A DNA stretch of 64,000 bases from Salinibacter ruber DSM 13855 (GTDB taxonomy: Bacteria; Bacteroidota; Rhodothermia; Rhodothermales; Salinibacteraceae): NCBI RefSeq assembly GCF_000013045.1, contig NC_007677.1:186001-250000 (forward strand), given 5' to 3'. The translations under genes were made by a program, and so were the position numbers. The notes under the pieces were generated by a model, which saw nothing but the letters and a program-made list of their open reading frames with translations, did not search any database and was not told the DNA's origin. How positions within the stretch are numbered: the first letter of the stretch is position 1; every line of letters begins with the position of its first letter. Below are positions 1-64,000 of this stretch, piece by piece.

Positions 1-123
1 GAGGCAAACCGGTTGCCCGACGATCGCCCACCAGGAGTCGTCAGGCGCCCGCAAGGGAGCCGAGGGGGGACCGTGACGGGAGGCAGGGCCCGCGCAATGA
101 CATCCATCGACCAGTAGCCCCCA

Positions 124-594
124 ATGGGTCAACAGCAACTTCTTCTGCTCGCACTTTCTGCGGTAATCGTTGGCCTCTCCGTCGTCGCCGGGATCGAGGC
201 GTTCGGCGAGGGCCAGCGGCAGGCTACCCAGGACGCCCTCGCTCAACGGTCTGTCTTGATTGGCACCGACATCGTCGTGGCCCACAAAAAGCCCTCTCAG
301 CTTGGGGGCATCGACGTGAGCCATCCCTACCCGAGCGACGAAGCAATCGCCAGCGCGGTGGCGCCCGAGAGCTCCGGCCGGTACGGAAGTGGGATTTTGG
401 CGATCGGGGCCGGGGAAACCGCCACCTGCGACATCGACCACTCCGACGGGGGCACCGTGGTGTACGTCGACTGCGGAAGCGAGCAGACCGGCCAGGGATA
501 CCCGGACGGGCAAATTGTGAAGGCAAAGGTCGAGCCGGGGGCCGAGGACCCGGTGAAGGTCGTCGACACCGACGCCGACGGGCACAGCAACTAA
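124..594 (+). CDS. Pilin-like secreted small protein (hypothetical)
   Basis: Protein of 156 residues with a hydrophobic N-terminal helix at about residues 5-26 directly after a very short polar start (MGQQQ), followed by a polar, acidic soluble domain. The helix and short leader resemble pilin-like or membrane-anchored exported proteins seen in Rhodothermota, but no prepilin cleavage motif is clear. Two cysteines (in TCDID and VDCGS) lie about 15 residues apart in the C-terminal domain and could form a disulfide outside the cytoplasm. The ATG at 124 is the first start and puts the helix at the extreme N-terminus. No operon partner is evident. Function is not recognised; an anchored extracytoplasmic protein is inferred from topology only. 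Confidence 0.6.
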   Translation: MGQQQLLLLALSAVIVGLSVVAGIEAFGEGQRQATQDALAQRSVLIGTDIVVAHKKPSQLGGIDVSHPYPSDEAIASAVAPESSGRYGSGILAIGAGETATCDIDHSDGGTVVYVDCGSEQTGQGYPDGQIVKAKVEPGAEDPVKVVDTDADGHSN

Positions 595-691
595 GGCAGA
601 GCGCCAGGCGGGGCACGAGGCACGTCGAACGGAAGCGGGGCCGCCAGCCCATCCCCGCGCGACTTGTGAATCCCAACATCCCCCCGACGAA

Positions 692-937
692 ATGTGGACT
701 GAAATCGCCATTGCACTGGTCGTGATCGCCGCCGCCGGCACGGCGTTCCTGGTCCTCAGGGGAGGCGCCTCCCCACGGCCGTCGAGCCGCAACCGCCAGA
801 TTGAAACCCACCGGCGACGAAGACGACAGGCCCGGACGAAAGACGCCGGCCAGGACGACGGGATCGGGGCGGCAAACTCCACTGAGGACAGGCGCCCCGG
901 GACAGATGCGATCTCGCGGTGGTCAGACTCGGCGTGA
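692..937 (+). CDS. Small single-helix membrane protein (hypothetical)
   Basis: Eighty-one residues: one predicted transmembrane helix (about residues 3-22, rich in I, A, V) and then a basic, arginine-rich tail of low complexity. The tail may be cytoplasmic under the positive-inside rule. No family is recognised. The helix at the very start of the frame supports translation from the ATG at 692; the composition of the tail is also what random high-GC sequence produces, so the 3' end could be non-coding drift. It lies about 100 bp after the pilin-like gene on the same strand. Confidence 0.35.
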   Translation: MWTEIAIALVVIAAAGTAFLVLRGGASPRPSSRNRQIETHRRRRRQARTKDAGQDDGIGAANSTEDRRPGTDAISRWSDSA

Positions 938-2298
938 GGCGACAGTGAGTCGGGGACGATCCGCGTCCTCGCACATCGGAAGCGGAGACCAGAGGGCCCG
1001 GTCGTTCCGCTGAGGCGCCCCGAACTTCCACAGTCCGAACCGAGAAGCTGAAGCTTGATCCAGGCACGCGTGCTCGGAGGAGCTGGGGGCCGCCGGTGTG
1101 GGACTGCGTCTACCACGGGCGCGGGGACCTGAATGGCAGCCAGTGCAGGGGACGCGTGCCGGGGGGCGAGGCGCCGTGCCGCCGGTCAAGATGGGGCCGT
1201 TGGTCAAGATCGGCGCGGAGGGAGCGAACCGACGGGCGGGGCCGGTCCATGGAGCCGAGTTGACTGTGGGGCCTTGGCAGGCCGGAGCGGCGGGAAGAGG
1301 CGCCTGGAGGCCCAACCGGCCCGTCTGCATTGTGGGGCCCGGTCCCGGATGCCGTTCTGTAGGGGCCGGAGACACGCGGGGGAGGACCGTCCCAAGCGGG
1401 GAGCCGGGTTGGCCCTTCGTGTTCCGTCGGGGCGAAAGAAGAGATCAGGAGCGTCAGCGTGCCTGCCGCCCAGATTGCGGCTGCGCCCCAGACGACCACC
1501 GACCCAAATAGCACGCCGGACGTCCCAAACATGGCAGGTAAAGCTAGGGGAGGTTCAGATCGAGTGGCGTCTGGGCCAGGTGTGTTGGACCCGAGGGCCA
1601 GACGGAGCACCTGCGCTTCCGCTCGGTCACAGGGTTCGCTCTGCCGCGGTGACAGCCCATCCACGGCCCCCGCTTGGCCGCCCTGACCCTGAGCTCCGAT
1701 GTTCGGGCTGCGCGGGATGGACTGCCGGCAGGGGCGGGTCCTCCGTCCAGACAGCGAGGCAGAGAAACCGCAGGGCCAGTCCGGCCCGGCAGGGTCTCCT
1801 CTCGGAGCCAACGCCTGCTGCGCCTGTAGGGGCTGCAGCCGGTGGCCCGCCCCTCCCAGCGGCGTTCAAGTCATCGGGCGCCCCTCCTCCTCTTCATCGA
1901 TCCAGTACGTCGAGGGCACACACATCGAGCGTGGAAGGGCTTTTTTAGATGGCGTGAAGAGACTTTAAGTTTTCAGTCTCCACATGGACGCACTCTAGAA
2001 GCGGAAACCGTGACGCGATTTTCCCTCTTTGGGAGAACTCATGCGGGCCGTTCCAGATCACTACGTTTGGACTCAGGTGGCCTCCTTGCCAAAGTGGAAG
2101 TCCAGTCCGGTGCCGGGAAGAAGCCTTTTCGCACGGGGAGGGTGCGCGCGGTGTCTGGTGGCCGTGTGAGCAGATCCCTCAACGCACTGGCGCACAGTCT
2201 CGGGCCCGTGGCGGCCGGGCCCGCCCGGGTTGGACCTGTTCCGACGGAAAGCGGGTTCCGTTGACCGGCAGCCCTCTGGTTTGCCTCTTCCCCGACCG
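938..2298 (+). other. 1.36-kb stretch without a convincing gene
   Basis: Open frames here are rich in Arg, Pro and Gly on both strands and overlap each other, which is typical of non-coding high-GC DNA. The only piece with protein-like character is a possible one-helix small protein on the minus strand (listed separately). Around 1935-1970 the sequence becomes AT-richer with a T-run, which may mark a promoter or transcript end, but no paired hairpin was found. Confidence 0.5.
1110..1532 (-). CDS. Possible small membrane protein
   Basis: Starting from the ATG at 1532, the minus strand encodes a hydrophobic segment (MFGTSGVLFGSVVVWGAAA onward, about residues 3-31) that would make a good transmembrane helix, then a Pro/Arg-rich tail up to the stop near 1110. 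The helix is the only reason to list it. No ribosome-binding site is obvious and the tail looks non-coding, so a much shorter protein or no gene at all is possible. Confidence 0.2.
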   Translation of the reverse strand: MFGTSGVLFGSVVVWGAAAIWAAGTLTLLISSFAPTEHEGPTRLPAWDGPPPRVSGPYRTASGTGPHNADGPVGPPGASSRRSGLPRPHSQLGSMDRPRPSVRSLRADLDQRPHLDRRHGASPPGTRPLHWLPFRSPRPW

Positions 2299-3342
2299 AT
2301 GGACAACGTCGAGCTTCCCAGCGTGATTGAAAACGATTCCGACTTGCAGGTGCCCCCGCTTCCCTGGGCGCTTCCTGAAGTTCTGGGGCCTCTCCACGAG
2401 TCAGGCTTCGCCGGCGCGGAGGCCGTTTCTGCGGCGGTAGACTGCGACCCCCGGCTTGAGAGCGGGATCCTACGCCGCATCAACAGCCATCTTCGACGGC
2501 CGATCGGCGAGCTGGGCCCGGCCGTTCAAATGATCGGTCCGGTCACGGCGGCGGGGCTGGTCGTTGAGCTGAGCATGCGAAGGTGGCGCCCCCTTCGAGA
2601 CGGGCCGGCCGGCCCGCAACTGACCCGCCTCATCTACCACAGCGAAGCGACGGCCGCCCTCACCCAACGGCTGTTGCGCGGGTCGTCGGGCGGGGGCGAG
2701 CCGCCGGACGGGGACGACCCGTCGAAGGGGGCGCCCGACCCCTCCCGGGACCACCCGCCTCGGGACCAGCCGGAGCCCTCCGCGGAGGAGGCCTCCCCGA
2801 CGCAATCCGCCCCGATGTGGGCCTCCTTCGAGTGGAAGGGATTCGCCCAGGGACTCATCTGCGACCTGGGCAAACTCGTGCTTCTCCACAGCTACCCGGA
2901 GAAAGCGGCCGCCCTCTACAGCCAGGACCGAACGGACCGGGGATACGGGAACGCGGATCCGCAGGTCATGGAGCAGGCGGCCTTCGGGTGCGATCACGTC
3001 GAGGCCGCAGCGTGGGCGGCCGAGACGCTGCATCTCCCTGAGCCCCTGGCCGATGCCGCGACGCAGCGCCGCGGCAGCACCGTGGGGGGGGGGCAGGGCG
3101 TGCATGCGGCCCGAGTGGCGAGTCTGTTGACGAAAACGATGGCCCCGGAGCTCGCAGGGATCAGCGCAACCAGTGCGACGTGCGACTGGGAGACGTGCGC
3201 CGAGCATCCGGCCTGGAGGGCCTGGGTGGAAGACGCCTGGAGGCCGAGCCTGGAGGCCGTGACGGAGGAGTTTTCGAAGGAGACGGTCCTCTACACCCGG
3301 TTTCTTCTGGACCTGCCGGTGGCGGAATCGTTCTCGGATTGA
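2299..3342 (+). CDS. HDOD-domain signalling protein
   Basis: About 347 residues from the ATG at 2299 (a TTG start at 2230 would add 23 residues of unlikely sequence). The N-terminal part (LPPLP-like VPPLPWALPEVLGPL, then a helical stretch with the SGILRRINS and IGELGPAVQMIGP pattern) matches the HDOD domain, a relative of HD phosphohydrolases that lacks the metal-binding residues and is found in proteins tied to chemotaxis and two-component signalling. A Pro/Glu/Asp-rich linker (about residues 145-175) interrupts the domain. A conserved-looking helical C-terminal half follows. It lies next to, and convergent with, a chemoreceptor gene, which fits a signalling role. A run of ten G residues at 3084-3093 lies inside the coding sequence. 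Confidence 0.75.
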   Translation: MDNVELPSVIENDSDLQVPPLPWALPEVLGPLHESGFAGAEAVSAAVDCDPRLESGILRRINSHLRRPIGELGPAVQMIGPVTAAGLVVELSMRRWRPLRDGPAGPQLTRLIYHSEATAALTQRLLRGSSGGGEPPDGDDPSKGAPDPSRDHPPRDQPEPSAEEASPTQSAPMWASFEWKGFAQGLICDLGKLVLLHSYPEKAAALYSQDRTDRGYGNADPQVMEQAAFGCDHVEAAAWAAETLHLPEPLADAATQRRGSTVGGGQGVHAARVASLLTKTMAPELAGISATSATCDWETCAEHPAWRAWVEDAWRPSLEAVTEEFSKETVLYTRFLLDLPVAESFSD

Positions 3343-3440
3343 TCAATCTCAGGTCGTCGAGGCGGCTCTCTCAGGCCCTCTTTTCGAGGCACAGAGACTG
3401 CACGCTTCTGCCCATGCATTCAGAATCTCCTGCATTCCTC

Positions 3441-5033
3441 TCACAAAGACACCTGTCCCGACCGGTGTCCATCGCCTCCGTGGTTCTGCGGCGCTGACCT
3501 GCCCGGGCCTTTTCGGGGCGATTCGGCCTCCTTATCAAGATCGAACCGCTGGACCGCGCCGCGAAGGCGCTCGGTGAGGGCGTCGAGCTCATCGGCCGAA
3601 TCGGCCACCTGGGTTACGCCGGCCGCCGACTCCTGAGCCGCCGTCGAGATCGACTGGACGCTCTGTGCAATTTGCTCGCTGGTGGCGCTTTGCTGCTCAG
3701 AGGCGGTCGCGATCTCCTCCGCCTGCTCCTCCACCGTACCGATGGAGGTGATCACTTCCTCGATGGCCCCACCAGTCCGGTCGGCAAGCTCCATTCCCTC
3801 TTCGGCCTTCTGGCTGCTTCGGCGTGCTGCCTCGACCGCGCCGCTGGTTTCTCGTTGAACCTGCTCGATCATCTCAGCGATTTCATCAGTCGCCGTGTCG
3901 GCCTCCTCGGCGAGCTCGCGCACCTCTTCGGCAACGACGGCAAACCCCTGGCCGGTGCCCGCCCCGTCTTCTCCGGCCCGGGCGGCCTCGATTGCCGCGT
4001 TCAGCGCAAGCAGGTTTGTCTGGTTGGCAATCTCATCGATCTGATCGACAACCCGGCCGATCTTTTCGCTAGAGGTGGCAAGCCCCTCGATGACAGAAGC
4101 GGTCTCTTGGGCCGCGCTCACAATTTCTTCCATCTTCTCGGTCGTCTTTTCGACGACCTCGCCGCCCTCTCGCGCCTTCTGGCCACCGGCCTCGGCGGCC
4201 TCGGCGACCGACTGGACACTACGGGCGTTTTCGTCGATCGTCTGGTTGAGCTCCTCCACCGCCGCGGCCACCTCCTCTGCCTGTGCAGACTGCTCCTCGG
4301 TCGAGGCGGCCATCTGATCCGACGACGAGCTGATCTGACCGGCCGACGCCATGGTCGATTGGGCCACCTCTCGGATCTGCTCGACCATCCGCTGGAGGTT
4401 GTCCACCGACCGGTTGAAGCCGTCGTAGAGGCGCCCGATGTCTCCGTCCGCCTCCGCATCGATCCGTACGGTCAGGTCCCCATCCGCGAACCGGTCCATC
4501 GCGCCCAAGAGGATCTCCACCTGCTCGGTGAGGGTGTCCCGCTTGTTTTTGGCCTCGACCCGATCGGTGATGTCGTTTGCGATTTTGACGATCTTCCGGA
4601 CCTCTTCCCCCTCCCCAAACACCGGAACGTATGTGCCCTGAAGCCACAGCACGCGACCGTCCTTGTCGACTCGCTTCAGGCGGCCTTCGTGCGGCTCCCC
4701 GCGCCGAAGCTTCTCCCAGAAGGCGTGGTACTCCTCCGACCGGGCATATTCGTCCTCCACAAAGATGCGGTGATGCTCGCCCTTAATCTCCCCGAGCTCG
4801 TACCCGATGAGATCGAGGAAATTTTCGTTGGCGGCCTCAACGGTCCCGTCGGGGCGAAATTCGATGACGCCCATCGACCGGTGGACGCCCTCAATGAGGG
4901 CGGCCTCGGTCACTCCTGAGCTGCCCTCGTCGTCCTGGATGGGGCTGCCGTCGGCGCCGTCTCCAGCGTTGCCCACAGGTGATTGTGCGTCCGTCCGTGT
5001 AGAGTCTCCAGATCCGAAGAGTTGGGTAAGCAT
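3441..5033 (-). CDS. Soluble PAS-domain methyl-accepting chemotaxis protein
   Basis: Protein of 530 residues with no transmembrane helix, so a cytoplasmic chemoreceptor. Order: low-complexity acidic N-terminus (1-45), PAS domain (about 46-160, ending in IVKIANDITDRVEA), HAMP-like segment (about 175-225, MDRFADGDLTVRI), then the long MCP signalling coiled coil (about 235-490). The hairpin tip that binds CheA/CheW is intact ([21 protein letters not shown], near residues 333-353). The PAS domain probably senses redox or a bound cofactor; the ligand is unknown. The ATG at 5033 is followed by an unstructured acidic leader. It is convergent with the HDOD gene. No che genes are in the window. Confidence 0.93.
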   Translation of the reverse strand: MLTQLFGSGDSTRTDAQSPVGNAGDGADGSPIQDDEGSSGVTEAALIEGVHRSMGVIEFRPDGTVEAANENFLDLIGYELGEIKGEHHRIFVEDEYARSEEYHAFWEKLRRGEPHEGRLKRVDKDGRVLWLQGTYVPVFGEGEEVRKIVKIANDITDRVEAKNKRDTLTEQVEILLGAMDRFADGDLTVRIDAEADGDIGRLYDGFNRSVDNLQRMVEQIREVAQSTMASAGQISSSSDQMAASTEEQSAQAEEVAAAVEELNQTIDENARSVQSVAEAAEAGGQKAREGGEVVEKTTEKMEEIVSAAQETASVIEGLATSSEKIGRVVDQIDEIANQTNLLALNAAIEAARAGEDGAGTGQGFAVVAEEVRELAEEADTATDEIAEMIEQVQRETSGAVEAARRSSQKAEEGMELADRTGGAIEEVITSIGTVEEQAEEIATASEQQSATSEQIAQSVQSISTAAQESAAGVTQVADSADELDALTERLRGAVQRFDLDKEAESPRKGPGRSAPQNHGGDGHRSGQVSL

Positions 5034-5422
5034 GGCACTTGTCTCTGACCGTGAAGGGAGGCCAAGCTCGGAAGGTGTTTTAGGTTATCGGGCCGTGTTA
5101 CAAAAAATTAAACTCGGTAATACGATAATGTTACAGGAAAGCCGGTGTGCACGGACATGCGTCGTGGCCGCAAGGACAAAAGCATTTGAGGAGCGCATTC
5201 TGTCCATGCCCAACGTCGCTGTTACAAAAGGTGCAAGGCCACTTCCCCCTTGTACAGGGCCCTTCGTGCCAAATGGGTCTGCTCCCGGGACAGGCCGGCT
5301 AGGGGGGACAGGCTTGGTGCCTCTGAAGCAGTGGGGGCGGCCCTACCGGAGAGGCCACAGATGTCCGGTCCGGTGGAACGCGCCGCTCGCGGGCGCCGAC
5401 GGGCAGTGGGGGCGCCCTGGTC
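5034..5422 (-). promoter_or_regulatory. Upstream region of the PAS chemoreceptor with TGTTACA repeats
   Basis: This 389-bp gap has an AT-rich core (about 5085-5135) unlike the surrounding GC-rich DNA, placed 50-100 bp before the chemoreceptor start, as expected for its promoter. The motif TGTTACA occurs three times (near 5094, 5128 and 5218), twice followed by AAA. It could be an operator or a coincidence of the AT-rich tract. The remainder, toward the UspA gene, shows nothing. Confidence 0.35.
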
Positions 5423-6427
5423 CTACTCGTTCGCCGGGGAAGCCTCTTGAGCGGAGGCGGGCACCGCCAGAACGGGCCCGTCGGACGCCCGGATGACGGC
5501 CTCGGTCACGCTCCCGAGCATGACGCGGCGCAGTCCAGACAGGCCTTTCGTTCCCATTACGGTCAGGGTGTCCCGGTGGCCCGTGGCCTCCACGACGGTG
5601 CTGGTGGTCTGCCCCCGGTGGACGAGATAGGACACCGACACGCCCGTTTCTTCGATCGGCGCCCCCAGCGATTGAAGCGCCTCCTCCGCCCGTTGCTCGG
5701 CCGCTCGGGCCCGCACCGCGGAGGCGTTCACCTCGTAGACGGACGGCATGGTCGGGTCCTCCACGACGTGCACCAGCGTCACCGGGACGTCGTAGAGGGG
5801 CGCAATCTGGGCCACGTGCCGCAGGGCCACCTCCGTGAGATCGGAAAAGTCGACCGGTGCGACGATCTGCTCCACCGCAGAGCTGGGGGCCTCATCCGCA
5901 GAGCTGGGGGCCTCATCCGCAGAGCTGGAGGCGTCATCCGCAGAGCTGGAGGCGTCATCCGCCTCGCCCGTGGACCCGGACGCCCCGCCAGCCTCTCGCT
6001 GTCGGACCGTCAGGACCGGGCAGGGCGCCGTGCGGAGCACCTCCTCCGCCACGCTGCCGACGATGAGCCGCCGGGCGCCGCGGCGCCCCTCGGTCCCGGT
6101 CACGATGAGGTCGGCGTCGATCTCTTCGGCCTTCTCCACGAGCAGGGGCGCCGGGGACACGCCCCGCACCGCGTGGCACACGACTCGGTCCTCGGCCGGG
6201 GAACGGTCGTGCGGGGCAAGCGACGCGTGGCACCGTTCCTCGAACCGGTCCTGCAGCTCGTCGTCCGGAGGCGCCTTTCCGCCCTCAAACAGCACGCCCT
6301 CGGCCGTTCGGTCCACGTACATCAGATGGAGTGCCGCTCCGGTCCGGGCGGCAAGGTCCACCGCGTGGGCCAGGGCGCGGTTGGAGGAGGGGGAGAAGTC
6401 ATGGGCAACCAGAAGCGTTTGAAACAC
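5423..6427 (-). CDS. Tandem universal stress protein (two UspA domains)
   Basis: Two UspA domains in one chain: about residues 1-150 and 195-330 from the proposed GTG start at 6427 (VFQTLLVAHDFS), chosen because the UspA fold begins with this strand; an upstream ATG at 6502 would add 25 arginine/proline-rich residues. Both domains keep the ATP-binding pattern G-x2-G-x9-G-S (GTEGRRGARRLIVGS and GTKGLSGLRRVMLGS), so both probably bind nucleotide. They are joined by a linker made of seven-residue SSADEAP/SSADDAS repeats. UspA proteins are cytoplasmic stress-survival factors; tandem forms act as intramolecular dimers. It is transcribed away from the upstream kinase gene. Confidence 0.9.
   Translation of the reverse strand: MFQTLLVAHDFSPSSNRALAHAVDLAARTGAALHLMYVDRTAEGVLFEGGKAPPDDELQDRFEERCHASLAPHDRSPAEDRVVCHAVRGVSPAPLLVEKAEEIDADLIVTGTEGRRGARRLIVGSVAEEVLRTAPCPVLTVRQREAGGASGSTGEADDASSSADDASSSADEAPSSADEAPSSAVEQIVAPVDFSDLTEVALRHVAQIAPLYDVPVTLVHVVEDPTMPSVYEVNASAVRARAAEQRAEEALQSLGAPIEETGVSVSYLVHRGQTTSTVVEATGHRDTLTVMGTKGLSGLRRVMLGSVTEAVIRASDGPVLAVPASAQEASPANE
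5876..5960 (-). repeat. 21-bp tandem repeat in the uspA linker
   Basis: Four near-identical 21-bp units (core GCAGAGCTGGRGGCSTCATC on the plus strand) encode four seven-residue units of Ser/Ala/Asp/Glu between the two UspA domains. The unit length keeps the frame, so copy number can vary without breaking the gene. Confidence 0.85.
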
Positions 6428-7234
6428 GGGCTCGGAAGCGGTGACGACTGAGAACAACGGAGGGTCGCGAGGGCCCCTGCGGCGGCATCGGGGCCCCTGC
6501 ATCAGGACGCGTGCGGGGGGCTACCCGTTCGTGCCCGCTGTCGGACCGACCGATGGCGGGACGGCCGGCGATGGGGCCCGTTGAGTGCTGCGTTCGGACG
6601 GTACGGTTGCAGCGCGTGGCGACTGCCTCGTTCCCCTCCGGGCATTTCTCCAACGTGAACGTTGCCGTCTGGTGCGAAAATGTCCTCCTCAGATCGAATG
6701 GGTTCTGCCCCTTGCGCGTGACGCGACGAGAGACGCCGATGGTGCAGAGAAGAGCCGCAGGAGCGGTGCCTGTCCAGCGTCCGGCGGCCCCCGAAAGAAA
6801 GGCGGGCCGACGGGGCCGGGGGCTGGCGCAGGGCGTTCCCGGGGCCCTCCCCGCATGCCGGGCACGCTCCCCCGTCCGGTTTTCTCGCCCCGGTCTCGTT
6901 CTCGTGCAGCGGGCATCTAAAAACGACTCATGCCAGACAGACCCGCTCCCGTCACAGGGCGGCGACGATGGCGTCCCCGCAGTGGCCGGAAGGTCACTCT
7001 CGCATGATTATTGCTCCTATGACGGCAGCACCTTCAGCGTGACGGTCTTTTCGACACGACGGTGCCCTCTGCGTGGTGCGACATCCCGAGCACATGGCGT
7101 GTAGTGCCCTTGGCAGATTGAGGTCAACAGGGCCGGCGGAGAGCGCAAATGCGCACGCTTTTCCGCTTGGGGGCCGTCCCGCCCGGAGAGGCCGCTCGTT
7201 CGCTAGCACATGCCTCCCCTGACAGATTTTTGTC
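6428..7234 (+). other. 807-bp divergent gap without a gene
   Basis: Lies between the divergently transcribed uspA-like gene and the first histidine kinase. Open frames on both strands are arginine-rich and overlap, with no recognisable domain. Any promoters for the two flanking genes must lie here, but no clear -33/-7 pair was found. Confidence 0.5.
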
Positions 7235-9409
7235 ATGAGCGACCTGGCCTGGCCCCCGTTCTCAATCCTTCGGCCCGAGGGGGAGGAGCTGTCCGGCGAG
7301 CAGCAGTCGGACGTGCAGGCCTACCGCCTGCTCGGTCTTCTGGGGGCCGTGGTGGTGCCAGTGTTTGGCGTCCTTCTCGCGGCCCCTGATCCCCAGGCGA
7401 CCGACCCGATGTGGGCCCGCCTCGGGCTGTCGGCTCTCCTCGTCGGACTGGTCGGGGCATCCTACGCGTCAGGTGCGGTCCGGCGCCGGTTTGCGGTGTG
7501 GGCAAGGGGCGCATGCTATATTCTCATGGCGTGGTTCTGCTCAGTGGCCACGCTCAATGGGTTTGCCGGGAGCTACGACATGGGAATTTTGCTCCTCTAC
7601 GGCATTCTTCCGTTTGCCGTAGCCATCGGGGCCCAGTCCATGAGGCCCGTCTGGTGGTTTTTGGGGTGTGGGCTTCTGGCCGGCACGGCGGGGGCGGCGT
7701 TCGGCCCCGTCCGTGCCGCCGAGGCGCTGCCCACGGTCGGGGGGCTGGCGACGGTCGCCTTCGTGGAAGGGGTGGTTATTTGGAACCAACTCGACGCCCG
7801 CGAGCGACTGGAGCGCCAGAACGATCTGTTCAGGCGGGCCCAAAAGCTCGCCAACATCGGCGCGTGGGAGTACGAGGTGTCGTCCGGGGAGGTCTTCTGG
7901 ACCCGGCAGGTGCGGGAGATCCACGGCCTCCCGCAAGGCTACGAGCCGACCGCAGAGGAGGCGATCGCGGCGTACCATCCCGAAGACCAGCCTGTCATTC
8001 AAGGGATGATCGAGCGTGCCGTTGAGGAGGAAGTGCCCTTCGACCGAGAGTTGCGGCTCGGCGGGGAGGCGTTGCCGGTCGGGCACGAGCAGAAAGAGGG
8101 GCGGTGGGTGCGGGCCCGCGGGACGCCCCAGATCGAAGCGGGAGAAGTCACCAGCGTCCGGGGCACGTTTCAGGACATCACCGAGCGAAAGGCGCGGGAG
8201 CACGTCCTAGAAAACGAGCGGGAGGCGCTGCGGTCGATGTACCGCATCACGGCCGATCGGGAGGCAGGCTTCGAAGAGAAGGCACGGCGCCTCATCGACC
8301 TGGGGCGGGAGCACCTGGGGCTTCCGTACGGCTTTCTGACGCGCATTACGGACGAGACGCAGGAGATCGTTTTTGCCTCGGGCACCCATCCACTTCTTCA
8401 GCCGGGGGAGAGCTGCCCGTTGTCCCGGTCGTACTGCCGGAACACGATTCAAGAAGAACGCTCGCTGGTCGTGCAGGACGCCGTCGCCGAGGGCTGGGCC
8501 GGCGACCCGGCGCATCAGACGTTTGAACTCGGGGCGTACGTTGGGGCGCAGATCATTGTAGAGGGGGAACTCTACGGCACGTTTTGCTTCGCGGCCGAGG
8601 AACCTCGAGAACAGGCATTTGCCGGGCGCGAGCGCGTCTTTGTGGAGCTGATGGCGCAGTGGGCCAGCTACGAGCTGGGGCAGCGCCGCGCCAAGGCCCA
8701 ACTCAAGCGCCAGAACGCCCGGCTCGATAGCTTCGCGGGCCTGGTGGCCCACGACCTCCGGAACCCGCTGAACGTGGCGACGGGACGCCTCCGTCTGGCC
8801 CGTGAGGAGCGGGCCCCGGAGAAGACCCGGAGTCACCTGGCGGCGGTGGACCGATCCCTGGGCCGCATGGACGAGATTATCGAGGACGTGCTGACCCTGA
8901 CCTGGGGCGGGCAGGACATCGGCCCGGAGGAGCTATCGACGCATGGCCTGGCGGCCATGGCCGAGGCGAGCTGGGACCAGGTCGGTACGGACCAGGTCGG
9001 TACGGACCAGGACGGTGCAGACCAGGGCAGCGCCGAAGGGGCAACCCTCCAGTTCGAGGGGGCGTGCCGGCTACGGTGCAGCGCGGAGCGGGTCCGGCGA
9101 CTGTTGGAGAATCTGTTCCGCAACGCCATTGAGCACGGAGGGGACACCGTAACCGTGCGGGTCGGGGCACTGAGTGATGGGTTTTACGTGGAGGACGACG
9201 GGGCGGGCTTTTCCGGGGACGACCCCGAGGCGGTTTTCGAGGCGGGCTATTCCTCCAGCGACGAGGGGACGGGGCTGGGCCTTTCCATCGTGGAGTCCAT
9301 CGCGAAGGCGCACGGGTGGAGCCTCTCGGCCACCCAAAGCGAGGCGGGGGGCGCGCGGTTCGAGGTCACAGGGGTCGACGTTGAGGCCGTAGGCAGTGCG
9401 CACTCGTAG
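7235..9409 (+). CDS. Membrane PAS-GAF sensor histidine kinase, haloarchaeal-like
   Basis: Protein of 724 residues. About six hydrophobic helices span residues 28-185, followed by PAS (about 195-320), GAF (about 340-485), a phospho-acceptor domain with HDLRNPL (phosphorylated His near residue 506) and an HATPase domain with NLFRNAIEHGG (N-box near 626) and GTGLGLS (G-box). The dimerisation helix, beginning LDSFAGLVAHDLRNPLNV, closely resembles the kinases of haloarchaea rather than typical Bacteroidota kinases. A short repeat (DQVGT-type) sits between the two catalytic domains. No response regulator is adjacent, so it is an orphan kinase. The ATG at 7235 has no visible ribosome-binding site. 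Confidence 0.92.
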   Translation: MSDLAWPPFSILRPEGEELSGEQQSDVQAYRLLGLLGAVVVPVFGVLLAAPDPQATDPMWARLGLSALLVGLVGASYASGAVRRRFAVWARGACYILMAWFCSVATLNGFAGSYDMGILLLYGILPFAVAIGAQSMRPVWWFLGCGLLAGTAGAAFGPVRAAEALPTVGGLATVAFVEGVVIWNQLDARERLERQNDLFRRAQKLANIGAWEYEVSSGEVFWTRQVREIHGLPQGYEPTAEEAIAAYHPEDQPVIQGMIERAVEEEVPFDRELRLGGEALPVGHEQKEGRWVRARGTPQIEAGEVTSVRGTFQDITERKAREHVLENEREALRSMYRITADREAGFEEKARRLIDLGREHLGLPYGFLTRITDETQEIVFASGTHPLLQPGESCPLSRSYCRNTIQEERSLVVQDAVAEGWAGDPAHQTFELGAYVGAQIIVEGELYGTFCFAAEEPREQAFAGRERVFVELMAQWASYELGQRRAKAQLKRQNARLDSFAGLVAHDLRNPLNVATGRLRLAREERAPEKTRSHLAAVDRSLGRMDEIIEDVLTLTWGGQDIGPEELSTHGLAAMAEASWDQVGTDQVGTDQDGADQGSAEGATLQFEGACRLRCSAERVRRLLENLFRNAIEHGGDTVTVRVGALSDGFYVEDDGAGFSGDDPEAVFEAGYSSSDEGTGLGLSIVESIAKAHGWSLSATQSEAGGARFEVTGVDVEAVGSAHS
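8975..9034 (+). repeat. 15-bp tandem repeat inside the kinase gene
   Basis: About four degenerate 15-bp units (GACCAGGTCGGTACG) encode DQVGT, DQVGT, DQDGA and DQGSA in the linker between the phospho-acceptor and ATPase domains of the kinase at 7235. The frame is preserved whatever the copy number. Confidence 0.8.
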
Positions 9410-9410
9410 A

Positions 9411-9453
9411 GAGCGCACCCGCAGAAACCGCACCCGCAGAAACCGCACCCGCC
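9411..9453 (+). repeat. 15-bp tandem repeat just after the kinase stop codon
   Basis: Three copies of a unit close to GCACCCGCAGAAACC begin within a few bases of the TAG stop of the preceding kinase gene. It is outside the reading frame of any gene; loss of the stop codon would translate it as basic peptide. Confidence 0.8.
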
Positions 9454-9673
9454 GGGGCAGGCCTGCTTTCGGATCTGGTCGTTTCTGCCTGTCCAACTGG
9501 TCCCATCCGCTCCGGCCGAAGGTTCGGCTGGGCCCCGAGGGTTCGTTGTGCCGTACTGGTTTGATTTACACGCCGAGACAAAAGTAAAACGACAAAGCAA
9601 GAGACGAATCCTACATTCGCGAAGGAGGTTTGGGTTGAAAACAGCGTAATGCTTCGCCGGAGGAAAATATGAC

Positions 9674-12600
9674 ATGTTTATGTGGCCACCGCCTCTTGGT
9701 AAACCCGTCTATTTAATATACATCTCGGTGTTCGGGGGGGCGGCCCTGTCCTGCCTGCTCGGGGCGTGGCGGGCCCAGCGGATTGCGGGTTCGGACGTAC
9801 GCCGCGGGTTGGTTGCCCTGCTGTCCACGAGCGGCCTCTGGGCCGTTGCGCACGTCGGAATGCTTCTCGCCCCGGGCCTGCAGTGGAAAACCGTCTTTTA
9901 CGAGGCCGGGCTCGTCGTCGGGTTCGGCACGGTCTGGGCCTGGGGCTGGCTCTGCTCCGCCTACAGCGGGCGCAGGCTGCACCGGCGCCGAATGGTTCAA
10001 GGAATTGCTCTCGTCGTGTTTGTGGTGGTGACGCTCACAAAGTTGACCAACGCCTGGCACGGGCTGTACTTCGCGGCCGGGTGGCACACCACCCCGTTTG
10101 CTCATCTCCAGATCGACCACCGAACGCTTTACTGGATCACCGCCGCTCTGTCTTACACCTTGGCGGCAGTCGGCTTCTTCATGGTCGCCGAGCCGTTGCG
10201 GCGCGTTCAGGTCGGGGCCGGGCGGCTGGCGGGCCTGTTCGGGCTGACGGCCCTTCCGCTCATCGCGAACGGGCTGGGGTACCTTAGCCCCGCACTGCTG
10301 GACGTGAGTCACGAGCCGGTCGGCGTGGCGGCGTTTGCGATCGGCGTGCTGTTTGTTTACCAGGATCGGTTTGAAGAGACGGGCCGGACGGGCACTCAGG
10401 CAAATCCGGCCTTAGTGCTCTCCAAGGGGGGACGGCTGCGAAACTACAACGAGGCGGCCGCCACGCTCTTTCCGGCCTTGGCGGCAAAGAGCGCCGCCGG
10501 CCGACGCCTTTCGGATCTCCTTCCGGAGGTGGCGGAGGCAATTGCGGAGGGGGCGGAGCCCCTCCAGGTCGACGAGAACGGGACCGCCCGATACTTCCGC
10601 CTGTCCCAAAGCAGGTACGGACGAGGCACGGGGCGGCAGGTGGTCCTGAAAGACGTGACCGAGCGTGTGCTGCGGCGCCGGGTCCGGGAGCAGGAGCACC
10701 GCTTTCTGGCCGAGGCGGTGGGGCAGGCCCGGGAGGCCGTACTGGTCACGGAGGCCGGGCCGCTCGACGAGCCCGGGCCCCGGATTGTCTACGCCAACGA
10801 GGCGTTCGAGGCGATGACCGGCTACCGGGAGGGAGAGGTGCTCGGCCGAACGCCCCGCGTCTTGCAGGGCCCAGAGACCGACGAGGCAGTGCTCGGCTCG
10901 CTCCGCGCAGCCCTGGAGGCGGGGGAGCGCTGGCAGGGGGAGACGGTCAACTACCGGAAGGACGGAACGCCGTACGTGGTGCAGTGGAACGTGGCCCCAG
11001 TGACAGGGGAAGGGGGAGAGATTCAGCACTGGGTCTCCGTCCAGCGGGACGTGACCGAGGAGCGAGAGCGAGAGGAACAGCTCCGCAGGCAGAAGGGCCT
11101 CCTGGAGCAGACCCAGCGGCTGGCGGGGGCGTGGGAGGTTGATGTGGAGACCGGAGAAGGGACCGGGTCGGAGGCGTTCTACCAAATCTTGGAGATGGAG
11201 GGCGAACCGGCACTCACCGCGGAGAAGGGATTCCAGTTTTTTGCTCCCGAGGCGCGCCCGCAGGTCAGGGAGGCGTTTGAGCGCTGTGTGGAGACGGGAA
11301 CGCCCTATGACCTGGAGCTCCCGGTCGTCACCGCGGAGGGACACCGCCGGTGGGTCCGCACCGTGGGGGGCCCGTCCGAGACGTCCGAGGGGGAGGTGAC
11401 AAAAGTAGCCGGGGCCCTCCAGGACATTACCCCGCGGAAGGAAACCGAGGAGAAGCTTCGGCGCAGCCGCGAGCAGCTGTCGATGGCCGTGGAGGGGGGC
11501 AACGTGGGCACTTGGAACTGGGACCTGGAGACCGACGAGGTGATTTTTAACCGGCGGTGGGCCGAAATGCTGGGCTACTCCCGTGAGGAGTTGGACTTCG
11601 ATTTCAGCACCTGGGAGGCGCTAGTGCATCCGGAGGACCTGCCCCGTGCCCTCCAGATGCTGGAGACCTACATCGAGGGAGATGCCGGCACCTACGACCC
11701 GGAAATCCGAATGCGAACGAAGTCCGGCGGCTGGAAGTGGATCCAGACGATCGGCAGGGTGGTCGAGCGGGATGGGGAGGGCGCCGTCACCCGCGCCGCG
11801 GGCATCCACCTCGACATCGACGAGCGCAAGCGGGCCGAGGCCGAGCTCCAGCGCAGCCGCGAGCGCTACCGGTCGCTGTTCGAAGACTCCTCCAGCGCCA
11901 TCCTGGTCCACGACCTGGAGGGCCGGATCCAGGAGGCCAACCCGCAGGCCGAGTCGCTCTTCGGTCGCAGTACAGGCGCGCTTGAGGGCCTGTCGGTACG
12001 CGACCTCCACCCGTCAGGAGAAAGCGAGGTCGCCACGGAAAAACGGGCTGCCCTCCGGGACGGAGCGGCGTACCAGGCCGTTGCCCGGTACGAACGGGCC
12101 GACGGATCGGCGTTTTGGGGCGAGGTCTCCGCCAGCGTAACCGAAATTGGGGGCCGGGCCGTGGCGCGCACCCTGATCCAAGACGTGACCGAGCGGGTAC
12201 GGAGCCGCAAAAAGCTTGAGCACTACCGGGAGTACACCGATCGCCTGCTCGACGCGATCGACGATCTGTTCCTCGTGTTCGACGAGGAGGCCAAGCTTAC
12301 GCGCTGGAACGACCGCGTTGTGGAGGTCACCGGCTACGCCGATGAAGCCCTTGGGGGCATGGAGGCCCTCGGCTTCGTCCCCGAAGAGGAGCGGGAGCGG
12401 GTCGCATCCCAGATTGCCGACGGGTTCATGACCGGCCATGCAAAGATGGACATCCCGCTCCGCCGCGCGGACGGGACCACGGTGCCCTACGAGATTGCGG
12501 GAAACCTGGTCGACCGCCCCGGGGAGGGGTTCCGGGTGGTGTGTATCGGCCGGGACATCACTGCGCGAAGGCGACGAAAGCAGCGCCTGGAGCGGCAAAA

Positions 12601-14680
12601 CGACCTCTTTGAGCGGGCGCAGGAGATTGCCAATGTGGGCGCCTGGGAGTACGACGTGCGGAAGGAGAGAAGCGTGCTGACGGACCAGGCATGCCGCATC
12701 CACGGGATTTCGCCGGACCGCGACCTGACCCCGGAGCAAAGTCTGGCGTTTTACCACCCGGACGACCGGGATGCGGTCGCAGCGGCGTTCCGGAGGGCCG
12801 TCGAGGAGGGCGTGCCCTACGACATGGAGGTTCGCCTGATGACCCAGGAAGGGGAGGAGCGGTGGGTCCGCACCCGCGGGGAGCCGCAACTCGACACCAG
12901 TGCGGCCGAGGCCGCGAATGGAGATGCCTCGAAGGGGCAGGACAGCTCGCAGGGCGAGATCGTCCGGGTGCGGGGGACGGTCCAGGACATCACCGAGCGC
13001 AGGGAGCGCCGCCGGGAGCTGGAGCAGGCCGACACGATGTTTCGGGGCGCCCAGGATGCTCTGTTCCTGATCGACGTCGACCACGCCGGCGGCGAGCCGT
13101 CGTTTGCGATTGAGAAGCTCAATCCCGCCTACGAGGAGGCCACCGGGATGTCCGCAGCGTCCGTTCGGGGGAAAACGCCAGTGGAAGCCATTGGAGACGA
13201 GGCCGGCCGGTTTCGGGAGGCACGGTACCAGAAGTGCCTCGACCAGGAGAAGCCCCTCGAATACGAAGAAGAGATTCCCCTGGAGGGGGAAATGACCTAC
13301 TGGGAGACCCGAATCACGCCGGTCTTGGTGGGGGGAACGGCCGAGAAAATCGTCGGCTCTACCCGCGAGGTGACCGGCCGCAAGCAGCGGGAGCAGTTTC
13401 GCCGCCAGCGGCGCCAGAAGGTCGAGGCCCTCTACGAGGCCACCAACCAGTTGCTTCGGGCCGAGGGCAAGGAGGCCGTGGGGGCGCTGCTCGTGGACCT
13501 CGTCGACGAAACGTTCGACTTCGCGGGCACGGCCGTCCGCTTCGCGAAAGACGGCCGGCTGGTCCCCACCAGCGTCTCCCCTGCGCTCCAGGCGCACATG
13601 CCGGAGCGCCAGTCCTATAATTTTGACGAAGAGACGCCCGTGGCCGAATCGTACCGGACGGGTCAGACCCAGGTCTACCACAACCTCCGAGAGGGAGACA
13701 GCGCAGTGAACCGGGGGGATATTCGGGCGGCGGCCTACGTGCCGATGGGCCGCCACGGCACCCTCTCGGTGGGCAGTCGCCGGGTTGGAGGAATTGACTC
13801 TTTTGACCGCCGCCTCGTCGAAGTGATAGCCGACTACGCCACCCTGGTGCTCGGTCGCGTGGATCGGGAAGCGGTTCTCCGCGGGGCGAAAGAGGAGGCC
13901 GAACGGGCCCGCCAAGAGGCGGAGGCGGCAAGCCAGGCGAAGTCCGTCTTCCTGGCGAACATGAGCCACGAGATCCGCACGCCGCTGACCTCCATCCTCG
14001 GCTTTGCGGAGGCCATCGGGGAGGAGGTCGGCGGGGACGACCAGACCGAGAAGACCGACCGGTCGGACGTGGACCTGCCGGCGCTCCGTCAGTTTGCCGC
14101 CCTGATCGAAAGCAGCGGAGAGCGCCTCATGAACACGCTCACCGGTGTGCTCAACCTTTCGAAGCTGGAGGCCGGTGAGATGAACCTTGCCCCCGAGCCG
14201 GTTGACCTGGCCGCGGAGGCCGAGAAGGCCGTTCAGGAGTTCGACCCGCAGGCGCGAGACGCCGGGGTTGACCTGGCGGCGGAGGGAGGCCAAGACGCAG
14301 TCTGGGCCCGGGCCGACGAGGGCGGCGTGCAGATCGTGCTCCGCAATCTCTTGAGCAACGCCGTTAAGTACACGGGAGAGGGCGGTGCGGTGCGAGTTTC
14401 TGCCCGGACGGACGGGAAACAGGACGCCGTGCTGGAGGTGGTGGACACCGGCATTGGGATGGACCCGGCCCAGGTGGAGGATCTGTTCGAGCCGTTCCGT
14501 CAGGAGTCCGAGGGCCTGGCCCGGGAGTACGAGGGCACTGGGCTGGGCCTGGCGGTGACCTGGAAGGCCCTCCAGCAGATGGAGGGGGGCGTCGAGGTGG
14601 AGACCGAAAAGGGCGAGGGCACCTGCTTCACGGTCCGGCTTCCGGCGGCACGTGTGGAGAACGGCCTAGACGAGCCCTGA
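9674..14680 (+). CDS. Giant 7TM multi-PAS histidine kinase
   Basis: Protein of 1668 residues. A seven-helix membrane sensor of the HisKA_7TM type (about 1-235), common in haloarchaea, is followed by roughly eight PAS domains (starting near 245, 341, 473, 599, 729, 855, 975 and 1119; most end in a D-[IV]-T-x-R motif), a GAF domain (about 1250-1400), a HisKA domain with MSHEIRTPL (phosphorylated His near 1432) and an HATPase domain (about 1545-1660; NLLSNAVKYTG, DTGIGM, GTGLGL). There is no receiver domain, so it is not a hybrid kinase. The start is supported by a GGAGGA ribosome-binding sequence about 10 bases before the ATG. No regulator gene is adjacent. The PAS array could integrate several redox, light or ligand inputs; none can be assigned. 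Confidence 0.93.
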   Translation: MFMWPPPLGKPVYLIYISVFGGAALSCLLGAWRAQRIAGSDVRRGLVALLSTSGLWAVAHVGMLLAPGLQWKTVFYEAGLVVGFGTVWAWGWLCSAYSGRRLHRRRMVQGIALVVFVVVTLTKLTNAWHGLYFAAGWHTTPFAHLQIDHRTLYWITAALSYTLAAVGFFMVAEPLRRVQVGAGRLAGLFGLTALPLIANGLGYLSPALLDVSHEPVGVAAFAIGVLFVYQDRFEETGRTGTQANPALVLSKGGRLRNYNEAAATLFPALAAKSAAGRRLSDLLPEVAEAIAEGAEPLQVDENGTARYFRLSQSRYGRGTGRQVVLKDVTERVLRRRVREQEHRFLAEAVGQAREAVLVTEAGPLDEPGPRIVYANEAFEAMTGYREGEVLGRTPRVLQGPETDEAVLGSLRAALEAGERWQGETVNYRKDGTPYVVQWNVAPVTGEGGEIQHWVSVQRDVTEEREREEQLRRQKGLLEQTQRLAGAWEVDVETGEGTGSEAFYQILEMEGEPALTAEKGFQFFAPEARPQVREAFERCVETGTPYDLELPVVTAEGHRRWVRTVGGPSETSEGEVTKVAGALQDITPRKETEEKLRRSREQLSMAVEGGNVGTWNWDLETDEVIFNRRWAEMLGYSREELDFDFSTWEALVHPEDLPRALQMLETYIEGDAGTYDPEIRMRTKSGGWKWIQTIGRVVERDGEGAVTRAAGIHLDIDERKRAEAELQRSRERYRSLFEDSSSAILVHDLEGRIQEANPQAESLFGRSTGALEGLSVRDLHPSGESEVATEKRAALRDGAAYQAVARYERADGSAFWGEVSASVTEIGGRAVARTLIQDVTERVRSRKKLEHYREYTDRLLDAIDDLFLVFDEEAKLTRWNDRVVEVTGYADEALGGMEALGFVPEEERERVASQIADGFMTGHAKMDIPLRRADGTTVPYEIAGNLVDRPGEGFRVVCIGRDITARRRRKQRLERQNDLFERAQEIANVGAWEYDVRKERSVLTDQACRIHGISPDRDLTPEQSLAFYHPDDRDAVAAAFRRAVEEGVPYDMEVRLMTQEGEERWVRTRGEPQLDTSAAEAANGDASKGQDSSQGEIVRVRGTVQDITERRERRRELEQADTMFRGAQDALFLIDVDHAGGEPSFAIEKLNPAYEEATGMSAASVRGKTPVEAIGDEAGRFREARYQKCLDQEKPLEYEEEIPLEGEMTYWETRITPVLVGGTAEKIVGSTREVTGRKQREQFRRQRRQKVEALYEATNQLLRAEGKEAVGALLVDLVDETFDFAGTAVRFAKDGRLVPTSVSPALQAHMPERQSYNFDEETPVAESYRTGQTQVYHNLREGDSAVNRGDIRAAAYVPMGRHGTLSVGSRRVGGIDSFDRRLVEVIADYATLVLGRVDREAVLRGAKEEAERARQEAEAASQAKSVFLANMSHEIRTPLTSILGFAEAIGEEVGGDDQTEKTDRSDVDLPALRQFAALIESSGERLMNTLTGVLNLSKLEAGEMNLAPEPVDLAAEAEKAVQEFDPQARDAGVDLAAEGGQDAVWARADEGGVQIVLRNLLSNAVKYTGEGGAVRVSARTDGKQDAVLEVVDTGIGMDPAQVEDLFEPFRQESEGLAREYEGTGLGLAVTWKALQQMEGGVEVETEKGEGTCFTVRLPAARVENGLDEP

Positions 14681-14996
14681 GTCGTGCGCCGGACACAGAA
14701 CAGCGCACACAGAACAGCGCACACAGAACAGTGCGCGGAGGGCGTCGCATGGTGCACCGTTGCGGACGGCCGTCCAGAGGGGGGGGTGGCACAGGAGACA
14801 CGCCCATCGGCAACATCCGGGACGTCGCTCCTCCTCGACCAGGCCTTCGAGCCCGCCTCCAGGCCCCAGCGGGGCAGGCCCGGGTCTCGGGGATTACTCT
14901 GAATCCGTCTCTCCGGATGCCGTGCCTGCAAACTGAGACGGGAGTTGAGAGTAGAACACATTGTCCCGCTTCTCCTCTTCTTTGTGCACCGACGCC
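14681..14996 (+). other. 316-bp gap starting with a 14-bp tandem repeat
   Basis: Three copies of ACACAGAACAGCGC (14693-14735) lie just after the stop of the giant kinase. The rest contains no gene that I can support; it presumably carries the promoter of the small membrane protein at 14997. Confidence 0.6.
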
Positions 14997-15206
14997 ATGA
15001 CCATTGCGCTGATTGTTGTCTTGGGAGGGATTGTGGCCGTCCTCTTCTTCCTGGTGATGATTGCCCGGCTCAGTACCGAGGAGGAAAAGAGAGCGCCTCG
15101 GAAACGCGACGAGGGGATTCTGAGGGAGGTGCTCACCGGATTTGTCGTTGGCATTGCGCTGCCCGCAATCGTCTTCCTCTCCTTTTTCCTGTTCTTCGCC
15201 GGGTGA
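14997..15206 (+). CDS. Small two-helix membrane protein (hypothetical)
   Basis: Sixty-nine residues from the ATG at 14997 (MTIALIVVLGG). Two transmembrane helices, about residues 3-21 and 47-67, are separated by a short charged loop containing EEEKRAPRKRDEG. A further in-frame ATG at 14961 would add 12 polar residues and is less likely because the helix then no longer begins the protein. No family recognised; the clean two-helix hairpin topology supports a real gene. It stands alone between the kinase and a convergent ABC operon. Confidence 0.55.
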   Translation: MTIALIVVLGGIVAVLFFLVMIARLSTEEEKRAPRKRDEGILREVLTGFVVGIALPAIVFLSFFLFFAG

Positions 15207-15386
15207 TTTTCGATGCCCGGGCCGACGACAGGGGCTCACGTAGGGACCGGGGCCTCCAGCGGCGCGGTCGCCGACGCCGTGCTGCCGACGCGGTGCCGGG
15301 CGGAGGCGCCGGGCAATCCATCTTCGCAAACGCACCGCCCGGCCGAAGCGTCCCGGGCGGGAGCGCAGCGCCCGAGGGGGGCTTGC

Positions 15387-17006
15387 TTACGCGGTGTGGG
15401 GCCCCGTCACCGCACCGACGAGAAGCACCGCGGCGGCAAGGCCATAGCCGACGAGCGTGCCCGGCGGGGCGTGCGCGACGCCCCCGAAATCGAGCGCGGC
15501 CTGCCGGCTGGCGAGCCCAACGTACCAGAGCACGAGGTAGACGATTTCGAAGAGGCGGGGCGTGCCGGACAGGCGCCCGGCGGCGAGGCCGAGCGCGGGG
15601 ACGAACAAGACCCCCACCAGCGCCCGCCAATGGCCGCCCAGCAAAAGCGGGCCGGCCAGTAGCGCCAGGGGCACCGCGGCCCCCACCGCCCACGCCGCCA
15701 CGCGCTGGGCACGGGCATAGGGCGAGGAGGCCACCAGCGGCGCGGTGCGCGTGGTCGTCTCGCGCGCCCCGAGGTCCGACCAGAGCGGCAGGGGCCAGAG
15801 CCACGCGACGACGAGGAGGCCGGTGCTTCCCGGGACCCACAGCCCCGCCCCGACCAGGACCAGGGCGCCCACCTGCCAGGTCCCGGACCGCCGCCGCAGG
15901 GCCCGCCGACACTCCACCGCGAAGAGGCCGAACGGCCGGAGGGCAACAGGGGCCGAGAGGGACCCAAGCAGGGACCAAGGGGCCGACTCCGCAGGGGCCG
16001 GTGCATCGGGGTGCCCCTCAGGCCCCGAAGGATGTCCTGCGGTCGGAGGCCCGGCCGTAGCAGGGGGCTCAGTAGAGGTCGCTTCGGTTTTCGGCGTGGA
16101 CGTGTTGGGGCCGGGCAATGCTGATCGCAGGGGCGCCCGCCAGCTTGGGCTCGGGTCGAAGCGGTCAAACGGGAGCGCGGCCCCTGCAGCCAGCGCTCCG
16201 CCGGCCAGGACGAGCCCGGCGCGGCGCGCAAGGAGGTCGGCCGTAACGGCGACGCCGTCCCACTGAAAGGTCTTTAGCTGCTCGGCGGGGGCCCGGTAGT
16301 ATCCGAAATTAAACATTGCCCCCGGGTCGGCCTCCGGATACTGCGCAAGCACGGCCTGGCTCATGCTGTCGTGAATCACGCCCATGCCCAGCAGGTCCAC
16401 CGGTGCGGCGCCGAGGACCGGTGCGACGGTCGCCGCCACGGCGCCGAAGAAGTAGAGAATGCCGCCCACGGTCCCCCCAAGACCGGGCAGGCACTCAAAG
16501 GCGAGCGCAACGGCCGTCACGACGGCCGCCGTGGGCACCACGAACAGAAGGAACGGCGTTAGGAGCGGGGCAGGGGCGGGGAGGCCCTCGCCTCGTAGCA
16601 CGAACAGGACCGCCAGGCTCACGGCCATGCTGCCGGCCAGAACCAGGAGAAACAACGTGCCGCTTGTCCATTTGCCGAGCAGGTACGTCACCGAGCGAAC
16701 GGGAGACGCGGCCACGAGCGGCGCCGTGCGCCCCTGCCGCTCGCGGGAGAGGGCGCCGCGGACGAGGTAGAAGCCGAAGAGAGTGAGGAGAAAGGCCGCC
16801 GTAAGCGATAAGACCGTGCCCATCCAGGCGGCATTCGCGGCCCCTCGGTACGAGCGATCCACGAGGGTGAGCTCGATCCGGCCGGCCAGAACCAGGTGGC
16901 CGAGATAAACGCAGGCCGCCACCATCATCAGGAGGCGGCGGTCCCGGAGGCGCGTCCGCAGGTCGGACAGGGCGGTGTGGAGCCAGGCGCGAAGGGCACT
17001 ACTCAT
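15387..17006 (-). CDS. ABC-2 type transporter permease
   Basis: Protein of 539 residues with about 12 hydrophobic helices in two groups (1-285 and 350-539), separated by a Pro/Ser/Thr-rich loop (about 290-345). Each half contains the RQGRTAPLVAASPVRS-like or TRTAPLVASSPYARAQ motif, so the protein looks like two internally repeated permease halves, as in ABC-2 exporters of the same class as bacteriocin/drug and gliding-type systems. Its ATG overlaps the stop of the ATPase gene by four bases (ATGA), showing tight translational coupling. With the ATPase it forms an exporter of unknown substrate in the inner membrane. Confidence 0.85.
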   Translation of the reverse strand: MSSALRAWLHTALSDLRTRLRDRRLLMMVAACVYLGHLVLAGRIELTLVDRSYRGAANAAWMGTVLSLTAAFLLTLFGFYLVRGALSRERQGRTAPLVAASPVRSVTYLLGKWTSGTLFLLVLAGSMAVSLAVLFVLRGEGLPAPAPLLTPFLLFVVPTAAVVTAVALAFECLPGLGGTVGGILYFFGAVAATVAPVLGAAPVDLLGMGVIHDSMSQAVLAQYPEADPGAMFNFGYYRAPAEQLKTFQWDGVAVTADLLARRAGLVLAGGALAAGAALPFDRFDPSPSWRAPLRSALPGPNTSTPKTEATSTEPPATAGPPTAGHPSGPEGHPDAPAPAESAPWSLLGSLSAPVALRPFGLFAVECRRALRRRSGTWQVGALVLVGAGLWVPGSTGLLVVAWLWPLPLWSDLGARETTTRTAPLVASSPYARAQRVAAWAVGAAVPLALLAGPLLLGGHWRALVGVLFVPALGLAAGRLSGTPRLFEIVYLVLWYVGLASRQAALDFGGVAHAPPGTLVGYGLAAAVLLVGAVTGPHTA

Positions 17007-17881
17007 CGAGGCGAGGTGGGGCCGCTCAAAAGCGAGAGATAGGCGTCTTCGAGGGTCGGCTCGGCGGGGGTGGCCTCCGCGCTCGGGGGCTGCTCGGCCA
17101 CCGCGTGGACGCGGACGCCGCCTGGGCCGCGGGTCGCCTTCGTCACCCGATACGCGTCGCGGACACGGCCCAGCTCATCGTGCCCGACGACCCACTCCCA
17201 GACGCGGTCGCGCACCCGGTCGATGAGCGCCTCCGGGGCGGCGGTGGCGGCGAGGCGGCCGTCGTGCATGATGGCAAGGCGGCTGGCCGTGGCTTCCACG
17301 TCCGACACGATGTGGGTAGAGAGGAGCACCACGCGCTCCTCGGCCAGGTCGGTCAGCAGGGCGCGGAAGCGGGCCCGTTCCTCCGGATCGAGGCCGACCG
17401 TCGGCTCGTCGGCCACCAGCAGGTCGGGGTCGTTCAGCAGGGCGCAGGCAATGCCCACCCGCTGGATCATGCCGCCCGAGAACCCGCCCAGCCGGCGGCC
17501 TCGGGCCTCCTCCAACCTGGCGGTCTCCAGAAGCGTGTCGATCCGGGGGCGTGCGGCGCCGCCCGGCACGCCCTTCAGGGCAGCCATGTAGTGCAGAAAC
17601 TCCTCGGCGGTCAGCTCGGGGTAGACCCCAAAATCCTGAGGCAGGTAGCCGAGCGTCCGCCGCATGGCGACGGGCCGGTCCACGATGTCGGTGCCGTTCC
17701 AGCGGAGGGTGCCCGCCGTGGGCGTCGTGATCGTCGCGATGAGCCGCATGAGCGTCGACTTGCCGGCCCCGTTGGGGCCCAGCAGCCCGATGAGGCCCTC
17801 CGACACCGTGAGGGAGACGTCCCGGACGGCCTCGGTGCCGTCGCCGTAGGTCTTCGACACGTCGTCGATCTGGAGCTCCAT
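17003..17881 (-). CDS. ABC transporter ATP-binding protein
   Basis: About 292 residues from the ATG at 17881 (MELQIDDVSKTYGDG), which is the canonical beginning of the fold; an ATG 24 codons upstream is less likely. Walker A GPNGAGKST near residue 36, signature GGFSGGMIQR near 130, Walker B LLVADEP followed by TVGLDP, and the switch His in LLSTHI are all present, so it is an active ATPase. The C-terminal extension (about 215-292) is typical of ABC-2 exporter subunits. It is the second gene of a CPBP protease, ATPase, permease operon and is a paralogue of the ATPase at 49935. Confidence 0.95.
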   Translation of the reverse strand: MELQIDDVSKTYGDGTEAVRDVSLTVSEGLIGLLGPNGAGKSTLMRLIATITTPTAGTLRWNGTDIVDRPVAMRRTLGYLPQDFGVYPELTAEEFLHYMAALKGVPGGAARPRIDTLLETARLEEARGRRLGGFSGGMIQRVGIACALLNDPDLLVADEPTVGLDPEERARFRALLTDLAEERVVLLSTHIVSDVEATASRLAIMHDGRLAATAAPEALIDRVRDRVWEWVVGHDELGRVRDAYRVTKATRGPGGVRVHAVAEQPPSAEATPAEPTLEDAYLSLLSGPTSPR

Positions 17882-17949
17882 GTGGAACGGGGGATTGAGA
17901 AAGAGAGGGAAACCAGGGCCCGGTTCGCGCACCCAACCGGCGACAGGAG

Positions 17950-18804
17950 TCACTCGGCGGGGGCCTGACTGGCGCTTGCCGGCGCTTTTCCTGGGATCTC
18001 AGGCAGCCTCCCGTCTCCGGAAAGCGTGCGGGCGCCCACCTGCCAGATCACGACTGCCATCACGAGGACGTAAAACACCCCGTCCCAGGGCACGCTCTGG
18101 GCGAGGGGCGGCATCTGTCCCGACACCCCAAGCAGATCCGGCCGGTTGTGCGCCGCGTGGGTAATCATGACTACTGGAAGCGCCCCCTTCGTCGCGTTGT
18201 ACAGCCAGCCCAGCAAGACCGAGAAGGCCATTACCTCCGGCACGTACACGTAGAAGGAATCGAACCCGCCCACGCCCAGCAGAAGGAACGGCAGGTGCCA
18301 CAGGGCCCACATCCCGCCCACGAAGAGGCTCGCGGCGACGGCACCGTACTGTTTCTGGAGCCGCACTTGGGCGAAGCCTCGCCACCCGAATTCCTCAAGG
18401 GCCCCGGCCACAAACAGCGTGATCCCCATGCTGACGAGGTACCCCACAATGGGGACCTCCGTCCCGGCGACAAGCAACACGTCCGCCCCGAGCAGCCACG
18501 CCACGAGATTCGGCATCTCCTTCCCGACCACGAGAATCCCGATTCCCAGCAGGTACCAGCGCAGGCCTGCGCGCCAGCGCCCCACCTGCCCGAGCCAGCC
18601 CGAGACGCTCTCCCCCAGCAGCCAGACGGTGAGGAGTCCCCCGAAAAGCGGCCCCCAGGCGAAGGGCACCTGAACCGGTCCAGAAGCGCCGGTCCCGATT
18701 AAGCCAAACGTCAGGCCGAGGTACCCCCACGAAAAGAGAAACGTCAGGATGAAAAATGTCGCGGTGGGGAAGCGCCGAACGTTCGAGCGAATGGTCTCGG
18801 GCAT
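17950..18804 (-). CDS. CPBP family intramembrane metalloprotease
   Basis: About 284 residues from the ATG at 18804 (MPETIRSNVRRFP). Eight or so hydrophobic helices and the CPBP (CAAX protease / bacteriocin-processing) motifs are visible: EEFGWRGF near residue 136 (the EExxxR motif), the His of WALWHLPF near 168, and a conserved Asn/His pair in NATKGALPVVMITHAAHN. The glutamates and histidines are the expected catalytic residues, so it is probably active within the membrane. It lies 68 bp upstream of the ABC ATPase on the same strand; CPBP proteases next to ABC exporters often process or protect against exported peptides, which is inference here. Confidence 0.88.
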   Translation of the reverse strand: MPETIRSNVRRFPTATFFILTFLFSWGYLGLTFGLIGTGASGPVQVPFAWGPLFGGLLTVWLLGESVSGWLGQVGRWRAGLRWYLLGIGILVVGKEMPNLVAWLLGADVLLVAGTEVPIVGYLVSMGITLFVAGALEEFGWRGFAQVRLQKQYGAVAASLFVGGMWALWHLPFLLLGVGGFDSFYVYVPEVMAFSVLLGWLYNATKGALPVVMITHAAHNRPDLLGVSGQMPPLAQSVPWDGVFYVLVMAVVIWQVGARTLSGDGRLPEIPGKAPASASQAPAE

Positions 18805-19540
18805 GAGGTGTTGAAGGGTGTGGAAAAGGTTCAGTAGGACATCTGGGAGCCCAAGATACCCGGTAGGCATGGAGGCCGACGGGCTCCGGTGGGTCCGGAA
18901 GCCAGGATTCAGGCTGATCCGGGACAGCCCTCTTCAAGAACGCCGAAAGCGCCCCGCAATGCTGGCGTTCTGTCAACGAGGAGTCTTGAAGCGGACATGG
19001 CCGAATCCTCGTCGTGAGCGCCTCCAAGCTCAAATCAATACGCCCAGCAGGAGGCAGCCCTCAGTCATGACCCCCCCGATGCAGGCGCGTCAGCTCGGAA
19101 TTGTCGGTCTAGCGGCATCGCGTAAAAGGGCACGCGCGGTCCGCCGGAGCGTTCGGGGGGCGTCGGCGAGCCGGTTGGACTGTGCGACGAGTGGGGCCGA
19201 GGGGGGATCCTTCGGACACGGATCCCGAACGAAAGGGGGGCTTCGGCCTAGAGATGAAACGCGCCGGCCTGCTTGAGATCGAGACCGAAAGGGAACCCGT
19301 CCCCTCTGAGTGCCTGCGGTCGCCATTCAAGGCCGAACGACTCTCTGTCCCTCAGCATATGGGACACGAAGACCAACAAAAGAGCCCGCCCCAACGCGTT
19401 GAGGGCCGACCGGTCGCCCCAGTGACTTCGATGCGTCGGATACGTCTACGGGCGTGTCCGCACCCGTCGGTCCATCGACGCCCGTCTACCGGTGTCTGCC
19501 CGATCCGCCGGCACCTGTTCACTGGAGCCCATCGACATCG
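18805..19540 (+). other. 736-bp gap without a gene
   Basis: No frame here has domain character on either strand. It separates the CPBP operon from the mobile-element relic that begins near 19541. Confidence 0.5.
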
Positions 19541-19925
19541 GATTGACTTCTCCCCCGGCTGAAGCGCGGGGGATTCTTCCTCACGGAAAGGAATTTCTGT
19601 TTCAAAAGACCAGCCTTGACCATTCGCTTACTCTCACCGACAGTTTTCCGGTTTAGCAGAGGCGGACCAAGGTGTTACGTGTCCTCCGCAGACATTAGCA
19701 CCTTCCGGTGCTCCCGTCAGCCCGACGGTACAGATGCTCTTTGGCTGTGTTGCCCTTGGTTATCGGTACAACATTAGGTGGGACTTGAAGGCGACTCTGC
19801 TGTTTCGCTAGGCTTGCGAGAGAGTCCCCGAACCGACAGGTTCATATCTCCCAAGGAGCGACAGCTCCATAAATCCGGGAGTTTTACTGCTCTCTCGCGC
19901 TCACTCAATACTATAAATCCACGCT
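19541..19925 (-). mobile_element. IS200/IS605-like relic without transposase (non-autonomous)
   Basis: At 19552-19572 the sequence CCCCCGGCTGAAGCGCGGGGG forms a hairpin followed by a second one (TTCC...GGAA, 19576-19592). This arrangement is typical of the right end of IS200/IS605 (IS1341-type) elements carrying tnpB in cyanobacteria and haloarchaea. Reading the minus strand inward, the segment holds many small hairpins (GCACC-TTCC-GGTGC; GAACC-GACA-GGTTC; GGAGC-GACA-GCTCC) and no transposase frame. It looks like the guide-RNA/right-end part of a TnpB element with the protein deleted, or a miniature derivative. AT content is higher than in its neighbours. A related fragment lies at 55358-55418. 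Identification is by pattern memory, not a search. Confidence 0.45.
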
Positions 19926-19928
19926 TGC

Positions 19929-20402
19929 ATGAACGAGCAGGAGACGACCCTTCGGCGTGCCTGGTCTTGGGCCTCAAGAATAGGGGGCGCGGCCCTGATG
20001 CTCTTTCTGATTGGGGTCCTGGCCTGGGTGTTCGCTCCTCCGGGCGGAGGGTGGCTTCCGGCCGGCGGAGCGGCGATCGGCGGGCTTATCGGATGGAAAA
20101 GCCCCACGTCCGGATCAGACGTCACGTCCGGCTCGGGCAGGATCGACGCTGGGCTCACCTACGCCGTGCGGGGAGCCGCGCTGGGCCTGCTTGTCCTGTT
20201 CCTCTACCAGAGCGTGCGCATGTCTCCCCCGAAGGAGCCGGACGGGCAAGAGCCGAAGCGGGAGACCCTCGCCCCGGCCCGGCCGCTGCCCTCCACTGAG
20301 AGCGCCCGGCCCCTGGGGGCCGGTCAGGGCCTCATCGAGACCGACAGTGTGGGGCCGGGCCCCCGCCTGAAGGAGATTCGGCTTGGAGGGGCCTCAGATT
20401 AG
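19929..20402 (+). CDS. Membrane protein of unknown function
   Basis: Protein of 157 residues with two to three hydrophobic segments (about 18-36, 42-56 and 77-95) followed by a polar, Pro/Glu-rich C-terminal tail of about 60 residues. A Gly-rich turn (APPGGGWLPAGGAAIGGLIGW) joins the first two segments. No family recognised. The start lies only a few bases after the AT-rich end of the IS-like relic (CAATACTATAAATCC), so its promoter may have been supplied or altered by that element. Convergent with the methyltransferase gene. Confidence 0.55.
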   Translation: MNEQETTLRRAWSWASRIGGAALMLFLIGVLAWVFAPPGGGWLPAGGAAIGGLIGWKSPTSGSDVTSGSGRIDAGLTYAVRGAALGLLVLFLYQSVRMSPPKEPDGQEPKRETLAPARPLPSTESARPLGAGQGLIETDSVGPGPRLKEIRLGGASD

Positions 20403-20431
20403 AGGGAGTCCACTTCGCCGAGCCAAGCCCT

Positions 20432-21394
20432 TTATTCTGCCGCCCGGCGCGCATCCGCTGCGCCATCGACCGTGGTGCGCAGGTGGGCGATGTGCCCCGG
20501 CCCCACCTCGCAGCACCCGCCGACGATGTTGGCACCGGCGCTCAGCCAGTCTTCGACGTGCCTGCCGTAGGCCTCGGGAGCAAGGTCCTCGCGCCGGTCG
20601 GGCCTGGCGTCCGAGTCCAGCGCGTCCGCGCGCTCGTCGAAGCCGTCCGGAATGTGGGTGAACGCGTTGGCGTAAGCGCCGACTGCCCGGTCGGTCAGCT
20701 GGCGGAGGACCGGCACGGCCGCCGAGATGCTTTCGGGATGGGAGCAGTTCAGCAGCACGCCCGCCACCGGAAGCCCCGACAGCGCCTCGACCGCCTCCTC
20801 AAGGGACTCGCCGTTGTGAAGGCGCGGCTCGGCGTCCTCCGGCGACGACGGGTCTGCAATCGTGTACGAGACCAGCACCGGAAGGCCGGTCGACGCGGCC
20901 CCTCGGGCCGCCGCCCGGGCCTCGCCCGGAGTCGACATGGTCTCACAGAGGAAGAGGTCGACGTGGGGGGCCAGGTAGCCGGCCTGCTCGCGGTACTGGG
21001 GCTCGATCTCGCCCGCCTCGCCCACCAGGTCGGGCCGGTAACTCCCCCGAATCGGGGGCAGCGATCCCGCAATGAGGGCGTCGCGGCCGACCGCCGCCCG
21101 TGCGCGCTCCGCCAGGCGGCCCGCCTCTCGGTTGAGCGCCTCCGCCCGGCCGTCTAGTCCAGCCTCCGAGAGGCGCTCCGGGGGCGTGGCGTAGGTGTTG
21201 GTGGTGATCACGTCTGCGCCTGCACGCAGGTACTCTTCGTGCACCTCCTGCACCAGGTCGGGGGCTTCGGTCAGGGCATTGGCGGACCAGAGTGACGGCT
21301 CTGTGCTTGGCATGCCCCGGCGGATGAGCTCCTGGCCCAGGCCGCCGTCGAGCAGCACGGGGCCGCCGGAGAGTCGCGTCGAAAGATCGCGCAT
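20432..21394 (-). CDS. mmuM: Homocysteine S-methyltransferase family protein
   Basis: Protein of 320 residues covering the whole S-methyltransferase barrel. It starts with the conserved LLDGGLGQELIRRG and contains the zinc ligands: the Cys of LLNCSHPE (about 217) and the Cys pair of GGCCEVGPGHI (about 293-294). The enzyme transfers a methyl group from S-methylmethionine or S-adenosylmethionine to homocysteine, giving methionine. Length and motifs match MmuM rather than cobalamin-dependent MetH. No permease (mmuP) is adjacent, so the methyl donor is uncertain. It stands alone, on the same strand as the small secreted-peptide and kinase genes upstream. Confidence 0.88.
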   Translation of the reverse strand: MRDLSTRLSGGPVLLDGGLGQELIRRGMPSTEPSLWSANALTEAPDLVQEVHEEYLRAGADVITTNTYATPPERLSEAGLDGRAEALNREAGRLAERARAAVGRDALIAGSLPPIRGSYRPDLVGEAGEIEPQYREQAGYLAPHVDLFLCETMSTPGEARAAARGAASTGLPVLVSYTIADPSSPEDAEPRLHNGESLEEAVEALSGLPVAGVLLNCSHPESISAAVPVLRQLTDRAVGAYANAFTHIPDGFDERADALDSDARPDRREDLAPEAYGRHVEDWLSAGANIVGGCCEVGPGHIAHLRTTVDGAADARRAAE

Positions 21395-21805
21395 GACGAG
21401 AGACGGTCCGTATCGAAAGATTGGTCACCCGGTGGGGAAAAGGCCGTCCGGGCAGGCGCGTTCGGAGGGGCCGCGGTCCCTGAGGCCACCGCATCGTTCG
21501 GTTGATCGAACCTCGGGCGGCCCCACGAAGGGCGGTCGCTCCGGCGTGATTTCCACCGCGGAGCCTATCTGCGTCTTGCCCTCAGGGCGCTTGTTGCGAT
21601 TTGCCTTGGAGCAGGCGAAGGTTGGCCTGCAGGTCCAATGTCGTTTATCCCCGTTGTAGCGCAGGGCGTGGAATTACGCTTCAGAAGTCCGGAGATGGAT
21701 TCCTGAATTCCCGAGCACTGGTGTTTTTCAAGGAAAGGCACTTGCAGTGGATGCGGAAAGACAGGCGCTCCTTCAGAGGACCGGCTTCTTCGCAATCCCT
21801 GTCTT
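21395..21805 (+). other. 411-bp gap without a gene
   Basis: Lies between the methyltransferase start and the end of the small repeat-bearing protein gene. The part near 21700-21800 is AT-richer, but no hairpin with a T-run or recognisable coding frame was found. Confidence 0.45.
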
Positions 21806-22195
21806 TTAGTTTCCGTATTTCTCGTCCGCGTATTCTCCGTCTACGTACTGATCATCCGTGTACTGATTGTCCGTGTGTTGACCGCTTGCGTGTCTCTTGA
21901 CTTGTCCTGGGTTCTCTGGGGGGCCTCCTCCTGGTGTGCTATTTGAAGGTCCACCACAACCCTTTCCTACACCCTCTCCATTTTCGGAAGCGTCCGGGCA
22001 GGAAGGGGCGCCCTCGGCAAATGCCGGCACGCTGCCGACGGTCATGATTGCCGGCGCGGCGTAGGCGCTCTTCTTGAGCATGTCCCGCCTCGACATTGAC
22101 GGCCCTTCGCTCTCGTTCTCGTGGGCGGGAGGGGATTGGTCGGGCTTCTCGTTCGTGTTTTCAGGGCGTTCGGGGGCGTCGTGTCCGCGGGGCAT
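21806..22195 (-). CDS. Small twin-arginine-like protein with xDxxY repeats (candidate peptide substrate)
   Basis: Protein of 129 residues. An acidic leader (1-33) is followed by MSRRDMLKKSAYAAPAI (34-50), a hydrophobic stretch and PAFAEG, which look like a twin-arginine-type export signal with an AFA cleavage site; the pattern KKS-x-Y-x-AP is common in small proteins of this type. After a cysteine-bearing segment (SCPD...GKGCGG) the C-terminus carries four five-residue repeats, TDNQY, TDDQY, VDGEY and ADEKY, then GN. It lies about 130 bp downstream of, and on the same strand as, the PqqD/HprK-like fusion gene. I infer that it is a substrate or precursor for that enzyme. A start at residue 34 is also possible. 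Confidence 0.6.
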   Translation of the reverse strand: MPRGHDAPERPENTNEKPDQSPPAHENESEGPSMSRRDMLKKSAYAAPAIMTVGSVPAFAEGAPSCPDASENGEGVGKGCGGPSNSTPGGGPPENPGQVKRHASGQHTDNQYTDDQYVDGEYADEKYGN

Positions 22196-22325
22196 GGCGT
22201 CGAATGGGTGGCTTCGGTGGTGGGGGATGCGGCAAGAGCCACATGGTACTACCTAAGACCTTCGGAAAGGATAATTGTTCTTTCTGACGGTCTTCCTGAA
22301 GTCCATATCCCGATACGTATTTTGA

Positions 22326-23462
22326 TCACCCCAGCACGGGCGCCAACAGCTCCCCAATGTCGGTCTGCCCGTCGTGGCGCAGCCGAAAGGAGGAGACTCG
22401 GCCGGCCAGCCGGGACAGCTCCCGCACCGCCTCTCCCCGGTGGCGGCTTGCGTTTTGGCAGCTTTCTACGAGTGATACCGCGGCTTCGGGGGCGGCCTGC
22501 TCTTCGACCCCCGCTGGGCGGTCCGCCTCGAAAGCCGGAAAGAAAACGGCCTCCGGCCGGACGGGCGCGTCTTGAAGACGGCCGGCCTCCAGGTCCACGT
22601 GCGTCTTTGGAAGCCCGGACGGCCCTTCCTCCAGGGACTGGTTCTCGCCGGGCTGGCGGTACGCGATCGTCACTGGAAGGGGGACGACCCGGCCCGTGTC
22701 GGGGTCGTACGGCGTGAGGTCGTCGGACACGTGCGTCCATCCGGAGCGACAGAGGTCCGCAATCGTCGTGCTTTTTCCACCGCCGGATGGCCCGGCCACC
22801 AGTACGGCGGTTCCGTTTCGGGCTGCCGCCCCGGCGTGAAGCCAGATCAGGTCCCGGCGCGCTTCCATGAACCGCAGCAGAACCGTGCGCTTCAGGCGCT
22901 GCACTGCGGCTGTGAGCGGGCGTGCCTCGCCGCCCCGCGCCTGCGGGGACCGGACGGAGACCCCGTCGCCCGCCTCCTCCGCGGTAAGCACGTCGACAGT
23001 CTCGGCGCCCGTCTCCCTGCCGATCAGGCCGTGGAACAGGCGGCGCACGGCTCGCTCCAACCTCGGCGCGGTGGTCTTCACTATCACCTGGTGGTTCCCA
23101 AACACAACGTTCAGCGTCGTTGCCCCCGGTCCATCGGCCTGGTCGCCGCGGCCCGCCGCCGCGCCGCCGTCGGCGGTCGGATCAGGGCGATGGACGAACA
23201 GGAGGTCCTGGTCACTCAAATGAGAAACGACTTGTCGTAGACCGTCGGGGGACGTGGGCGAGGGGATGTCGGCACGATCACTGACCCTCCGGTCGATCTT
23301 TTGGAGGGGCGTGTTGCCGTCACAGTGCTCCCAGACCTCTCGTGCGAGGGCGGTTACCGCAAAGACCTGGTCCCGCCCCAAGTCGTGCAGGACGGCACCG
23401 CCTGTGACGCGGTGGGCCTCCACCGATGGATTGCGGAGGGGAATGTCTTCGTCTCGTATCAT
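22326..23462 (-). CDS. PqqD-like domain fused to an HprK-like kinase
   Basis: About 378 residues from the ATG at 23462 (MIRDEDIPLRNPSVEAHRV). Residues 1-85 look like a PqqD/RiPP-recognition domain: a strand pair, then VFAVTALAREVWEHCDGNTP and a helix with LRQVVSHLSDQDLL. Residues 95-378 resemble the HPr kinase/phosphorylase catalytic core, with P-loop AGPSGGGKSTT near 222-232 and acidic SDDLTPYD just after. HprK homologues phosphorylate Ser in HPr and, in some lasso-peptide clusters, the peptide itself; PqqD-type domains bind leader peptides. The fusion next to a small exported protein suggests peptide recognition and phosphorylation. The substrate is unknown. Sequence upstream of 23462 in the same frame looks non-coding. 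Confidence 0.75.
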   Translation of the reverse strand: MIRDEDIPLRNPSVEAHRVTGGAVLHDLGRDQVFAVTALAREVWEHCDGNTPLQKIDRRVSDRADIPSPTSPDGLRQVVSHLSDQDLLFVHRPDPTADGGAAAGRGDQADGPGATTLNVVFGNHQVIVKTTAPRLERAVRRLFHGLIGRETGAETVDVLTAEEAGDGVSVRSPQARGGEARPLTAAVQRLKRTVLLRFMEARRDLIWLHAGAAARNGTAVLVAGPSGGGKSTTIADLCRSGWTHVSDDLTPYDPDTGRVVPLPVTIAYRQPGENQSLEEGPSGLPKTHVDLEAGRLQDAPVRPEAVFFPAFEADRPAGVEEQAAPEAAVSLVESCQNASRHRGEAVRELSRLAGRVSSFRLRHDGQTDIGELLAPVLG

Positions 23463-23984
23463 GTCGTCGTTCAGGGCCTTTTGCGTCTTGATGCCCGCCT
23501 GCGGGCCGCCCAACTGACACGAGGCGTGGCGGCCGGCGTTCTCCTCCCCGGTGAAGTGCGGAGTGCCCGCGGCCCCGCTGGGGCCAGACCGAACCGGGGG
23601 GAAGACATCGACACGGAAGGGGCCCCAGAATGGGGCAGAGAAGAGGTCCACGACCTGCCTCGCGTGGGCGGGCGGCCGTCCCTCGTGCGGGGGAATCGGC
23701 AGCCGGGCCCTTCCCGCACGGCCTAGCGGCGAAGGCCAGGGCCCTGGTCCCCAGCTCAGCTGCTCATAACGACTGCCGTCCCCAGGTCGCCCCGCCGAAC
23801 ATCGAATGGCACATTGAATGGCGATCGCCGCGGGCGTGAACGAGTCGCTTCCGCTCAACGCGCCCCCTTCTCTCGTTGAAATTCCGTTGCATCCCTCGGT
23901 TTCAAGGAAAAGGGTGTAACAACCAACCGGTGCCAAGCCGCTTGGCCCACGCACGTTCTGCGCAGAACCTCACACATCTCGCCA
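23463..23984 (+). other. 522-bp divergent gap without a gene
   Basis: Separates the PqqD/HprK-like gene (minus) from the outer-membrane-type protein (plus). It must hold promoters for both. The frame upstream of the kinase-like gene remains open but has Arg/Pro/Gly-rich composition unlike a protein. No regulatory motif identified. Confidence 0.45.
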
Positions 23985-24668
23985 ATGCTCCGCTTCTTCT
24001 CGTCCTTCTGGTCGCGCTCGCTTCTGTGCCTCTTTCTGCTGGCCGCCGTTGCGTCGACATGCGGCATCGCTCCTGCTCTCGCCCAGGAAAACGGAGCCCC
24101 CCGTGACGAAACGCTCTTCGGAAGCGTCCAGTCCAGCGGGGGCTACGGCGCCCCGACGGTCGCTCTGACGACCCTGAACGGCGAGACAGCCGCCATGGTC
24201 GGTGGGCAGGGCGGCTGGGTGCTCAACCGGCGCTTTGTGGTTGGGGGCGCCCTGCGCGGCATCGTCCCGCGCCCGGACGTCACGTTGCAGGGCCGCTCGT
24301 CGAGCGCCCCCGAGTCGGCGCAGGTGCAGCTGGGATACGCGGGCCTGCTTCTCGAATACATCGGCGCCTCGTCCAATCTCCTCCACTACGGCGGCACGCT
24401 CGTCGTCGGCGGGGGAAATGTGGAGCTCGTCGGCGATCAAGGCTTCCGGGCCGGCCCGTCGGTCTCGGACGACAGCGTCGAGCGGTCCGCGGTGTTTGCC
24501 GCGGAGGTGGGGGCCCGCGCCGAGCTCAACGTGACCCGCTTCTTTCGAATCGGGCTCAGCGGGGGATACCGTCTCGTCTCAGGCGCCGCCCTCGAGAAGG
24601 CGGCCGTATCGGACGGCGACCTCAGCGCCCCGTACGGCCAGCTCTCGCTTCGTTTCGGGAGCTTCTGA
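23985..24668 (+). CDS. Exported beta-barrel-like envelope protein (hypothetical)
   Basis: Protein of 227 residues with a clear signal peptide (about 1-34, hydrophobic core LLCLFLLAAVASTCG, cleavage after ALA-Q). The mature part alternates hydrophobic and polar residues with many Gly, Tyr and aromatic positions and ends in LSLRFGSF; a terminal Phe preceded by alternating strand residues is the usual outer-membrane beta-barrel signature. Roughly eight strands are plausible. No family assigned. It is divergent from the PqqD/HprK-like gene. Confidence 0.7.
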   Translation: MLRFFSSFWSRSLLCLFLLAAVASTCGIAPALAQENGAPRDETLFGSVQSSGGYGAPTVALTTLNGETAAMVGGQGGWVLNRRFVVGGALRGIVPRPDVTLQGRSSSAPESAQVQLGYAGLLLEYIGASSNLLHYGGTLVVGGGNVELVGDQGFRAGPSVSDDSVERSAVFAAEVGARAELNVTRFFRIGLSGGYRLVSGAALEKAAVSDGDLSAPYGQLSLRFGSF

Positions 24669-24990
24669 GGGGGGGCGTGATTCCGTAATCTTTTGCGGGT
24701 CCTCCTGGCGCGGGCCCTTTGGGGGAGCAGGGCCGGCCCCCAACTCCGTTCCAAAGCAAAAGTAGATCGAGGGGGGGGGATGGACGTCCGGGCGTGAGGC
24801 CCCGGGCCAGGCCCGCGGGCCTTCCGGCCGTAACAATCTCCCTGCTCGTGTGGCCGTGTGCCTCATCGGCAATACGTGCATCAACTCGGGCACTGGAACG
24901 AGTGAACTGGTCTGATCTTTTGCATAACAGCCCGCATGGGTTGCACGTGCACACCCTGTATCACTCGAATCAAAACTATCTCTCAGCGAC
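24669..24990 (+). other. 322-bp gap with a G9 run
   Basis: Holds a run of nine G at 24771-24779 and then a less GC-rich stretch (about 24890-24985) just before the lipoprotein start, which is a reasonable promoter location. No gene supported. Confidence 0.45.
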
Positions 24991-25224
24991 ATGAGGCGCC
25001 CATCTTTTACGTCGCTGCTTGTCACTGCTTTGGTTGCCATTGTACTGACGGCCGGTTGTGACTTGACCGGGGGGCAAGAAGACGAGAATCCCCCAGATGA
25101 CGGAACCCCCTCCCCGTCTCCATCGCTATCTGGGGAACAACCGGTGCCCTTCAGAAACGGCGAGCGTGTCCCCGTGGCCGACTCGGTCATTCCCCTCTCC
25201 ACTCCATCACGTGCCGGGCAGTGA
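24991..25224 (+). CDS. Small lipoprotein
   Basis: Seventy-seven residues. A positively charged start (MRRPS), hydrophobic core and lipobox LTAGC with the lipidated Cys at residue 23 mark a lipoprotein signal. The mature part is short, acidic and Pro/Ser-rich (DENPPDDGTPSPSPS), so probably a disordered tether on the inner or outer membrane. No family recognised. Confidence 0.65.
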   Translation: MRRPSFTSLLVTALVAIVLTAGCDLTGGQEDENPPDDGTPSPSPSLSGEQPVPFRNGERVPVADSVIPLSTPSRAGQ

Positions 25225-25459
25225 CGGCGGCGCGTCCAACGCACAATTCTCCACTCTGTAGGCGGGTCCCCGGTGGAGGCCACGACCTGGGCCCCGCAGC
25301 GCAGGGCCCGTGATTCTGCTCGAAGAAGTGCCCGCGGACGTGTGCGATGCCTGCAGGGGGCACTCGTGGAGGCGTGCGCGTCTCCACCCGGCGGGCCGTG
25401 CGTGTTGGGCCTTCGATTCAGGGGCGATCCACTGCGCTGACAGCCAATTCGAGTCCGCC

Positions 25460-26098
25460 ATGAGCCAACTTGAGTATCTCGTCGCCCTCATCTCGATCAT
25501 CGTTGGGCTCGGGCTGACGGACCTGGCCCAGAGCGTTCGGGAATTGATCCGCCCGGGCTACACCGTGAAGTGGGACGGGCTCCCCCTCGCCTGGTCGGTG
25601 TTTGTGTTTCTCATGACCATCCTCCTCTGGTGGCAGGGATTCGCTGCCCTGAAGGAGCCGGACATCGGGGGCGGGGCGGGTCCCTTCTTCCTGTCGTTCT
25701 TGCTGTATTTCCTCATCCTGTACCTCTGCTGCGCGTTTGCGCTTCCGGACCCGGATTGGGAGAGGGCTTCCGTCGGCTCCGGGCCGGCAGGGGCGACCAA
25801 CCCAGCAGGCCCCGCCGAACGCGGGGTAGACCTGGAGGCCTTCTACTTCTCGACTGGGCACCGGAGGTGGTTTTTCGGGCTCCTGATCGGGTTCTGGGTG
25901 GCGCTCATGGTTGCGGATCAGCTCACGTTCGAATCGGGCGGTCCGGCCCAGCGCCTGCGGTCGGTCCTGCCAGTTTTGGGGCTGTGCGCGATCACGGCGA
26001 TTCCCATTCTGACAGACCGCCGGTGGGCACACTGGGTCGTGGTGACGGTGTTGGGGGGGCTGATTGGTGCGCAAGCGGTCAGGGACATCCTTCTTTGA
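25460..26098 (+). CDS. Multi-helix membrane protein, paralogous family copy 1
   Basis: About 212 residues from the ATG at 25460 (MSQLEYLVALISIIVGLGL), preferred over an upstream in-frame start because the two paralogues in this window begin identically. Five or so helices: about 5-24, 43-63, 78-98, 138-158 and 164-205. Conserved marks of the family here are GLGLTDLAQS, LRELxRP, CAFALPDP, STGHRRWFFG and a final RRWAHW. A widespread bacterial family of unknown function; localisation is the inner membrane. Copies 2 and 3 are at 34971 and 47961. Confidence 0.75.
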   Translation: MSQLEYLVALISIIVGLGLTDLAQSVRELIRPGYTVKWDGLPLAWSVFVFLMTILLWWQGFAALKEPDIGGGAGPFFLSFLLYFLILYLCCAFALPDPDWERASVGSGPAGATNPAGPAERGVDLEAFYFSTGHRRWFFGLLIGFWVALMVADQLTFESGGPAQRLRSVLPVLGLCAITAIPILTDRRWAHWVVVTVLGGLIGAQAVRDILL

Positions 26099-26286
26099 GC
26101 AGGGGCTCTGGCGCGGCCCTTGTCGGTTTGCCGTTGCCGGTCGGGTCGGCATCGCAGCATTTCGCCGAGCACGATGGTTCTCAGGCGCGCCGGTTGGCAC
26201 GGCCGAACGCCCCAACCGGGGCGTTTGCGGAGCCCGGCCGGGTCTTGGAGGGACGTCCCGCAGCAGTGCGGTCGCGAATGGGGGGC

Positions 26287-27021
26287 TCAGGGAAGCAAGC
26301 CCGTGTCCCGGAAGAAGAACGACGCGAGCCACCCGAGAGACGACGCCAGAAGAAACAGGGCGGCCAATCCGACCCAGTGAACGGCCACCGGGACCCCAAA
26401 CGAATCGCGGGTCCTCTCCGCCGCCATCGGTTCTGTCGTCGAGGCCTCGTTCCCCAAAGACACCTGTGCTGCCAGCGTCAACATCGAGGAGACAACCGGC
26501 AGTACCAGGGCAATCAGGGCTAAGGGGGAGGGCTCCATCATCTCTGACTGAAAAAGCGTGATGATCCCCCCGGAGAGAACGAGCCCAACGGTCGTCAGGT
26601 GCTTTAACTTCTCGTGCTGGAAGGCAAAGGCGTCCCAGTCTCGCTGCCTACGGGCGGGCTGCGTGCCGGTGGGACGGGCGCGAGCAGAACTGCCGCTTTC
26701 CTCTTTGTCACCTGCTCGGCCGGTCCCGGGGGGACTGGTCTCCGTTTGGCGTCCCGCCCCGCCGTGGCTGGATCCAGGCCCAGAATTGGGGTCAGGCCCA
26801 GAATTGGGGTCAGGCCCGGAATTGGGGGCAGGCCCGGAATTGGGGGCAGGCCCGGAATTGGAGTCAGGCCCAGGGGGGGACCCAGGCCGCGGTCCCGTGC
26901 CGCCCTGAGTCTCCTCTTCTCCTGCAGCGCGTGCCTTTCGGTCGGCATCTGCCTCCCGGTTGGCACCTGCCTCTTTTCCGGCGTCCGTCTCCGGGCTTTG
27001 GGATGCGTTGGCGTTGCCCAT
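26287..27021 (-). CDS. Membrane protein with a long disordered repeat-rich N-terminus
   Basis: About 244 residues from the ATG at 27021 (MGNANASQSPET). The first 120 or so residues are charged and disordered, containing a Gly-Pro-x-Pro-Asn-Ser six-residue repeat run. The C-terminal half has an amphipathic segment (RDWDAFAFQHEKLKHL) and three to four helices (about 145-165, 170-192, 215-240). This layout resembles small bacterial membrane proteins with a cytoplasmic tail; no family recognised. An ATG at 27117 would add 32 residues without protein character. Convergent with paralogue copy 1. Confidence 0.65.
   Translation of the reverse strand: MGNANASQSPETDAGKEAGANREADADRKARAAGEEETQGGTGPRPGSPPGPDSNSGPAPNSGPAPNSGPDPNSGPDPNSGPGSSHGGAGRQTETSPPGTGRAGDKEESGSSARARPTGTQPARRQRDWDAFAFQHEKLKHLTTVGLVLSGGIITLFQSEMMEPSPLALIALVLPVVSSMLTLAAQVSLGNEASTTEPMAAERTRDSFGVPVAVHWVGLAALFLLASSLGWLASFFFRDTGLLP
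26777..26875 (-). repeat. 18-bp tandem repeat encoding GPAPNS/GPDPNS
   Basis: About five to six copies of an 18-bp unit (GGCCCRGAATTGGGGKCA on the plus strand) inside the membrane-protein gene at 26287. Each codes for six residues, so copy changes stay in frame. Confidence 0.85.
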
Positions 27022-27278
27022 GGCGGGGAGGTGTGTAAGCTGTGCGCGGCAAAACCTGCGTCCGGACGGACAGGGAGCGGGGGCAGGCGATAGCATGAAG
27101 GAACCGGACGACGGCACCAGCCCCCACCGGCCCGGCTGCAGAACAGATGCGCCGTGCCTCTGCGCCCAGTATCTTAGACTGTCTCGACCCGTTGTGGTTC
27201 GTCTACGGCGGGCTCGGGGACACGAGAGACGGAGAACGCCACGGTCGGGGCTCAGGCGGGCCGGTTCCGATCCCTGTC

Positions 27279-28271
27279 TCAGTCGAGCCGTTGAAAATAG
27301 GCCCGAGCGTTCGGGTAGTCCACCGTGATGCGGAAGTGCCGGAAGAGCGAACCACCGAGGGCACCGGCCACCCTACGGTCCATAGAGCCCGCCAGCGTTT
27401 TCTGAATTGTGCGGTCGGGGCGTCGCTCAAACCAGACCGGCCCCGCGGTATGCCCGGCAATCTCCACCTCGGGAACGCGGATGAGGGGGCTTCCGCCGAG
27501 GGCGGGACTGGCCCCCTCCACCACCGTCCAGTCGGGGTGTTTGTTCGTCCAGCGTTCGAACAGAGAGGCCCGAATGAAGCCCGACGCAATCCGGCGCGGC
27601 GCGTCGAGGCGGCCCTGCGCGCTGTCAGTCAGCACCGTGGTCGCCCCGGTGTCGAACAGAAACGAACGTGTCGTCCCGTCGATGCTGGCCTCCACCCGAG
27701 GGTGATGGCCCACGCGCGTTCCGGTCGAGTCGGTTCTGAAGGCGAGGTCGACGGTGTGGTCCGGGGCGAACGACAGCTCGTCGGCCGTGTCGTGGAGGCG
27801 GAGGGTCTCGTCTCCGTAGTCGAAGGTCCAGATGCGGCCGGCAAACCAGTGCATACCCAGCCGTCCATCATCGTAGCCAACCAGTTGCGCTCGTCGGGAC
27901 GGTGCAATGATCGCGCGCTCGGCACGGGTTTGTGGCACTGGTCCCTCCGTCCTGAATACAGGAACCGGGACGACCTGCATCGGCCGCCGGCCTTGAAGGG
28001 TGTCGATGACCGGCCGGCCGGTCCGCCGCACGGCGGGCGACGATAGGACGACGGCCGTTCCGCCACCGGTGTCGGTCAGCATGCGGAGCGAATCGCCCTC
28101 CGTTGTCACGGCGGTGACGTAAATGCGGTGTTGAACGAAGTCGGCGGGGAGGACGCGGCCCCCTGGAGGCGACTGTGCAAAGCTCGTTTTGGCGCCGAGC
28201 AGGCCGGCCAGAAGTCCGAAGGCGAGAATTGCGACGGGCCGCCGCGGGAACGAGACGGAGAAGCAGCGCAC
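27279..28271 (-). CDS. Secreted retropepsin-like aspartyl protease
   Basis: About 330 residues from a GTG at 28271 chosen because it directly precedes a signal peptide (RRPVAILAFGLLAGLLGAK, cleavage near FAQ); an ATG at 28469 would leave a 66-residue arginine-rich leader. Two Asp-Thr-Gly motifs are present, in RMLTDTGGGTAVV (near residue 67) and SFLFDTGATTVLTD (near 207), the arrangement of a single-chain pepsin/retropepsin-like enzyme with one catalytic Asp per lobe. The end (HFRITVDYPNARAYFQ) matches the closing strand common in bacterial aspartyl protease families. Likely periplasmic; substrate unknown. Divergent from the TlpA-like gene. Confidence 0.75.
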   Translation of the reverse strand: MRCFSVSFPRRPVAILAFGLLAGLLGAKTSFAQSPPGGRVLPADFVQHRIYVTAVTTEGDSLRMLTDTGGGTAVVLSSPAVRRTGRPVIDTLQGRRPMQVVPVPVFRTEGPVPQTRAERAIIAPSRRAQLVGYDDGRLGMHWFAGRIWTFDYGDETLRLHDTADELSFAPDHTVDLAFRTDSTGTRVGHHPRVEASIDGTTRSFLFDTGATTVLTDSAQGRLDAPRRIASGFIRASLFERWTNKHPDWTVVEGASPALGGSPLIRVPEVEIAGHTAGPVWFERRPDRTIQKTLAGSMDRRVAGALGGSLFRHFRITVDYPNARAYFQRLD

Positions 28272-28799
28272 GGTTGCGTGAACGAGTGCAATGAGCAGAG
28301 TGCGATCGTGCAACGCCGTCCGGGAAGCGCGCCGTCTGGGAAACGAGCCCCGACATCGCGATCCCCTGTTCGGCATCGCAGTCCCCTGTATACTCCGACA
28401 CAGGTCCGGTTGCCCCCTGATCGACGGACGGCCTCGGTGCGTCGACGAACGTCCAGTCCGCATCGACAAACACGGGGCGGGGCAACCTGAACCGCGCCGT
28501 CACGCGTCGCCGCCGCCGGACGCCCAGGGCGCGGCGCCGGCGGGTCGTGCGGTGGGAAAAGAGAGCGGGCCGCTCCAAGGCGGCAGCGTGGCGGCCATGC
28601 TCCTCTGGACCTTTGTTCGAAGGGCCCCGAAACGACAATCATCGGGCGCAGTCTGGATGGGGCGCCGGAGGGGGAAGAAACGGGGCCGCGCCCGAGACCT
28701 AAATGGAACGATTCGTCCCGTCTGATCATGGCTCCGAACCCGTTCGGGAGGGTCGCCCCCCTTCCTCGCAGGTCTTCTTTCGGAGCGTCTTTTGACAGC

Positions 28800-29378
28800 A
28801 TGCCCAACCCATCGGTGCCCCACTGCTACTTGAAAGCGCGGGTTCTCGTCCTTGCCGTCTCGGCCGCGTCGCTACTGGGCCTGTCGGCGGGGGCGGCGCG
28901 GGCACAACCCGGGCCCGCCGAGATTGGGAAGCAGGTGCCCGGCTTCGAGATCGAGGCGCTCCAAGACTCGGGGCGCGCCATCACGCCCTCCGATTTCGAG
29001 GGCCGGTACGTGCTGCTCAACCTCTGGGCCACGTGGTGCGCGCCCTGCATTGAAAAACTCCCCGCTCTCCGGGAGGCGCGGCGGCGCTACTCGCCGGAAC
29101 GGCTCGCCATCCTGAACGTCTCGTTCGACCGGTCTCGGCCCAAGGCGACGGCGTTTTTGGAGAAGCGTGAGATGCCGGGGCGGCACGCACATGCGAGCGG
29201 GGGCCTCATGGGCGAATTTGGAGACAAGTTCGCCCGGATGCCGACCGAGTCGGGTTCGGGGAAGGTGCGAGGGCTTCCCAACATGACCCTCATCGGGCCG
29301 AAGGGAAAGGTTGCCGACATAGCAGCTGGAGAGTCGGCCGACCTCCTCGAGATGTTGAGCGAACGTCTCGGGCGTTGA
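28800..29378 (+). CDS. TlpA/ResA-like thioredoxin-fold protein
   Basis: About 192 residues from the ATG at 28800, which precedes a signal peptide (VLVLAVSAASLLGLSAG, cleavage near ARA-Q). The fold contains the redox motif WATWCAPC (Cys near 80 and 83) and the cis-proline segment RGLPNMTLI, so it is an active thiol-disulfide reductase or oxidase in the periplasm, of the TlpA/ResA class used in cytochrome c maturation and envelope thiol control. Transcription is divergent from the secreted protease, with which it may share envelope function. No ccd or dsb genes nearby. Confidence 0.9.
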   Translation: MPNPSVPHCYLKARVLVLAVSAASLLGLSAGAARAQPGPAEIGKQVPGFEIEALQDSGRAITPSDFEGRYVLLNLWATWCAPCIEKLPALREARRRYSPERLAILNVSFDRSRPKATAFLEKREMPGRHAHASGGLMGEFGDKFARMPTESGSGKVRGLPNMTLIGPKGKVADIAAGESADLLEMLSERLGR

Positions 29379-29500
29379 GCGGGCACCTGTCAGGTCGTCG
29401 CCCCGAACGCCCCTCGATCGTGCTCCCGGGCCTTCCCCCGGCTTGGAGGCCCGCCGCCTCGCCCCGGATCCCGCTCGGCCCGACCCCGAAGCTCCCGTCG

Positions 29501-30139
29501 TCAGAATTGGAGCGTCACCGAGAGGCCCACCTGCTCCCCCCGAGGGCCGCCGGCGGTTGGCGTGACGCGAGCCCGAAGGCCGTGCGTCCTGTTGTATTCT
29601 CGGGCCGCCGTTCCTGCCGTGGCGGTGTCGTAGATGCCGCTGCCAAGTACGGCGGCTGCCCCAATGAGGAGCCATTCCAGGCCATCGAAATTCGGCGCCT
29701 CACTGACGCCCTGCTGATTCTGCGCCGATTCGGCCGCGCTGATCGCGACCAGGGCCGTTCCGGTACGGATTCCGATCCCGACCCACGCCTGCGAGTGGTT
29801 CTCCGCGTAGAAGTGGCCGAAGGCCGGCCCGACGAAAAGCCCGGCCCCGTAGGCGGGCGCAAGGAGCAGGGTGCCCCCGAGCGACAGGGCCACGGCCCGC
29901 CCGGGGCGTTTCGGCGAGGTGGCGGCGGCCTTCTGAGGGGGGGCGGGGCGATGGGGCTCCGGTTGGGGATGTGCTGCCGGTCGGGAGGCCGTGTCCCGAT
30001 TAGTGGGGCCGGTCGGCTGGCCGTGGATGAGAGGGCTGTGGATGGGGCGGGCCCGGACGGACTGGCCCTGGGCGGCCTGTCCCGGCAGGGACGCGGCAAC
30101 GAGAAGAAGGCAAAGGCAGATCGAATGGGCGTAGCGCAT
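29501..30139 (-). CDS. Exported protein, paralogue of the one at 37777
   Basis: Protein of 212 residues with a signal peptide (MRYAHSICLCLLLVAASLPG, cleavage near GQA). After a Pro/His-rich linker come a hydrophobic pair of segments and two blocks shared with the protein at 37777: GPAFGHFYAENHSQAWVGIG and YNRTHGLRARVTPTAGGP, ending in QVGLSVTLQF. The final Phe and amphipathic end suggest membrane or outer-membrane association. No known family recognised. Its upstream region carries three palindromic GGAC/GTCC sites also present before the paralogue. Convergent with the thioredoxin gene. Confidence 0.7.
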   Translation of the reverse strand: MRYAHSICLCLLLVAASLPGQAAQGQSVRARPIHSPLIHGQPTGPTNRDTASRPAAHPQPEPHRPAPPQKAAATSPKRPGRAVALSLGGTLLLAPAYGAGLFVGPAFGHFYAENHSQAWVGIGIRTGTALVAISAAESAQNQQGVSEAPNFDGLEWLLIGAAAVLGSGIYDTATAGTAAREYNRTHGLRARVTPTAGGPRGEQVGLSVTLQF

Positions 30140-30596
30140 CGGTCGTTGGTTGCGTGTGGACCGGTTTTGAGAACATGCGCTCCCATGATCGGACCCGCCC
30201 GGGCGGAAAAACCGGACACGGGTCCGGAGAACGGGGACTTGTCCGCTCGGTCCGGGGGACGTGTCCGCTCAGTTGCGAGGGGCGCGCCGACGTTGACCCC
30301 GAGGCCTTCAATACCGCTGCAACACCGGACCGGCGGGTCCCCTCCTGCTTGAAAGCGTGGGCCCGACAGCACCGATTTCGCGAAGCAATGCGGGGGACGG
30401 CGCAGGTCCCGCCAGCCGTACGGCAGCCTCGACTGGCCACCTGGACGTGGGCCGCCGGACTACCTGCAGGGGGCAGTGCTCCCGCGCTCCTGCGGCAGGC
30501 GACAAGACCGACTTAAGGAATAGCCCCGTGAGGCCGATGACGTGAACCAAAGACTAAATTCCAGTCTTCGAGTTACGTGCCTCGTCTCCCAACGTC
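30140..30596 (+). other. 457-bp divergent gap with palindromic sites
   Basis: Between the exported paralogue (minus) and the first membrane chemoreceptor (plus). It holds the palindrome cluster at 30212-30266 (listed separately). No gene is supported. Confidence 0.5.
30212..30266 (-). promoter_or_regulatory. Palindromic operator-like cluster upstream of the exported paralogue
   Basis: Three inverted repeats: CCGGACACGGGTCCGG (30212-30227, arms GGAC/GTCC with a four-base spacer), GGACTTGTCC (30235-30244) and GGACGTGTCC (30257-30266), the last two with two-base spacers and both followed by GCTC. They lie 73-127 bp before the gene start. The same combination (one four-base-spacer and one two-base-spacer site) lies before the paralogue at 37777. 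A shared regulator-binding site is inferred. Confidence 0.5.
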
Positions 30597-32195
30597 ATGA
30601 GCAGTACCACAGCGTCCAGGGGAAAAGAAGAAGGAGTAGTCTCCAAGGCATTGTACAGTGTTGGGGCGCTCGCCACGGCACTGGAAACGGCAACCCCGGA
30701 TTTTCTACGTCGCCGTTTTGGGCTTAGGGTCCTCCTGGCAGGGCCGCTCTGTTCGGTGATCGGGTTCCCGTTCGCCGCCGCGTATCTGATCGAGAACGCC
30801 CACCTCTCCTTTGTCGTCGCCGGGGGCGGCGTGGCCGTGACCGGATTCATGGTCTACGCCGAGATGTACTGGCTGCTCCGGAAGATGAACGAGAAGGTTA
30901 TCGAGATCGAGGGTGGGGCTCACGACATATCCTTCGACTACGAGCGGCTTGACAGCATCGGGGTCATCTTCGAGACCTTCGAGGGGGTGGCGAGGGACCT
31001 GGGAGATTCAATAGAAGAGGCGAATGCCGCCCAGAGGCGAGCCGAAAAAGAGGCCGAGCAGGCCCGGGAGGCCGAGCAGAAGGCAGCCGAGCGGAAAGAG
31101 CGTCTTCAGGACGGCGTCGACACGATGCTGAAGGCGACCGACCGCCTAGCTGAGGGAGACCTGACGACCCGACTTCCCGAGGGGCAGGGTGGAGCAATCG
31201 GCCGCCTGTTTGAGGGCTTCAACGAGGCGGCAGAGACGATGGGCCAGGCGATGGGAGAGGTCCGCAGGGCGACAAAGTCTGTCGCTTCGGCGACGGAGGA
31301 GATCAGCAGTTCCTCCGACCAGATGGCCGCCAGCGCGGAGGAGCAATCCGCCCAGGCCGAGGAGGTCGCCGCGGCCGTTGAGGAGCTCAACCAGACGATC
31401 GGGGAGAATGCCCGGAGCGTTCAGTCCGTCGCCGATTCGGCCAGCGACGGCAGCCAGCAGGCCCAGGACGGGCAAGATGTGGTTTTGGAGGCCACCGCGA
31501 AGATGGAGGAGATTGCGGGAGAGGTTCAAGAGACCGCCGATCGGATCGAGCGGCTGCAGGCCTCCAGTGAAGAGATCAGTCAGGTGGTGGAGACGATCGA
31601 CGACATCGCGGGGCAGACGAATCTCCTTGCCCTGAACGCGGCGATTGAGGCTGCGCGAGCAGGGGGGGAGGGCGAGGGCACCGGGCAAGGGTTTGGCGTG
31701 GTCGCCGAGGAGGTCCGAGAGCTGGCGGAGGACACCGACCAGGCGACCTCTGAGATTGGCGAGATCATCGGGGAGGTGCAGTCCGAAATCAAAGAGGCCG
31801 TCGAGTCGGCCCGGCGCTCGCGGAGCAATGCGGAGGACGGAATCGATCTGGCCCGGAGGGCCAGCGGCAGGCTGGAAGAGATCGTGCGGTCCATCGAAGC
31901 GGTCGAGGCAAAAGCCGACGAGATCGCGGCGGCCTCCGAAGAGCAGTCCACCACGAGCGAGGAGATCGCCCGGAGCGTGCAGTCGATCTCGACGGCGGCC
32001 CAGCAGTCGGCTGAGGGCGTCACGGACGTGTCAGATGTTTCAGAGCGCCTCCGGGAAGTCACCAGCACGCTGCAGCAGCGGGTCCGGGCGTTCGAGATCG
32101 AACGAGAGACAAGGCAGGGGCCGTCGAGCCCCAGTCCCGCGTCCGGCCCCGTCCCGCATCACCAGGGAGATGGGGCGCGGAATGAGAAGCGGTAG
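30597..32195 (+). CDS. Membrane methyl-accepting chemotaxis protein
   Basis: Protein of 532 residues. Two helices (about 45-65 and 72-92) with almost no loop between them, so no periplasmic sensing domain; a HAMP-like segment (about 95-235, [11 protein letters not shown]) and an MCP signalling domain (about 235-500). The CheA/CheW-binding tip [21 protein letters not shown] is intact. Such receptors may sense membrane potential, energy state or an intracellular signal. Followed after 67 bp by a second receptor gene on the same strand, probably one transcript; the signalling regions of the two are nearly identical. Confidence 0.92.
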
Positions 32196-32262
32196 GCTTC
32201 AGAAACGGACAAAAGCGCCCCCAGAACTTCCAGGCTTCAACCCCAAAGGCACAGACAGCAGA

Positions 32263-34098
32263 ATGGCCACGCTTGTCAACTTTTTTCTTCCCGACTCGCT
32301 CCCTGAAGGCTCCTCCAAACGGGACTTGGGGTACCTGACGGTCACGATGACATCTATCATCGTGGCGGCTGCGATCTCATACTCGGCGATGTACTTCAGG
32401 TGGGAGTTCTACTCAGGGATCGCGGTTCTCTGGGGAAGTGCGGCAGTACTTTCGCTCGTGCCGATAGCGGTAAAAAGTGGAGCTCCGCCGTCTATGGGGG
32501 CAAAGCTCACGCCTACCATAATGCTGGTGCTGATCTCCCTGCTTGTGATGCTGGACGGGGGGCTTTCGTCAATCACGACGCCTTGGTTTATCGTCGCTCC
32601 ACTCATGGCACTTCTTCTGACGGAGAAGTGGTTTGCGGGATTACTAGCCGGAATTACCGCCCTCGAGGTGATTCTGATTTACGTGCTACAGGCCACAGGA
32701 GCCGTCTCGTTTCCGGCAGGGATAGCCGAAGTGATGACGAGTGAAGCCAGGGCCACTTCATACGTAGGACTCGTCTTCGTCATCTTCGCCGTCGCTCAGG
32801 TTTTCAAAAGCAGGCAGGTGCGGGCGATGAAAGAGGCGAAGTCCGCCACCGAAGAGGCCAAGGCCCAGAAGCAAGAGACCGAAGAAATGGCCGAGCGGCT
32901 TAAACGCCAGAAGGACTCTGTTGAAGAACGGGTCGAAGAAGCAACGCAAGAACTCCAGGCACAGAAGGACGCCCTGTCGGAGCACGCGGGACAGATGCTT
33001 AAAGCCATGAACCGGTTTGCTGATGGGGACTTGAGCGTGCGGGTCCGTACCGACCGGGACGACGAGATTGGCGACCTCTTCGACGGGTTCAATCAAGCGG
33101 TCGGCAGCGTCCAACAGATCCTCAGTGACGTGAAAGAGGCAACCCGACAAACCGCCTCCACGGCGGATCAAATCAGTTCGTCGTCCGACCAGATGGCCGC
33201 CAGCGCGGAGGAGCAGTCCGCCCAGTCTGAGGAGGTCGCCGCGGCGGTCGAGGAGCTCAACCAGACGATCGGGGAGAACGCCAAAAGCGTTCAGTCGGTC
33301 GCCGAGGCGGCCGGCGAGGGCAGCCGCCAGGCCCGAAACGGGCAGGAAGTGGTCTCGGAGGCCACCGCGAAGATCAAAGAGATTGCGGCCGATGTGCAGG
33401 ACACGGCCGAAACCATCAATCAACTGCAGGACTCCAGCGAGCAGATCAGCACGGTGGTCGAGACGATTGACGAGATCGCCGGCCAGACAAACCTGTTGGC
33501 CCTAAACGCAGCCATCGAAGCGGCGCGGGCCGGCGGGGACGAGTCCGGTGCCGAGACCGGACAGGGGTTTGCCGTGGTTGCCGAGGAGGTGCGGGAGCTC
33601 GCAGACGAGACCGACCAGGCCACCTCCGAGATCTCTAGTATCATCGGGGAGGTGCAGTCGGAAATCGACGAGGCCGTGGAGGCGGCGCGGCGAAGCAGTT
33701 CGAACGCCAAAGACGGAATTGACCTGTCCGAGAAGGCGAGCGAGACCCTCGGCGAGATCGTCTCCTCCATCGAGCGGGTTGAGCAGAAAGCCGACGAGAT
33801 CGCGGCAGCCTCCGAAGAGCAGTCCACCACGAGCGAGGAGATCGCCCAGAGCGTGCAGTCGATCTCGACGGCGGCCCAGCAGTCGGCGGCAGGGGTCACC
33901 CAGGTCTCCGACATCGCTGGTGAGCTGGAGAGCGTCACTGGGAAGCTGCAACGGCGCCTCCAGCGGTTCACCGTCGATGAAGAAGGCAGTGGTGCAGGAG
34001 AGGCGGAGACGGGCGAGACGGCTGGCCCGGTGGGGTCGGGCCGAACCGGGGCGGTGTCGGGGGGACGGCCGCTCGGGGACGGTGCGCAGGCTGCCTAG
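32263..34098 (+). CDS. Membrane methyl-accepting chemotaxis protein with multi-helix sensor
   Basis: About 611 residues from the ATG at 32263 ([12 protein letters not shown]). Six hydrophobic helices (about 25-185) form an integral-membrane sensor with very short loops, like MASE-type domains. A coiled coil (about 190-245), HAMP-like [12 protein letters not shown] (about 248-300) and the MCP signalling domain (about 310-570) follow, with the tip [21 protein letters not shown] intact. The same frame continues open upstream inside the previous gene, but that part is antisense-phase noise. A Gly/Glu-rich tail ends the protein. It likely pairs with the receptor upstream. Confidence 0.92.
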
Positions 34099-34587
34099 AG
34101 ATAGACGGGTCGAGCCGGCCGTCGGCGTTGTCCTCATGAATCGGGCAGCCGCGAAAGCACCGGACGCCTCCCGAGACGGGGGCGTTCGGGACGTCCATTT
34201 CACCGCAGCCGACGGCCTCCCCCCGTCCGGGTTGAGTAGACCTGTCTCCACGTAACTGTCCACCGGACAGGGGGGCGCTGCCCTGCCCCTCGACTGGCTC
34301 GTCCGGAAACGGTGCCCCCGACCAATCGGTGAGAGCCAGTGCCTCTTCGGTGTGTCTCTCTGAAGTGGCCTGACTGCCGCGAGAAAGCCTCTGCACGAGC
34401 GCCCGCCGACCTTCGGAAGACCCACCGGCCCACGTGCACGTGCCGGGGACGGATGCGCTCTGTGGTCGTGTTGAACCAGGGCCGTCTCTGTTTCCGGCGG
34501 CTGGTGGCCGGGACCTCCCAACGGCGGTCCCGCCGACGGCAGTCACCCTGACCTCCCAGTTTCATTGGACGCGTCCCTGCTCAGACC
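34099..34587 (+). other. 489-bp gap without a gene
   Basis: No domain-bearing frame was found on either strand. Function unknown; may include the receptor operon's transcript end. Confidence 0.45.
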
Positions 34588-34905
34588 ATGACCGTTGAGG
34601 TCTACCACCGCCAGCACTCCCCAACCGGCACCGGATACAACGTCTTTGAGGAGCGGCCCGACGTGGCCTGGAGCGACCGCCAGCACGAGTATGAGCGCTC
34701 GGCGACCGTCGAGGTGGAGACGCCCGATCGCCGCGACGCGCTGAGGCGAACCTTTCGTCTGATGCGGCACAAGCCGTCGACGACCGATTCGGGCGCCGTG
34801 GTGAAACTCTACCGCGACAGCGTGCGCCGCTCCTCGATCGGAGACGTGCTTGTGGTCGACGGGGCGGCCTATGAAGTGCAGGACGGAGGCTTCGAGCGAA
34901 TTTGA
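34588..34905 (+). CDS. Small soluble protein with YodL-like C-terminus
   Basis: Protein of 105 residues without signal or membrane segment. It begins MTVEVYHRQHSPTGTGYNVF and ends RRSSIGDVLVVDGAAYEVQDGGFERI. The closing pattern R-S-x-S-x-GD-V-x-x-V-DG-x-A-Y resembles the YodL-like domain found in small proteins of plasmids, phages and haloarchaea. The role of the family is not established to my knowledge. Convergent with paralogue copy 2. The pattern assignment is from memory and moderate. Confidence 0.6.
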   Translation: MTVEVYHRQHSPTGTGYNVFEERPDVAWSDRQHEYERSATVEVETPDRRDALRRTFRLMRHKPSTTDSGAVVKLYRDSVRRSSIGDVLVVDGAAYEVQDGGFERI

Positions 34906-34970
34906 GGGCCCGCTCCGGCCGGGCCACCGGGACGTGTTGGGCGTGGGGAAGACCCGTTGCCCGCGGCCGC

Positions 34971-35585
34971 TCAGAAGAGAATTTGTCGGGCCGCCCGCCA
35001 CCCGATCAGGCCGAGTGTCATCGCTACCGCTGTCCAGTGTGCCCAGCGCTGGTCTGTGAACATCGGCACCGCCGAGGCCGAGGCCAGCCCCCCGATCGCC
35101 AGGGCCGACACCAGACGGTCCTGCATGCTTCCCCACGCGAAGGAGATCTGGTTGTCCACCCCCAGTGCCACGAACAGCCCGGTCAAGAGCCCGAAAAACC
35201 ACCGTCTGTGCCCCGCTGAAAAGTAGAAGGCTTCCAGGTCGACCGCCGGCACGGAACCGTCCCCTGAACCGGCGACGGACATCTCCCAATCAGGGTCCGG
35301 AAGCGCGAACGCGCAGCACAGGTACAGGAGAAAGAAAAACAGCAGGTACGACAGGAAGCGCGGCCCGGCCTCGCCTGCACTGCTTGCGTTTTCCAGCACG
35401 CTGAACCCGTTCCACCAAAGCAAAATCGTGAAGAGGAACACGAACGCCGACCAGGCGAGAGGGAGCCCATCCCACTTCACGGCGTAGCCTGGGCGGATCA
35501 GCTCTCGAACGCTCTGGGCTAGGTCTGTCAGGCCGAGGCCGACAATGATGGAGATGAGGGCAACCAGATATTCAAGCTGGCTCAT
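34971..35585 (-). CDS. Multi-helix membrane protein, paralogous family copy 2
   Basis: Protein of 204 residues, about five helices. The first 60 or so residues are nearly identical to copy 1 at 25460 (MSQLEYLVALISIIVGLGL, VRELIRPGY, KWDGLPLAWS), differing mainly at synonymous third positions, which shows selection on the protein. The middle and C-terminal parts have diverged more but keep CAFALPDPDWE, HRRWFFGLLTG and RRWAHW-like QRWAHWT. Function unknown. Convergent with the YodL-like gene. Confidence 0.75.
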   Translation of the reverse strand: MSQLEYLVALISIIVGLGLTDLAQSVRELIRPGYAVKWDGLPLAWSAFVFLFTILLWWNGFSVLENASSAGEAGPRFLSYLLFFFLLYLCCAFALPDPDWEMSVAGSGDGSVPAVDLEAFYFSAGHRRWFFGLLTGLFVALGVDNQISFAWGSMQDRLVSALAIGGLASASAVPMFTDQRWAHWTAVAMTLGLIGWRAARQILF

Positions 35586-35704
35586 GGCTCGGGGGAGTTC
35601 AGGCTATGCGCCCCAGCAGGCGCCTTCTGAGGCAGAAGACCTTTGAAGTGGAGGACCCGTTCGGAACCGGCCTCTGCGCTGTGGCACGGCGATCTCGTCC
35701 CGCG

Positions 35705-35914
35705 TCAGTCGTTGTCCTCAACACAGTCGAGGCAGAAAATCAGGTGGTCGGTTCTGATCCATCCACGCTGGTAGAGGACGGCGTTGACCGTGTCGATGGA
35801 ATCGAGGTCTGGCTCCGTGAACCGGAATGTATCTCGAACAGTCTTCCGGTCAATCACGATCTCATTTTCGCAACTGGCACACTCGAAGACAAAGGGATAG
35901 CCCAGACCAGACAT
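35705..35914 (-). CDS. Small zinc-ribbon-like protein
   Basis: Sixty-nine residues with two CxxC pairs, CASCENE near residue 12 and CLDCVED near 62, separated by about 50 residues of mixed charge, consistent with one structural zinc site. No DNA-binding motif besides this. The acidic Asp/Glu content matches the halophilic background. No family assigned. It lies about 120 bp upstream of paralogue copy 2 on the same strand and may be cotranscribed. Confidence 0.6.
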   Translation of the reverse strand: MSGLGYPFVFECASCENEIVIDRKTVRDTFRFTEPDLDSIDTVNAVLYQRGWIRTDHLIFCLDCVEDND

Positions 35915-36075
35915 GGCGAACAGGGGGCTGGTCAGTGATCTGCCCTCAGCATGGAGATCGAACGGCGCGTTCGGCCGGCCACTACGCTGCTGGCCCGCCC
36001 ACGGAGGCGGGATTCGTCCTTGCGTCCGCGGAGCGACACCAGGGGGGCGGGAAGCGCAGGAGGCTCATTCCCGGC

Positions 36076-36462
36076 TCACGGTGCCGTTCCGGCCGGCAGG
36101 AATTCGTCGGCGAGCGCATGGGCGTCTTCCTTGGCCTCCTCGACCGTGCAGGCGCCCGTTTGACGCTTTTCTTCGACCGCGTCTTCGCGGGTGGCGTACT
36201 TCCATCTGACCGACGTGCCTGGTTGGGCACGAGGAGCGTAGGCGCTGACGACTTCGTCCTTCCCGCGCAGGCCCTCCCAGTCGAGAAGATGTCCGGAGGG
36301 GTGCTCGACGGCCCAGTGCAGGGCCGGGCCGCCGGGGGCCCTTGGCCCACCGGTGTGCCGGCGCGTGTTCTGCTCGTCAACAATCTTGACGAGCCGCCAC
36401 CGCGTGATGTCGTGAAGCGCGATGGCAAGAGAAACGCAGGAGCCGCGCATGTAATCGGGCAT
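36076..36462 (-). CDS. Small protein with a Cys-His-Asp pattern (papain-like candidate)
   Basis: Protein of 128 residues. Near the start is MRGSCVSLAIALHDIT (Cys at about residue 9 at the head of a helix), later HWAVEHPSGHLLDWEG (His near 49 and 54, Asp near 60). A helix-capping Cys followed by a His and Asp in beta strands is the pattern of papain-fold proteases and related toxin or phage proteins. The distances are compatible with that, but I cannot prove the fold. The C-terminal half is helical and acidic. Function unassigned. Confidence 0.5.
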   Translation of the reverse strand: MPDYMRGSCVSLAIALHDITRWRLVKIVDEQNTRRHTGGPRAPGGPALHWAVEHPSGHLLDWEGLRGKDEVVSAYAPRAQPGTSVRWKYATREDAVEEKRQTGACTVEEAKEDAHALADEFLPAGTAP

Positions 36463-36957
36463 GGCGTTCTGATCGGCTGCAACTGTGCTAAATCAGCTTG
36501 TCGTTTCGAAGCCAGGCGTGGACGCCGCCGGCGAGAATGCATTCGTAACCGCTTGCGCTGACCCGGACGGGCGGCGGTTGGGACCCAAGGCAAACGGAAG
36601 AGCACCAACACGCGTTTTACATGACGTGCTGGGCGATGTTGTACGGAGCGTCAAGCGTTGTGCCCCATCCGATTTCAGGTTCGAGGCAGGCGCCAGTGGG
36701 GACTGATCCGCATGTCCTCAACCAAACGGCACGGCGGCCAATCCGGCCGTAGACGTGGGGCGGTCTCCTCTCTCTTCGGTGCCGGCCCGCAACGCATTCC
36801 CCGCGAGCCTCAATCCCTCCCGCCTTTTTGTGATTCGCCACTGCCGGCCTGCGAGTTTCCTGCCGGTGCCCCCCGTCCGCCACACGCTCCACCGAGGTGT
36901 TTTCTTGGCGGGAAAGCGCGTTTCCTGCACCGACCCACACGGCAGTGCCCGTTCACC
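36463..36957 (-). other. 495-bp stretch, possible gene remnants
   Basis: The minus strand shows two short peptide-like ends without starts: one ending WLRNDKLI at a stop at 36488-36490 and one ending GTTLDAPYNIAQHVM at about 36617. Both have protein-like composition and could be broken C-termini of small genes. Neither can be supported as an intact gene. Confidence 0.3.
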
Positions 36958-36991
36958 AAAAAAGCCCGGCCCCCCACCAGAGAGACCGGGC
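36958..36991 (-). terminator. Rho-independent terminator (minus strand)
   Basis: Read on the minus strand, GCCCGG (36991-36986) pairs with CCGGGC (36969-36964) across a 16-base loop, followed by six T (36963-36958). This is a standard intrinsic terminator. The transcript it ends must come from higher coordinates, where only a possible RNA or weak 84-codon frame (37046-37300) is visible. Confidence 0.6.
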
Positions 36992-37029
36992 GCTGGCAGA
37001 ATCGATGGCCAGATTGATATGCAGTTTTA

Positions 37030-37310
37030 ACTAAGGGGTCCTCGCCTAAAGCGTAAAGGAAGCGCCAATGAAAAGCGCCCGCCCCAGCGGAGCCGACGGG
37101 CTCGCTACTGAGGCGGACGCTTGCCTTGATCCCCTGGTGGGGGGCCGGGAAGGTATGCGTACTAGGTAGCTTTTGCGCCTCGGTCCATCAAGCGCGGCGA
37201 CGTAACCAAGCCTCAACGCAGCCGCCGAGAGGTTATGGGTAGGTAACGCCCCCACGATGAACATCCCGGCACGGCTGTGAAAGGGAGTCGAGTACGCCAT
37301 CGGGCACTTC
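37030..37310 (+). ncRNA. Possible structured RNA, group II intron-like fragment
   Basis: Unlike its surroundings, this stretch reads like structured RNA. On the plus strand the piece ending in GGCTGTGAAAGGGAGTCGA (about 37270-37290), preceded by AAGCGTAAAGG and GGTATGCG-like segments, resembles domain I of bacterial group II introns. No reverse transcriptase or domain V hairpin was seen, so at most a 5' fragment remains. Alternatively the minus strand encodes an RNA that ends at the terminator at 36958-36991. Low confidence in either identity. Confidence 0.25.
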
Positions 37311-37776
37311 AGGCGGCCCCAGACCCGGAGCGGTCGGGACGCAGGATCTTTTCCGTCGGGCCCTGCCGGTCGCCCGGCTCGTCTCGTTGGGGCATGTCCC
37401 TCCGCACGCGAACTGCCCCCCTGCGGCGCCGCAGGGGCCGCTCCCGCCAGCCGCTGTTCGCGCCGGTTGCTCTACTCGACAGGGGGCTTTGTCGACGGGG
37501 CGCTCCCTCGCCCGGCCCTGCTCGCATCAGTGAAAGGAACGCCGGCCAAAAAGAAAGCACCGGAGGTTGCTGCCGGCGCACGTTCCTGCGCAGAGGGGCC
37601 GGCAGTCAAATACGGGCGCGGTGCCGGGGCTCCAGCGAGGCGCCGGGCCCAAAGTGGCAGCACGCGTCGGGTCCGATCCATCCCGCCCGAGATGAGCACG
37701 GGCAAGGCACTCGGGCTGGCTCATGGCTCGACCCTGCGTCGTGCCGCAAGATGGGCACGGCGCGGGCTGTTTTGTC
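37311..37776 (+). other. 466-bp gap without a gene
   Basis: No supported frame on either strand. The next gene (37777, minus) ends here, so this is its downstream region. Confidence 0.45.
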
Positions 37777-38358
37777 TCACAGCCCCACCTCCACGGTAAG
37801 CCCGACCTGATTCCTCATGGGCCCACCGGCGGTGGGGACCACCCGGATGTCGGAGACGCGCAGGCCGTGGGTGCGGTTGTATTGGCGGGCCGCATTGTCG
37901 GCAACAACGATGTCGTAAATGGCGCTGACGAGGATCACGGCCCCTCCGATGGGGGCCGTCACGAGAAAGGCCCCCAGCCCCGCGTATCCCGAGCGGCCCG
38001 CCGTGGCGAGTATCGGCAGGAGCGCGCCGCCAGTCCGAATGCCGATGCCAACCCACGCCCTCCTGTTGTTGTCGGCGTAGAAGTGGCCGGCGGCCGGGCC
38101 CAGCAGGAGCCCGGCGCCGAAGAGGGGCGCGCCCAGCACCGTCCCGCCGACCGAGTACCAGACGGCCCGCTGCGGGTCTTTCCGCTGGGGCTCGGCCCCA
38201 GGTGCTTCTGGGGCATGAGGGGCTGAGGCGCGAGACGTATCCGGGGCGGGACGGCTTTGCGAGTGTGCCGGCGCCGCCAGAAAAACGGCAAAAGCGAAGG
38301 CGGCGAGGTATGCTTTTCGGTGGCGTCCGGCTTCCGTGGAGGCTTTGGGGAGGTACAT
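37777..38358 (-). CDS. Exported protein, paralogue of the one at 29501
   Basis: About 193 residues from the ATG at 38358 (MYLPKASTEAGRHRK), placed just before a signal peptide (AYLAAFAFAVFLAAPAHS-Q). Two blocks match the paralogue: GPAAGHFYADNNRRAWVGIG and YNRTHGLRVSDIRVVPTAGG, with the closing QVGLTVEVGL. Between them lie two hydrophobic Gly/Ala-rich segments. The conserved blocks without enzyme motifs suggest a structural or membrane-associated role in the envelope. An upstream ATG near 38387 is also possible. Confidence 0.7.
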   Translation of the reverse strand: MYLPKASTEAGRHRKAYLAAFAFAVFLAAPAHSQSRPAPDTSRASAPHAPEAPGAEPQRKDPQRAVWYSVGGTVLGAPLFGAGLLLGPAAGHFYADNNRRAWVGIGIRTGGALLPILATAGRSGYAGLGAFLVTAPIGGAVILVSAIYDIVVADNAARQYNRTHGLRVSDIRVVPTAGGPMRNQVGLTVEVGL

Positions 38359-38767
38359 GGAGACAGGACAGCAGCACATGGACATGGGAGAGTCTGCTGG
38401 TTTTGGGAGAGCGATGTCGAGCATGTGTCCCCTTAGATACGCAGCTCGGGGCCGGAAGACCGGACATCGGTCCGTGCCACGCGGACATGTCCGCTCTTGA
38501 GGCACGGAAGCCGGCCTCCTACGCGCACCCTCTGTGGTGATGGGGTGCACCAGGGGCCTGCCCCGTTTCCCGGGCCGGACTGGAGAGGGCACTGCCCTCC
38601 TGCGCCTTCCCGGTACTGCAACCCCAGGCGGGCTTGGCCCCCGGTCCGGGCGGCCGACACGGTCTCACGAGGCACGCCTCATCCCAGAAAGCAAGGTCGG
38701 GCCGCTTGGGGATGGCCTTCCGGTGCCGTCCCGGACGGCGCGCACGCTGGGCCGGTTCTGTCCCCGC
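38359..38767 (-). other. 409-bp upstream region of the exported paralogue
   Basis: Contains the palindrome pair at 38461-38492 (listed separately). No gene is supported; frames in this gap are arginine-rich noise. Confidence 0.5.
38461..38492 (-). promoter_or_regulatory. Palindromic operator-like pair upstream of the exported paralogue
   Basis: CGGACATCGGTCCG (38461-38474, GGAC/GTCC arms, four-base spacer) and GGACATGTCC (38483-38492, two-base spacer, followed by GCTC) lie 103-135 bp before the gene start. They match the cluster before the paralogue at 29501 in sequence, order and distance. Confidence 0.5.
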
Positions 38768-39334
38768 TCAGGCCGACACGGTGGCCGCTACAGTGAACCC
38801 TGCCTGCGTGCGCGCGGCGGCCCCGTTTCTCCCCTCCACTTCGAGAGTAGCGCTGTAGTCTCCCGGAACCGAGAAGGACACTGAAAGCGTCTCCCCGGTG
38901 CCGCGTGCAGGTTCGGGCCCGTCGATTGTCCATTCGTATCCGGTGGCATCCCCCGCCGAGGCCCCTGCGTCGAAGGTCACGGGCGCCCCCGTGGGCACCG
39001 TGCCGCTGGGACTGATGCTTAGGTGAGGGCGCGGCGCGATGCAAACGGGCTTGCTCAAGATGGCATCCACCGACTCCCCCGTCCCGCTCCCGTCATCGAC
39101 GTAGGCCGTTACGTTGTAGGTGCCGTAGCTCGGGAAACGGGCCTCGATGCGGGATCCATCCGTAAGGGCCGGGTCCTGCGCCTCGTCGGAGAGCTCGTAC
39201 TCGAGAATGGTGCCGCCGGAGACGGAGATGACGACCGTCTCTTCGGGCACCGTGGCGCCCCCAACGTGAAGGGTGGGGCGCCCGCGGCCAGGGGCTGTGG
39301 GGGCTCCAGAATCAGAAGGTGGGTCAGACATCAT
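38768..39334 (-). CDS. Protein with two PKD-like domains
   Basis: Protein of 188 residues. After a Pro-rich start (1-20) come two immunoglobulin-like beta domains: about 22-95 (with RFPSYGTYNVTAYVDDG) and about 103-188 (with GAPVTFDAGASAGDATGYEWTID and SVPGDYSATLEVEGRN). The Y-x-W/ G-x-Y-x-V-T patterns are those of PKD domains, usually in surface or secreted proteins where they mediate binding. No signal peptide is visible, which is odd for this family; it may be exported by a non-classical route or act in the cytoplasm. Two lone cysteines, none paired. Confidence 0.7.
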   Translation of the reverse strand: MMSDPPSDSGAPTAPGRGRPTLHVGGATVPEETVVISVSGGTILEYELSDEAQDPALTDGSRIEARFPSYGTYNVTAYVDDGSGTGESVDAILSKPVCIAPRPHLSISPSGTVPTGAPVTFDAGASAGDATGYEWTIDGPEPARGTGETLSVSFSVPGDYSATLEVEGRNGAAARTQAGFTVAATVSA

Positions 39335-39415
39335 CGGAGGGGGGCTGGGTGAGCGTGCGTGCTACGGCCTGTGCCGGTGGGGCGTCACGGGAGGAGCCCT
39401 TTTTGCGTCGACCCG

Positions 39416-40327
39416 TCACAGATCCAGAACGCGCAGGGCCTCATTGAGCGTGCTGAGGGTGTAGTCCGGCTGCTCCGACGCCGCCTCCGGCGTTTCGCGG
39501 CCCCACAGGTCCCCTGGGCAGTACAGGGTCGTGCAGCCGGTGGCGTTTGCCGGCCGGATGTCCCGCTGCAGCGAATCGCCGATCACGACGACCTCAGCCG
39601 CCTGCGGCTCCGGGAGATCGACCGCGTTGCCGATGGCATGGCACACGTCTCGAAACGTGTCGGGCGTCTTCTCCCGAAGCACGATGTCGTCGAAATATTG
39701 GCCCCCTCCGATTCCGTGGGCGTCAAACGCCACCTCAAGGCGATCGGGCGCGCCCTCCGAAAAGAGGACGGACGTGCGGCGGTCGGGCCGGGCGGTCCGC
39801 CACGCCCGGACGCCCCGGAGGAGGGAAGCGGCCCCGTCCAGGAGGGGCGGTGGTGCGCTTAGCGCAGACCGGAACGCCTCGGCCGCCTTCCGCGCCCGGC
39901 TCCTGTCGCACCCTGGAGGCTGGCGGCCGGCCCGGACCTGCTCGGACGCCCAGCGAAGGCGAGACGTCTGGATGCCGGCCTCAGGCCCGCCCCGAAGCCC
40001 CGACATGTAGAACGCCGCCGCCCGGGCCAACTGCTCCAGGTCCGGCCCTTCGCCCCCGGAGGACGGGAGGTGCTGGCTCAGGCGATACAGGACATCGGTC
40101 GTTTCGAGGCGCTTCTCCCCGTCGGGACGCGCCGCCTCGCCGGGCGGGTCCGCGGGCGAAGGGGCGGCGTCGTAGGGCCCGTCACCAGACGACGGGCCCG
40201 GGCCGGGTTGGGGGTCCGCCCCCTGCAGGACCTGAATCATGGCGCTTCGTGCCCGCCTGAAGGTCGCATTGGTATCCCAGAGGGTGTTGTCGGCGTCCAG
40301 GACCAGCGCGTGTGGGGAAACCGGCAT
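39416..40327 (-). CDS. HAD-superfamily hydrolase
   Basis: About 303 residues from the ATG at 40327 (MPVSPHALVLDADNTLWDTN). All four HAD motifs are visible: DADNT (motif I, nucleophile Asp near residue 11), SEGAP (motif II), the Lys of LREKTPDTF (motif III) and VVVIGDSLQRDI (motif IV). A variable cap with a disordered, Pro/Asp-rich insertion (about residues 35-70) follows motif I. Probably a magnesium-dependent phosphatase acting on a small phosphorylated metabolite; the substrate cannot be inferred. A longer frame upstream to 40501 has no domain support. Confidence 0.88.
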   Translation of the reverse strand: MPVSPHALVLDADNTLWDTNATFRRARSAMIQVLQGADPQPGPGPSSGDGPYDAAPSPADPPGEAARPDGEKRLETTDVLYRLSQHLPSSGGEGPDLEQLARAAAFYMSGLRGGPEAGIQTSRLRWASEQVRAGRQPPGCDRSRARKAAEAFRSALSAPPPLLDGAASLLRGVRAWRTARPDRRTSVLFSEGAPDRLEVAFDAHGIGGGQYFDDIVLREKTPDTFRDVCHAIGNAVDLPEPQAAEVVVIGDSLQRDIRPANATGCTTLYCPGDLWGRETPEAASEQPDYTLSTLNEALRVLDL

Positions 40328-40500
40328 TAGAGACCGCAGTCCTGAGAAACAGTGGGGCCACGAGACGCAGCCCGTCCGTGCTCTTGCTGGCAGGGCGGCG
40401 GGCCCTCTGGGGGGAGTGCTCCTTGCCTGCCCGAGTCTTCCCGAGGGAGGCCAGGTCGGGGCGTTCTGGAGCGCGTACCGCCGCGCCGAAAAAGAAGTCA

Positions 40501-41472
40501 TCAGGGCCGCAGCGGGATGTCGTCGCCCGTTAGGTTTGGTGGGCGAATGAGGACCTTTCCGCTGGCCTCAGCAAAGCTTCCGAATATGCCGGTTCCGTTC
40601 TCGATGTCCTCGTCAACGTTCGGAATCTCGCCGGGGGCCAGGCTCATCTGCTGGGCCGACTGCGTGCGCAGAAAGTCGTAGAGGTTGTCGTCCACCACGC
40701 TTGCGCGGATCTGGTTCGGCCCGTAGAAGGCCACGGCAAGCCAGGGGAGCGTGATGCTGACGGTGCCGTCGTCGTTGGAGGTGAAGTTCGCCTCGTTCAG
40801 GAGGCCCGACGAGTTGACACGGAACGACGCCAGGGTGTCGCTGTCGGCATCGTATTGTTCGAGATAGAATGGGGTCAGCAGGCGTCCGGCGACGCTGTCG
40901 GGCGGGCTGGCGGGAATGGACTGCAGGTCAAGCAGGGACCGCGACGTGAGAACGTAGACGTTTTGCCGCTCCAGGGCAGACGGCCCGGGCCGGACCGTCA
41001 GTTCGAACTGGGGCGGGTCGGAGTTCTCGTCGTCCGGGTCCGGGTATGTCGTCGTGTCGTTCTGGGTCCGCACGGCCTCGACAGGGGCCGGCACGGTGGT
41101 CTCCGCAGCGACGACAGGGCCTTCCGGCGGGGTGGCCTGCAGCCGGTACGTGGCCTGGGACTTGACGGTGGCTGGTGTCTCGGGGATGTAGAGCCCGTCC
41201 GTGCTGTCCGTCTCCGTGTACGGCACGGTCGCCGCGACGCCGCCGCTGTCGTTCAGGCGCTGCACCTGCACGTCCGCGCCCTGAACGGCCGTCCGCTCGG
41301 GGGTGTACTCTGCACTTGCCCGTGCGGTGCGCGTGAGCCGGACGGAGTCCATCGGTGCACCGGCCTCCAGGTAGGCTTCGACGACGACCTGGGATTCGGT
41401 CTCCAGGGCAGCCGTATCGCAGCCGATGAGGGCAGCAAGGCCGAAAATGGCGAAAAGCAGAAGGCGTCGCAT
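40501..41472 (-). CDS. DUF4249-type lipoprotein, partner of the TonB receptor
   Basis: About 323 residues from the ATG at 41472 (MRRLLLFAIFG) with lipobox LIGC and lipidated Cys at residue 18. The mature part begins ETESQVVVEAYLEAGAPMD, typical of DUF4249 proteins, with beta-rich Ig-like strands throughout and no catalytic motif. DUF4249 proteins are lipoproteins found beside TonB-dependent receptors in Bacteroidota and are thought to help capture the receptor's ligand at the cell surface. It lies 70 bp downstream of the receptor gene on the same strand, so an operon is likely. Confidence 0.85.
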   Translation of the reverse strand: MRRLLLFAIFGLAALIGCDTAALETESQVVVEAYLEAGAPMDSVRLTRTARASAEYTPERTAVQGADVQVQRLNDSGGVAATVPYTETDSTDGLYIPETPATVKSQATYRLQATPPEGPVVAAETTVPAPVEAVRTQNDTTTYPDPDDENSDPPQFELTVRPGPSALERQNVYVLTSRSLLDLQSIPASPPDSVAGRLLTPFYLEQYDADSDTLASFRVNSSGLLNEANFTSNDDGTVSITLPWLAVAFYGPNQIRASVVDDNLYDFLRTQSAQQMSLAPGEIPNVDEDIENGTGIFGSFAEASGKVLIRPPNLTGDDIPLRP

Positions 41473-41542
41473 ACAGGAGGTTGCGGTGTGCCGGGTGCGA
41501 GAGCGCACAGGTCAACGGCAATGCTCAGCGGCAATTCTCCGT

Positions 41543-43852
41543 CTAAAACGTGAGCGTGAACGACAGGTTGGGGATCGGGACCGGGATTTGGGGGATCTCG
41601 GTGCGCTCGAGGCTCCCGTCGTCCTGGCGCTCGTACTGGTAAAACCAGACGTTCCGCCGGGCATACGCGTTGATGAGCTGTATCTTGAACTCGTAGTCCG
41701 CAATCCCGAAGAACCTTCCGCTTCGGGTCGCCCCGACGTCGAGGCGATGGTAGGGGGGGAGCCGGGCGTTGTTGAAGGGGCTGATCAGCACCGTTCGCTC
41801 GTCGGTGGCGGACTGAAAGGGACTGTCCACGGTGCTAAACTGCCGTTCGGGGCGGGTGTAGGGCTGGCCCGTGCTGTAGCTGAACGTGCTGGTGAGGCGC
41901 CAGCCCCTGGTGAGCCGATAGTTCGCAACCAGCGTCAGGTCGTGGGTCCGGTCGTACTTCGGCGTGTAGTACTGAGCCCCCCCTGCCTGGGTCTCATTGA
42001 TGTTCGGGAACCGGCGTTCGGTGCGCCCCAGCGTGTAGCTGAGGAAGCCGGTGAAGTCCCCGGTCTCTCGGCGCAGCAGCGCCTCCAGCCCGTAGGCCCG
42101 CCCGTCGCCGATCTGGAACCGCTCGGCGTAGGGCACCCCTGCCGTGCCGGACGAAAACGGGTCCTCCCGGAACAGGCCGGGCATGGTGCGGCCGTAGCCC
42201 TCAACCTCCGCCTGCCAGCCGTCCCCGAATTGCGTGGTCAGCCCCAGCGCCAGCTGGTCGCCCGAAGACGGGGGCACGCCTTCATCGGACATCAGCCACG
42301 TGTCGAAGCCCGTAAAGAGCTGGCTGGTCTCCAGCGTGATGTACTGGTGGTAGCGCCCGTACGCCGCCTGCAGCTGCACGGAGGGGGACAGGGAGTATTC
42401 AGCCGAAAGGCGAGGGGAGAGGCGCCAAAAACTGCCCTTCTGGAAGTACGAGCCCCGAAGGCCCGCCTTCAGGGTCCAGTCGCCGGTTGGTTTGTACGTG
42501 TCCTGAACGTAGAGGGCCGCCTGCTGGCTGCGAAGGTCCTGGTCGAAGGTCACGGAGCCGTCGAAGGACTCCTGCAGCTGGAACGAGAGCAGGCTCCACT
42601 GGGCGCCGCCCTTCAGGGTGTGGTTCGAGCCGGGGGTGTACTCGATATCCGCATTCACCGACAGGTCGTCGACCCCGTTCGTCTGTTCGAACTCGGTGTT
42701 CGCGATGTTGGCCACCGGGGTGCTGCGGTACCGCGACCCGGTGACCTGCAGGGTCGAGAAGGCCTGGCTTCCGAAGAGGTGCGTCCAGTCCGCACTGATC
42801 GTCTGGTTTCCGTAGTCAATGTCGAAGCGCCCGGCGGTTTGAAACTGCAGGTCCAGGCGGTCCTGCCCCCCGTACAGGGACAGAGAGAGCTTGTCGTCGG
42901 GGCCCGCGTCGTAGTTGACCTTCGCGTTCACGTCGTAAAACGCGAAGGCGTCCGGGATGCCATCCGTATCGGTGCGCCGCAGCCCCGCCAGCACGGGCTC
43001 AAGGGTCGAGCGGCGCACCGCGACCATGTACGAGCCGTCCGCCGAGTCGCCGTTTCCCCCGTAGGGCCCCTCGATGTACGCCCGAGACGCGAGCAGCCCC
43101 ACGCTCAGCCCCCCGCTGGTCTCGCGGCGGTTTCCGTCCTTGTTGCGGATGTCGACCACCCCTCCGAGGCGCCCGCCGTACTCCACCGGATACGCTCCCT
43201 TGTACAGCTCCACGTCCTTGATCGCATCGGGGTTGAACGTGGAGAAGAAGCCGAAGAAATGGGTCGGGTTGTACACCGTGGTGCCGTCGAGCAGGATTAG
43301 GTTCTGGCCCGGGCCCCCGCCGCGGATGTAGAGGTTGCTGGAGTAGTCCGAGGCGGTTTTGATGCCGGGAAGCAGCTTCAGCGTGCGGAAGACGTCCGGC
43401 TGGAACGCAGTGGGGAGCTCCTTAATCAGGGCCGTCTCCACCTGGTCCATGCTCACGGAGCCCTCCTCGTCGGCCGCTTCGCCGGTCACGACGACCTCCT
43501 CGCCCGCCACGCCTGCCGGCTGAAGCTCGACATCGAGACGGCGCGCCTCGCCGGCCGACAGGGTGATTTTCTCCACGCGGTTCTGGTAGCCGATGTAGGA
43601 GAACACAATCGTGTACGTGCCGGCGGAGAGGTCCTGAATCGTGTAGTAGCCCTCGCTGTTGGTGGCCGCCCCGCGGCTGGTCCCCTTGACGAGGGCGCTC
43701 GCCTGAATCAGCGTCTCGCCGGTCTCGGCGTCCCGCACGTAGCCGCTCAGGGACGCGCTCTCCTGGGCCCCGGCGGGGGTGGCCCCCAGGGTCAGGAGAA
43801 GGGCTGCGCACAAGCCGGCGAGGGTGAAGACGGAACGGGAGTGCTCAGTCAT
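41543..43852 (-). CDS. TonB-dependent receptor (SusC-like)
   Basis: About 769 residues from the ATG at 43852 (MTEHSRSVFTLAG). Signal peptide (about 1-28, cleavage after AGA-Q), carboxypeptidase-like regulatory domain (about 32-110, GYVRDAETGETLIQA), plug domain (about 125-230, with VETALIKELPTAF, DVFRTLKLLPGI and the conserved GGPGQNLILLDG) and a beta barrel to the end, closing in LSFTLTF with terminal Phe. It imports a large or complex ligand across the outer membrane using TonB energy. The partner is a DUF4249 lipoprotein rather than SusD; ligand unknown. No TonB/ExbBD genes are near. Confidence 0.93.
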   Translation of the reverse strand: MTEHSRSVFTLAGLCAALLLTLGATPAGAQESASLSGYVRDAETGETLIQASALVKGTSRGAATNSEGYYTIQDLSAGTYTIVFSYIGYQNRVEKITLSAGEARRLDVELQPAGVAGEEVVVTGEAADEEGSVSMDQVETALIKELPTAFQPDVFRTLKLLPGIKTASDYSSNLYIRGGGPGQNLILLDGTTVYNPTHFFGFFSTFNPDAIKDVELYKGAYPVEYGGRLGGVVDIRNKDGNRRETSGGLSVGLLASRAYIEGPYGGNGDSADGSYMVAVRRSTLEPVLAGLRRTDTDGIPDAFAFYDVNAKVNYDAGPDDKLSLSLYGGQDRLDLQFQTAGRFDIDYGNQTISADWTHLFGSQAFSTLQVTGSRYRSTPVANIANTEFEQTNGVDDLSVNADIEYTPGSNHTLKGGAQWSLLSFQLQESFDGSVTFDQDLRSQQAALYVQDTYKPTGDWTLKAGLRGSYFQKGSFWRLSPRLSAEYSLSPSVQLQAAYGRYHQYITLETSQLFTGFDTWLMSDEGVPPSSGDQLALGLTTQFGDGWQAEVEGYGRTMPGLFREDPFSSGTAGVPYAERFQIGDGRAYGLEALLRRETGDFTGFLSYTLGRTERRFPNINETQAGGAQYYTPKYDRTHDLTLVANYRLTRGWRLTSTFSYSTGQPYTRPERQFSTVDSPFQSATDERTVLISPFNNARLPPYHRLDVGATRSGRFFGIADYEFKIQLINAYARRNVWFYQYERQDDGSLERTEIPQIPVPIPNLSFTLTF

Positions 43853-44311
43853 ACAACTGGGAGGCACACTTGGAATGTATTCAGGCCACGCGGGCAGAGC
43901 AGGCGGCTGGACCGGCGGCGGTGCTCATCGGCGTGATTTCCTGTAGAACGGGCCCCTCATGCTCGATGCCCCCATGCTCGAGTCCGGCGGGGCCCTGTCG
44001 GTACGGGACTCTCTACCGGCACGGCGGGGGCTGCTGGTGAGAAGGCCCCTCCCGGCAACGATCCGCACACTGGCAACGGGGCCTTTGGCGTGGGGGCCCC
44101 CTCGGCGAACGTGGGGGCTTGGCAACCCAGGGCAGCGCTCCGGAAATCGGAGAGCACGCCCCCTCGCGCGCATTTCAGCGACTGGGCTCGGGGGCCCGGA
44201 GGCGCCTGCGGGTTCAAGGTCTCGAGCCGACGGTTGGGAACGTCCCCTGCTCACGTCTGCAACGCGTCGCCCCTGAAGGAATGATCTCGTCTCAGAAAAA
44301 GCGGCCCCGTT
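43853..44311 (-). other. 459-bp gap without a gene
   Basis: Upstream of the TonB receptor. No recognisable frame or motif; the receptor promoter presumably lies in the part near 43855-43930, but no consensus match was found. Confidence 0.45.
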
Positions 44312-45343
44312 TCAGGAGGCGCCCCCCGACACTCCGATCTCCCGAAGAAGGTCTGAGAGCGGCTCGGTCGTGCCGTCGGTATACTCCACGATGACCTGCT
44401 CGGCAGACCCGTCGTACCGGAGCGTCGCCACCTGGTTGCCCTGCAGCAGCACATCGACACTCACGCGGTCACTGATCTCGTCCGCCGACGCGTCTTCGAG
44501 GGCAGAGAGCGCCCCAACGTCCGCTGCGTACTCGATCGCAAGGTCCTGCCCGACCTGCGTCGTGCCCTCGACGCGGACAGGCGTGCTTTCATCGCCTTCG
44601 GCATCGTCCGGGGAGAGGTCCACGGTTGCTGTGGTGGCGGTCACTGGTTGACCATCGTTTCGAAACCGGTCTTCGTACTGGAATGTCCCGTTCTGACCGG
44701 GCTCGAGACTGGTGGTGAAGGCAAGCGGATTCGCCGTCACGTCCAGCGAAAACGATTGCGGAATCCCAAGAAACGTGAACCCAACGTCCCTCAGGTCTAC
44801 AGAGAAGATCTCTCCCTCATTTTCCAGTGCAAGCGAGGCTCCAATCTCGGTTGGTACCTGCTCTGTTGAACCTCCGACCGTGACCGACCGGGTCTCGTAG
44901 CGGCTCAGCGTAAAGGTTGCGTTGTTGCTCGGCGCGTCTGGGGACTCTGGAAACCGAAGAATGAGGCTGTCGGCCGGGCGCTCCTGGCGCCAGGCCTGCG
45001 TGTCCGAGGTCCAGACATAGACGCCCGTGCTGGCGTCGTAGTTGAAGTCCCCACCTGTCGTGTCGAGCACGGCCCCGAGGCCAGAGGTCAGCGCTTTGCC
45101 CCAGGGGGAAACGGTCTTCCCCTCGGACCCTGAGGTCATCATCGCCTCGGACAGGCGGGCAAGAGGGGTCTGATCGAACGTCGTGGCTGCTCCCTGCAGG
45201 CCACTCGCCGACTCGATGATCTGGGGTCGGGCCTCCTCCGCGGTCATGGGAGGAGAGGTTCCCCCTTGGTCGCAACCGAGAAGCCCGGCGCCGACCAGCG
45301 CGAACGCGAGCAAAAGTGCAGCACTGCGCAAACGGTTTCGCAT
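44312..45343 (-). CDS. Lipoprotein of unknown function
   Basis: Protein of 343 residues with lipobox LLGC (Cys at residue 24) after a typical signal sequence. The mature region is beta-rich with repeated strands of the type VTVGGST, FTFLGIPQSFSLDV and TTATVDLSPDDAEG, and about 40 residues of helix near 30-75. No known domain recognised. A good Bacteroidota-type promoter and an AGGAG ribosome-binding sequence precede the start, which supports the ATG at 45343. Confidence 0.75.
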   Translation of the reverse strand: MRNRLRSAALLLAFALVGAGLLGCDQGGTSPPMTAEEARPQIIESASGLQGAATTFDQTPLARLSEAMMTSGSEGKTVSPWGKALTSGLGAVLDTTGGDFNYDASTGVYVWTSDTQAWRQERPADSLILRFPESPDAPSNNATFTLSRYETRSVTVGGSTEQVPTEIGASLALENEGEIFSVDLRDVGFTFLGIPQSFSLDVTANPLAFTTSLEPGQNGTFQYEDRFRNDGQPVTATTATVDLSPDDAEGDESTPVRVEGTTQVGQDLAIEYAADVGALSALEDASADEISDRVSVDVLLQGNQVATLRYDGSAEQVIVEYTDGTTEPLSDLLREIGVSGGAS

Positions 45344-45370
45344 GGCGCGATTCTCCTACTAGCAAAAGTA
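45344..45370 (-). promoter_or_regulatory. Bacteroidota-type promoter of the lipoprotein gene
   Basis: On the minus strand the -7 element TACTTTTG (45370-45363) matches TAnnTTTG, with TTGTT upstream at a -33-like distance (about 45392-45387). The ribosome-binding sequence TAGGAGA follows about 12 bases later, and the ATG is 19 bases from the -7 element. Confidence 0.5.
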
Positions 45371-45995
45371 TTTGGACCTGTGTTAACAACGGGCCGCCGG
45401 AAGAGTGCCACTCGGCCGCCAGACATCACCCATTCGGAAAAGTGTGAGGCCCGCTGGGCCGGACGAAACCCGGGCTGTACAAGCTTGAATGGGCCTGGCG
45501 CCGCATGTGGGGCCGTGAGCCAAGCCACAGCCTCGTTGGCCACCAGTTGCTCATGCCACGAGTCGGGTGTGATACATGGCTAGCGTTCTTTCTGTCCCTC
45601 ACAAGGCCCTGAGAGGCTATGCGGACCCCAAGGGTCTCAAGGCTGGCGCGAATCCGATACCTGCAAATATGAATTAGGTGAAACCGAGGTGGAGAGAACG
45701 AAACTGGCCTCGGAAAAATGTTTTGTTTCAGCGGCGTTCATCGCGGCCGTATATAGAAACAAAATTGCGGTGGATCCCCCTTCGAGAAATGTGAGCACAC
45801 CGGGCGGGTCCCACCCCGAACTATCCCCCAGTAGGGATCGTCCCTGAACAGAGGGATCGTTCTCAGACAGGGGAGCAGGCTTGCGGACGTGCCGTGGGCA
45901 CGGGCGTAACGCTGCCCTTCCGTTCCCAAAGAGCCATTTTCTGCTGGGAGCCGTTCCGGTGCCAAAAGCTCTTCGGGCCGCACTCGCAAGTTCCC
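45371..45995 (+). other. 625-bp divergent gap without a gene
   Basis: Between the lipoprotein gene (minus) and the third kinase (plus). Some stretches near 45660-45780 are AT-rich and suit a promoter for the kinase; no gene is supported. Confidence 0.45.
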
Positions 45996-47948
45996 ATGTT
46001 CGATTCGGCCACCGATGCCCTCTCCCGTCCTTCGGCACTGGGCCGGCGCAGTGCCTTTCAGCTGTTGCTCGTCGTCGGTCTGACGCTGACGGCCTCCCTT
46101 CTGTTTGATGTCTACGCGGACTGGGTCCGCCAGGGGGACCCGCTGTGGACGACGGTACTGGAAAATTTGGTGCCGATCCTCCTGGCCCTGGCGCTTCCCT
46201 ACGTCGGGTGGAGGCTTCTTCAAAGCCCATCCGGTGCTCCCTACCTACCGGACGTGGCGAAATACGCATTGGTGGAAAGTCTTGGGCTGGGGCTTCTTGC
46301 TGGGCTCGTGGTGGGAGTGCAGGTCCTGCAGGAAGAAATCAAGCCTGCCGTCATCGTTCTGCAACTAACCACAGTCGGTGGAATCGCGGGCCTCTGCGTA
46401 GGATACAGTACCGCCCAGTTGAAGGAAGCCACACGCGACGCGCAGGACGACCGCAATCGGCTCGAAAATCTCTTAGACGGCCTTCCGGTTCCTGTCGTCC
46501 ACGGGCGGGTTGAGGGAGAAACGCTCAACATCCTGGCTGCCAACGCTGCGTTCGAGAGGGCGTTCGGCCATGACCCCGAGGAATCCATCGGGGAGAACCT
46601 GTACGACCTCATCCGTCCGGGAGGCATCCAGCGGGGCGCCGAAAGAATTAATCACCAGGCCCTCGATGAGGGCATCGCCGAGGCCGAGGTCCAGTGCGAG
46701 ACCCTGGACGGACAGCGGGAGTTTCAGCTGCGGGTGGCGCAGGCCCTGGACTCGGGGGCCTCAGAGACATATTCCGTGTACATGGACATCACCGAGCGGA
46801 AGCGGCGGGAGGAGCGGCTTCAGACGCTGTATGCTCGCCTTCAGCTTGCGCTCGACGTGTCGGACACGGGGACGTTTGACTGGGAAATCCAGGCCGGCGA
46901 GGTGATCTGGGACGAGACCTCCGAGCGGCTTTTTGGGTATGAGCCTGGGGGGTTCCCGGGAACGTTTGCGGCCTGGGCCCAGCACGTTCATCCCGATGAT
47001 CTTCCGGGTGCCCGGGAGGACATCGAGCAGGCGATTGAGAACCAAGAGAAATACAAAACGGAGTTTCGAGTGCAGATCCCCGGTGGTCAGCAGCGGTGGA
47101 TCGAGGCCCAAGGTGTAGTCGAGTATGACGATAGAGGAGAGCCGATTCGGATGCTGGGGATCCACACCGACATCACCGAGCGAAAGAAGCGCGAACAGAC
47201 GCTCCGTGAGGCAAAAGAAAGGGCAGAGGAGGCCGCCCGGCTCAAGTCCGCGATGCTGGCAAACATGAGCCACGAGATCCGCACGCCCCTCACCTCCATC
47301 ACCGGCTTCTCGGAGGTGCTGGAACAGAACCTCAGTGGCCAGCACGGAGACTTCGCCACCAAGATACGCAAAAGCAGTGAGCGGCTTCAGCGGACGCTCG
47401 AGTCGGTGCTCCATCTCTCAAAACTGGAGTCCAGCGTCCACAAGCTCGAGCGGGAGGAGGTCTCGCTGAGGGCTGTCGTCGAGGACGTTACCGCAGCGCT
47501 CCGTGACGACCTCACTGAAAAATCCCTCGCTCTGCAAACTGAGATCCCGGACTCACCAGTCAGCGGCATCTCGAACGAGGACGCCCTCCACCGAATCTGC
47601 CGAAACCTGCTAGAGAACGCGATTAAGTTTACGCCGGCGGGAGGCTGCGTGGGGATTCGCCTCCTGGATGAGGGCCGAAGCGCAACCCTTGAGATTGAGG
47701 ACTCCGGGATCGGAATGGACCCGGAGAACGTGCCGGGGCTCTTTCAGGCCTTCAGACAAGAGTCGGAGGGGATGGCCCGTGAGTACGAGGGCAGCGGCCT
47801 GGGGCTGTCGATCGTGAAGCGGCTTACCGACGAGCTTGGGGGCGAGGTCGATGTCGAGACCGAAAAGGGCGAGGGCACCTGCTTTGCCGTAACGCTTCCC
47901 CTGACCGACGACGCGCACGAGCGCTCCGACGAGACCGTAGGGGGCTGA
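45996..47948 (+). CDS. Membrane two-PAS sensor histidine kinase, haloarchaeal-like
   Basis: About 650 residues from the ATG at 45996 (MFDSATDALSRP). Four helices (about 18-165), PAS (about 170-285, ending YMDITERKRR), PAS (about 290-410, ending THTDITERKKRE-like GIHTDITERKKR), HisKA with MSHEIRTPLTSITGFSEVL (phosphorylated His near 426) and HATPase with NLLENAIKFTP, DSGIGM and GSGLGL. The sensor helices resemble kinases of haloarchaea. The catalytic part is very similar to that of the giant kinase at 9674, for example the shared REYEG and ETEKGEGTCF segments. Orphan kinase; convergent with paralogue copy 3. Confidence 0.92.
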   Translation: MFDSATDALSRPSALGRRSAFQLLLVVGLTLTASLLFDVYADWVRQGDPLWTTVLENLVPILLALALPYVGWRLLQSPSGAPYLPDVAKYALVESLGLGLLAGLVVGVQVLQEEIKPAVIVLQLTTVGGIAGLCVGYSTAQLKEATRDAQDDRNRLENLLDGLPVPVVHGRVEGETLNILAANAAFERAFGHDPEESIGENLYDLIRPGGIQRGAERINHQALDEGIAEAEVQCETLDGQREFQLRVAQALDSGASETYSVYMDITERKRREERLQTLYARLQLALDVSDTGTFDWEIQAGEVIWDETSERLFGYEPGGFPGTFAAWAQHVHPDDLPGAREDIEQAIENQEKYKTEFRVQIPGGQQRWIEAQGVVEYDDRGEPIRMLGIHTDITERKKREQTLREAKERAEEAARLKSAMLANMSHEIRTPLTSITGFSEVLEQNLSGQHGDFATKIRKSSERLQRTLESVLHLSKLESSVHKLEREEVSLRAVVEDVTAALRDDLTEKSLALQTEIPDSPVSGISNEDALHRICRNLLENAIKFTPAGGCVGIRLLDEGRSATLEIEDSGIGMDPENVPGLFQAFRQESEGMAREYEGSGLGLSIVKRLTDELGGEVDVETEKGEGTCFAVTLPLTDDAHERSDETVGG

Positions 47949-47960
47949 GGGGCGGCGCCG

Positions 47961-48611
47961 TCAAAGCCCGAGCAGTTCCCCAAATTGCGTCCAGCCCAGG
48001 ATGGTCGCGAGCGTGGCCCACCCGATTCCCAGAAAGCAGAGCACCGAAATCACCGCGTGGGCCCACTTTCGGCCCGTCCACACGAGCGTGCCGAGAAGGG
48101 CGACCAGGACCAGGTTGCCCGGGATCTCTTGGGGGTTGACGCTCCGCTCGGCAAACAGACTCGCGATCTGGCTGCTGATCTGGCTCGTGAGGATGAAGGC
48201 AATGAAGACCCCGAAGAACCACCGGCGGTGTGCCGTAGAAAAGTGAAATGCCCTCAGATCCAGTGGGGCCCGGGCCCCTAGCGACTCGACAGAGAATCCG
48301 CCGCCTGTCTCCGACCCAGGCGGTTCCCACCCCGGGTCGGGCAGCGCGAAGGCACAGGTCAGATACAGAAGCAGAAACGCGACAAGGTACGGGAGGAAAA
48401 ACTCCGAGGTGGCTCCCTTCAGAAACGAAAACGAGTTCCACCAAAACTGAACGGCAAGGAGAAACGCGGTGGCGGCCCAGAGAAGGGGCAGCCAGTGCCA
48501 GTTGACCGTCCGCCGGGGGCGAACCAGTTCGCGGAGGCTTTGGGCCAGGTCGGTCAGGCCGAGGCCGACGATAATCGAAAGCAGAGCGGCAATGTATTCG
48601 GGCTGACTCAT
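47961..48611 (-). CDS. Multi-helix membrane protein, paralogous family copy 3
   Basis: Protein of 216 residues with five or six helices. Same start as copies 1 and 2 (MSQPEYIAALLSIIVGLGL, LAQSLRELVRP) and same marks (WWNSFSFLK, CAFALPDPGWE, STAHRRWFFG, RKWAH), but more diverged through the rest. Its stop is 13 bp from the stop of the convergent histidine kinase. Function unknown; the family has now three copies within 23 kb. Confidence 0.75.
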   Translation of the reverse strand: MSQPEYIAALLSIIVGLGLTDLAQSLRELVRPRRTVNWHWLPLLWAATAFLLAVQFWWNSFSFLKGATSEFFLPYLVAFLLLYLTCAFALPDPGWEPPGSETGGGFSVESLGARAPLDLRAFHFSTAHRRWFFGVFIAFILTSQISSQIASLFAERSVNPQEIPGNLVLVALLGTLVWTGRKWAHAVISVLCFLGIGWATLATILGWTQFGELLGL

Positions 48612-48632
48612 GGTCGGAGGGACGGTCTGGCC

Positions 48633-48677
48633 GAGATCGGTCTGTGCGAGACAGGTCTGTGCGAGACAGGTTTGGGG
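48633..48677 (+). repeat. 15-bp tandem repeat
   Basis: Three copies of GAGACAGGTCTGTGC, the first and last degenerate, lying 22 bp upstream of paralogue copy 3 and possibly in its promoter region. Confidence 0.8.
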
Positions 48678-49110
48678 AGACGTTGGGCATCCGAAGTCGA
48701 ACGCCGCATACGTGAGCTGCTAGGTACGTGAGCCGCTAGGGGAGAGGCGCGTTCCCTCGGAAGGGGCCACGTAGACGCCGGGGGCACGAACCGGTGAACA
48801 CGAACCGGTGAACACGAAGACGAAAGGTCTTTTGGGCGCAGCGCCGTTGCGGTCGGTAGCGAGCGTGGCCGGTAGCGAGCGTGGACGGGGCCTGGGGGGC
48901 GGACGAGTTTTAGGGGGGCGCCTCCGTCTTAACCGAGACCTGCACGGGGGCATTTCCTCGTGGACCCTTCCCGTCGAGGCCTGGAGGTCCCCCTCACGGC
49001 CGGAAACAGTTCCTGTACCACGACGGGGGCCGGCACGGAGCCCAGCCGAACCGGGCAGGAGACCCTCTCCGGACCCGCCTGGCCTCGGACCGACGGGAGA
49101 ACGGCCGCCG

Positions 49111-49165
49111 GGCCCGACAGGACGCCATCAGGCCCGATAGGATGCCATCAGGCCCAACAGGAACG
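49111..49165 (+). repeat. 20-bp tandem repeat
   Basis: Nearly three units of GGCCCGAYAGGAYGCCATCA. No coding role. Confidence 0.75.
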
Positions 49166-49425
49166 AGAACCCACGCGGGGGAGGTAGCTCTCGGGACGGA
49201 TGCCGTTCCCCGAACGACTCCTGTTGAAGAGTGGCCTTTCAGAACTGAAAAGCGGGCCTTCAGATTCCCCCGAGGGCAGGCCCCCGAAAAAGAAAAGAAA
49301 GGCCCCGAGACAAGCAGGTCATCGGGCGAAGAGGGCCCATCCGTCGCGCCAGCGGGCCCACTTGTCGCACGCACCGGACCGCCCAGGGGTGTTTTCAGTC
49401 CAAGCATGTGCGCAGACGCGGAGCC

Positions 49426-49476
49426 GCACATGCAGAAGGCATGCACATGCAGAAGGTACGCACATGTGAAAGGCAC
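49426..49476 (+). repeat. 17-bp tandem repeat
   Basis: Three units, two close to GCACATGCAGAAGGCAT and one degenerate. Unit length is not a multiple of three. Confidence 0.75.
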
Positions 49477-49561
49477 ACGTAGAAGCGTGAGCGTCGAGGG
49501 AACGCTTTCCCTCGGGAAGCGCCCCTTCGTTTTCTTTGACAAGCATCTTCAGCCCGGACCC

Positions 49562-49699
49562 ATGCAGACAGCACGCCGCTCTCAGACGACCGACCGACCT
49601 CGGAAACGCCACGACCGCAAGCGGGACGCGTCCAATTTCGACGACTACATGCTCGCCGTGGTCTCGGTGGCGCTGGTGGGCGTTCTCATCGCGCTCTAG
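49562..49699 (+). CDS. Very small tail-anchored membrane protein
   Basis: Forty-five residues: a highly basic N-terminus (MQTARRSQTTDRPRKRHDRKRD) followed by one transmembrane helix (MLAVVSVALVGVLIAL) ending at the stop, so a tail-anchored or signal-anchor peptide. The same strand and following ABC gene (236 bp away) suggest possible association, but no evidence beyond position. The real start could be any of several in-frame sites; the ATG at 49562 fits best. Confidence 0.5.
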   Translation: MQTARRSQTTDRPRKRHDRKRDASNFDDYMLAVVSVALVGVLIAL

Positions 49700-49934
49700 T
49701 CCCGTCGTGCTTTAGCACCATTGCGCTCGGGGCGCGCTGCGACCGCGTTGCGCTGCGGCGCCCGGCCTGCCAGGCTGCACGCCAGGCCAGCAGGCGCGCT
49801 CCGGCCAGAGCCTCGGAGAGCGCTGCCGAGGCGGCGTTCCAGTGCCTCCCGCCCCCCGGCACAGCCGCGCCTGACGAAACGTGGCCACGCGCACCGCCGA
49901 ATGCACCCGCATCTCCGAATACAGGTAGCGACAC

Positions 49935-50831
49935 ATGACCCTTACGATCGAGAACGTCTCGAAAACCTATCCGAACGGCACGCGCGCCCTGGACGACGTG
50001 TCCCTCACCATTCCGCCCGGCATGTTCGGCCTCCTCGGGCCCAACGGCGCCGGGAAGTCGACGCTCATGCGCACGGTGGCGGCCCTGCAGGAGCCGGACA
50101 CCGGCTCGGTACACCTCGGGGACATCAACGCCCTGGAGGAGAAGCAGACCCTCCGCAAGCGCCTCGGCTACCTGCCCCAAGAGGTGGGGGTCTACGACAA
50201 CGTCTCCGCCGAAACCCTGCTCGACCACTTCGCTACGCTGAAGGGCATCACCGATCGCTCCGAGCGGCGGCGCGTGGTCGACGCCCTGCTGAACCGCGTC
50301 AACCTAGACGGAGCCCGCGACCAGAACCTCGGGGGCTACTCCGGCGGGATGAAACGGCGGTTCGGCATCGCGGTGGCGCTGATCGGGGACCCGGACCTCA
50401 TCATCGTCGACGAGCCGACCGCGGGCCTCGATCCTGCCGAGCGCGTTCGGTTTTTGAACTTGCTCAGCGAGATCGGCGAGGACAGCGTCGTGCTCCTCTC
50501 CACCCACATCGTGGCCGATGTGCGGGAGCTCTGCACGCAGATGGCCATCATCCGCGAGGGGGAGATTATCTTTGAGGGCGCGCCGGAAGCGGCCATCGCC
50601 GACCTGGAGGGACAGATCTGGCGCAAGACGGTCACCAAGGAGACCCTCCCGGAGCACGAGGAGACCCGCAACGTCGTCTCCACGAAGCTCGTCGCGGGCC
50701 GTCCGGTGATTCGGGTCCACGCCTCCGCCCGGCCCGGCCCGGATTTTGAAGCCGCCGATCCCGACCTGGAAGACGTCTACTTCACGCAGATGAGGACCGG
50801 TGCCCGCGAGGACGCACCTGTCGTTGCGTAG
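49935..50831 (+). CDS. ABC transporter ATP-binding protein, partner of the M1-fused permease
   Basis: Protein of 298 residues starting MTLTIENVSKTYPNG. Walker A GPNGAGKST near 38-46, signature GGYSGGMKRR near 133-142, Walker B LIIVDEP then TAGLDP, and the switch His of LLSTHI are intact. The C-terminal 90 residues are the extension typical of ABC-2 exporters. It is 230 bp upstream of the permease/aminopeptidase fusion, with which it forms one transporter. It is a paralogue of the ATPase at 17003; their C-terminal extensions are different. Confidence 0.95.
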   Translation: MTLTIENVSKTYPNGTRALDDVSLTIPPGMFGLLGPNGAGKSTLMRTVAALQEPDTGSVHLGDINALEEKQTLRKRLGYLPQEVGVYDNVSAETLLDHFATLKGITDRSERRRVVDALLNRVNLDGARDQNLGGYSGGMKRRFGIAVALIGDPDLIIVDEPTAGLDPAERVRFLNLLSEIGEDSVVLLSTHIVADVRELCTQMAIIREGEIIFEGAPEAAIADLEGQIWRKTVTKETLPEHEETRNVVSTKLVAGRPVIRVHASARPGPDFEAADPDLEDVYFTQMRTGAREDAPVVA

Positions 50832-50886
50832 CCTCTCTCGCCTCGGCATCGCCCGCGCCCCTCGCGGCCTTCACTGCGGCGGAGCC

Positions 50887-50960
50887 TCTACTGGGGCGAT
50901 GCCTCGACTAGGGCGGGGCCTCAACTGGGGCGGGGCCCTCACCCTGCCCCCCCCCCCCCC
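50887..50960 (+). repeat. 17-bp repeat and C14 tract between the ABC genes
   Basis: Three degenerate 17-bp units close to ACTGGGGCGATGCCTCG (50887-50938) lead into a run of 14 C (50947-50960) and then GGGG. The tract sits about 100 bp before the permease start, in the space between the two genes. Confidence 0.8.
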
Positions 50961-51061
50961 GGGGTTTGCTCCCACATGTCCGGACCGCCCCGTGCCCGGA
51001 GCACGACGTGCTCGTAGCGCCTGCACCCACGCAAGAGCTGCTTCTCAACCTGTCTGACAGT

Positions 51062-54000
51062 ATGTTTGCAAGCCTTCTCGCTCAAGAGGTCCGGCACCGC
51101 CTGCGCCAGCTCTCGACCCACATCTACTTCGGGATTTTCTTCGGGGTCAGTTTTTTGCTGATGAACGCGCTGGGCGGCGCGTTTGCGGACGCGAACATCA
51201 CGATCTTCGGAATGGGGCCGAATACAAATGCCAACAGCCCCTTCGCGATCAACGCCACGACGCTCTTTGTAAGCCTGCTGGGGCTGATGATCACGGCGCC
51301 CTTCATGGGACAGTCCGTGTACCGGGACTACGACAGCGGCATCCACCCGCTCGTGTTTTCGACGCCGGTGTCGAAGGCAAAGTACCTGGGCAGCCGCTTC
51401 CTCGGGGCCGTTCTCGTTCACCTCTACCTGTACGCCGGGCTCACGGCCGGGCTCGTGCTCGGAGCCGCCGCGCCGTGGGTCGACCCGAGCCAGCTTGGGG
51501 CGTTTCGGCCGATGGCGTACCTGCAGCCCTACCTGCTGTACCTCCTCCCCAACCTCTTGTGGGTGGGCGGGCTGTTTGTCGCGCTCCCCGCCTTCACGCG
51601 CCGCATGCTGCCAAACTACATCGGTGGCGTGCTGCTGTTCATGGGGTACAACATTGCGGCCGTTCTGCTGGGCGGAGACGCCCTCCGCAACAGCACGGTG
51701 GCGTCCGTCGTCGATCCGTTCGGGCTCATTCCCACCCAGCAGCTGACCCGCTACTGGACCGCGGCGGAGCAAAACGCGCAGCTCGTCCCGCTGGAGGGGA
51801 TGGTCCTGCTCAACCGGGTCCTCTGGCTGGGGGTCGGCCTCGCCGTGGTGGCCGGCCTCTACGCGGGCTTTCGGTTTGCGCACCTTCCGGGACAGCAGTC
51901 GGGGGACGACGACGAGACCGGCGCCGAGGGCCCCTCCCTGGCGGAGGTGACCCCGACCTCCCTCATTCACGCCGTTGACCTGCCCGGGGCCGCACTCTCG
52001 GAACACTGGGGCGCCCGCCTGCGCCAGTTCACGTCCATCGTCCGGCGCTCCTTCCTGTACGTCGTCCGTGACGTGTACTTCTACGCCATCGTGGGGGCGA
52101 GCATCATCTTTCTGGTCGTGGCCGCTTCTCAGTCCGGCCAGATCAACGGCACGCCCGTGCAGCCGGTCACCTACCACATCGTGGGCCAGCTGGGGAACCA
52201 GTTCTCCCTCTTCATGGTGATCCTCATCACGTTCTACGCCGGGCAGCTCGTGTGGCGAGAGCGGGACGTCGAGGTGCAGCAGGTCCACGACACGCTCCCA
52301 CTGCCCACCAGCGTGACGCTCTCGGCGAAGGGGACGGCCCTGGGGCTCGTCTGCGCGACCCTGATGCTCGTGGTGCTGACCACCGGCGTCGCGACGCAGC
52401 TCAGCTACGGCTTCACGGACCTGAACCTGGGCCTCTACCTGACGGAGCTCTACGGCGTTCAGCTGGTCGACTACCTGTTGTACGCCGCGCTGGCCCTCAC
52501 GGTGCACGCGGTCGTGAATCACAAGTACCTGGGCCACTTCATCGTGGTGGCGTTCTTTCTGGGGCTGGCCTTCAGCAGCCAGCTCGGGATCGAGCACACG
52601 CTGTGGCGCTACGGGTCGGACCCGGGTCTTCCCTACTCCGCGATGAACGAGTACGGCCACTTCGCCGGTGCCTTCGCGTGGCACAAGCTGCTGTGGGCGG
52701 CCGTGGCCCTTGCCATGGCCACGGTCGCCCGCCTCGCCTGGGTGCGCGGCGAGGAGTCGACGCTGAGCGTGCGGCTCCGGCAGGCGCGCCGGCGCCTCTC
52801 GCCAGCGGTGTGGGGGACCCTCGGCGTGGCCGGCGTAGTGGCCTTCGGCACCGGGACGTTCATCTACGTCAACACGACGGTCTGGAACACCTTTCGCACC
52901 AGTAGCGAGCAGACGGACCTCCGGGCCGAGTACGAAAAGACCTACGAGCGGTACGCCACGAAGCCACAGCCCCGCATCGACGCGGCGGATCTGAACATCG
53001 ATCTGTACCCCGATCGGCGGGACGCGCGCCTAGCGGGGACCTACGTGCTGGTCAACGACCAAAGCACCGCTGTCGATACGGTCTTCATTGACACGCCTGC
53101 CGACGCGAACGTCGACTGGCTGTCGTTCGGGCGGGCGGCCGAGACGGTGCGCCGCGACGAGACGTACGGCGTCCGCCTCGTGGACCTGGCCGAGCCGCTG
53201 GCGCCGGGCGACTCCACCTCCCTCACGTTCGATACGTGGGTCCGCAACGACGGCTTTACGACCGGCGGCAGTCAGACATCGATCGTCCACAACGGCACGT
53301 TCATCGGCAGCGGCGAGCTGCCGCGCATTGGATACGACGCGGGCGCCGAGCTGAGCGACCGCTCCCAGCGGGACGACCACGGCCTGGACCCGGAGCCCCG
53401 GATGCGCCCCCAGAGCGACTCGTCGGCGCGGATGCGCCCCTACGTGGCCCGCGACGCGACGTGGCTCGACTACGAGGCCACCGTGAGCACGAGCGCCGAC
53501 CAGGTGCCCCTGGCCACCGGCACCCGCGACTCCTCCTGGACGACGGGTGGGCGCCGCCACGTGCGCTTTCGCACGTCCGCGCCCACCGCGGGCTTCTTCT
53601 CGTTCCTGTCGGCCCGCTACGAGGAGGCGAGCGGCACCTGGACCCCGCCGGACTCGTCCCTCAACCGGGGGCGGCCCGTCGACATTGAGGTCTTCCACCA
53701 CCCGACGCACGACTACAACACGGGCCGCATGATCGACGCGGTCAAGCAGTCGCTCACTTACTACACCCGCCACTTCGGGCCGTACCAGAGCCGGGAGGTG
53801 CGCATCGCCGAGTTTCCACGGTACGCCGGCTTCGCGCAGTCCTTCCTCGGCACCATTCCGTATTCGGAGAGCGTCGGCTTCATCGCCCGCGTCGACCCGG
53901 AGACCGACATCGACTACCCCTACTACATCACGGCCCACGAAATGGGCCACCAGTGGTGGGGGCACCAGGTAGTCAGCGGGCCGGTCTGGGGCGCGACCAT

Positions 54001-54733
54001 GCTCGTCGAGTCGCTCGCCCAGTACAGCGCGCTTATGGTGATGGAGGAGACCTACGGGCGGGACAAGATGAAACGGTTCTTGGAGTACGAGCTCGACGAG
54101 TACCTGAGCGGCCGGAGCCTCGAGTCGCGGGAGGAGCGCCCGCTCATGACGGCCGCCGCCAGCCAAGGATACATCCACTACGAGAAGGGCTCGCTCGTCA
54201 TGTACGCCCTGAAGGAGTACCTCGGGGAGGAGACGGTCAACCGCGTGCTTCGGGAGTTCCTGCGGGCCAACCAGTACCAGTCGCCCCCCTTCGTGACCTC
54301 CGAGGCGCTGGTCGAGCGGTTCGAGGCGGCCGCCCCCGACTCGCTGAAGGGCTTCGTGGGCGACCTCTTCCGCAAGATCACGCTTTATGACAACCGCGCC
54401 ACCGGCGCTACCTACAGGGAAACGGCGGATGGACGGTACCGCGTGACCCTCACGGTCGAGGCCCGCAAGCAGCAGGCCGACAGCATCGGGGCGTCCCCCA
54501 CGGAGGCGCCGATGGACCTGCCGGTGGAAATTGGCGTCTTCGCCGAGGAGAGCGAGGTGGGCGCCGAGGACCAGCGGACGCTCTACCGGCAGACGCACCG
54601 GCTTACGAGCGGGACGCAAGAAATCACCGTGACGGTCGACGAGAAGCCGGCGCGGGCCGGCGTCGACCCCTTCACGCTACTCATCGATCGGGAAACCGAG
54701 GACAACATGACGACCGTTACGCGGGCCGATTAG
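51062..54733 (+). CDS. ABC permease fused to an M1-type aminopeptidase
   Basis: About 1223 residues from the ATG at 51062 (MFASLLAQEVRHRLRQ). The N-terminal half (about 1-600) has twelve or so transmembrane helices of ABC-2 permease type, in two blocks. The C-terminal half (about 640-1223) is an M1 metallopeptidase: HEMGHQWWGH at 959-968 gives the zinc HExxH, with the third ligand Glu at about 983 (VES). The GAMEN exopeptidase motif is replaced by IPYSESVGF, as usual for this fusion family. The protein likely exports a peptide and trims or senses it on the outer face. A long antisense frame overlaps but is not a gene. Confidence 0.9.
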   Translation: MFASLLAQEVRHRLRQLSTHIYFGIFFGVSFLLMNALGGAFADANITIFGMGPNTNANSPFAINATTLFVSLLGLMITAPFMGQSVYRDYDSGIHPLVFSTPVSKAKYLGSRFLGAVLVHLYLYAGLTAGLVLGAAAPWVDPSQLGAFRPMAYLQPYLLYLLPNLLWVGGLFVALPAFTRRMLPNYIGGVLLFMGYNIAAVLLGGDALRNSTVASVVDPFGLIPTQQLTRYWTAAEQNAQLVPLEGMVLLNRVLWLGVGLAVVAGLYAGFRFAHLPGQQSGDDDETGAEGPSLAEVTPTSLIHAVDLPGAALSEHWGARLRQFTSIVRRSFLYVVRDVYFYAIVGASIIFLVVAASQSGQINGTPVQPVTYHIVGQLGNQFSLFMVILITFYAGQLVWRERDVEVQQVHDTLPLPTSVTLSAKGTALGLVCATLMLVVLTTGVATQLSYGFTDLNLGLYLTELYGVQLVDYLLYAALALTVHAVVNHKYLGHFIVVAFFLGLAFSSQLGIEHTLWRYGSDPGLPYSAMNEYGHFAGAFAWHKLLWAAVALAMATVARLAWVRGEESTLSVRLRQARRRLSPAVWGTLGVAGVVAFGTGTFIYVNTTVWNTFRTSSEQTDLRAEYEKTYERYATKPQPRIDAADLNIDLYPDRRDARLAGTYVLVNDQSTAVDTVFIDTPADANVDWLSFGRAAETVRRDETYGVRLVDLAEPLAPGDSTSLTFDTWVRNDGFTTGGSQTSIVHNGTFIGSGELPRIGYDAGAELSDRSQRDDHGLDPEPRMRPQSDSSARMRPYVARDATWLDYEATVSTSADQVPLATGTRDSSWTTGGRRHVRFRTSAPTAGFFSFLSARYEEASGTWTPPDSSLNRGRPVDIEVFHHPTHDYNTGRMIDAVKQSLTYYTRHFGPYQSREVRIAEFPRYAGFAQSFLGTIPYSESVGFIARVDPETDIDYPYYITAHEMGHQWWGHQVVSGPVWGATMLVESLAQYSALMVMEETYGRDKMKRFLEYELDEYLSGRSLESREERPLMTAAASQGYIHYEKGSLVMYALKEYLGEETVNRVLREFLRANQYQSPPFVTSEALVERFEAAAPDSLKGFVGDLFRKITLYDNRATGATYRETADGRYRVTLTVEARKQQADSIGASPTEAPMDLPVEIGVFAEESEVGAEDQRTLYRQTHRLTSGTQEITVTVDEKPARAGVDPFTLLIDRETEDNMTTVTRAD

Positions 54734-54852
54734 GAGGGCAAGGCGTACAGGCCCTTCTTGCGTTCGTCCCAACATAATACGCTCGTCCCGACACAATACA
54801 AGCGCACCAGCTACGGAAACAAGTACGTCGTAGCGCAAGGAGAGCGGAGCAT

Positions 54853-55203
54853 CTACCAGCCACTCCCATGTCTAAGCGATACGGTGCACCCGTGACGTCG
54901 GTGCTGCCGTTTCAGGTCGACACGTCCGTCGGCCTCAATCCTCATCTCCCAGAGCCCGATTCCGCTCCCGATTTGACCCCGTACTGGGTTTCCCCCGTCT
55001 ACTATCATGCGGAAGTAATTGTCTCCCTTTCCTCCTGCCCACGTCTCGAAAACCATGATTTTTCTGATCGGGATCCGTCTCTGAAAGGGGCCGGTCCACG
55101 TCCAGCCGGAGACTGTGATCTCATTGTCTTGTAGCCTGATTTCTCCGAACCATGGCGTTCGATCAAGAAGTGTAACCGGGGAAGAAAGCGTCGGCTCTGA
55201 CAT
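54853..55203 (-). CDS. Small beta-rich protein (hypothetical)
   Basis: Protein of 116 residues with no membrane segment. Strand-rich composition (EIRLQDNEITVSGWTWTGP, RIPIRKIMVFETW, NYFRMIVDGG, WEMRIEADGRVDL) suggests a PH-like or beta-sandwich fold. No signal peptide. It lies in a less GC-rich area together with mobile-element debris, so it may be recently acquired. Start ATG at 55203. Confidence 0.6.
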   Translation of the reverse strand: MSEPTLSSPVTLLDRTPWFGEIRLQDNEITVSGWTWTGPFQRRIPIRKIMVFETWAGGKGDNYFRMIVDGGNPVRGQIGSGIGLWEMRIEADGRVDLKRQHRRHGCTVSLRHGSGW

Positions 55204-55357
55204 ACCGTACCTACCGCGCCTGATTATCTACTTCTTGCAGTTTGTAAGAAGTTGCGACAATAAAATGGTTAAAGCTGCGGCGGCAGATCCAGCGATACTG
55301 CCTGCTCAAAAATGAAAAGGATGTCACGGTTTTGGCACTAGGCTGGTCCTCGCTCTG

Positions 55358-55418
55358 GGTTATAGTATAGCGCGAGAAGGGCCTGAACCTGTCGGTTTAC
55401 AAACTCCCGGCTTATGGT
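55358..55418 (+). mobile_element. Fragment related to the IS200/IS605-like relic
   Basis: TTATAGTATAGCGCGAGA followed by GAACCTGTCGGTT and AAACTCCCGGCTTATGG. The same words, TTATAGTAT, AGCGCGAGA, AAACTCCCGGATTTATGG and GAACCTGTCGGTT, occur on the minus strand at 19840-19920, partly in a different order. It looks like another decayed copy of the same element, at the edge of the IS630-like relic. Confidence 0.4.
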
Positions 55419-55428
55419 CATTGACTAT

Positions 55429-55650
55429 TTAATTTGGTAACAAGCCCACGTACCGAAGTAGATGCTGGGATCCGTCCGCGAACTGGTCAAGGAAGGCATC
55501 GACGTGGTCGTGAAGCGGGGCGAAGTTCTCTTCTTGATGTAGGTGAACTACCTCCTGCTTTAGGTAGCGCCATAGCTTCTCGATACGACGCCACGGAGTT
55601 GACTTCCCAGTGGAGAGCAGGCTAGATACTTCATCCTCAAGCCGACCCAA
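55429..55650 (-). pseudogene. IS630-like transposase, C-terminal fragment
   Basis: The 73-residue frame ends in RIEKLWRYLKQEVVHLHQEE...FADGSQHLLRYVGLL, the typical end of IS630-family transposases after the catalytic Glu. The catalytic DDE core is missing: the sequence upstream in 55650-55845 is degraded, and the next frame belongs to the receptor. So it is a relic of an insertion sequence at the 3' flank of the TonB receptor gene. Confidence 0.5.
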
Positions 55651-55845
55651 GAGCCGATGGCGCTTCTTCAGTCGCCTGATAGAGCCACGTAGACCCCGGT
55701 GGAAAAGAAGAGGAAGCGCTTCCCAAGTAGGTCACCTTGAGAGGGCTCCTACAGGTCTTGAGATCGTCGTTCAGGTCCCTCGGTGTTGATGCACCTGAAA
55801 AGAACGGAGAGCCGTCCCGGCCTCCCGGGCGCAGCGCCGCCGCAA

Positions 55846-58695
55846 TCAGTAGCGAATTCGAACGGAGACCGTGGCCCGCCGGCCCGGCAGGGAGCGGGTC
55901 CACCGCGAAACCGACCCGTCCGGGTGTGGCTCCAGTCCCCAGTCGGCCACGTTCCGGCGGCCCAGCACGTTGGCGACGCCGATACGGCCCTCGATGCCGA
56001 CCCCGGCCCAGGAGCGAGAGAAGCGTACGCCGGCGTCAAGGGTGTACCGGGGCGGCAGCCGATGGGTCTCGGGCCGATCCAGCTGGCGCTCGTCCCAGGC
56101 CGCCCCGAGGTCGTCGGGCGTCAGGTACGCGTAGTAGGCCCGCCGGTAGCCCCAGCGGCGGCCCCACACGCCCTCGCCGGTCGCCTCCAGCGCCAGGCCG
56201 GCGCCCAGGGGCACCTCGGCGGTGAAGGCAAGGCGGTGCGGGTCGGTCCACGGCACTAAGACCTGCCGCCCGCCGAAGCGCCCCGGGAAGGTGCGCTCGG
56301 CCCGGCTGTAGGCGTAGCGCAGCGACCCGGTGAGGGACGTCCCCTCGTAGGCGACCTCCAGCCCGCCGCCATGCGCAAATCCGTAGCTGGGGGCGATGAA
56401 CCGCGATGGGTCCGTCGGGGCGGCCGGCGCCGTAGGGGCGCCGCGCAGGGCCGGATAGTCGATAGCGAGCAGGTGGGGCTGCCACTTCCGGTAGCCCTCC
56501 ACGTCGATCTGCCAGCGGGGCGCGGGCGCCCACGTCAGGTCGGCCGCGAGGTGGTAGGTGCGGGGCGGCGTGAGCGGGTCGGTGAGGGGGAGCCACATCC
56601 GCGTCGTAGGCACGACCGCCGTGGCGCCGTCGCGGATCAGGTCAAACTGTGTGGTGAACTGTCGGTAGAGGCCGCCCCGCACGCTCAGGCCCACCGTGCC
56701 TAGCCCCCCAATGGACCGGTCGTAGCGGAGCGCGCCCCGCGGCTCCACGAACACGGTCCCCTGGCCGGGGCGGCTCGTCAGCCGGAGCCCCCCGTCGAGC
56801 TGCACGTGGGCCCCGAGGCCGATCGTCATCTCGGCCGCGGTCGTGAGCCGGCTCGTGTGGGCCCGGTGCTGGAGCTGCGGGGCAAACGCGTTCCCGATGC
56901 GGACGCGGCTCCGCTGATGCGTAAGGCCGCCGGACCACACGAGGCCCCATCGGGGACCGAGGGCCACGTCAACCTCTCCCTCCAGGAGAACGTCCGTGAC
57001 CGCGCTTGTGCCCTCCTGCCCGTGGGCGGCCTGGCGCGCCGCGGCCACCCCTGCCCCCGAGCGAAGCGAGGAGGGCGAGGTGAACTGGACCTCGCCCACC
57101 TCCGAGGCGGCCGTGCCCCGGTAGTGGCTCACGCCGGCCTGCAGGGTTGCGGTCGTGCGGCCGGAGACCGGCGCCTGGTAGCGGGCCTGCGCGACCGTAT
57201 TCGACCAGTCCTGCTCGTCGCGGGTCGGCAGCTTGAAGGGGGACGAGTCGAGAGAGAAGCCGTCCCCCTCCTCGCCGGTTTGCCCGAGGTCCGTACCGAT
57301 GGGCTGGCCCAGCACGAGGTCGGCCCCGAGGGTGCTGCGGCCGTGGTAGGCGGACAGGTCGAGCCGTGTGGCGGGGCCGAGGTCGAAGCGGAGCGCGCCG
57401 TGCAGGTCGTAGAAGCCGGCGCTCGGCTGGGTGCGGGCGCCCAACGACCCGCCGGCGAGGGAGGTGTCGGCGGACACCTGCGCCGCCGCGAGCATGGGGT
57501 CGAGCGTCGACCACCGGTCGATGAGGTCGTGGAGCCCCGCGTCCTGGTACACGTCCCACACGCTCGTGCGGCCGGCCACCATGGCCGAGACGGGCGTGTC
57601 GCCCAGCGTCGCACTGCCCTGCAGCCGGGCGCCCAGGCTGCGCGAGTCGGCGCGAACGGTGCCGTACTGCCCGCCCGGATCCGAAGGGGCCGGAAGGTCG
57701 TGGGTGAGTTCGAGGGTGCCGGACAGGGCGTTCCCGCGGAGGGCCCCGAAGCCGGCCTTCCGGGCCGTGAGGCCCTCTAGCGCCAGCGGGCTGAAGGCGC
57801 CGAGGAGGCGGCCCGCACTCGCCGGATTGCGTACGGGCATGCCGTCGAGGCGGAGCGTATGCCCGCCGGGCGGGCCGCCCTGGATGTGCAGGTCGGCGTA
57901 GGGCGCGGACGCAGTCACGCCGAGAACGGACCCGGCGGCGCCGAGCACGTCGGGCACCTCGGCCGCCCCGCCGGCCCGGAGCGGCGCCGCCGGCACGCGG
58001 TCCGCCTCGCGCCGGGCCGACGGCAGGCCGTAGCGGTCGGCGTCGATGAAAAGCGAGTCGGCCGCGATGGGCGAGGAGGCAAGGACGGCCTCGTGGCGGG
58101 CGGTATCGTTGGGGGGCACGTAGACGGTCGCCTCGTGGCGGCGGTAGCCAAGGTGGCTGATCACGACCGTGTGGGGGCCGGGCAGGAGACCGGACACGTG
58201 GAACCGGCCGGTCGAGTCGGTAACCGTTCCGCGAAACTCTCGGGCGTCCGGCAGGCGGACGTGCGCGTCGGGGAGGGGGCGCCCGGCCTCCCCGTCCCGG
58301 ACGATCCCGGCCAGCCGCCCCACCCGTGGCGGCCGCCGGACGGGCGAGCGAAGGACGTAGGTGCCCCGGGAGGTCCGGACGTAGTCGACGGGGTGCCCGG
58401 CCAGCAGGCAGCGGAGGAGGGCCTCCGGGGGCGACGTGTCCGTGACGCAGGAGGCCCGCCGCCCTGACACGAGGGACGCGTCGTACACGAGGCTAATGCC
58501 GGTCGCCGTGGCCATCTGCTCTAGCGCCTGCTCCAGCGGGGCGTCCTGAATGCCGAGGGCGGCAGGGTCCCCCGTGCTGGGCTGCGCCACTGCGCGTCCC
58601 CCAGACAGAAGGGGGCCCCCGAGCAATAGCACGACCAGGAGCGCGGTCGCCGGAAGCGAGTGCGGCGCGTTTGGCGTGGCGTCCGGAGCTGTCAT
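55846..58695 (-). CDS. TonB-dependent receptor with secretin-like signalling domain (FecA-like)
   Basis: About 949 residues from the ATG at 58695 (MTAPDATPNAPH). Signal peptide (about 1-38), then an STN (secretin/TonB N-terminal) domain (about 45-120, LEQALEQMATATGISLVYDASLV), a carboxypeptidase-like regulatory domain (about 128-205), a plug domain (about 215-335, with DLHIQGGPPGGHTLRLDGM) and a large barrel. The STN domain is the part that contacts FecR-type regulators to signal ligand binding. Together with the FecR and sigma factor genes upstream it forms a FecIRA-type cell-surface signalling operon, classically for siderophore or iron-complex uptake; the ligand is not shown by sequence. 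Confidence 0.93.
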   Translation of the reverse strand: MTAPDATPNAPHSLPATALLVVLLLGGPLLSGGRAVAQPSTGDPAALGIQDAPLEQALEQMATATGISLVYDASLVSGRRASCVTDTSPPEALLRCLLAGHPVDYVRTSRGTYVLRSPVRRPPRVGRLAGIVRDGEAGRPLPDAHVRLPDAREFRGTVTDSTGRFHVSGLLPGPHTVVISHLGYRRHEATVYVPPNDTARHEAVLASSPIAADSLFIDADRYGLPSARREADRVPAAPLRAGGAAEVPDVLGAAGSVLGVTASAPYADLHIQGGPPGGHTLRLDGMPVRNPASAGRLLGAFSPLALEGLTARKAGFGALRGNALSGTLELTHDLPAPSDPGGQYGTVRADSRSLGARLQGSATLGDTPVSAMVAGRTSVWDVYQDAGLHDLIDRWSTLDPMLAAAQVSADTSLAGGSLGARTQPSAGFYDLHGALRFDLGPATRLDLSAYHGRSTLGADLVLGQPIGTDLGQTGEEGDGFSLDSSPFKLPTRDEQDWSNTVAQARYQAPVSGRTTATLQAGVSHYRGTAASEVGEVQFTSPSSLRSGAGVAAARQAAHGQEGTSAVTDVLLEGEVDVALGPRWGLVWSGGLTHQRSRVRIGNAFAPQLQHRAHTSRLTTAAEMTIGLGAHVQLDGGLRLTSRPGQGTVFVEPRGALRYDRSIGGLGTVGLSVRGGLYRQFTTQFDLIRDGATAVVPTTRMWLPLTDPLTPPRTYHLAADLTWAPAPRWQIDVEGYRKWQPHLLAIDYPALRGAPTAPAAPTDPSRFIAPSYGFAHGGGLEVAYEGTSLTGSLRYAYSRAERTFPGRFGGRQVLVPWTDPHRLAFTAEVPLGAGLALEATGEGVWGRRWGYRRAYYAYLTPDDLGAAWDERQLDRPETHRLPPRYTLDAGVRFSRSWAGVGIEGRIGVANVLGRRNVADWGLEPHPDGSVSRWTRSLPGRRATVSVRIRY

Positions 58696-58772
58696 GGCGG
58701 CCGGAGCGGAATGCAAACCAGAGGCGAGAACGTGGCCGGACCGAACCGACCGATCCGGAGCCCGACCCAGAA

Positions 58773-59894
58773 TTACCGACCTGCCGGGGCCGCGAAGAGC
58801 TCAAACCCGCGGCTCGTGGGGCGGTAGTTTAGATTGCGGGCCGTACAGAGGTCGTGAAGAATGGTTTCCAGATCCGGCGCCTCCGGGTAGTAGAGGGAGA
58901 CCGGCGCCCGGGTCTCCTCCACGGAGTCGTGGAGGCGCAGGGTGGCGTCGAAGCGGCGCTCCAGGTCCTGAAGCACCGACGTGAGTGGCCGGGCCTGGGC
59001 CGCAAACCCCCCGTTTCGCCAGGCGAGGGCGTACTTGGGGGCGGCCCGCTCCGGGGGCGTGGGAGAGGCATCGGGGCCGGCCACCTGGCTTCTCGCCCCG
59101 GGCTCGGACAGCACCACGCGCCTCTCCGGCCGTGTCCGGGCGGCTACCTCGACGCGGCCCGCGACGAGCGTTACCTCGGTCGCCGCCGCGGGGTCGGCCG
59201 AGCGGGGGGCGGCCGAGCGGGCGCCGTCCCGATCGGCGTTTTCGGGCCGAGCGTTCCCGGGGCGGGCGCGGACGTTGAACCGGGTGCCCGTGACGGCCAC
59301 CTCCGCACTGGCGGTTTCGATGAGGAAGGGGCGGTCCCCATCCTCGACCTCGAAGAACGCCTCCCCGCCCAGCTCCACGGCGCGGCGGGCGGCGTCCACG
59401 AACGGCCAGGACTGAAAGCCCCGCCGGTAGGTGAGCGTAGTGCCGCTGTTGAGGTGGGCGGTCGACCCGTCCGGCAGGGCCGCCGTGCGCTGCTGCCCGG
59501 GCGGTGCCGTGATCGTGACCGGCTGTCGCCATAGCCAAAGGCCCCCGGCCAGCACGAGGGTCGCGACGGCCAGCCCCATGGCCACCCGCCACGAGTGGGC
59601 GCGGCGCGACCGGCGGGCCGGGCGCTGCCGGCGCCGCGACTTTGGGGCCGCTTCTGTCTGTTTTGCCCGGGGGGCGGTGCCGGAAGCAGTGCCGTTTGCC
59701 GGGGTCGCGTCCAGCTCGGGATGCGCCTCCGTGAGGGCATCCCACGCCGCATCGGGGTCTGCCTCCTCGGTGGCGGGGGCATCCGCGCCGCCCAGCAGCT
59801 CCCAGACTGCGCCGAGGCTCGACCGCCCCTCGGGCGACTCCTCCTGGAGGCGCTCTTCTAGGAAGTCGGGAAGGGAGGGGGTGTCATTGCTCAT
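58773..59894 (-). CDS. FecR family anti-sigma/regulator
   Basis: Protein of 373 residues: cytoplasmic N-terminal part (1-100, basic before the helix), one transmembrane helix (about 104-122, VAMGLAVATLVLAGG), then a periplasmic FecR domain (about 125-260, with PPGQQRTAALPDGSTAHLNSG and GEAFFEVEDGDRPFLIETA) and a C-terminal DUF4974-like region (about 280-370). It relays the receptor's STN signal to the sigma factor. Its start overlaps the 3' end of the sigma gene by 11 bp, so the two are coupled. Confidence 0.9.
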   Translation of the reverse strand: MSNDTPSLPDFLEERLQEESPEGRSSLGAVWELLGGADAPATEEADPDAAWDALTEAHPELDATPANGTASGTAPRAKQTEAAPKSRRRQRPARRSRRAHSWRVAMGLAVATLVLAGGLWLWRQPVTITAPPGQQRTAALPDGSTAHLNSGTTLTYRRGFQSWPFVDAARRAVELGGEAFFEVEDGDRPFLIETASAEVAVTGTRFNVRARPGNARPENADRDGARSAAPRSADPAAATEVTLVAGRVEVAARTRPERRVVLSEPGARSQVAGPDASPTPPERAAPKYALAWRNGGFAAQARPLTSVLQDLERRFDATLRLHDSVEETRAPVSLYYPEAPDLETILHDLCTARNLNYRPTSRGFELFAAPAGR

Positions 59895-60468
59895 CGCGGC
59901 CTAGCAGGTCGGATTCGTAGTAGTTGACGCGGCCTCGCAGGTGCTTCAGGGCCCGGACGATGTGGTTGTTCACCGTGCGGGGGGAGATGCCCATCACGTC
60001 GGCCGCCTCCTCGTGGCTCAGGCCCTCGAAGCGGGTCAGCACGAGGGCCTCGCGCTGCCGCCCCGTCAGTTCGCCGATCCACTGCCAGAGCCGGTCCTCG
60101 AGCTGGTCGGCATCGGCCTGGTCGTCGGGGCGGGCCGGCGAGGCCGGCTGGGCGGCCGTCTTGTCGCGTACGGCCGGCTCCTTCTCGTCCCGGGTGCGCC
60201 GGTTGCGCTCGTGGTTGTATGCCCGGTTGCGGGCAATGCGGTAGAGGTACGCTTCCAGTGACTGGCTCGGGCTTAGAGACTCCCGCGCCTCCCACAAGCG
60301 AATGAACGTGTCCTGGGCCACGTCCTGGGCCGCCTCCGCCGACGACGTGATCGACCGGACGTACCGAAAAACCGGCTCGTACATCGCGTCGAAGAGCGCG
60401 GCGTAGGCCTCCCGGTCCGACGCCTTGAGGCGGCAGCACCACTCCTCGAACGGAGGCGTGTCGGGCAT
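59884..60468 (-). CDS. ECF sigma factor (FecI-like)
   Basis: Protein of 194 residues with region 2 (DREAYAALFDAMYEPVFRYV; AQDVAQDTFIRLWEA) and region 4 (LTGRQREALVLTRFEGLSHEEAADVMGISPRTVNNHI) separated by a charged, alanine-rich linker that is longer than usual. It directs RNA polymerase to the receptor operon, under control of the downstream FecR and TonB receptor. First gene of the operon; order sigma, FecR, receptor is the classic one. Confidence 0.93.
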   Translation of the reverse strand: MPDTPPFEEWCCRLKASDREAYAALFDAMYEPVFRYVRSITSSAEAAQDVAQDTFIRLWEARESLSPSQSLEAYLYRIARNRAYNHERNRRTRDEKEPAVRDKTAAQPASPARPDDQADADQLEDRLWQWIGELTGRQREALVLTRFEGLSHEEAADVMGISPRTVNNHIVRALKHLRGRVNYYESDLLGRDEQ

Positions 60469-60626
60469 GGGAACGAGAATACGGATTCGCGTTGCTCCGG
60501 CCCCGCGTGAGGTTCAACACGCGTCGGCCCGGCAGTGACCACCGCACCTGAATGCTTTCGAACGGATGCTTCCGGGGGGAAGGCTCTCGCGAGCGGCCGG
60601 AGGGGCGGCCAAACAGGCCGCAAGAG

Positions 60627-62666
60627 CTACCGCTCGATCCAGACGTTTCGGTAGGCGTCGACGCGGGCCCGCCAGCCGGGCGGCACGACGATGGTCGTGT
60701 CGTACTGGTGCAGCACGGCGGGGCCCTCAAGCGTGTGCCCGTGGTGCAGGGCCGTGCGGGCGTAGACGGTCGTCTCCGCCGGGCCGCCGGGCGAAAACCA
60801 GACCGGGCGGGTGCCGATTTCGGCGTCCCGAAGGGGCAGGTCGGTCTCGGGCTCGCGGGGAAGGGGCGGGGGCGAGACGGGCACCGTCCCGCGGGCCCGC
60901 AGGGCGACGGCCTCGACCGGAGCCTCCGGGGCGGCGTGGCCGTAGCGCCGGCGGTGGCGGTCGTGGAAGGCCTCGGCGGCGCCGCCCAAAGCCGTTGCCG
61001 TGACGGGGGAAGCCAGGGGCACGGTCACCTCGTAGCTCTGGCCCACGTAGCGCAGGTCGAGCTCGAAGGCGACCTTGGGCGTGCCGTGCCCTTCCAGGGC
61101 AGACTCGACCTTCTCGGTCAGGGCGCTAGCGGCGTGCTGGATTGGGGCGGGGTCGCCTTGAAGCGTGCCAACGGAGGTCAAGAGTGCCCGGGAGGCGTCA
61201 TGGGTCACGTCGGCCATGAGCAGGCCAAGCGCGCTAAGGGCCCCAGGTGCAGGCGGCACCAGCACGCGGGGCATGCCGAGCGCCTCCGCCAGGGCCGCCG
61301 CGTGGAGGGGACCGGCCCCGCCGAACGGAACGAGCGTGTAGTCCCGCGGGTCGTGCCCCCGCTCCACCGACACGCGCCGAAGGGCCCGCTCCATCGTTGC
61401 GTTGGCGACCCGCAGGACGCCGAGGGCGGTCTCCTCCGGCGATCGGCCCAGCGTCTCGCCGAGGCGCCCCACTGCGCTGCGGGCGGCCTCCGGGGCCATG
61501 TCGAGAGCATCGGTGCCGCCGAGCACGCGGTCGGGGTCGAGGCGGCCTAGCGTGAGGTGCGCGTCGGTGACCGTCGGCCGGGTGCCGCCGCGCCCGTAGC
61601 AGACGGCCCCCGGCTCGGCCCCCGCGCTCTCCGGGCCCACCCGCAGGCTGCCGCCGGCGTCGACGTGGGCGATGCTGCCGCCCCCGGCCCCGACGGTGTG
61701 AATGTCGGTGGCGGGGAGGCGAAGCGGGAGGCCGGCGATCGTATGCTCGGTGGCGCGGGGCACCGCCCCGTCGCAGAGGGCCACGTCGGCGCTCGTTCCG
61801 CCCATGTCGAGGGTCATCATGCGAGGGGCCTCGCCCAGGGCGCGCCGGGCCACCCCGAGAGCGCCGACCACCCCGCCGGCCGGGCCGCTCAGGGCGAGAC
61901 GGGCGGCCTGCTCGCCGGCGGGCCCCGGCCCAATCGTGCCGCCGCTCGACTGCATGACGCGAACCGGCCGCTCGCCCAGTTCGCCACCGAGACGCGTCAG
62001 GTAGCGCTCCACCCTGGGGCGGACGTACGCGTTGGCGACCGTCGTGGCCACGCGCTCGTACTCCCGGTGCTCAGGCAAGAGGGCGCTGCTTCGGGTCACC
62101 GGCACCGCGTCTGGCAGCTCGTCTCGAAGGAGCTCGGCGGCCCGCTTCTCGTGCTCGGGGTTTCGGTAGGAGAAAAGAAACGCGAGGGCGACGCTCTGGA
62201 CGTCCTGTTCCTCGAGAACGCGGGCCACGCGGCGCACGGCCGCCTCGTCCAGCGGGGTGAGGATGTCCCCCTCGGCACTGATGCGCTCCGGCACCTCGTG
62301 GCGCCGGGCGGCCGGCACGAGGGGATCAGGCCGCATCGGCGTCAGGTCGTAGAGGTCGGGCCGGTCCTGCCGCCCGATGGCGAGCACGTCGGCGAAGCCC
62401 TCCGTGGTCACCAGCGCCGCCTTCGCGCCTTGCCGCTCCAAAAGCGCGTTCGTCGCCGTCGTGGTGCCGTGGGCGATGGGCGCCGCGGGGGACACGTCGA
62501 GCCGACCGAGCCCCGTGCCGACGGCCTCGTGTTGGGGATCGGTGGTCGGGACCTTTCGCACCTCCAGGCCCGCCTTGGTCGCCACGACGAAGTCGGTGAA
62601 CGTGCCGCCGACGTCGATCCCTACCTCAGAAGGGCCGTCTGTATCGGAGGCGCCGGAAGCAGGCAT
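60627..62666 (-). CDS. hyuA: Hydantoinase/oxoprolinase family protein (HyuA-type)
   Basis: About 679 residues from the ATG at 62666 (MPASGASDTDGPSEVGIDV). The ASKHA-type ATPase motif VGIDVGGTFTDFVVA opens the N-terminal domain (about 15-195); the catalytic hydantoinase A domain follows (about 200-480, TLDMGGTSADVALC, SGPAGGVVGA), then a C-terminal region to 679. HyuA/oxoprolinase subunits hydrolyse cyclic amides (hydantoins, 5-oxoproline) using ATP, normally with a HyuB subunit, which is absent in the window. It lies downstream of the FecI operon, on the same strand but with a separate promoter region. Its 5' end and upstream sequence are duplicated at 63597-63808. Confidence 0.9.
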   Translation of the reverse strand: MPASGASDTDGPSEVGIDVGGTFTDFVVATKAGLEVRKVPTTDPQHEAVGTGLGRLDVSPAAPIAHGTTTATNALLERQGAKAALVTTEGFADVLAIGRQDRPDLYDLTPMRPDPLVPAARRHEVPERISAEGDILTPLDEAAVRRVARVLEEQDVQSVALAFLFSYRNPEHEKRAAELLRDELPDAVPVTRSSALLPEHREYERVATTVANAYVRPRVERYLTRLGGELGERPVRVMQSSGGTIGPGPAGEQAARLALSGPAGGVVGALGVARRALGEAPRMMTLDMGGTSADVALCDGAVPRATEHTIAGLPLRLPATDIHTVGAGGGSIAHVDAGGSLRVGPESAGAEPGAVCYGRGGTRPTVTDAHLTLGRLDPDRVLGGTDALDMAPEAARSAVGRLGETLGRSPEETALGVLRVANATMERALRRVSVERGHDPRDYTLVPFGGAGPLHAAALAEALGMPRVLVPPAPGALSALGLLMADVTHDASRALLTSVGTLQGDPAPIQHAASALTEKVESALEGHGTPKVAFELDLRYVGQSYEVTVPLASPVTATALGGAAEAFHDRHRRRYGHAAPEAPVEAVALRARGTVPVSPPPLPREPETDLPLRDAEIGTRPVWFSPGGPAETTVYARTALHHGHTLEGPAVLHQYDTTIVVPPGWRARVDAYRNVWIER

Positions 62667-62820
62667 CGGGGATGCAGGAATGATGCGGTGGTGTGGGGAT
62701 GCCCAAAAGACGGAGGCGCCCCGACACAATCAACCGCCGTGTACCGCCAATCTCGTGGATGCCTCCTGCGGAATTCCTTGCGCGCTGGAAAGCCAGCGAG
62801 GGGGAACAGCCCGCACGTGA

Positions 62821-62958
62821 TCAAGGCGTCGAGCCAGGGCTTCCGCATCTATTCAGACCCGCTAAGGATCTGCTCTCGAAGCGCAGGACCGATCCAGAAC
62901 CCGGCCTACCGACGATCGCGAGATTGAGGAGGGGAGACGTATTGCTTACCGTCAGCAC
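62821..62958 (-). pseudogene. Truncated PIN-domain (DUF3368-type) toxin fragment
   Basis: From a GTG at 62958 the frame reads VLTVSNTSPLLNLAIVGR, the typical start of a DUF3368 PIN-domain toxin, but continues into unrelated sequence and stops at 62821 after 45 residues. The catalytic acidic residues beyond the first Asp/Asn position are lost. The upstream ATG (62975) is separated from this frame by a 17-bp tandem duplication that shifts the frame. It follows the UPF0175 gene on the same strand. Confidence 0.65.
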
Positions 62959-63036
62959 GACTGAACCGTCAGCATGACTGAATGGAATGGAGCGGCTTGC
63001 AGCCGGCGAAGTTTGAGAGAGGAAAGCGCCCGATTA

Positions 63037-63333
63037 CTATTCTCCTGCTCCCTCGTCGTGAGAGCTGACCTCCCCCCTAGCATAGCGAAGGTCCTCCGCC
63101 AGTTCGTCGGGGCCGTAGTGCCGCTCGACACCTCGCTCGCCCAGCAGTCGGCCAAACGCCTGCTTGCTCATTTCGGCGAGCTCACGGGCCTTTCCAAAAG
63201 AGAACATGTCTTCACGGTACAGAGAGATGGCCAACTCGCGCAGGAGCTCTTCTTTTTTCCGGCCCTCGGGTAGGGCCAGTGCGTCGGCGACCGAACGAGG
63301 AATCGAGAGCTGCACGTCTTTTGAGGGAGTCAC
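63037..63333 (-). CDS. UPF0175 family antitoxin-like protein
   Basis: Protein of 98 residues from a GTG at 63333 (VTPSKDVQLSIPRSVADAL). The family pattern is clear: LSIPRSVADALALP, LLRELAISLYRE, FSFGKARELAEMSKQAF and RHYGPDELAEDLRYA, a helix-turn-helix-like protein paired with DUF3368 PIN toxins in many bacteria and archaea. Here its partner (62821-62958) is broken, so the antitoxin is orphaned. DNA around it is less GC-rich than the neighbours, in keeping with transfer. Confidence 0.8.
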   Translation of the reverse strand: MTPSKDVQLSIPRSVADALALPEGRKKEELLRELAISLYREDMFSFGKARELAEMSKQAFGRLLGERGVERHYGPDELAEDLRYARGEVSSHDEGAGE

Positions 63334-63526
63334 TACTCAAGGGTTGTAAGAAGAATCCTGGTTTTCTGAACAGGGCTGATGGGGGCTGGTTCTTGTGCTC
63401 CTGTACCCGAAAACCGGGCAATTTATCGTTTTTGCTTTCCAGTGGTCTCGACCCGCCATCTCGGTGAGCCGCCACCGGGCGCGTTTCGGATGGCATCGTT
63501 CTGTACGCGGAAGAATGCTCACGGGA

Positions 63527-63685
63527 TTATGCCCAAGACTCACGGTAGAAGGTGCTCCTGCGCTGTAGAGAACGCTTCCGCATACGGGTGGGATCGGTCG
63601 CGACGACGAAATCGGTGAACGTGCCGCCGACGTCGACCCCGACCTCAGGAGGGGCGTCTGTGCCAGAGACATCAGGAGCAGACAT
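63527..63685 (-). pseudogene. Truncated 5' copy of the hyuA gene
   Basis: From the ATG at 63685 the frame reads MSAPDVSGTDAPPEVGVDVGG onward with VGGTFTDFVVATD, closely matching the start of the HyuA protein at 62666, then breaks off into about 22 unrelated residues (PTRMRKRSLQRR...) before the stop. Only the first ~30 residues are homologous, so it cannot be a functional enzyme. Confidence 0.8.
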
Positions 63686-63808
63686 CAGTCGCGCAGGAAT
63701 GATGCGGCGGTATGAGGATGCCAAAAAAACGGAGGCGCCCCGACACAATCAACCGCCGTGCGCCGCCGAGCTTGTGGCTGCGCCTGCGGAATTTCCTGTG
63801 TGCCGGGG
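63597..63808 (-). repeat. Duplicate of the hyuA 5' region
   Basis: This 212-bp segment matches 62577-62789 with many scattered substitutions: the first ~30 codons of hyuA plus about 120 bp upstream, including GGAGGCGCCCCGACACAATC. The two copies lie in direct orientation 1.02 kb apart and flank the UPF0175/PIN module. Confidence 0.85.
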
Positions 63809-63844
63809 CGCTCGACCTTCGCCTCAAAGAAACCACACGGGGTA

Positions 63845-63886
63845 GTGACAACTGTTGTCACCACGTAGTGACAAAAGTGGTGACAA
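63845..63886 (+). promoter_or_regulatory. Inverted-repeat cluster (GTGACAAC)
   Basis: GTGACAACTGTTGTCAC (63845-63861) is a perfect palindrome around one central base, and TTGTCACCAC (63855-63864) pairs perfectly with GTGGTGACAA (63877-63886). These overlapping repeats look like operator sites. The nearest frame (63886 onward, ending at a stop at 63975) is a short one of uncertain status. Confidence 0.4.
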
Positions 63887-64000
63887 TGGGGCAGGGGTAT
63901 TCTCTGAAAACCACTGCTCTTCTTCGATACGAAGATTTGTTCGAAGAGCCTCCTACGTCGTACGAGGTCTGCTGAACAGGGACCCTATCTGACCAGGGAA

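What the first reader, a model, noticed from the sequence alone, without database searches (positions are those of the whole stretch)
21806..21890. Four xDxxY pentapeptide repeats at the end of the small protein
The C-terminus reads TDNQY, TDDQY, VDGEY and ADEKY, then GN: a strict five-residue spacing of Asp and Tyr. The DNA repeats every 15 bp but is diverged, so the protein pattern may be under selection. Regular Tyr/Asp in the last residues of a putative modification substrate is what a repeated modification site would look like.
Basis: seen in the sequence. Interest (0 to 1): 0.55.

Follow-up and report, generated by a model that had tools for sequence, protein, structure and literature searches.

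The report
Signal-led kinase substrate with Tyr/His pentads
A small bacterial protein that looks made to be modified by the kinase encoded next to it, and then exported, ends in five-residue repeats each closing with tyrosine or histidine; the spacing survives in one diverged relative, but the tyrosines are probably not what the kinase modifies.

Summary
The four xDxxY units are real, and the array is longer than reported. Counting His with Tyr, all six such residues of the tail lie exactly five apart (QVKRH ASGQH TDNQY TDDQY VDGEY ADEKY GN). One relative (G002; partner kinase 55% identical) keeps the spacing: seven units, Tyr/His in six, though the rest of its units no longer repeat. The Asp is not kept. 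The other 10 of 13 peptides found class-wide have different tails; the conserved part is the leader. All 13 leaders combine a twin-arginine-like signal with [Y/W]xxPx[I/L/V], the motif bound by RiPP recognition elements (RREs) in lasso and linear polyphosphorylated peptides (LPPs). The gene upstream encodes an RRE-like domain fused to an HprK-like kinase with published catalytic residues at identical spacing. All 7 genomes of 244 with the close kinase have such peptides (8 genomes do). Likely mechanism: the kinase binds the leader, phosphorylates a Ser/Thr near the start of the mature peptide, and the product is exported. Two characterised kinases of this type did not phosphorylate Tyr, so the 'repeated Tyr modification site' reading is weakened, not excluded. 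A new variant of a known kind; binding, phosphorylation and export are inferred.

The parts
21806..22195 (-). 129-aa putative precursor/substrate peptide (ATG 22195; stop 21806-21808)
   Evidence: Open frame; relatives G005 (87% identical) and G002 (45%) in A1 keep the order leader-linker-tail. Start codon not tested; Met34 is an alternative.
22010..22093 (-). Leader core S35-G62: SRRDMLK twin-arginine-like motif, Y45-AAP-A-I50 ([Y/W]xxPx[ILV], RRE-binding type), AFA (58-60) cleavage-like motif
   Evidence: RR and Pro invariant in 13 leaders; RRxx[LIM][KR] in 13 of 13, AxA in 11 of 13 (not G005, not one G186 peptide); [YW]xxPx[ILV] in 13 of 13 v 2 of 36 Tat-like control segments. Seven of the 13 were collected with a leader profile containing the motif.
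21905..22009 (-). Fast-changing Gly/Pro-rich linker with two Cys (C66, C80)
   Evidence: 58 of 96 aligned bases identical to G005 plus 27 gapped columns, against 176/186 in N-terminus plus leader and 90/90 in the tail units; two Cys in the mature part of each of G000, G005, G002, at different spacing.
21815..21904 (-). Pentad array, six units: QVKRH ASGQH TDNQY TDDQY VDGEY ADEKY
22326..23462 (-). 378-aa PqqD-type (RRE-like) domain fused to HprK-like kinase; catalytic set H209 G224 G227 G229 K230 S231 D247 D248. The frame is open upstream to 23954; start at 23462 chosen by homology
   Evidence: NCBIfam HprK_rel_A E 5e-19 (68.4 bits, below the 200-bit cut-off). Pfam PqqD 18.6 bits for the window, below the 23.4 cut-off, but 26 in G002 and 57.9 in G227. 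AF2 model, pLDDT 80.3, matches PEPCK, HprK/P 1kkl and the TbiB1-leader complex 5v1v. Motif spacing.

Best explanation
The 129-aa protein is the substrate of a two-gene, RiPP-like phosphopeptide cassette. Its leader is at once a twin-arginine-type export signal and a [Y/W]xxPx[I/L/V] docking motif. The PqqD-type domain of the neighbouring fusion kinase binds that motif and presents the peptide to the HprK-like domain, which phosphorylates a Ser/Thr just after the leader (in the window most likely Ser65). Export and signal-peptidase cleavage at AFA then release a mature peptide: an N-terminal Cys region, a fast-changing Gly/Pro linker and a C-terminal array whose Tyr/His spacing of five is the selected feature (display or binding rather than phosphorylation). 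Shown: the gene pair, the motifs, co-occurrence, the spacing. Inferred: binding, phosphorylation and its site, export, cleavage, the role of the tail.
For: Two-gene unit in different surroundings: comparing window frames of 8-40 kb with the 16 kb fetched around the G002 copy, only the kinase and peptide frames (and frames overlapping them) match; kinase then peptide again in G227. Close kinase (E<1e-30; next best 1.2e-12) in 7 of 244 class genomes; short leader peptides in 8 of 244, including all 7. Leader motif 13 of 13, the published RRE-binding motif. TbiB1, a lasso RRE, is the best PDB sequence match of the kinase profile, E 8e-7, and the model matches its leader complex (TM 0.75 by target, rank 46, E 1.2e-3). 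Eight catalytic residues at BsfK's spacing. Ser/Thr at aromatic+18 in 9 of 13 peptides, the Y-16 to S3 distance of LppA. Tyr/His spacing kept in G002 without residual DNA repeat at positions 1-4.
Against: The window, G005, G002 and G191 lack Ser/Thr at aromatic+18 (Ala or Gly there; nearest +20, in G002 +17 and +19). The G002 kinase has Asn for the last catalytic Asp. In G185-G187 the kinase and peptides are on different contigs, so linkage is unknown there, and the PqqD part is a separate frame. G191 has a peptide without the close kinase. The co-occurring genomes come from three lineages (genus g1, family f8, genus g45); eight of the 13 peptides are f8 relatives; the G227 peptide was found through its kinase; the 13 peptides were rows of its profile, so their E-values there are by construction. 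Selection on the spacing rests on two lineages. Sequence support for the HprK part alone is modest (PDB HprK E 0.075; Foldseek's top rows are PEPCK). No expression, phosphorylation or export data.
Confidence: 0.55

Rival explanations
1. One reading: the tail is a multi-site acceptor, each Tyr (flanked by Asp/Glu) modified by the kinase or another enzyme.
For: Four Tyr, five apart, with acidic flanks; Tyr spacing kept with synonymous codons in G002; partner kinase has all eight catalytic residues.
Against: BsfK and LppK did not phosphorylate S3Y variants. Tails of G185a and G186c have no Ser/Thr/Tyr after +24 although those genomes have close kinases (G186c is cut by a contig end). His stands for Tyr in 3 of 13 units and is not the same kind of acceptor.
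Confidence: 0.12
2. The tail's Thr/Ser, not its Tyr, are repeated acceptors (S104, T108, T113 in the window; Ser-rich units in G002), with Asp at unit position 2 standing in for phosphoserine.
For: Unit position 2 is Ser/Asp/Glu in 11 of 13 units of the two species; BsfK uses Ser or Thr.
Confidence: 0.1
3. Neutral low-complexity tail: a decayed tandem duplication at the end of a disordered exported peptide, with no selected spacing.
For: In-register DNA similarity between the window's units (0.52 v 0.33); tails of relatives include other low-complexity repeats (KGKGG, GNGGGP, KKWKDDD); the identical G005 tail (90 of 90 bases) is not striking at about 97% local identity.
Against: In G002 the DNA repeat signal is gone from positions 1-4 (p 0.37) yet Tyr/His remains in 6 of 7 units; shared Tyr columns carry synonymous codons.
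Confidence: 0.25
4. A ligand-binding tail: periodic Tyr/His with Asp binds metal, heme or a surface polymer; the kinase is a maturation or control step.
For: His and Tyr share the same unit position in the window and G002; the G227 tail has His/Tyr every third residue, 8 of 9 in phase (p 0.001); the G191 tail repeats Trp with Lys/Asp.
Against: No such partner recognised among the 12 neighbouring window frames scanned, which is not every neighbour; several f8 tails lack the feature.
Confidence: 0.2
5. A lasso peptide precursor, cyclised after leader removal.
For: YxxPxI leader, RRE and HprK kinase as in phosphorylated lasso clusters; lasso-like precursors sit in another HprK locus of the family (L021); in G002 the pair lies about 14 kb from a PF13471 gene.
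Against: No lasso leader peptidase (PF13471) found in G000, 99.99% complete; in G005 the nearest is over 100 kb away.
Confidence: 0.03

Closest known systems
Linear polyphosphorylated peptides (LPP), Bacillota (PMC13381572, 2026; passages and sections 6 and 12 seen)
   Same: HprK-like kinase plus RRE; YxxP leader; conserved N-terminus with highly variable C-termini; no cyclase in the pair; leader removal by a signal peptidase (here only inferred).
   Different: RRE fused to the kinase rather than discrete (separate in G185-G187); twin-arginine-type signal; LPP consensus absent beyond YxxP; no PF14907 NTP transferase found in G000; the genome appears to be Salinibacter ruber (Rhodothermota), whereas the paper calls LPPs restricted to Bacillota; Tyr/His pentad tail.
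BsfA/BsfK/BsfB1 phosphorylated lasso system (PMC10368454; abstract start, passages and section 23 seen)
   Same: Leader YxxPx[L/I], RRE-assisted HprK-like kinase, identical spacing of eight catalytic residues.
   Different: Bsf has leader peptidase B2 and a cyclase; its RRE is separate; the core becomes a lasso.
HPr-rel-A systems of Proteobacteria (NCBIfam TIGR04352; Sphingomonas plasmid; similar Leisingera plasmid locus)
   Same: Short RR-signal peptide next to an HprK-like kinase (Sphingomonas: separate PqqD family gene); the Leisingera peptide has a Lys/Arg-rich tail.
   Different: Those loci also encode a nucleotidyltransferase; the window kinase scores 68 bits against a 200-bit cut-off. 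The 360-aa Leisingera kinase gave no Pfam PqqD match, so a fusion there is only my reading. No YxxP in either leader.
His-Xaa-Ser repeat proteins (HxsA4, NF038313)
   Same: The G227 tail of GSH/GSY repeats gives a sub-threshold hit (24.1 v 55 bits).
   Different: No radical SAM gene among the four G227 neighbour frames scanned; the window tail has no HxS repeat.

Membership tests
Linear polyphosphorylated peptides | HprK-like kinase with conserved catalytic residues | tested here: met
   H-G-G-G-K-S-D-D at BsfK spacing in 6 of 7 kinases, the window's included; last D is N in G002.
Linear polyphosphorylated peptides | Discrete RRE protein | tested here: not met
   RRE-like domain fused in the window, G005, G002, G227; a separate frame in G185, G186, G187.
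Linear polyphosphorylated peptides | YxxPxVLxHQxIxFETxxS leader consensus | tested here: not met
   Only [Y/W]xxPx[IVL] is shared.
Linear polyphosphorylated peptides | NTP transferase in the cluster | tested here: not met
   No PF14907 match in G000; 7 of the 8 genomes searched have one, not beside the pair where both are placed on one contig.
Linear polyphosphorylated peptides | Archaeal-type signal peptidase in the cluster | tested here: inconclusive
   None among the 12 neighbouring window frames scanned; other frames and the rest of the genome were not searched for it.
Linear polyphosphorylated peptides | Ser at core position 3 (aromatic+18), phosphorylated | tested here: inconclusive
   Ser/Thr there in 9 of 13 peptides (Thr in G227), not in the window; phosphorylation not testable here.
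Lasso peptides | Leader peptidase B2 (PF13471) | tested here: not met
   0 matches in G000; present in 6 of 8 genomes searched, about 14 kb from the pair in G002 and over 100 kb in G005.
Lasso peptides | Macrolactam cyclase | not tested
   Not searched genome-wide; none among the neighbouring frames scanned.
HPr-rel-A system (TIGR04352) | Kinase over the curated cut-off | tested here: not met
   68.4 bits v 200; 0 of 14 relatives over the cut-off.
Twin-arginine exported proteins | RRxx[LIM][KR] followed by an AxA-type site | tested here: met
   By sequence only: RRxx[LIM][KR] 13 of 13; AxA 11 of 13, the window included. Export and tatABC were not tested.

The most novel reading that the evidence does not exclude
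A phosphopeptide RiPP-like family outside Bacillota in which the export signal and the RRE docking motif are one and the same leader and the RRE is built into the kinase, so that modification and export compete for or gate each other; in this genus the exported peptide carries a selected Tyr/His pentad array that is itself a repeated site of a second modification or of ligand binding.
Probability: 0.2. Interest if true: 0.7.

Novelty: new variant of a known kind. Interest (0 to 1): 0.48.

Why it matters
Peptide kinases of the HprK type in RiPP pathways were described only recently and the roles of their products are unknown. A minimal two-gene version, with the recognition domain fused to the kinase and a leader that doubles as an export signal, would be the simplest test system for how such kinases choose their substrate, and would extend LPP-like chemistry beyond Bacillota. 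The Tyr/His array gives a concrete, varied C-terminus whose role can be probed.

Tried and rejected
Collection scans of genome contigs with the kinase and the peptide profile found no confirmed relative. A phylum draw with the kinase profile (5 of 394 genomes at E<=1e-8) added nothing outside the order. Peptide profile A1 at class level (21 of 244 at E<=0.01): besides the three genus members I kept only G185 and G191; the others I read were signal sequences of long proteins or chance frames, and not every row was read. The five weak same-genus matches (G003, G009-G012) read as unrelated frames and were dropped. A regex search for leaders near kinases was mostly noise; leader profiles worked. 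Of the places listed only those with E<=2.3e-5 (13) were taken as peptides; the rest were dropped. Plasmid tblastn with the leader gave only Rhizobium carbonic anhydrase at E 5-6. Lasso, HxS and HPr-rel-A membership were considered and not accepted (membership test). VIA-align ranked PEP carboxykinases first (Z 15.7, 4.2 A, 251 aligned); HprK and RRE rows are in Foldseek's list and not among the 50 rows that VIA-align showed. That PEPCK and HprK share a fold is recalled.

Organism: no call names G000. Its contigs (3,551,823 and, by subtraction, 35,505 bases) fit the 3.55-Mbp chromosome and 35.5-kbp plasmid of Salinibacter ruber M31 (PMC12613981, start of abstract in a search listing; lineage), so 'outside Bacillota' rests on that match.

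Papers: PMC10368454 start of abstract, passages, section 23; PMC13381572 start of abstract, passages, sections 6 and 12; PMC8498205, PMC12710340, PMC6784204 passages only; PMC12613981 listing only; PMC5067487 not seen. Searches returning no paper: RiPP + PqqD + kinase + twin-arginine; HprK-related kinase or HPr-rel-A.

Full report
Observation. The minus-strand frame 22195..21806 encodes 129 residues and ends TDNQY TDDQY VDGEY ADEKY GN. In the 30-residue tail 6 of 6 Tyr+His lie in one phase of five (0 of 20,000 shuffles), Tyr alone p 0.003, Asp alone (4 of 5) p 0.013 (tail chosen post hoc, 60 combinations tried). TRF sees only 2.1 copies. Unit DNA is still similar in register (0.52 v 0.33; positions 1-4 alone 0.45 v 0.33, p 0.0002), so the array looks like a decayed tandem duplication.

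Relatives within the genus. Of 13 genomes searched in the genus (the window's own included), 8 had a match at E<=0.1; besides G000 itself, G005 and G002 are true relatives (87% and 45% identical in A1), and the other five read as unrelated frames. G005 has an identical tail (90 of 90 bases) although the linker is strongly different (58 of 96 aligned bases, 27 gapped columns) and the N-terminus plus leader is 176 of 186; at about 97% local identity an unchanged 90-base tail is weak evidence by itself. G002 is the informative one: TSTDY VSERY GSDDY VDGNR SRSIH GEKDY SSSDY GVDD. All 5 Tyr are in one phase (p 0.00055), and 6 of 6 Tyr+His of the 42-residue tail (0 of 20,000). One further His of its mature part lies before the tail and out of phase, as does one in the G005 linker. 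Positions 1-4 of the seven units show no residual repeat (0.385 v 0.378, p 0.37; with position 5 included p 0.012), and the two Tyr columns shared with the window carry TAT for TAC. The Asp at position 2 is conserved at one of four aligned positions. This rests on two lineages.

The wider family. A six-row leader profile over 114 order genomes added seven short peptides at E 5.9e-8 to 2.3e-5. A 13-row profile over 244 class genomes found the same 13 peptides in 8 genomes and no further short one; those E-values are by construction, since all 13 are rows of the profile. Two more genomes have only signal-like starts of long proteins at about 3e-4. The tails differ: pentads (G000, G005, G002), GSH/GSY triplets (G227), KGKGG (G185), GNGGGP running off a contig end (G186), KKWKDDD (G191), and six short Cys-containing tails (G185, G186, G187). 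The pentad repeat is therefore one tail type of a family whose constant part is the leader.

The leader. RR and the Pro are invariant; RRxx[LIM][KR] in 13 of 13 and an AxA end in 11 of 13. All 13 carry [Y/W]xxPx[I/L/V] 7-8 residues after the second Arg, against 2 of 36 Tat-like segments of the control, which holds duplicate rows and a few spurious segments. Selection by profile makes the 13 of 13 partly circular, but the control segments came from the same kind of profile search. This is the motif recognised by RREs of lasso peptides and LPPs (PMC13381572 section 6; PMC6784204 and PMC12710340 passages). Export was not tested.

The partner. The gene immediately upstream on the same strand (22326-23462; 130 bases between it and the peptide start) has an N-terminal PqqD-type domain and an HprK-like domain. 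By family models the window copy is weak: PqqD 18.6 bits (cut-off 23.4), HprK_rel_A 68.4 bits (cut-off 200); PqqD passes in G002, G227 and the separate frames of G185-G187. A profile of ten sequences finds TbiB1, a lasso RRE, at 8e-7 and HprK only at 0.075. The AF2 model (pLDDT 80.3, pTM 0.77) matches PEP carboxykinases best, then HprK/P structures and the TbiB1-leader complex (ranks 37 and 46). The eight catalytic residues reported for BsfK (PMC10368454 section 23) are present at identical spacing in 6 of 7 kinases; G002 has Asn for the last Asp.

Linkage. Comparing window frames of 8-40 kb with the 16 kb around the G002 copy, only kinase and peptide frames (and frames overlapping them) match; the methyltransferase gene that flanks the pair in the window lies on another contig in G002. 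G227 repeats the order kinase-peptide. Close kinases (E<1e-30, next 1.2e-12) occur in 7 of 244 class genomes, all among the 8 with peptides. These are three lineages plus G191, not independent events. G227's peptide was found through its kinase; those of G185 and G191 first by a peptide profile, those of G186 and G187 by the leader profile. In G185-G187 kinase and peptides are on different contigs. G000 has no PF13471 leader peptidase and no PF14907 nucleotidyltransferase by these searches, so in this genome the pair seems to work without them.

Mechanism. By analogy with BsfK/BsfB1 and LppK/LppB, the RRE-like domain should bind the leader and the kinase should phosphorylate a residue shortly after it. 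In LppA, Y-16 to S3 is 18 residues; 9 of 13 peptides have Ser/Thr exactly at aromatic+18, eight of them related f8 peptides and one Thr (G227); the window has Ala there and Ser at +20 (Ser65). BsfK accepted Thr but not Tyr; LppK accepted neither. Two tails lack hydroxyl residues after +24. Tyr phosphorylation of the array is therefore the less likely reading. The tail is best seen as the exported, variable working end; in this genus a Tyr/His spacing of five appears selected. What it does is inferred, not shown.

Novelty. The parts are known; the combination (RRE fused to the kinase, export-type leader carrying the RRE motif, no NTP transferase, apparently Rhodothermota, pentad tail) was not met in what I saw of the papers returned (listings, and the passages and sections named above). 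LPP membership fails on several defining features, so it is described as working like an LPP.

Noticed in passing
window 26290-27117 (-): 276-aa frame with a run of six-residue PNSGPA/D repeats and no Pfam match; another short tandem-repeat frame near by.
   Followed up: no
window 21757-21806: Perfect 9-base inverted arms (AAAGACAGG 21757-21765, CCTGTCTTT 21798-21806) at and just after the peptide stop codon, terminator-like by eye; the stretch folds better than shuffles (z -2.4), but the predicted fold does not pair the whole arms.
   Followed up: partly
window 9674-14680 (+): 1668-aa frame that reads like a multi-PAS sensor histidine kinase (from the sequence only).
   Followed up: no
L011 (G002 kinase): Asn replaces the last catalytic Asp (SDN for SDD) in the copy paired with the diverged pentad tail.
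   Followed up: partly
L132-L137 (G185, G186, G187): Several leader peptides per genome; six have Cys at aromatic+22 and a second at +53. The kinase frames sit on other contigs beside a frame that reads like dihydrodipicolinate synthase (by eye).
   Followed up: partly
L143 4422-6813: Leisingera plasmid: RR-signal peptide with a Lys/Arg-rich tail, a 360-aa HprK-like kinase and a PF14907 nucleotidyltransferase in a row.
   Followed up: partly
L021 (G017): Two lasso-like precursors (TYTPPTLTTYGSV..., SYEAPTLTTFGSV...) in an HprK locus; after the RR part the window leader resembles them.
   Followed up: no
G002 contig C1, about 238-264 kb: Three further HprK-like frames, a PF14907 and a PF13471 gene lie within about 40 kb of the G002 pair at 278 kb: a lasso-type region near the cassette.
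   Followed up: no
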